Translations under genes and position numbers: made by a program | Notes under the pieces: generated by a model | Seen by the model: the letters and a program-made list of their open reading frames with translations, nothing else | Told to the model about the DNA's origin: nothing | The model's database searches: none | DNA from: Actinomycetes bacterium | GTDB taxonomy: Bacteria; Actinomycetota; Acidimicrobiia; UBA5794 | Length of the DNA: 19,283 bases | Assembly (NCBI GenBank): GCA_030598305.1 | Contig: JAUVQC010000001.1 | Location: 1-19,283 of the forward strand | Direction: 5' to 3' | Shown: in pieces, positions 1 to 19,283 of the stretch | Position numbering within the stretch: position 1 is the stretch's first letter | How the letters are laid out: each line of letters opens with the position of its first letter

Positions 1-424
1 CTGGAAAGCCCTGGTTTCCGGGACGGAAGTAGAACTTCTCCCAAAACCCCGAAACGTGGGGAATGTGGTGTTTGCGATACTTCCCGAGGTAGGTGCCATC
101 AGCGTCGATCACCGCGGCAGTGTTGTAAAGGAAACCGGCCATCTCCTTCTCATACATGGGGAGGACCATGACCATGTTGAGCTCCTTGGCAAGTTCCTGG
201 AATCGTTTCGTCGTCGGACCGTCGGGGATTCCCTCGGCGTACTCGTAATACTCGATGTCCTGCACCTGGCAGAAGTACGGACCGTAGAAGAGCTCCTGGA
301 AACAGATCACCCGGACACCGTCAGCGGCTGCCTCTCTCGCGTACTTCTCATGGAGCTCGATCATCGACTCCTTGTCTCCGGTCCACTCGGTTTGGAGGAC
401 TGCGGCTCTGACGACTCTGCTCAT
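1..424 (-). CDS. Nitrilase-superfamily amidohydrolase, beta-ureidopropionase-like (partial, N-terminal 141 residues)
   Basis: The gene starts at ATG 424 and runs off the left edge, so only the first 141 residues are visible. A good ribosome binding site (AAGGAG, six bases before the ATG) fixes the start. The N-terminus is typical of the carbon-nitrogen hydrolase superfamily: a catalytic Glu at about residue 44 in FQELFYGPYFC and a catalytic Lys at about 118 in GKYRKHHIP. The catalytic Cys lies in the missing part. The wording around both residues resembles beta-ureidopropionase and N-carbamoylputrescine amidase, which hydrolyse N-carbamoyl amines to an amine, CO2 and ammonia. Beta-ureidopropionase performs the last step of reductive pyrimidine breakdown, giving beta-alanine. 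Substrate choice between these two is inference. The gene is divergent from ald, with 125 bases between the start codons. Confidence 0.85.
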   Translation of the reverse strand, partial: MSRVVRAAVLQTEWTGDKESMIELHEKYAREAAADGVRVICFQELFYGPYFCQVQDIEYYEYAEGIPDGPTTKRFQELAKELNMVMVLPMYEKEMAGFLYNTAAVIDADGTYLGKYRKHHIPHVSGFWEKFYFRPGNQGFP

Positions 425-469
425 GTGAAGCTCCTTGCCATTTCGATCGACCGTTTGAGTGTGCTTGCT

Positions 470-483
470 ACGACCAAGGTCGT
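470..483. promoter_or_regulatory. Perfect 14-bp palindrome upstream of ald, candidate operator
   Basis: ACGACC-AA-GGTCGT is a perfect inverted repeat in the divergent nitrilase/ald intergenic region. It covers the place where the -35 element would sit for the -10 box at 498-503, and no -35 consensus is visible there. A dimeric regulator bound at this place could act as activator or repressor. The regulator is unknown and no gene for one is in the window. Confidence 0.4.
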
Positions 484-496
484 GGGTTGGCCCACA

Positions 497-511
497 CTAG
501 ACTTCCGCACC
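497..511 (+). promoter_or_regulatory. Candidate ald promoter (-10 box TAGACT)
   Basis: TAGACT at 498-503 fits the actinobacterial TAnnnT -10 pattern. The surrounding CTAGACTTCCGCACC is nearly identical (one base deleted) to the sequence directly before yjjI at 4620-4633. A transcript start near 510 would give ald a leader of about 40 bases containing its ribosome binding site. No -35 consensus is present. Inferred from sequence only. Confidence 0.4.
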
Positions 512-549
512 GAAACATGATGGCGATTGCCACCCAGAACGGAGCACAG

Positions 550-1665
550 ATGAACATCGGCGTTGTCACAGAGATCAAGCCGGATGAACGAAGGGTCGCG
601 ATCCTTCCGGGAGCAGCCGCTGACCTTGTCCGGAGGGGCAACAGCGTCTTCATCCAAAGTGGCGCCGGTGATGGCGCAGGGGCATCCGATGCAGACTTCC
701 TCGATGTGGGCGCAGTGATCCTCGACACTGCCCAGGATGTGTTCGACGAGTCAACACTGATCGTCCATGTGAAGGAGCCACAGACCGCGGAGATCGCGAT
801 GCTGCGGCCCGATCACATCCTCTTCACGTATCTCCACCTCGCTGCGTACCCCGCGGTCGAGGAAGGGCTCCGCGAGTCCGGTGCAACAGCCATTGCCTAC
901 GAGACAGTCGACACCGGCGACGGCCTTCCGCTGCTCGCCCCCATGAGCCACATCGCCGGTCGGCTATCGACCCAGGTCGGTGCGTTCTACCTCATGGCCC
1001 CTTATGGAGGAATGGGTGTGCTGCTCGGTGGCCACGCTGGTGTTCCGCCGGGTCTCGTCGTTGTCATCGGTGCCGGCGCATCAGGTGTCAATGCCATTGA
1101 CGTTGCGGTTGGGATGGGTGCTCGAGTGACGGTGCTCGACGTGAACGTCGATGCCCTCGAACGTGTGCAAGCACGGTGGGGATCTCGGGTGGTCACGGAC
1201 TACTCGACACGACACTCCGTCAGCGAGTGGACATCCAGGGCCGACCTCGTCGTAGGGGCCGTACTGGTAGCTGGAGACAAGGCACCCACGGTCATGGACC
1301 GCGAGATGGTTGCTGCGATGCGGCCGGGGTCCGTACTCGTCGACATCTCGATTGATCAAGGCGGCTGTTTCGAGACGAGCAAGGAGACCACGCATCACGA
1401 GCCGACCTACGTCGTTGATGGGGTCGTCCACTACGCTGTCGGCAATATCCCCGGGTCCGTTCCCCATACGTCCTCGCGCGCGCTGTCGAACGCGACACTC
1501 CCCTATGTGCGAGCGCTCGCAAGCGGCCTGGACAGCGCATTCGACGCGATGCCAGAACTCGTTGGGGGTGTGAACACCGCTGCAGGCAAACTCACCAATG
1601 AAGCAGTGGCGCACGCACTCGGCACCGAGTGGACCGATCCGCTCATCGCTCTCGAACTCAACTGA
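550..1665 (+). CDS. ald: Alanine dehydrogenase
   Basis: The enzyme reversibly deaminates L-alanine to pyruvate and ammonia with NAD, and is a cytoplasmic hexamer in known members. The 371-residue length from ATG 550 matches the family. GGAG six bases upstream supports this start over the longer frame from 487. Catalytic residues sit at the family positions: Lys75 (VKEPQ), His96 (YLHLAA) and Asp270 (DISIDQGG). The NAD-binding GAGASG motif is at about 174-179, and the C-terminal HYAVGNIPGSVPHTSS segment is characteristic. It is divergent from an amidohydrolase that may release beta-alanine. If a beta-alanine:pyruvate aminotransferase is encoded nearby, Ald could recycle the L-alanine formed. 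That link is inference. Confidence 0.96.
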   Translation: MNIGVVTEIKPDERRVAILPGAAADLVRRGNSVFIQSGAGDGAGASDADFLDVGAVILDTAQDVFDESTLIVHVKEPQTAEIAMLRPDHILFTYLHLAAYPAVEEGLRESGATAIAYETVDTGDGLPLLAPMSHIAGRLSTQVGAFYLMAPYGGMGVLLGGHAGVPPGLVVVIGAGASGVNAIDVAVGMGARVTVLDVNVDALERVQARWGSRVVTDYSTRHSVSEWTSRADLVVGAVLVAGDKAPTVMDREMVAAMRPGSVLVDISIDQGGCFETSKETTHHEPTYVVDGVVHYAVGNIPGSVPHTSSRALSNATLPYVRALASGLDSAFDAMPELVGGVNTAAGKLTNEAVAHALGTEWTDPLIALELN

Positions 1666-1760
1666 GACCCGCCGACCAATAGGCCCTTCGCCCTATCTAG
1701 TTCGTTGGAACCCCTGCCGATAGTCACTCCACAGGGATGGAACCGGCGCGGCTGTCATCC

Positions 1761-1777
1761 CCCGCGATACACGCGGG
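1761..1777. repeat. Short GC-rich hairpin between ald and the repeat-protein gene
   Basis: CCCGCG-ATACA-CGCGGG forms a 6-bp stem with a 5-base loop. It lies about 95 bases after the ald stop and 57 bases before the next start. It could be a weak terminator for ald or a leader structure for the next gene. It has no T tract. It looks superficially like one type I-E CRISPR repeat, but is a single copy. Apart from a weak ATAGG/CCTAT pairing near 1679-1696, nothing else is visible in the 1666-1834 gap. Confidence 0.35.
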
Positions 1778-1834
1778 AACCCATTGCGCTTTGGCGAGAT
1801 GGGCTGCGCTGAGTTCCTCAATGCGGAGGACCAC

Positions 1835-3103
1835 ATGTACCCATCGAACGATCATCACACCGGAGCCATTCGCTCCTCGAGCAGAGCCTTCATCATCTTG
1901 ATTCTCACGATGGCGATGCTCGCGGTCACCGCCTTGGCGCCTGTCAACGCGGGCGAGGGTAGCGAAGGGGTCGGAGACGACCTCGAGTCGGTCCGTGCCT
2001 CGGTCATGGAGACCTACAACTACAAGATCGGCCTTCTCACCGAACTGAAGAACGGCACCGAGAACGAGGATAAGCGGGCGGTCTATGCCGAGGGCATCGG
2101 CGAACTGGTCGGCCTCCGAGATTCCCGGGTAGTGACCGAGGACAGTATCGATGCACTATGGAATCTCAAGGACCAAGCCCACGCCATCTACAACGAGACC
2201 AAGAGCAGAGCTGGTGAGGTGGGCGAAACCGATGCCGAGCGCCTGCAGACCGCAAAGAACAAGGCTGCTGACACGGTCGAGTACAAGATCGGACTGCTCA
2301 AGAGTTGGATCGAGGGCTGTGACGATCCTCTCGCCCGCGAGATCGTGGAAAATGGCATCAATCAGCTGAAGGCTCTCTTCGCGGAGATCGAGACGGCCGA
2401 GACTGCTGACGCTGCCTACGCACTCAAGGACAAGGCGCATTCCATATATCGCTCGACCATGGAGAAGGCCGAAGCCGCAAAGGACGGCAAGGACACCCGC
2501 AGCGATGAGGAGAAGGCAGCCGACGAGCTGAAGGCGGCTCGATGGTCGACCCTCTCACTCATCGAACGCAAAGCAGCCATCCTCTCGGCCGCGGCAGAGT
2601 CCGCACGCAACCAGGTGGTCGCGGCGATATTCGCGGCCGCAGCCGAAGAGGTCGAAGAACTTGAGGACGCTGCACGTTCTGCACGGTCAATCGCTGCTCT
2701 CAAGGAGATCAACGGGCAGGTCGTGGCGATCTACCACGCTGCTCGGGACGCTGTTGCCGAGCTACGCGGAGAAGACGAGACAGACGACCGTGAGAAGGAC
2801 CCGGCACGCGAGATCGAGGCTCGCCTTGGACAGATCGCCGACTGGGTGGACCATCTGACCGAGATCGCGGCGGCGACAGCCGAAGAGAGCCCTGACACGT
2901 ATGAAGCAGTAGTCGCTGCCAACGAAAAGGTGCACAAGGCGATCGCGGCGGTCGGCGAGGTTACCGAGTCCGGCAGGAGGCTTCACGATCGCTGGCAGGA
3001 CCTCTCGTACGCACTCAAGACGTTCAAGCGTGCCTTCATTGCGCACTACGTGTCCATGGCAGATGGTCCAGCGAGCTACGGCTCACTCCACATCCCCGGC
3101 TGA
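1835..3103 (+). CDS. Secreted helical-repeat protein of unknown function
   Basis: I do not recognise this 422-residue protein. GGAGGA four bases before ATG 1835 fixes the start. Residues 1-39 look like a signal peptide: Arg-containing N-region, hydrophobic core FIILILTMAMLAVTAL, probable cleavage after VNA. The rest is highly charged, Ala/Glu-rich and predicted helical. At least two clear tandem repeats start at about 63 and 150 (both YKIGLL) and end in LKDQAHAIYNET and LKDKAHSIYRST. A third (about 244-310) and a degenerate fourth (about 331-400) follow the same plan, with a spacing near 87 residues. There is no LPXTG motif or C-terminal membrane segment, so it is probably released or wall-associated. 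A strong hairpin follows 22 bases after the stop. It could be a structural, scaffold or adhesin-like protein, but no function can be assigned. Confidence 0.8.
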   Translation: MYPSNDHHTGAIRSSSRAFIILILTMAMLAVTALAPVNAGEGSEGVGDDLESVRASVMETYNYKIGLLTELKNGTENEDKRAVYAEGIGELVGLRDSRVVTEDSIDALWNLKDQAHAIYNETKSRAGEVGETDAERLQTAKNKAADTVEYKIGLLKSWIEGCDDPLAREIVENGINQLKALFAEIETAETADAAYALKDKAHSIYRSTMEKAEAAKDGKDTRSDEEKAADELKAARWSTLSLIERKAAILSAAAESARNQVVAAIFAAAAEEVEELEDAARSARSIAALKEINGQVVAIYHAARDAVAELRGEDETDDREKDPAREIEARLGQIADWVDHLTEIAAATAEESPDTYEAVVAANEKVHKAIAAVGEVTESGRRLHDRWQDLSYALKTFKRAFIAHYVSMADGPASYGSLHIPG

Positions 3104-3124
3104 TCCGAGAAGACCGGAACCACC

Positions 3125-3154
3125 GGAGGGGCGTCCCGCAGGGGTCGCCCCTCC
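3125..3154 (+). terminator. Terminator hairpin of the repeat-protein gene
   Basis: GGAGGGGCG (3125-3133) pairs perfectly with CGCCCCTCC (3146-3154) around a 12-base loop, 22 bases after the stop codon. There is no T tract, as is common in GC-rich actinobacteria. Confidence 0.7.
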
Positions 3155-3196
3155 CCGTTCGTGGAGCGCTGCTCGAATTCTCCGTTCAGTGGGCTG

Positions 3197-3219
3197 TAGA
3201 CCGGACTGAGTCCGGTCTA
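3197..3219. terminator. Hairpin between convergent genes, possible terminator
   Basis: TAGACCGGAC (3197-3206) and GTCCGGTCTA (3210-3219) form a perfect 10-bp stem with a 3-base loop. It is the middle of three hairpins between the repeat-protein gene and ssrA. Being symmetrical, it could serve either strand. Confidence 0.5.
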
Positions 3220-3235
3220 GAACGCTGGGTACGCG

Positions 3236-3262
3236 GGAATAGGGGCCCGGGGCCCCTATTCC
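3236..3262 (-). terminator. Terminator hairpin of ssrA
   Basis: Two perfect 12-base arms (3236-3247 and 3251-3262, GGAATAGGGGCC and its complement) flank a CGG loop. It begins a few bases after the mature tmRNA 3' end on the minus strand, so it is best read as the ssrA terminator. It may work in both directions. Confidence 0.75.
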
Positions 3263-3265
3263 TTG

Positions 3266-3622
3266 GGTGGAGGTGGGGGGAATCGAACCCCCGTCCCACG
3301 AGGTGTTGGCGTCGGCATCTCCGAGCGCAGCCAACAGCGAGCTTTCGGAACACGAGGACTCTGTTGGCAAGCACCCTCATGCCCTATCCGGAATTGTCTT
3401 ATCCCGCCGGTCCCGGAAATCCCGGCGGGGGCGTCCCACATTGCGTTGCCCTGATCCGGCGAGGTGGGCACCCTCCGGGAGGACAGGAGCGTTTATCTAC
3501 GCTGCCAGTGCGTAACTTTCGTTGTTTGCACTTATATTTGTACCGGCTCTTTAACGAGGACTCCGGTGACCTCGGCTCGCTTCCGGCGCCTCAACTCTCA
3601 CGGTCGAAACCATGTCACCCCC
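3266..3622 (-). ncRNA. ssrA: Transfer-messenger RNA (tmRNA), one-piece form
   Basis: tmRNA rescues stalled ribosomes together with SmpB, adding a degradation tag to the unfinished protein. On the minus strand the 5' end GGGGGTGACATGGTTTCGACC and the 3' end with T-loop GGGTTCGATTCC are diagnostic. The first seven bases (GGGGGTG) pair with CACCTCC near the 3' end to form the acceptor stem with one G-U pair, followed by discriminator A. Both halves are in one gene about 357 bases long, so it is not the permuted two-piece type. The terminal CCA seems incompletely encoded (A-CCC), so CCA is probably completed after transcription. The tag frame lies at 3497-3529. smpB is 3.3 kb away on the same strand, beyond the thioredoxin/yjjI/yjjW group. 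Confidence 0.96.
3497..3529 (-). other. tmRNA proteolysis-tag reading frame (ANNESYALAA)
   Basis: The resume codon GCA at 3529-3527 follows TATAAGT. The frame reads A-N-N-E-S-Y-A-L-A-A and ends at TAG (3499-3497). The ALAA end is the usual recognition signal for ClpXP-type proteases. Together with the alanine charged on the tmRNA, the appended tag would be AANNESYALAA. Confidence 0.9.
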
Positions 3623-3722
3623 GCACTGCGGGGACGTAAGGAACACGTCCACAGCTTTATCGTACCAATCAGGTCCGATATCGCACACCAAGAACACGGA
3701 TATCGTCATTACCCTTCCGCAC

Positions 3723-4565
3723 ATGGACGAAGCAACGAACGATGAACGACCGACGGCTGAAGACGAAATAGCCGGTGAACCACCCGCCGAACCAGCGGCA
3801 CCGGGTCTCGAGAAGAGGACCGAACGCACATCGTCCTCCAAGCCGATCCTCATCACCGTCGGGGTGCTTGCGGTGGGACTCTTCGTTGCAAGCCAGATCT
3901 TCATGATCAGCTCGCTCCAGTCAACGCAGGGCCAGATCGAGTCACTCGATGATCAGGTGACCAACCTCGGCGGCTCGCTGTATGACGTGTCCCAGACCGT
4001 CGACGATATCGCCAAGGACGCGAGGGCAGCAGCAGCCAACAATGCTGCAGGCGGGGCAACACCGGCACCAGCCGTCCCAGCGGGGTTTCTTCCCCGGTAC
4101 TCAAACGAAGGCCCTGACCAGGCAGTCGGGATGGAGATGAGTCTCGTAGAGGGACCGGACGCCTACTCAGAAACAGTGCTCGCGATCGACCCGGCCGATG
4201 GCACGAAGCGCGTGTGGATGGTCTGGGCCCACTGGTGCCCGTACTGTCAGCAGGAGCTCCCCGAGCTCAACGCCTGGTGGCCCGAAGCCAGGAACAACTT
4301 CTCCGGGGCCGACCTTGTCACGGTGACCACCTCCATGGATCCCTCACGCGGTAACCCACTCGAGCCATACCTCGAGGATTCCCAATTCATGTTCCCTGTC
4401 GTCGTGGACACAGATACGAAGATCGCGGCCCAGATGGGCGTGAACGCCTTCCCGTTCTGGGTGGTCACCGATGGTGACGGGACCGTCCTCTTCCGCTCGG
4501 CTGGGGCCCTCCCCATTGATCAGGTCGAACAGCTCTTCGTGCAACTCCTCCAGTTCGACGCCTAG
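3723..4565 (+). CDS. Membrane-anchored thioredoxin-like protein (TlpA/redoxin type)
   Basis: The 280-residue protein has an acidic, proline-rich cytoplasmic tail (1-38), one membrane helix (about 41-62), a short coiled-coil or linker (about 65-120) and an outside thioredoxin domain. The redox motif CPYC is at 172-175 in WAHWCPYCQQELP, and the cis-proline is Pro244 in NAFPFWVV. The fold order resembles TlpA/DsbE-type thiol-disulfide oxidoreductases, which reduce or exchange disulfides of exported proteins. The start at ATG 3723 is chosen because translation from 3612 would begin inside ssrA on the other strand. No clear ribosome binding site precedes it. It is divergent from ssrA and lies 68 bases upstream of yjjI. 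The partner protein is unknown. A yjjI promoter is seen in the gap, so the two need not share one transcript. Confidence 0.85.
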   Translation: MDEATNDERPTAEDEIAGEPPAEPAAPGLEKRTERTSSSKPILITVGVLAVGLFVASQIFMISSLQSTQGQIESLDDQVTNLGGSLYDVSQTVDDIAKDARAAAANNAAGGATPAPAVPAGFLPRYSNEGPDQAVGMEMSLVEGPDAYSETVLAIDPADGTKRVWMVWAHWCPYCQQELPELNAWWPEARNNFSGADLVTVTTSMDPSRGNPLEPYLEDSQFMFPVVVDTDTKIAAQMGVNAFPFWVVTDGDGTVLFRSAGALPIDQVEQLFVQLLQFDA

Positions 4566-4619
4566 CTCCAGCACTCAGCGATTCCGTAGCTGAACGCTAC
4601 GCGACCGCGTACCGCTCCG

Positions 4620-4633
4620 CTAGACTCCGCACC
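4620..4633 (+). promoter_or_regulatory. Candidate leaderless promoter of yjjI (-10 box TAGACT)
   Basis: TAGACT (4621-4626) lies exactly seven bases before the ATG, the spacing expected if transcription starts at the start codon itself. No Shine-Dalgarno sequence is present in the CCGCACC that follows. The same 14-base sequence with one extra T occurs at 497-511 before ald. Confidence 0.5.
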
Positions 4634-6184
4634 ATGGAGATGGAAGAGTTCACAAAGCAGGCACGTTCGATCGTCGAGGACCCCGGCCTGACGTTCCACC
4701 AGCGCAAACACTATCTCGCGGTGCTGGCAGAGAGTGCGCTCCCCTATCCCGACATCACACCGGAAGCGGCCGAGGCGCTCAACAAGGGCATCATCGACGA
4801 CATGTTCGAGGGACACGCCCCGTACCGCCCACGATACGTCCTGCCGGACTACGAGCTCGCGATTCGTCGGGGATCCGAGCATCTCGAACTCGACCCGCCG
4901 ACGAACCTCGACGAAGCCATCAACTTCCTCCTGATCCTCTACACACAGGTGCCGTCCATCACCGGATTCCCAGTGTTTCTTGGTGACATCGACGCCCTCC
5001 TCCTGCCGTTCGTCGACGACGTCTCGGACGAAGACCTTCGCGAGAGTCTGCGCCTCTTCTGGATCTCGCTCGACCGCATCCTCCCCGACGGATTCGTCCA
5101 CGCCAACATCGGCCCCGAGGACAATCGTGTGCTCCGTACCATCCTCGATGTTGAGCGCGAGGTGCAACAGATCGTCCCCAACCTGTCCCTCAAGGTGGAC
5201 CCCGTTCACACGAGCGATGACCTGCTCCTCGATGCCATCGGGACCGTGTTTGAAACTGCGAAACCACACTTTGTCAACCACCCGATGATGGTCGATGACC
5301 TCGGCGTCGAATATGGCGTGGTCAGTTGCTACAACTCGCTCAAGAAGGGCGGAGGGAGCCACACCATGGTTCGCCTCAACCTCAAGGAGGCGGCTCTGGC
5401 CCACACCGGTTCAGCCGAATCGTTCCTCGACGAGACGCTGCCAAGGTATGCAGCGCTCAATGCGGAGGTCATGGCAGCCCGCATTCGCTATCTCGTTGAA
5501 GAGGCAGGATTCTTCGAACACGACTTCCTCGTACGCGAGGGAATCGTGCGCCTTGAGAGGTTCTCAGCGATGTTCGGAGTATTCGGTTTGGCGGAGGCAG
5601 TCAACATCCTGATGGAGCACGATGGGCTGGATGCGGCATACGGCGATGGAGGTATCGCCGACACGTTCAGCTATCGCATCATCGAGCGCGTGAGCGCCTT
5701 TGTACATGGATATGAGATGCCCTATTGCGAGGGTGGAGCCGGGCATGCGTTCCTGCACAGCCAGTCAGGCATCGACTCGGACGTCGAAGTCACGGCCGGT
5801 ACGAGGATCCCCATCGGAACCGAACCTGAGACCTTTCAACACATCATGACCGTGGCACCCCACCACAAGTACTTCACCTCGGGAGTGTCCGATATTTTCC
5901 ACATCGACGACACCGTCCAACGCAACCCCGAGGCGATGATCGACATGATCAGGGGGGCCTTCACCAACGGGATGCGCGATTTCACGTTCAATGTCGATTC
6001 AAACGACTTCGTGCGCATCACCGGTTATCTGGTCCGCAAATCGGAATTGGCCCAATACGCAGAGGGGAACGAGCGGCACTCGAGCACGTCGTTTGCCGCA
6101 GGGTCTGTGGCCAACTCCCATGTCAATGACCGGACTGTCAAGCGAGTGCTGATCCGTGAACGAGCTGCGCGGCCTCGTCACTGA
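4634..6184 (+). CDS. yjjI: YjjI-family glycyl radical enzyme (DUF3029), substrate unknown
   Basis: Glycyl radical enzymes run difficult anaerobic reactions using a backbone glycine radical and an active-site thiyl radical, and are split by oxygen when active. At 516 residues this matches the length of E. coli YjjI. The radical glycine is Gly464 in FVRITGYLVRK near the C-terminus. The likely thiyl cysteine is Cys232 in VVSCYNSLKKGGGSHTMVRLNL. Cys365 (MPYCEGGAGHAF) is the other conserved-looking cysteine. The glycine-rich stretch and the long tail after the glycine (52 residues) differ from pyruvate formate-lyase. The activase gene overlaps the 3' end by 29 bases. The reaction of YjjI is, to my knowledge, not established. 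The start at ATG 4634 is supported by the promoter-like box directly before it. Family placement is by recognition of motifs and length, without a database search. Confidence 0.85.
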   Translation: MEMEEFTKQARSIVEDPGLTFHQRKHYLAVLAESALPYPDITPEAAEALNKGIIDDMFEGHAPYRPRYVLPDYELAIRRGSEHLELDPPTNLDEAINFLLILYTQVPSITGFPVFLGDIDALLLPFVDDVSDEDLRESLRLFWISLDRILPDGFVHANIGPEDNRVLRTILDVEREVQQIVPNLSLKVDPVHTSDDLLLDAIGTVFETAKPHFVNHPMMVDDLGVEYGVVSCYNSLKKGGGSHTMVRLNLKEAALAHTGSAESFLDETLPRYAALNAEVMAARIRYLVEEAGFFEHDFLVREGIVRLERFSAMFGVFGLAEAVNILMEHDGLDAAYGDGGIADTFSYRIIERVSAFVHGYEMPYCEGGAGHAFLHSQSGIDSDVEVTAGTRIPIGTEPETFQHIMTVAPHHKYFTSGVSDIFHIDDTVQRNPEAMIDMIRGAFTNGMRDFTFNVDSNDFVRITGYLVRKSELAQYAEGNERHSSTSFAAGSVANSHVNDRTVKRVLIRERAARPRH

Positions 6185-6881
6185 CACGATTCGCTTCTCC
6201 CTGGTCGACGGACCGGGGAATCGGTTCGTGGTCTTCCTTCAGGGATGCAACTTCGATTGCACAGCCTGCCACAACCCCCACACCATCCCCATGCAGTCGG
6301 ACGACGCCACGTTCATGACCGTTGACGAGATCATCGACCAGATCCGTCCTGTTGCTGGCTTCCTGAGGGGGGTAACTGTCTCTGGCGGCGAAGCCACGCT
6401 TCAACATGGATTCGTACGTGCACTGTTCTCGGCGATCAAGGCAGACACCGAGCTCGCGCATCTCACAACATTGATCGACACCAACGGCTCGACTTCAGCC
6501 GAGATCTGGGACGACCTCGCCGACGTCATGGATGGCGCAATGGTCGACCTCAAGGCGTTGGATCCAAAGACACATCACGTCATGACCACCCGTGACAACG
6601 AACGTGTACTCGCGTCCATCAGACAGCTCTCCCAAATGGGGAAGCTCCATGAGGTTCGATTGATGGTCGTCCCCGGGGAGAACGACGACGCGGCGGAGAT
6701 CGCTCGCACCGCAGCATGGCTCCACGACATCAATCCCGACATGAACGTCAAACTCATCGGCTTCCGCCCCCACGGCGTTCGCCCGGAGGCAGCACGTGTT
6801 CCGGCGGCCTCCCCACAGCACATGGAAGACCTCGCGTTGATTGTCACCGAGACCGGTATCGGTAACGTCTCAATCGTGTGA
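6156..6881 (+). CDS. yjjW: Radical-SAM glycyl radical enzyme activase, YjjW-like
   Basis: This 241-residue radical-SAM protein has the CxxxCxxC cluster motif at Cys31, Cys35 and Cys38 (GCNFDCTACHNP) and the SAM-binding SGGE at 77-80. The opening GPGNRFVVFLQGC is typical of activases that abstract a hydrogen from the glycine of a glycyl radical enzyme. It starts at GTG 6156 inside the 3' end of yjjI, an overlap of 29 bases that suggests translational coupling. No strong ribosome binding site is visible. It has no second cysteine cluster between the radical-SAM motif and SGGE, whereas E. coli YjjW is longer and, as I recall, carries a ferredoxin-like insert. It is convergent with smpB, with 80 bases between and no clear terminator. 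Confidence 0.87.
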   Translation: MNELRGLVTDTIRFSLVDGPGNRFVVFLQGCNFDCTACHNPHTIPMQSDDATFMTVDEIIDQIRPVAGFLRGVTVSGGEATLQHGFVRALFSAIKADTELAHLTTLIDTNGSTSAEIWDDLADVMDGAMVDLKALDPKTHHVMTTRDNERVLASIRQLSQMGKLHEVRLMVVPGENDDAAEIARTAAWLHDINPDMNVKLIGFRPHGVRPEAARVPAASPQHMEDLALIVTETGIGNVSIV

Positions 6882-6961
6882 TGCACCTCCCCCGGCGCAA
6901 CGTTCACCGTGTCGAGACGTGACCCGGTATGTCGCAGACGACCTTGCTTGTGACTGCGAAT

Positions 6962-7417
6962 TCACCTTCGATGCGACTGTGCCCTGTCCATCTCGCGCTT
7001 CTGCTGGCGCGCAACGATGTCCCGACGCTTGTCACGCGTGCGTTTTCCCTTGCCGAGTCCGAGTTCGACCTTTGCCTTGCCATTCACGAAGTACACCTGA
7101 AGAGGTACCAGCGTCAGGCCCTCCTCCTTGATCCGGCCGAACAACCTGTCGATCTCCCGACGGTGCAATAGCAGCTTGCGAGGACGCTCAGGTTCGTGGC
7201 CACCACCCTCGGCGAACGAGTAGGGAGCAATGTGGGCGTTCTCGAGCCACACTTCGCCACCGCGGATCGATGCGTAGGAGTCCTTGAGTTGTATCTGGGC
7301 ATCACGAAGAGATTTCACCTCGGAACCACGAAGCACCATCCCTGCCTCGAACGTGTCGAGGATCTCGTAGTTGTACCGCGCCTTGCGATTCGTTGCGATG
7401 ACCTTGCGACCAGACAT
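6962..7417 (-). CDS. smpB: SsrA-binding protein SmpB
   Basis: SmpB binds the tRNA-like part of tmRNA and brings it to stalled ribosomes. The family signature is clear: KVIATNRKARYNYEI at the N-terminus, GMVLRGSEVKSLR, and a basic C-terminal tail (GKGKRTRDKRRDIVARQQKREMDRA) that enters the mRNA channel. Start ATG 7417 gives 151 residues, the normal length. A GTG at 7435 in the same frame would add six residues, and neither has a strong ribosome binding site. The M23 peptidase gene ends 35 bases upstream, so smpB is probably the last gene of the prfB/ftsEX cluster. The ssrA gene lies 3.3 kb away on the same strand. Confidence 0.96.
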   Translation of the reverse strand: MSGRKVIATNRKARYNYEILDTFEAGMVLRGSEVKSLRDAQIQLKDSYASIRGGEVWLENAHIAPYSFAEGGGHEPERPRKLLLHRREIDRLFGRIKEEGLTLVPLQVYFVNGKAKVELGLGKGKRTRDKRRDIVARQQKREMDRAQSHRR

Positions 7418-7452
7418 GTCGGCGAGGCTACCCACCGAAACACGGATAGCGG

Positions 7453-8643
7453 CTAGATGTAGTTCGCAGGGTTCTTCGGAACACCATTGATGCGGACCTC
7501 GAAGTGCAGATGTGGGCCCGTGGACAGGCCCGTCGATCCGATGTAGCCAATCGTCCCACCGGCCGTGACCTTCTGGCCAACGGATGCACCAAGCCGAGAC
7601 TGGTGCGCGTACAGGGTCACCATGCCCCCACCGTGGTCGATCATGATGGTGTTGCCGAACCCGCCCTTGACGCCGGCGAAGATCACCGTGCCACTGGCTG
7701 CAGCTTTGATCGGCTCACCTTGGGCCGCGTTCATGTCGACGCCATTGTGCATCCGTGTCGTACCAAGAATCGGATGCACCCTGGGCCCGAACCCGGATGA
7801 AATCGCTCCCGGTACCGGTCGCACGAGCCTGGCCGGCTTCGTACCGGTCGGCTGGGACGCCGCCTTGATCTCCGACTTGATCGAGGACTCTTCACGAGCA
7901 AGGCCGCGAAGCTCTCCCTCGAACTCTGCGATCGCAGCCCGCACGTCATCGAGGAGCGCTGCTTGACGGTCGTACTCCGCGGACAATGCGGCTCGCTTCA
8001 GCTCGAGGTCAGCCTCCGCCACCTCGATCTCAGCAGCCGTCCTGACGAGTGCAGCAACCTCCGATTCGATAGCTGCCTCAACAGCCTTGACCTTGGCCTC
8101 TTCGGCCTCCTGCATCGCGACGAGTTCGCCATAGCGCCCTGCAGCACCCGAGCGGTAGCCGGTCAACACGTCAAGGTACGCGACGCCGATAGACACCTCG
8201 GTCACTGCAGTTGCCGAGAACGCGATCGATGGCTGGGATGTTCCACCACTCATGTATGCCTGGAGGACGGCGGCTTTTGCATCATCGAGTGCCGAGTTGC
8301 GCCTGACCCTGATATCTGACAGCTCTGCGAACCGTTCAGCAAGTTCAGCGCGAACCGTGTCCAGATCAAGATTGCGATCTACCTGTTCGATCTCGATTCG
8401 GGTCAACCTGGCGACAGCCGCGGCCATCTCCGTTTCCACGAGGTCGAGCTTTTCGTCGGCAGCCAGGACATCCCGGGCGAGCATGGAGCGCTCAGCGGCG
8501 ACGTCGTCCATTGCCGCCTCGATCGCGAGGATGGATTGACGAATCTCCTTCAGATCCTGTTCCAGAGTGTCACCGACAGCGGGAACCGCGAGTGAACCCA
8601 CGAGGGTTGCGACGAGAACGAGGAAAAGGGCGCGGCGAATCAC
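7453..8643 (-). CDS. Secreted coiled-coil M23 (LytM) peptidase, FtsEX partner
   Basis: This 396-residue protein has a signal peptide (1-24), two long coiled-coil stretches (about 25-115 and 175-265) and a C-terminal LytM/M23 domain (about 272-396). Zinc ligands and catalytic residues are all present: His299 and Asp303 (HNGVDM) and His378/His380 (HLHFEV). The layout matches EnvC/PcsB-type proteins that FtsX switches on during division. EnvC itself has lost its zinc site and works by activating amidases; this protein should cut peptide cross-links itself. The GTG start overlaps the ftsX stop (GTGA), placing it in one coupled unit with ftsEX. Control by FtsX is inferred from gene order and architecture. 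Confidence 0.9.
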
Positions 8644-9530
8644 GAGCGCAGGGTGCGATGGACTGCAAGGCTCAATGAGCTACCGACCAGGCCGGCAGCA
8701 ACACCGAACAGCAAGACCAGCGCGCCCTGCCGAAGGATGAAATCGTTCTCGATCGCGAGATTGATCCAGTCGGGGAGTTCCGACAGTCGATCCACAGCCA
8801 GCTGCTGTGCAACGACGATGAAGGTGACCGCGAGCGCGCCACCGATGAGCCCTTCCAATGCCCCTTCGATGAGGAAAGGCGTTCGTACGAACCAGTTACT
8901 GGCCCCAACAAGCTGCATGATCTCAATCTCCTCGCGGCGAGCATAGATCGCCATGTGGATGGTGTTGGCGATCAATGCAACCGCGGCGACACCGAGAGCT
9001 ACGGCCAGGAGCCAGAACATGATCTGGAGTCCATCACGCAACGAAATCATCGCGTCGATGGCATCACCTGCAGATTCGACCTTGTCAACGCCTGGCGTAG
9101 ATTCCAGTCGGATGACGATCAGGTCGTAGTCCTCAGGATCAGTCGGCTGGACGCGCAACGATGCAGGCAGGAGATCCGGATTCTCGTCGAGGACTCGGAG
9201 CATCGCTTCATCGTTCGAGAAGAGTATCTGGGCCTCATCGAACGCGGCCTGCTTGGATACGTAGAACACGTCGGACACCTGGGGCCATGATGCAACTTCG
9301 TTCTGCAGCTCGGCCGTGGCCTCAGCCGTCATGTCGTCCTGGAGGAACGCGATGACACGCACGTCCTCGGCCCACTGGAGTGTGTTGACCCTGACGACCT
9401 CGCCAAAGACCAGTGTTCCGAAGGTGAGCGTGAGGGAGATGAACACAGCGAGGATCGCTCCGAGTACAACAAGAGCATTCCGTCCGAGGTTGTTGAACGC
9501 CTCCTTGAACATGTAGCTGAGGCTGGTCAT
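8640..9530 (-). CDS. ftsX: Cell division protein FtsX
   Basis: FtsX is the membrane part of the FtsEX complex and passes ATP-driven movement to wall hydrolases outside. The 296-residue protein has the family layout: membrane helix 1 at about 19-43, a large outside domain (about 45-165), then helices at about 169-192, 222-244 and 268-290. The [14 protein letters not shown] stretch after helix 2 is a family hallmark. It overlaps ftsE by ATGA at its start and the M23 peptidase by GTGA at its end. The outside domain probably contacts that peptidase's coiled coil. Confidence 0.95.
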
Positions 9531-10369
9531 GCGTCCGCCTCGCCTTCCCTGTCCGATTCGACAGCATCCGCGAGAGCGACTTCCGTCGCGTTGTCGACAA
9601 AAGCTTCGAGTTCTTCCTCGACGTCGTCGACGGAAGGAATCTCCTCGGTAACCTCAGCGGAGACCGTCTCGGAGACGACATCAGGCTGACGTGTCTCATA
9701 GATGCCGCGTGACTCATCACGCGAGATCCGGCCCCTGTCAAGCTCCACGACACGGCGCTGCATTGCATCCACGATGGCATGGTCGTGTGTGGCCATGACG
9801 ACGGTCGTTCCCGTCCGGCTGATACGGTCGAGGATTCGCATGATGCCAACCGACGTCGCCGGGTCGAGGTTGCCTGTCGGTTCGTCGGCGAGAAGGATGA
9901 GAGGTCTGTTGACGAAGGCACGCGCAACAGCGACCCGCTGCTGCTCACCGCCCGAGAGCTGGCGAGGGAGACGATCGGCCTTGTCCGATAGTCCCACGAG
10001 CTTGAGGACTTGCGGGACCTGATTCCTGATGATCGAGCGGTGCTTCCCTGTGACCTCCATCGCAAAAGCCACGTTCTCATAGACGGTCCTCGTTGGGAGC
10101 AGTTTGAAGTCCTGGAACACGGTCCCGATGGAGCGCCTGAGGTAGGGGATCTTCCAGCTAGGGAGTTCGGAGGCGTGTTTGCCAGCGATCCAGATATCAC
10201 CGTTCGTTGGCGGTTCCTCACGCATCATGAGACGGATGAGGGTTGACTTTCCAGATCCGGACGCACCCACGAGGAACACGAACTCGCCTTTGGAGATCTC
10301 GAGGTTGACGTCCTTCACAGCGACCGTGCCGCCGGGGTACACCTTGGTTACGTTTTCGAGTTTGATCAT
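9527..10369 (-). CDS. ftsE: Cell division ATP-binding protein FtsE with acidic C-terminal tail
   Basis: FtsE is the cytoplasmic ATPase of FtsEX. All ABC motifs are visible: Walker [10 protein letters not shown] (35-43), the Q-loop in [10 protein letters not shown], signature LSGGEQQ (138-144), Walker B LILLADEP (157-164) and the H-loop in MATHDHAIV. At 280 residues it is about 50 residues longer than usual FtsE. The extra part (from about 227) is acidic and low in complexity, rich in Val, Glu, Asp and Ser. The start ATG 10369 gives the usual [14 protein letters not shown] opening. The gap to prfB is 91 bases, and no convincing promoter was found there. Confidence 0.95.
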
Positions 10370-10460
10370 GAATTGAACTCAGTAATGGCTGTGTCGTGGC
10401 CCAAGTTCTCAGCCAGAAGCGAGGATACCGGGGGTTTCCACTAAGAACGTGCTTTGCGCG

Positions 10461-11573
10461 TCACGCTTCGTACAGCTCGGCCCTGCGCCAGGCGAGGTAA
10501 GAATCGACGAGGCCATCGATATCGCCGTCAAGGACTCCCTGGATATTGCCGACCTCGAAGCCTGTCCGTAGGTCCTTGACCATCTGATACGGCTGCAGCA
10601 CGTAGGACCTGATCTGGCGGCCCCAGCCAGCCTCATGCTGCTCACCGCGCACGGCTGCCACCTCGGCAGCCTGGTCCTGTCGGGCCTTCTCAGCGAGACG
10701 CGCACCCAGCAGCTGCATGGCCTTCGCCTTGTTCTGCATCTGGGACCGTTCGGCCTGGCACGAAACCACGATGCCGGTTGGCTCATGGGTGATGCGGACC
10801 GCCGAATCCGTCTTGTTGATGTGCTGTCCACCGGCACCCGAGGCCCGATACGTGTCGATGCGGAGGTCCTGTGCATCGATCTCGATCTCTGCAACCTCCA
10901 CCTGGGGGATCACATCGACGCCAGCGAACGCCGTGTGTCGGCGTGCCGCAGAATCGAACGGGCTGATGCGCACAAGCCGGTGCGTGCCGCGTTCGGACTC
11001 GAAGATCCCGTAGGCATTGTCGCCGGTAATGGTGAACGTCACCGATTTGATGCCGGCTTCCTCCCCCTCCTGGTAGTCGTCGACCTCGAAGGACATGGAG
11101 GAGCGCTCAAGATACCTGGTGTACATCCGCATGAGCATCTCTGCCCAGTCCTGGGCATCGACACCACCGGCGCCAGCATGGATCGACACGATCGCGGGAT
11201 TGTCGTCGTATTCACCGAAAAAGAGCGATTCGCGTTCGAGTACCGAGATCTCGGTGCGAAGCCCGTTCAACTCCGACTCGACCTCGGACATCGAATCCTT
11301 GTCGCCCTCCTCGATTGCCATCTCCAGGAGCACATCGACGTCATCGATCGAACCCTCGAGGTCTGAGATGAGCTTGATCGTGCCCTCATGGCGAGCGAGT
11401 CGGGAGGTAATGGCGCGTGCGTTTTCCTGGTCGTCCCATAGATCCGGCGCCGACGCAGTCTCGCGAAGTACCACCAGCTCAGCCTCCTTGCCCTCGACAT
11501 CGAGAAAGCCTCGAGCTTCCCCGAGCCGGGCGCGGAGGTCCGCAACAGCATCTCGTAGTTCCGCAGGTTCCAT
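10461..11573 (-). CDS. prfB: Peptide chain release factor 2
   Basis: RF2 ends translation at UGA and UAA codons. The stop-codon recognition motif SPF is at 204-206 and the peptidyl-tRNA hydrolysis motif GGQ at 248-250 (ASGAGGQHINKTDSAVR). ATG 11573 gives 370 residues, the normal length. The open frame continues upstream for about 100 codons, but those residues are low-quality and unlike RF2. The frame is unbroken where many bacteria carry the CTT-TGA programmed frameshift (here RGFLDVEGK, about 21-29), so RF2 cannot regulate itself that way. The upstream hydrolase gene ends 49 bases before the start. Confidence 0.95.
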   Translation of the reverse strand: MEPAELRDAVADLRARLGEARGFLDVEGKEAELVVLRETASAPDLWDDQENARAITSRLARHEGTIKLISDLEGSIDDVDVLLEMAIEEGDKDSMSEVESELNGLRTEISVLERESLFFGEYDDNPAIVSIHAGAGGVDAQDWAEMLMRMYTRYLERSSMSFEVDDYQEGEEAGIKSVTFTITGDNAYGIFESERGTHRLVRISPFDSAARRHTAFAGVDVIPQVEVAEIEIDAQDLRIDTYRASGAGGQHINKTDSAVRITHEPTGIVVSCQAERSQMQNKAKAMQLLGARLAEKARQDQAAEVAAVRGEQHEAGWGRQIRSYVLQPYQMVKDLRTGFEVGNIQGVLDGDIDGLVDSYLAWRRAELYEA

Positions 11574-11622
11574 GGGCCGTGAGCGTAGCGACCGAAGTCT
11601 GGCTTCTGACTTCTGACGTCGG

Positions 11623-13665
11623 TTACTGCACGTCGCCTTCGGGTGTACCCGTCGTCTTTGCGAGGGACCGCAACCACTGTGCTCCTGACGTTCGGTCGCC
11701 AGCCAGTGGCACACCGCCAGCGATCCGCTCTCCCTCGACGACACGGCTCGGTGGTGCCGGTGCGTGCTCCTCTTTTGCTGCCTTGATCCGGTCGGCACGG
11801 TCGATCTCGAGAGCAACAAGCGCTTCCTCCACAGCCACGACCTGTTCCTCAGATGACGTCGGCAGGTCAAGGCCGTAGTACACCATCCGGGCCATGTCAG
11901 CGCGATAGTCGTGGCCGAAGGACCCGAAGTGGCCCGGCACGGTCACCATCGCGTTCGCTGCATCGATCATCACCTGAATGCCTGTCACGATCGGAGCCCA
12001 TGCCATGTCCTCAGGCACACCACGCCCGCGTTGGCCTTTGAGCCATTCGGGTTCCCTGATGAGCAGATCTGGTCCCATGACCGCGATCGGGTCGTTGTCA
12101 TGTGACAGGATCACGGCACGCAGCGCCTTGCGCTCCTGGTCCGAGAGCTCCATCAACTTCTCTGGTTGATCGAACACGCCGACCGTTCCTCGCGGTACCA
12201 GACCGCTCGACCCGCGACCCATTCCGCTCTTGGACCACTTCGCCATCCACGGCAGTCCGGCCCACAGCGCCTTGTCGATTCCGTAGTGATCGAACCCGGC
12301 CATCCCGTTGTGCATCACGACATCCGAGCTTGTCCATGCGCCGAGGCTCTCGCCGAACACCACAACCTTCGGCCGATCCTCTGGGGGCCGACCGTTGAGG
12401 CGCTGCTTGATACCCCACAGAAGGAGGCGGAACTGGCCGCGACCGAGCGCAACCTTCTGGAGACTGAGGAAGGAGGGGAATTTCCCGTACTGGATGCACA
12501 CGGAAGCGATGTTGCCCCTTGTGAACAGCTCTGCGGACTCGATCATCGTCTGATCGATCCAGCCGGTCCCCGTTGGTGACACCAGAAGCAGGTACTCCCT
12601 GTCGAAGGCACCGGTACGTTCGAGTTCATCAAGGGCCATCTCCGCTCGACCCGAGGGATAGAGCGGCTCCGAGTTGTATCCGATAAAGACCCTGATCGGG
12701 TGCTCTGCTCCGGACTCATCCATTGTTTCATCGATGTACTCAGGTGTGAGCACGTCCGTCACGAATCGCCGGCCTTGCTGCCCGAGGTCTGCGAACGATG
12801 AGATGCTCCCCGGACCACCAGACAAGAGTGGACTCGTAGGTGCGAGGGAGTATCCACCCTCGACTCTCTCGTTGCCACGCCCGATGTAGCCAACACCGCT
12901 GTTGTAGAGACCGGTGAGACCGCCCGCCCACATCGCCGCGTTGACGGTCCGCCCAAGGAGACGTCTCGAAGGTGTGTCGCCGAAGTAGTCCATCCACGCA
13001 CCTCGTGTCGCCTGGAACGCGCGCGTTCCTGCCATGCCGACCGATGTCACCGCAATGCCGGTGGCGACCGCCGGGGCGAGCTCGTTCGGCTGGGGAATCG
13101 GCCAGCGCTGTTGCTCCGCCTTCCGTTTGTCGAGCCTGTCCTTGGACCACAGCAACACCCCGACAAGCGCGGCAGCCGACACGAGTGCCGGTCGCAACAT
13201 CGATGAAGACGGGTAGCGGTGTCTTCCCGCCAAACCGATGTCGAACACCGCTCCTCCGATGGAGGCAGATTTCACCACACGGCCCGCTGTTCTGGCACCG
13301 GACCTGGCAAGGGTCTCCCCGTCGCGAACCGGGAGTCGTTCGAATGAGTATCCGACACCACCAACGAACGTCCGCATCAGGAGTCGATGCGACAGCGGGT
13401 CGCCTTCGTTGACAATCGAGCCCGTGACACCCTCAACGATCGCCGTGACGCTCCGTGCGGCGAGCACGGACATACCAGCGATCGCTCCCTGGTGCATCGA
13501 TGAATGCGGCATCAATGATGGGCCGAAGGACTCGACGAATGTGAACGTCTCGAGCGGTGCCGATGCCGAACCAGTGACCGGATTGGCCCAGTCAATCGCC
13601 CGCTTGGCGATGACAGCGCCCGTCAACCCCTTCGTCACGTTCCTGAGTATCTCGATGCTCCCCAT
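11623..13665 (-). CDS. Alpha/beta hydrolase with N-terminal hydrophobic region (DUF2319/Abhydrolase_9 type)
   Basis: The 680-residue protein has an N-terminal half with several weak hydrophobic helices (about 55-80, 157-173, 196-214, 240-260) and a C-terminal hydrolase domain from about 320. The nucleophile elbow is GESLG with Ser440. A candidate acid is Asp525 in SHDNDPI, and a candidate base is His585 in FGHDYRADM. The phrases SPTGTGWID (363-371) and the NDPI motif match my memory of the DUF2319 membrane hydrolases found in actinobacteria. The substrate is unknown; a lipid or cell-envelope ester is a guess. It lies between secA and prfB, 90 bases after secA, on the same strand. The last 60 residues are charged and probably disordered. 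Confidence 0.75.
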   Translation of the reverse strand: MGSIEILRNVTKGLTGAVIAKRAIDWANPVTGSASAPLETFTFVESFGPSLMPHSSMHQGAIAGMSVLAARSVTAIVEGVTGSIVNEGDPLSHRLLMRTFVGGVGYSFERLPVRDGETLARSGARTAGRVVKSASIGGAVFDIGLAGRHRYPSSSMLRPALVSAAALVGVLLWSKDRLDKRKAEQQRWPIPQPNELAPAVATGIAVTSVGMAGTRAFQATRGAWMDYFGDTPSRRLLGRTVNAAMWAGGLTGLYNSGVGYIGRGNERVEGGYSLAPTSPLLSGGPGSISSFADLGQQGRRFVTDVLTPEYIDETMDESGAEHPIRVFIGYNSEPLYPSGRAEMALDELERTGAFDREYLLLVSPTGTGWIDQTMIESAELFTRGNIASVCIQYGKFPSFLSLQKVALGRGQFRLLLWGIKQRLNGRPPEDRPKVVVFGESLGAWTSSDVVMHNGMAGFDHYGIDKALWAGLPWMAKWSKSGMGRGSSGLVPRGTVGVFDQPEKLMELSDQERKALRAVILSHDNDPIAVMGPDLLIREPEWLKGQRGRGVPEDMAWAPIVTGIQVMIDAANAMVTVPGHFGSFGHDYRADMARMVYYGLDLPTSSEEQVVAVEEALVALEIDRADRIKAAKEEHAPAPPSRVVEGERIAGGVPLAGDRTSGAQWLRSLAKTTGTPEGDVQ

Positions 13666-13755
13666 ACCTGCGCTCTCTTCTGGTCTCGATGATGGACATT
13701 CTCGCGCACTTCGGGCCTTGTCGCGGCGGCTGGCGCGAATCGACCCGCAGCCGGT

Positions 13756-16410
13756 TCACGACGCGAGCGGTTCGGCTCCCGGCGCTCCGTGGCAGCGTTT
13801 GTACTTCTTGCCCGACCCACACGGACAAGGCGCGTTGCGACCGATCTTGTCGCCATCGCGCTTGATTTGGCGTTGGGTTGTGCCGTCTCCCTTGGCGCTC
13901 GACGTCACATAGTTCTTCATTTTGGGCTGTTCTTCACGCCGCGCGACCTCAACGTGGAACATGTACCGGATCGAATCGGCCTTGGTGGTGTGCACGAGAT
14001 CCTCGAAGAACAAGAACCCCTCACGCTGGTATTCAACGAGTGGGTCGCGCTGACCCATTGCGCGGAGTCCGATGCCCGAGCGGAGGTAATCCATCTCGGC
14101 CAGATGCTCACGCCACTTGTTGTCGATGACCGACAACACGACCGTCCGTTCGAGGGACCGCATGACCGGTTCGGTCAATTCTGTTTCACGCGCTTGGTAC
14201 GCGTCGGCTGCCTCTGCAACGAATGCGTCGACAACTTCTTCAGGTACAAGTTCCTGGGGGTCATCGAAACGGCTTCGTGACAGTTTCGACGGATACAGCT
14301 CGCCCATGTGGGTCGCCAGTTCGTCCCAATCCCATTCGGATGGGTCGACTCTGTCTGTCATTTCGCTCACTGTGTCTTCGACGACGTCTTCACGCCACTC
14401 GGCCAGTAGGTCCTCTGTGTGGTCGCCGTGGAGGATCTGGTTCCGCCACGCGTAGATGATCTTGCGCTGGGTGTTCATCACCTCGTCGTACTTGAGCACG
14501 TTCTTACGGATCTCGAAGTTCTGGGACTCGACCTGGGTCTGTGCCCGCTCGATCGACTTGGTGACCATCTTCGCTTCAATTGGAACATCGGGCGGAATCT
14601 TCAGCCTCGACATGATCGAAGCCACGCGCTCGTTCGCGAAGCGACGCATCAGGTCATCCTCAAGCGAGAGATAGAAACGGCTCTCCCCCGGATCTCCCTG
14701 ACGTCCGGACCGGCCTCTCAGCTGGTTGTCGATACGTCTGGACTCGTGCCGCTCGGTACCCAGCACGTACAGCCCACCGGCTTCGATCACGCGCTTCTTG
14801 TCGATTTCGGTCTCTGACGTGAATCGCTCAACAAGCTTTTCGAACTCCGCGTCGTACACGTCGGTGCCCTGCTCGAGTTCGGTCTTGAGCATTGCGCCCT
14901 TCGCGAGTTCGGTTGGGTTACCACCGAGCTGGATATCGACACCGCGACCAGCCATGTTGGTCGCCACGGTGATGGCGCCCGATGTTCCGGCCTGGGCGAC
15001 GATGTGAGCCTCCCTTTCGTGCTGCTTGGCGTTCAATACCTCGAAGTGAATCCCTCGCCGCTTCAGCGTGTCCGCGACCCGTTCGGACTTCTCGATGGAT
15101 GTGGTACCCACGAGCACCGGCTGCCCATTGCGATTTCGCTCCTCGATGTCGTCCGCGAGCGCCGCGAATTTGTTGTCCTCGTCGACGTACACGACGTCAC
15201 CCTCGTCGAGGCGAGCAAGAGGTCGATTCGTGGGGATAACGACTACTTCGAGCCCGTAGATCTCAACGAACTCGCTCTCCTCGGTGATGGCGGTTCCCGT
15301 CATGCCTGAGAGCTTCTCGTACATGCGGAAGTAGTTCTGAAGCGTGATGGTTGCAAGCGTCTGGTTCTCTTCTTTGATCCGCACGTCCTCTTTGGCCTCG
15401 ATCGCCTGGTGGAGGCCCTCTGAGTAGCGGCGTCCTTCGAGCACACGACCGGTGAACTCGTCAACGATCATGACCTCGCCATTGCGGATCATGTAGTCGA
15501 CGTCCTTCAGATAGAGCGTCTTTGCCTTGAGGGCGACATCAAGGTGGTGGATGAAGTCGACATTCGCAAAGTCGTACATGTTCTCGACGTCGAGGATTTC
15601 CTCGACGCGCGTCACGCCTTCCTCGGTCGTGATCACCTGCCGCTTCTTCTCATCGACCTCGTAGTGATCATCGATCCTGAGCCGTGACGCAATCCGGGCG
15701 AACTCGGTGTACCACTTACCGGTCTCGCCGACTCGACCCGAAATGATGAGTGGGGTACGTGCCTCATCGATCAGAATTGAATCGACCTCGTCAACAATCG
15801 AGAAGGCGCGGCCCCGCTGAACCATATGTTCAGGAGTCATCGTCATGTTGTCGCGCAGGTAGTCGAATCCGAACTCGTTGTTCGTGCCGTGAGTGATGTC
15901 TGCTTCGTAGGCAGGCCGACGCTCCTCTGGGGTCATCCATGCCTGAATGAGCCCGACTTCGAGACCGAGGAATCGATGGATGTTGCCCATCCACTCGGCA
16001 TCACGACTGGCGAGATAGTCGTTGACCGTCACGATGTGGACGCCACCTCCGCCAAGTGCGTTCAGATAGGCTGGCATCGTCGTGACGAGCGTCTTGCCCT
16101 CACCGGTCTTCATCTCGGCGATCATGCCCCGGTGCATGGTTGCGGCTCCGACGATCTGGACGTCATAGTGACGCTGTCCGAGGACCCGTCGGGAGGCTTC
16201 TCGGACGGTGGCATACGCCTCGACCTCGATGTCGTCGAGCGTTTCGCCAGCGGCAAGCCTCTCTCGGAACCAAGGTGTACGCGCCGCCAACTCATCATCA
16301 GAGAGTTGCTCCATCTCGGATTCGAGCGCGTTGACATCGGTGGCAACCTGCTCAAGTTCCCTGAGACGCTTGCCCTCGCCCAAACGGAGTGCTTTGCTGA
16401 AAATCGACAT
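13756..16410 (-). CDS. secA: Preprotein translocase ATPase SecA
   Basis: SecA drives unfolded preproteins through SecYEG. The 884-residue length suits the housekeeping SecA1. Walker A is MKTGEGKT with GEGKT at 103-107. The [19 protein letters not shown] block, the [12 protein letters not shown] helicase motif and the preprotein-binding region are intact. The C-terminus keeps the zinc-binding SEC-C motif (Cys862, Cys864, Cys873, His874) that contacts SecB or ribosomes in other bacteria. The start ATG 16410 gives the usual [16 protein letters not shown]. No ribosome binding site precedes it; a TAGTAT box is nine bases upstream, so it may be translated from a leaderless transcript. Confidence 0.97.
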
Positions 16411-16419
16411 GTGCCGTGG

Positions 16420-16450
16420 ATACTACGGAGCTGCCCGTGTATCTGGGCAA
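16420..16450 (-). promoter_or_regulatory. Candidate secA promoter
   Basis: On the minus strand TTGCCC (16450-16445) and TAGTAT (16425-16420) are separated by 19 bases. The -10 box ends nine bases before the secA ATG, so transcription would start at or next to the start codon. The 19-base spacer is long, and the match is inferred only. Confidence 0.35.
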
Positions 16451-16454
16451 TCCA

Positions 16455-17105
16455 TCACGGGAGCGAGATCAGGTTCTCCCTGATGGCATACAGCACCGCC
16501 TCGTTGCGCGAGTGCAGGCCGAGCTTGTCGAGGATGTTGCGGATGTGGTTCTTCACCGTGTTCTCCGAGATGAACAGCAGATCGCCGATCTGTCGCGAGG
16601 TCTTGCCGTCGGCGACGAGGCCAAGAACCTCGATCTCGCGCCCCGTCAGTGTCGGTTTACGCGTGGAGATGAGCTCCTGGTGGAGAAGCAACTCTCGTGT
16701 GACATCGAATAGCTTCCCTGCCATTCCTGGGGAGACGGCGGCTCCGCCGCCAGATACGTTGTCGATGACCGTAACGAGCTCGTCGAATGGCATGTCCTTG
16801 AGGATGTACCCCCGGGCACCTCCACGAATCGCCGCGACCAGGTCCTCCTCAGATTCCGACCCGGTGAGGAGGAGCACCTCTGATGTTGGGGAGACCGCTC
16901 TGATCTTTCCGACCACCTCGATACCGGACATTCCGGGCATCAGGATGTCCAGAAGGACGATGTCGGGCTGTTCGGACTCCGCGAGCGCTACAGCGCTCTC
17001 TCCGTCCGCGGCTTCACCTATCACGTCGTATCCAGCGCCACCCAGAGCGGCTGTCAGGCCAGCCCTGAACAGGGGTACATCGTCGACTACCAGCAGTCTC
17101 TTCAT
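16455..17105 (-). CDS. NarL/FixJ-type response regulator (orphan)
   Basis: The 216-residue protein has a receiver domain with acidic pair Asp8/Asp9, phosphoacceptor Asp53 (VLLDILMPG), Thr80 and Lys102 (ILKD). A LuxR-type DNA-binding domain follows at about 150-210 (LTGREIEVLGLVADGKTSRQIG, then NTVKNHIRNILDKLGL). GGAG five bases before ATG 17105 supports the start. It sits 12 bases after hpf, so probably shares its transcript. No histidine kinase gene is in the window, so the signal is unknown. Its place between hpf and secA suggests a link to growth state, which is inference. Confidence 0.92.
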   Translation of the reverse strand: MKRLLVVDDVPLFRAGLTAALGGAGYDVIGEAADGESAVALAESEQPDIVLLDILMPGMSGIEVVGKIRAVSPTSEVLLLTGSESEEDLVAAIRGGARGYILKDMPFDELVTVIDNVSGGGAAVSPGMAGKLFDVTRELLLHQELISTRKPTLTGREIEVLGLVADGKTSRQIGDLLFISENTVKNHIRNILDKLGLHSRNEAVLYAIRENLISLP

Positions 17106-17117
17106 TTCAGCTCCGGC

Positions 17118-17663
17118 TCATTCCGGTTCGATTAGTCCTACGTTGCCGTCGCGCCGCCGGTACAAAACACAGTGCCGGTCCGATTCCGCATCGAGGAAGA
17201 AGAAGAACTCGTGTCCGAGCATATCCATCTGCAAAACAGCTTCCTCTGGCGACATCGGTTTCATCGAGAACCTCTTGGTTCTGACGATCTCAACGCCACG
17301 GTCTTCATCATCATCGGACTGACTAGACACCTGGTTTAGGTCTTTGTACGAAACTCTGTTTCGCTGTATGAGCTTCGTCTTGAGCTTCCTGAGTTGTCGT
17401 TCATAGCGGTCGGATGCAAGGTCAATAGCGGTCCGTTCCTCAGCTGCTTCGGCCTCCACGCGCACGATGTGGCCTGCGGCATTTGTAGTGATCTCGACGC
17501 GGAACTTGTCGTCGGCCCTACGGGGATTCGTATTCTCTGTGAATTCGACGTCGACGTCACCACCCTTCTCGAAGATCCTCCCAGCGTGCTCGACGCGGTC
17601 CTCCGCGAATTCGCGCATGTCATTGGGCACCTGCATGTTCTTGCCGTGCACTCGAACGGTCAC
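17118..17663 (-). CDS. hpf: Ribosome hibernation promoting factor, long form
   Basis: Long HPF pairs 70S ribosomes into inactive 100S dimers in slow growth. The N-terminal S30AE domain (about 1-100) and the C-terminal dimerising domain (about 125-181, KRFSMKPMSPEEAVLQMDMLGHEFFFFLDAE) are joined by an acidic linker with SSQSDDDED. GTG 17663 is chosen because GAGGAG lies five bases before it; a TTG at 17678 would overlap the comF stop and has no such site. This gives 181 residues. It sits 11 bases after comF and 12 bases before the response regulator. Confidence 0.93.
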   Translation of the reverse strand: MTVRVHGKNMQVPNDMREFAEDRVEHAGRIFEKGGDVDVEFTENTNPRRADDKFRVEITTNAAGHIVRVEAEAAEERTAIDLASDRYERQLRKLKTKLIQRNRVSYKDLNQVSSQSDDDEDRGVEIVRTKRFSMKPMSPEEAVLQMDMLGHEFFFFLDAESDRHCVLYRRRDGNVGLIEPE

Positions 17664-17674
17664 CCGGTCTCCTC

Positions 17675-18382
17675 TCAATCGGTGGATCGAACAGGGCGCG
17701 CGAAGTTCACGCGTCCTGATTCGGGGGTTACAGCCTGGAAGTGCGCTCGCGCGGCGTGTGACAGGTAGTCGGTCGTCTCACGCATCTGCGTCACGTCACC
17801 TCCCAGACTTGGGAACGGCTGTGTTCCTGATTCCATAGTACCTGCTGACGTCGCTACGAGAACCGATATTCCTCTCGCATTCATCGCTCGCACTGCACTG
17901 CCCACCGTTGCCCCTGTTGTAAGCACGTCATCGACGAGGATGGCGTTGCGGGGAACCGGCTCCACCTGTCTGAAGTCGATTCCGTGCCGATGCTCGCGGT
18001 CGGCACCGGCGCGGCGCTTCCACCACAAGGGTGCTCCAAGCGCCCTGATCACGGGGAGTCCGGTGAGCCTGTGCATATCGGTCGCAAGGACGAGCGCCTG
18101 GTCGATGCCATATGTCACACGACGTACGAACGACCTCGGGATCGGAACCAGGGCAGTTGCATCCGATGGCAGGCCGGACACCATTGCCGCCGCCAGGAGC
18201 CGCCCAGCTGGCATCGACCTGCGGTACTTGAGGTTGTGGACGAGCCGAACCGCTGCCCCAACGTGCCTGAACCCCGCCTCCACAACAGCACCATCGATTG
18301 CCTGGACCGGTGCACGCCTCAGTGAAGATACACAGGGGTCACACAGCGGCCAACCCGGCATGGCACACGCTAGACAGAGCAC
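17675..18382 (-). CDS. ComF-family phosphoribosyltransferase-like protein
   Basis: The 235-residue protein has four N-terminal cysteines (3, 6, 14, 17) forming a likely zinc finger. It also has the PRTase loop NAILVDDVLTTGAT (about 146-158) that binds phosphoribosyl pyrophosphate in related enzymes. ComF proteins help take up DNA in naturally competent bacteria, but the family is wide and its chemistry is not settled. The start is GTG 18382, the only plausible start in the open frame; no good ribosome binding site is seen. The gap to the upstream acetyltransferase is 40 bases. The C-terminus ends about 60 residues after the PRTase core. comF beside hpf and secA is a common arrangement in many bacteria. 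Confidence 0.85.
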   Translation of the reverse strand: MLCLACAMPGWPLCDPCVSSLRRAPVQAIDGAVVEAGFRHVGAAVRLVHNLKYRRSMPAGRLLAAAMVSGLPSDATALVPIPRSFVRRVTYGIDQALVLATDMHRLTGLPVIRALGAPLWWKRRAGADREHRHGIDFRQVEPVPRNAILVDDVLTTGATVGSAVRAMNARGISVLVATSAGTMESGTQPFPSLGGDVTQMRETTDYLSHAARAHFQAVTPESGRVNFARPVRSTD

Positions 18383-18422
18383 CAGACGAACGTATCCACC
18401 AGGTGCGACAGAAAACGGTTGA

Positions 18423-19187
18423 TCACCGATTCATCGAGAACCAGCGGTCGAGTTCGCCTGCCCACGCGTCGTCAGTAACAGGCTCTTCGGTCCACTCTCC
18501 GTCGCGACGAAATCTGATTCGGTCATTGAGCAGCGTGACACGGTCCGGTCCGCCATCGAGGAGCCGCGTCGCGAAGTAGGACCGCGTCCACGACAGTCCC
18601 GATTCACTCTGCAGGCGTTCGGATGCGTCGTCAAAGTCGGCCAATTCCCACTCTTCTGGCCCGAATCGATACTGCGGCTCGAGAGATTCGTCCTCCTGAC
18701 GCTGTGATAGCGTTCTCGTATCACCATTGGCCGTGATGACGAACTCTCCCGAAATACCGTCCTGAGGACCATCGCGATCCAGCCGCAGGGGTTTGATGAA
18801 CGTGTCTCCGAACCCGACATCGACCAGGTAAGGGCCATCCAGCGTCACCTCGAGCGTGAGATGGCTTGGGTCCCTCGTTGCGGGAGCAAGCAGCACTGTG
18901 GCTCCCAATCGGCGGACAGTGAACCCAAGGGCTGTCAGAAGGCTGCTGAAGGCCCCATTGAGTTCGAAGCACCATCCACCCCTGTTGCGGTCGACGATCT
19001 TCGGTATTGACCAGTCGAGACCCGTACCAACTCCCCTCTGGGCGTAAACGTCCAGATTCTCGAATGGAACCGAGCTCAGATGCGCCCGCTGCAGTGTCTC
19101 GAGACCATGGACATCAACAGGCGGCGGCTCGTCCAGTCCGATCCTGGCGAGATATCGGTGGGTAAAATCCGCCGAATCAGGTCCCAT
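18423..19187 (-). CDS. nat: Arylamine N-acetyltransferase
   Basis: NAT enzymes move an acetyl group from acetyl-CoA to arylamines or hydrazines through a cysteine intermediate. The catalytic triad is complete: Cys73 (RGGWCFELN), His109 (DPSHLTLEV) and Asp123 (LVDVGFGD). ATG 19187 gives 254 residues beginning MGPDSADFTHRYLARIGL, as in the family. An in-frame ATG at 19244 would add 19 residues unlike NAT. GGGA four bases before 19187 is a weak ribosome site. The natural substrate cannot be told from sequence. In mycobacteria a NAT gene belongs to a steroid-degradation cluster, but nothing of that kind is nearby here. Confidence 0.93.
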   Translation of the reverse strand: MGPDSADFTHRYLARIGLDEPPPVDVHGLETLQRAHLSSVPFENLDVYAQRGVGTGLDWSIPKIVDRNRGGWCFELNGAFSSLLTALGFTVRRLGATVLLAPATRDPSHLTLEVTLDGPYLVDVGFGDTFIKPLRLDRDGPQDGISGEFVITANGDTRTLSQRQEDESLEPQYRFGPEEWELADFDDASERLQSESGLSWTRSYFATRLLDGGPDRVTLLNDRIRFRRDGEWTEEPVTDDAWAGELDRWFSMNR

Positions 19188-19248
19188 GTTCCCAAGATGC
19201 CAGGTAGTGCTCCTGGGCAGGTGTGAGCTGTTCGAGTGATCCATTCAT
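19177..19248 (-). CDS. Possible small ORF (23 residues) ahead of nat
   Basis: ATG 19248 to TGA 19177 encodes MNGSLEQLTPAQEHYLASW plus four residues, overlapping the nat start by 11 bases. The composition is protein-like and the overlap could couple translation to nat. It has no clear ribosome binding site and is short enough to occur by chance. Confidence 0.2.
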   Translation of the reverse strand: MNGSLEQLTPAQEHYLASWEHGT

Positions 19249-19257
19249 CGCTTCGAG

Positions 19258-19283
19258 TTAGAGGCGGGCGACCTCCTCGTCGA
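19258..19283 (-). CDS. C-terminal end of an unknown upstream gene (partial)
   Basis: The minus-strand frame entering from the right edge reads DEEVARL and stops at TAA (19260-19258). Only about eight codons are visible, so it cannot be identified. The close spacing to nat suggests a shared transcript if it is a real gene. Confidence 0.3.

Follow-up and report, generated by a model that had tools for sequence, protein, structure and literature searches.

The window, by which we mean the whole 19,283-nucleotide stretch analysed here from a bacterium of the class Acidimicrobiia, carries on its plus strand two overlapping genes that form a glycyl radical enzyme cassette. The first, yjjI (positions 4634-6184), encodes a protein of 516 aa that matches the TIGR04040 profile over its full length (684.7 bits against a cut-off of 498.3, profile positions 2-497 of 497) and PF11230 with 661.2 bits (cut-off 23, E 9.7e-199); its AlphaFold2 model has a pLDDT of 91.3 and a pTM of 0.90. 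These profile searches bear out the YjjI-type identity that an earlier reading of the letters alone (hereafter the sequence-only reading) had given to this gene and had proposed to check in this way. The second gene, yjjW (6156-6881, plus strand), starts with GTG and encodes a yjjW-type radical SAM activase in a short form of 241 aa (AlphaFold2 pLDDT 93.9), whose TIGR04041 score of 251.4 bits is just over the cut-off of 250.2. Its CxxxCxxC motif (6246-6269, plus strand), which provides the ligands of the SAM [4Fe-4S] cluster, reads CNFDCTAC at residues 31-38, and SGGEA follows at residues 76-80; the overlapping activase with CxxxCxxC proposed earlier is thus indeed there.

The pair lies in a block of housekeeping genes, in the order ssrA - redoxin - yjjI - yjjW - smpB - M23 - ftsX. 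The slot that it occupies is flanked by the tmRNA gene (ssrA, 3265-3622, minus strand, detected as a tmRNA) and by smpB (6962-7435, minus strand, named from its sequence), and a thioredoxin-like redoxin gene of the core region, recognised by AhpC-TSA/Redoxin profile matches, stands upstream of the pair (3723-4565, plus strand). The description of this neighbourhood as an actinobacterial core region holds, given the tmRNA and the FtsX and M23 peptidase genes, the last two identified by profile; SmpB, FtsE, RF2 and SecA of the same block were named by reading the open reading frames rather than by profile scan. Further along the window, a gene for a 680-aa Abhydrolase_9 protein (11623-13665) sits between a release-factor-2-like gene and secA.

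In YjjI, the predicted glycyl radical site is Gly464 (codon 6023-6025, plus strand), the fourth residue of the motif RITGYLV, whose first residue is number 461. The protein has two cysteines only, Cys232, in the context VSCYNS (codon 5327-5329, plus strand), and Cys365. An alignment of 79 homologues, among them enterobacterial proteins of 41-46% identity, shows no variation at Gly464 and Cys232, unlike at Cys365. Weak profile alignments pair Cys232 with the second cysteine of the CC pair in E. coli PFL and with the cysteine of the MGC motif in E. coli NrdD, in keeping with its predicted role as the thiyl radical residue; the sequence-only reading had singled out the same two positions. YjjI is a known, uncharacterised family, already so named in public records, and we agree that it has no assigned reaction: the papers searched gave no activity, radical or substrate for any YjjI.

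The two genes overlap by 29 nt (6156-6184, plus strand, from the positions of the reading frames), the same length as in E. coli K-12. Among 82 records examined, the first activase cysteine codon lies exactly 62 nt past the yjjI stop in 47 of the 79 that could be measured, and 35/82 have a start codon placed as expected for a 29-nt overlap, 12/82 one for a 32-nt overlap. Moreover, the activase gene adjoins yjjI in all 80 related loci, i.e., the best 80 of 433 from a genome scan, which are the nearest relatives. This conserved spacing and overlap suggests selection on translational coupling, and the coupling of yjjI to yjjW is the only conserved context found. Spacing and overlap are shared, at 62 and 29 nt, by E. 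coli K-12 and many actinobacteria. A promoter and terminator scan of positions 3200-7500 was uninformative (no promoter-like sites with 1.4 expected, three terminator-like sites with 2.8 expected).

The window activase lacks the ferredoxin domain that other members of its family carry between the CxxxCxxC motif and the barrel, and has no extra cysteine in its place. In alignments, the junction HNP-HTIPM (6276-6293, plus strand) marks the site where relatives have a domain of about 45 residues with eight cysteines; the domain is present in E. coli YjjW, as a 47-column, eight-cysteine insert after CxxxCxxC that the window protein is without, and in four related loci (L002, L003, L004 and L051). 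This shortened state had been missed by the sequence-only reading. It does not result from an assembly error, since seven database proteins 69-99% identical to the window activase are all 241-246 aa long and the six of them that were aligned (6/6) share the junction. Several such close short activases are labelled 'pyruvate formate lyase activating enzyme' or 'radical SAM protein' in their source records, and five other short activases score 214.7-251.0 bits against TIGR04041, on either side of the cut-off of 250.2.

Among the best 80 of the 433 loci, 40 activases are short and 38 long, one being cut by a contig end (L034) and one N-masked (L026). All eight ligand cysteines are present in 25 of the 38 long forms, and the other 13 lack the second cysteine of the second cluster motif (L014, L025, L027, L029, L035, L036, L040, L041, L049, L065, L068, L071 and L075); the replacement of this residue of the second CxxCxxCxxxC motif would perhaps leave a [3Fe-4S] cluster or none. 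Long activases occur in E. coli, Aeromonas, Trueperaceae and the Deltaproteobacteria/SAR324 loci L024 and L030, and the matches to E. coli YjjW in the Vibrio, Proteus, Haliovirga and Chloroflexota records extend over its length. Among the loci examined, short forms occur in Actinomycetota and in one further bacterium (L044). Activase type covaries with one of the 516 YjjI columns, S145, where relatives have alanine (short 0.68, long 0.03), a lead only, obtained with an ad hoc threshold and confounded by descent.

In the YjjI tree of 82 rows the window groups with L002, L003, L004 and L051, all with long activases, at a support of 100/100. Mapped on this tree, activase type requires five changes, all five forced by branches starred for their support; on an activase tree built without the insert (81 rows) five changes are required and four forced, and on a reduced activase tree of 78 rows, which omits L001, L026, L034 and L044 as long-branched, masked or cut, four are required and three forced, a single clade of short forms being rejected (AU p 0.0003). 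Because some changes could be regains and the two trees place L027 and L029 differently, we read these sequence trees as indicating between three and five independent changes, for which loss is the simplest reading. In the GTDB family that holds L002, YjjW is over the cut-off in 19 of 50 genomes, and 19/19 of the matches span the insert. The window activase has a branch of 0.57, compared with 0.25-0.38 in its long relatives, which could reflect relaxed constraint.

Two other histories of the short activase deserve to be weighed against shortening in place within a working cassette. That it was acquired from another lineage is very improbable. Short forms are certainly common elsewhere in Actinomycetota, and the position of the window beside L002, L003, L004 and L051 in the activase tree is supported at 92/85, just under the starred level; nevertheless, the AU test speaks against uniting all short forms, the window falls in a starred group (99/99) whose other rows are long, and its nearest activase rows by path (L002, L004, L051, L003) are the very relatives of its YjjI. 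Somewhat less remote, and still unlikely, is that the pair is disappearing, with the loss of the activase domain as a first step of decay and a window YjjI that is poorly active or unused. The pair can decay, since genome G595 (L112, L137) holds a YjjI remnant in the same redoxin-smpB slot: a 418-aa reading frame (L137 423-1679) with a partial PF11230 match of 103 bits (profile 98-433), without the thiyl cysteine and without the glycine domain, followed by an activase (L137 1616-2485) whose CxxxCxxC is intact and whose loop is cysteine-free. The 13 loci short of one ligand cysteine, among the best 80 of 433, may represent a step towards loss of the whole domain, and the long branch of the window activase would also fit. 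Against decay, the window keeps CxxxCxxC, GGE, Cys232 and Gly464 unimpaired, many lineages have retained short activases (the 40 of the best 80 loci), the short clade with Nocardioides and a Nanopelagicaceae row has 25 members, and the seven close homologues keep the same short length. As for the G595 protein itself, be it a remnant or a paralogue, it could be an inactivated glycyl radical enzyme or else a novel protein that works without a radical.

The slot can be followed in the family of the window, in which a smpB homologue was found in 42/50 genomes. Among 30 family smpB loci, the redoxin gene adjoins smpB with no yjjIW between them in 15, seven of which show the tmRNA (L114, L116, L119, L126, L127, L129 and L130). 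The pair occupies the smpB slot in L107-L109, which come from the same genomes as L051, L002 and L003 and are therefore not independent of them; L003 has the gene order of the window, tmRNA included. Four loci (L110, L115, L131 and L136) have no redoxin and no yjjIW in the slot, ssrA and smpB being at most 100 nt apart, and the rest, L112 aside, are without a redoxin or yjjIW match or end too soon. Elsewhere, YjjI and smpB lie on different contigs, e.g., in G003, G070, G497, G527, G622 and G644. The flanks of the slot are incidental and thus give no pointer to the substrate, so that the expectation of the sequence-only reading, that this neighbourhood would offer a fresh clue to it, is not sustained. 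The presence of a redoxin gene between ssrA and the opposite-strand smpB (3265-7435 in the window) is frequent in this family.

Nor did the broader comparison of neighbourhoods that had been called for (gene calls on 82 records with clustering, 31 loci and the cluster representatives being read by eye) reveal any partner conserved across lineages other than yjjW. A P450 cluster beside four loci was considered as a partner and tentatively put down to the abundance of P450 genes, of which actinobacteria have many.

Concerning the chemistry, two readings compete with radical conversion of some other small metabolite, and neither is favoured. That YjjI acts on a nucleoside- or pentose-derived metabolite appears unlikely, albeit the better of the two. 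The sequence-only reading was right that the E. coli pair lies near deoxynucleoside breakdown genes, deoCABD being divergent from yjjI and adjoining it. In addition, a PnrA/Bmp-type ABC transporter gene adjoins yjjI in three loci of one lineage (L065, L071, L075) and follows yjjW in another lineage (L073), and a 32% PnrA/Bmp-type match lies about 5 kb away in L040. In L065 there is, besides, a gene for adenosine deaminase, along with a partial cytidine-deaminase match that falls slightly short of the cut-off; L019 has a DeoC/LacD-family aldolase gene two genes upstream, and L032 an upstream Indigoidine_A/PfkB pair, which we take to serve pseudouridine breakdown. The fold, too, is that of an enzyme acting on nucleotides. 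However, tblastn with E. coli DeoC, DeoA, DeoB and DeoD found nothing at E 1e-3 in the best 80 of 433 loci, of which many are truncated by contig ends, and nothing at E 1e-4 in the more distant Vibrio, Aeromonas, Proteus, Haliovirga and Chloroflexota records; neighbours vary between most lineages, and the adjacency of the Bmp genes is an uncontrolled count.

That YjjI would be a minor ribonucleotide reductase is hardly credible, despite a model (pLDDT 91) with the fold of the class III enzyme. In this predicted structure the superposition on class III ribonucleotide reductase spans YjjI residues 2-504, a range that contains Cys232 and Gly464. A weak PF13597 match is present as well, at 24.1 bits and hence under the cut-off of 26.2; other YjjI proteins pass it (L065 at 28.2 bits, and 11 of 30 YjjI genomes), which fits a shared fold. 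PDB sequence searches returned nothing under E 0.9 for the single window YjjI and nothing at E 0.01 for a 79-row profile, and the likeness to ribonucleotide reductase stems from the fold comparison and from weak profile hits. With two cysteines in all, YjjI has too few for a Cys4 zinc site and, one of them being unconserved, no second conserved one for the active site; E. coli NrdD Cys175, an active-site cysteine of that enzyme, is opposite a gap in a weak alignment; and a Pfam scan of the window YjjI found no ATP cone. A standard eliminase was rejected on similar grounds: the motif of glycyl radical dehydratases is GCxE, and the cysteine loop of YjjI reads SCYNS. A 2011 study pointed to an NrdD-like domain prediction for YjjI and guessed at a role in nitrogen metabolism from co-expression (PMC3228777).

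YjjI belongs to a kind of enzyme usually associated with anoxic life, and its distribution was compared with that of oxygen-related genes. Among 30 YjjI genomes (of 34 with YjjI over the cut-off, G010, G340, G364 and G482 being left out), 26 encode a PF00115 protein of the haem-copper oxidase family; this family also covers nitric oxide reductases, so that such a match is no proof of oxygen respiration. A true NrdD occurs in 1/30, the other 11 NRDD matches falling on YjjI itself, and any PF01228 protein in 5/30; YjjI is the only recognisable glycyl radical enzyme in 25/30, and 23/30 combine this state with PF00115. Of the genomes left out, G340 has PF01228 matches. In the class sample YjjI is over the cut-off in 20/296 genomes (24 at E 0.001) and a PF01228 protein is found in 1/296, i.e., hardly any glycyl radical enzyme other than YjjI occurs in the class Acidimicrobiia. 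In the phylum sample, YjjI occurs in 9/396 and PF01228 in 78/396, with both in two of the nine. A completeness of at least 80 was required in the phylum sample only, which makes single absences weak evidence, while the class contrast is large. The anaerobic or micro-oxic phase proposed earlier for this organism fits as anoxic spells within an oxic life, given that its nearest same-locus relatives, G001 and G002, encode PF00115 proteins; oxygen respiration of the window organism itself is inferred from relatives that are largely MAGs. A table in a 2009 paper gives E. coli yjjI and yjjW as FNR-activated (PMC2634741).

Altogether, the explanation that we regard as probable is that of an intact two-gene glycyl radical cassette, carrying out radical chemistry on a small metabolite, which entered its slot and afterwards lost a domain. 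It builds on the invariance of both residues, the modelled fold, the overlapping genes and the absence of a ferredoxin domain from the activase. By analogy with the families concerned, YjjW would cleave SAM at its three-cysteine cluster and take a hydrogen from Gly464; the glycyl radical would pass to Cys232, and the resulting thiyl radical would abstract a hydrogen from a small substrate within a barrel of the class III ribonucleotide reductase type. Because the short activase is without relay clusters, the electron would be delivered directly to the SAM cluster, as in the PFL-activating enzyme. The reaction would most likely be a radical-based elimination or isomerisation, with a small polar metabolite as substrate, taking place as oxygen becomes scarce in an otherwise oxygen-respiring cell. 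It would not be nucleotide reduction, in view of the missing second cysteine, zinc site and ATP cone, nor that of a standard GCxE eliminase, in view of the SCYN motif. The cassette would have entered the redoxin-smpB slot of the clade and then lost the ferredoxin domain of its activase there, a loss that would be among several independent ones within Actinomycetota.

More tentatively, and with real doubt, YjjI in Acidimicrobiia might be specialised to oxygen-respiring bacteria, as their only glycyl radical enzyme, serving brief losses of oxygen; the repeated removal of two oxygen-sensitive activase clusters would then be an adaptation to oxic life, with a general electron donor reducing the SAM cluster directly. 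If so, the window and its same-locus long-form relatives would be matched natural variants for finding the function of the ferredoxin domain.

On the simplest reading, the domain has been lost several times within a single family of activases, in one case at a locus whose close relatives retain it, and, owing to these repeated losses, natural enzyme pairs with and without it can be compared. A 2014 study is said, by its title, to find the ferredoxin domain required for a lasting radical in HPAD. For activation by IbsAE, the clusters of this domain need no reconstitution (PMC10239695), and two recent papers call the function of such auxiliary clusters, or of their domain, unknown or largely so in the activases of glycyl radical enzymes (PMC10239695, PMC11528403). 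Among the matches listed in the open-access literature, no title or abstract reports YjjI biochemistry or loss of the ferredoxin domain in YjjW; the domain loss and the lone-enzyme pattern, absent from the literature searched, appear to be new. They make the open question of the ferredoxin domain testable and do not reveal what YjjI does. Nevertheless, the retention of YjjI by mostly PF00115-encoding carriers (the 26/30), in a class where PF01228 proteins are almost lacking (the 1/296), speaks against functions linked to fermentation or to DNA synthesis without oxygen and narrows the search for its job.

Compared with known systems, the window YjjI is 45% identical to E. coli K-12 YjjI (b4380), with the same glycine and the same cysteine, and its YjjW is 46% identical to the E. 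coli one (b4379), from which it differs by the absence of the eight-cysteine ferredoxin domain. The genomic settings also differ, deoCABD adjoining the E. coli pair and the redoxin and smpB genes enclosing that of the window. Unlike the class III reductase NrdD, YjjI is without a Cys4 zinc site and a conserved second cysteine, and no ATP cone was found in it. The best fold match of the window activase is PflA (3c8f; TM 0.88, 28% identity, 241 versus 245 residues), which likewise has no ferredoxin domain; yet the window protein scores 145.8 bits against the PflA profile TIGR02493, under its cut-off of 231.75, and this common absence looks convergent, since the trees, which contain no PflA row, put the window activase among YjjW proteins that keep the domain. 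IbsAE, HPAD-AE and CutD belong to the same radical SAM core family, and their eight-cysteine, two-cluster domain is of the kind that the relatives of the window activase retain and the window form has lost.
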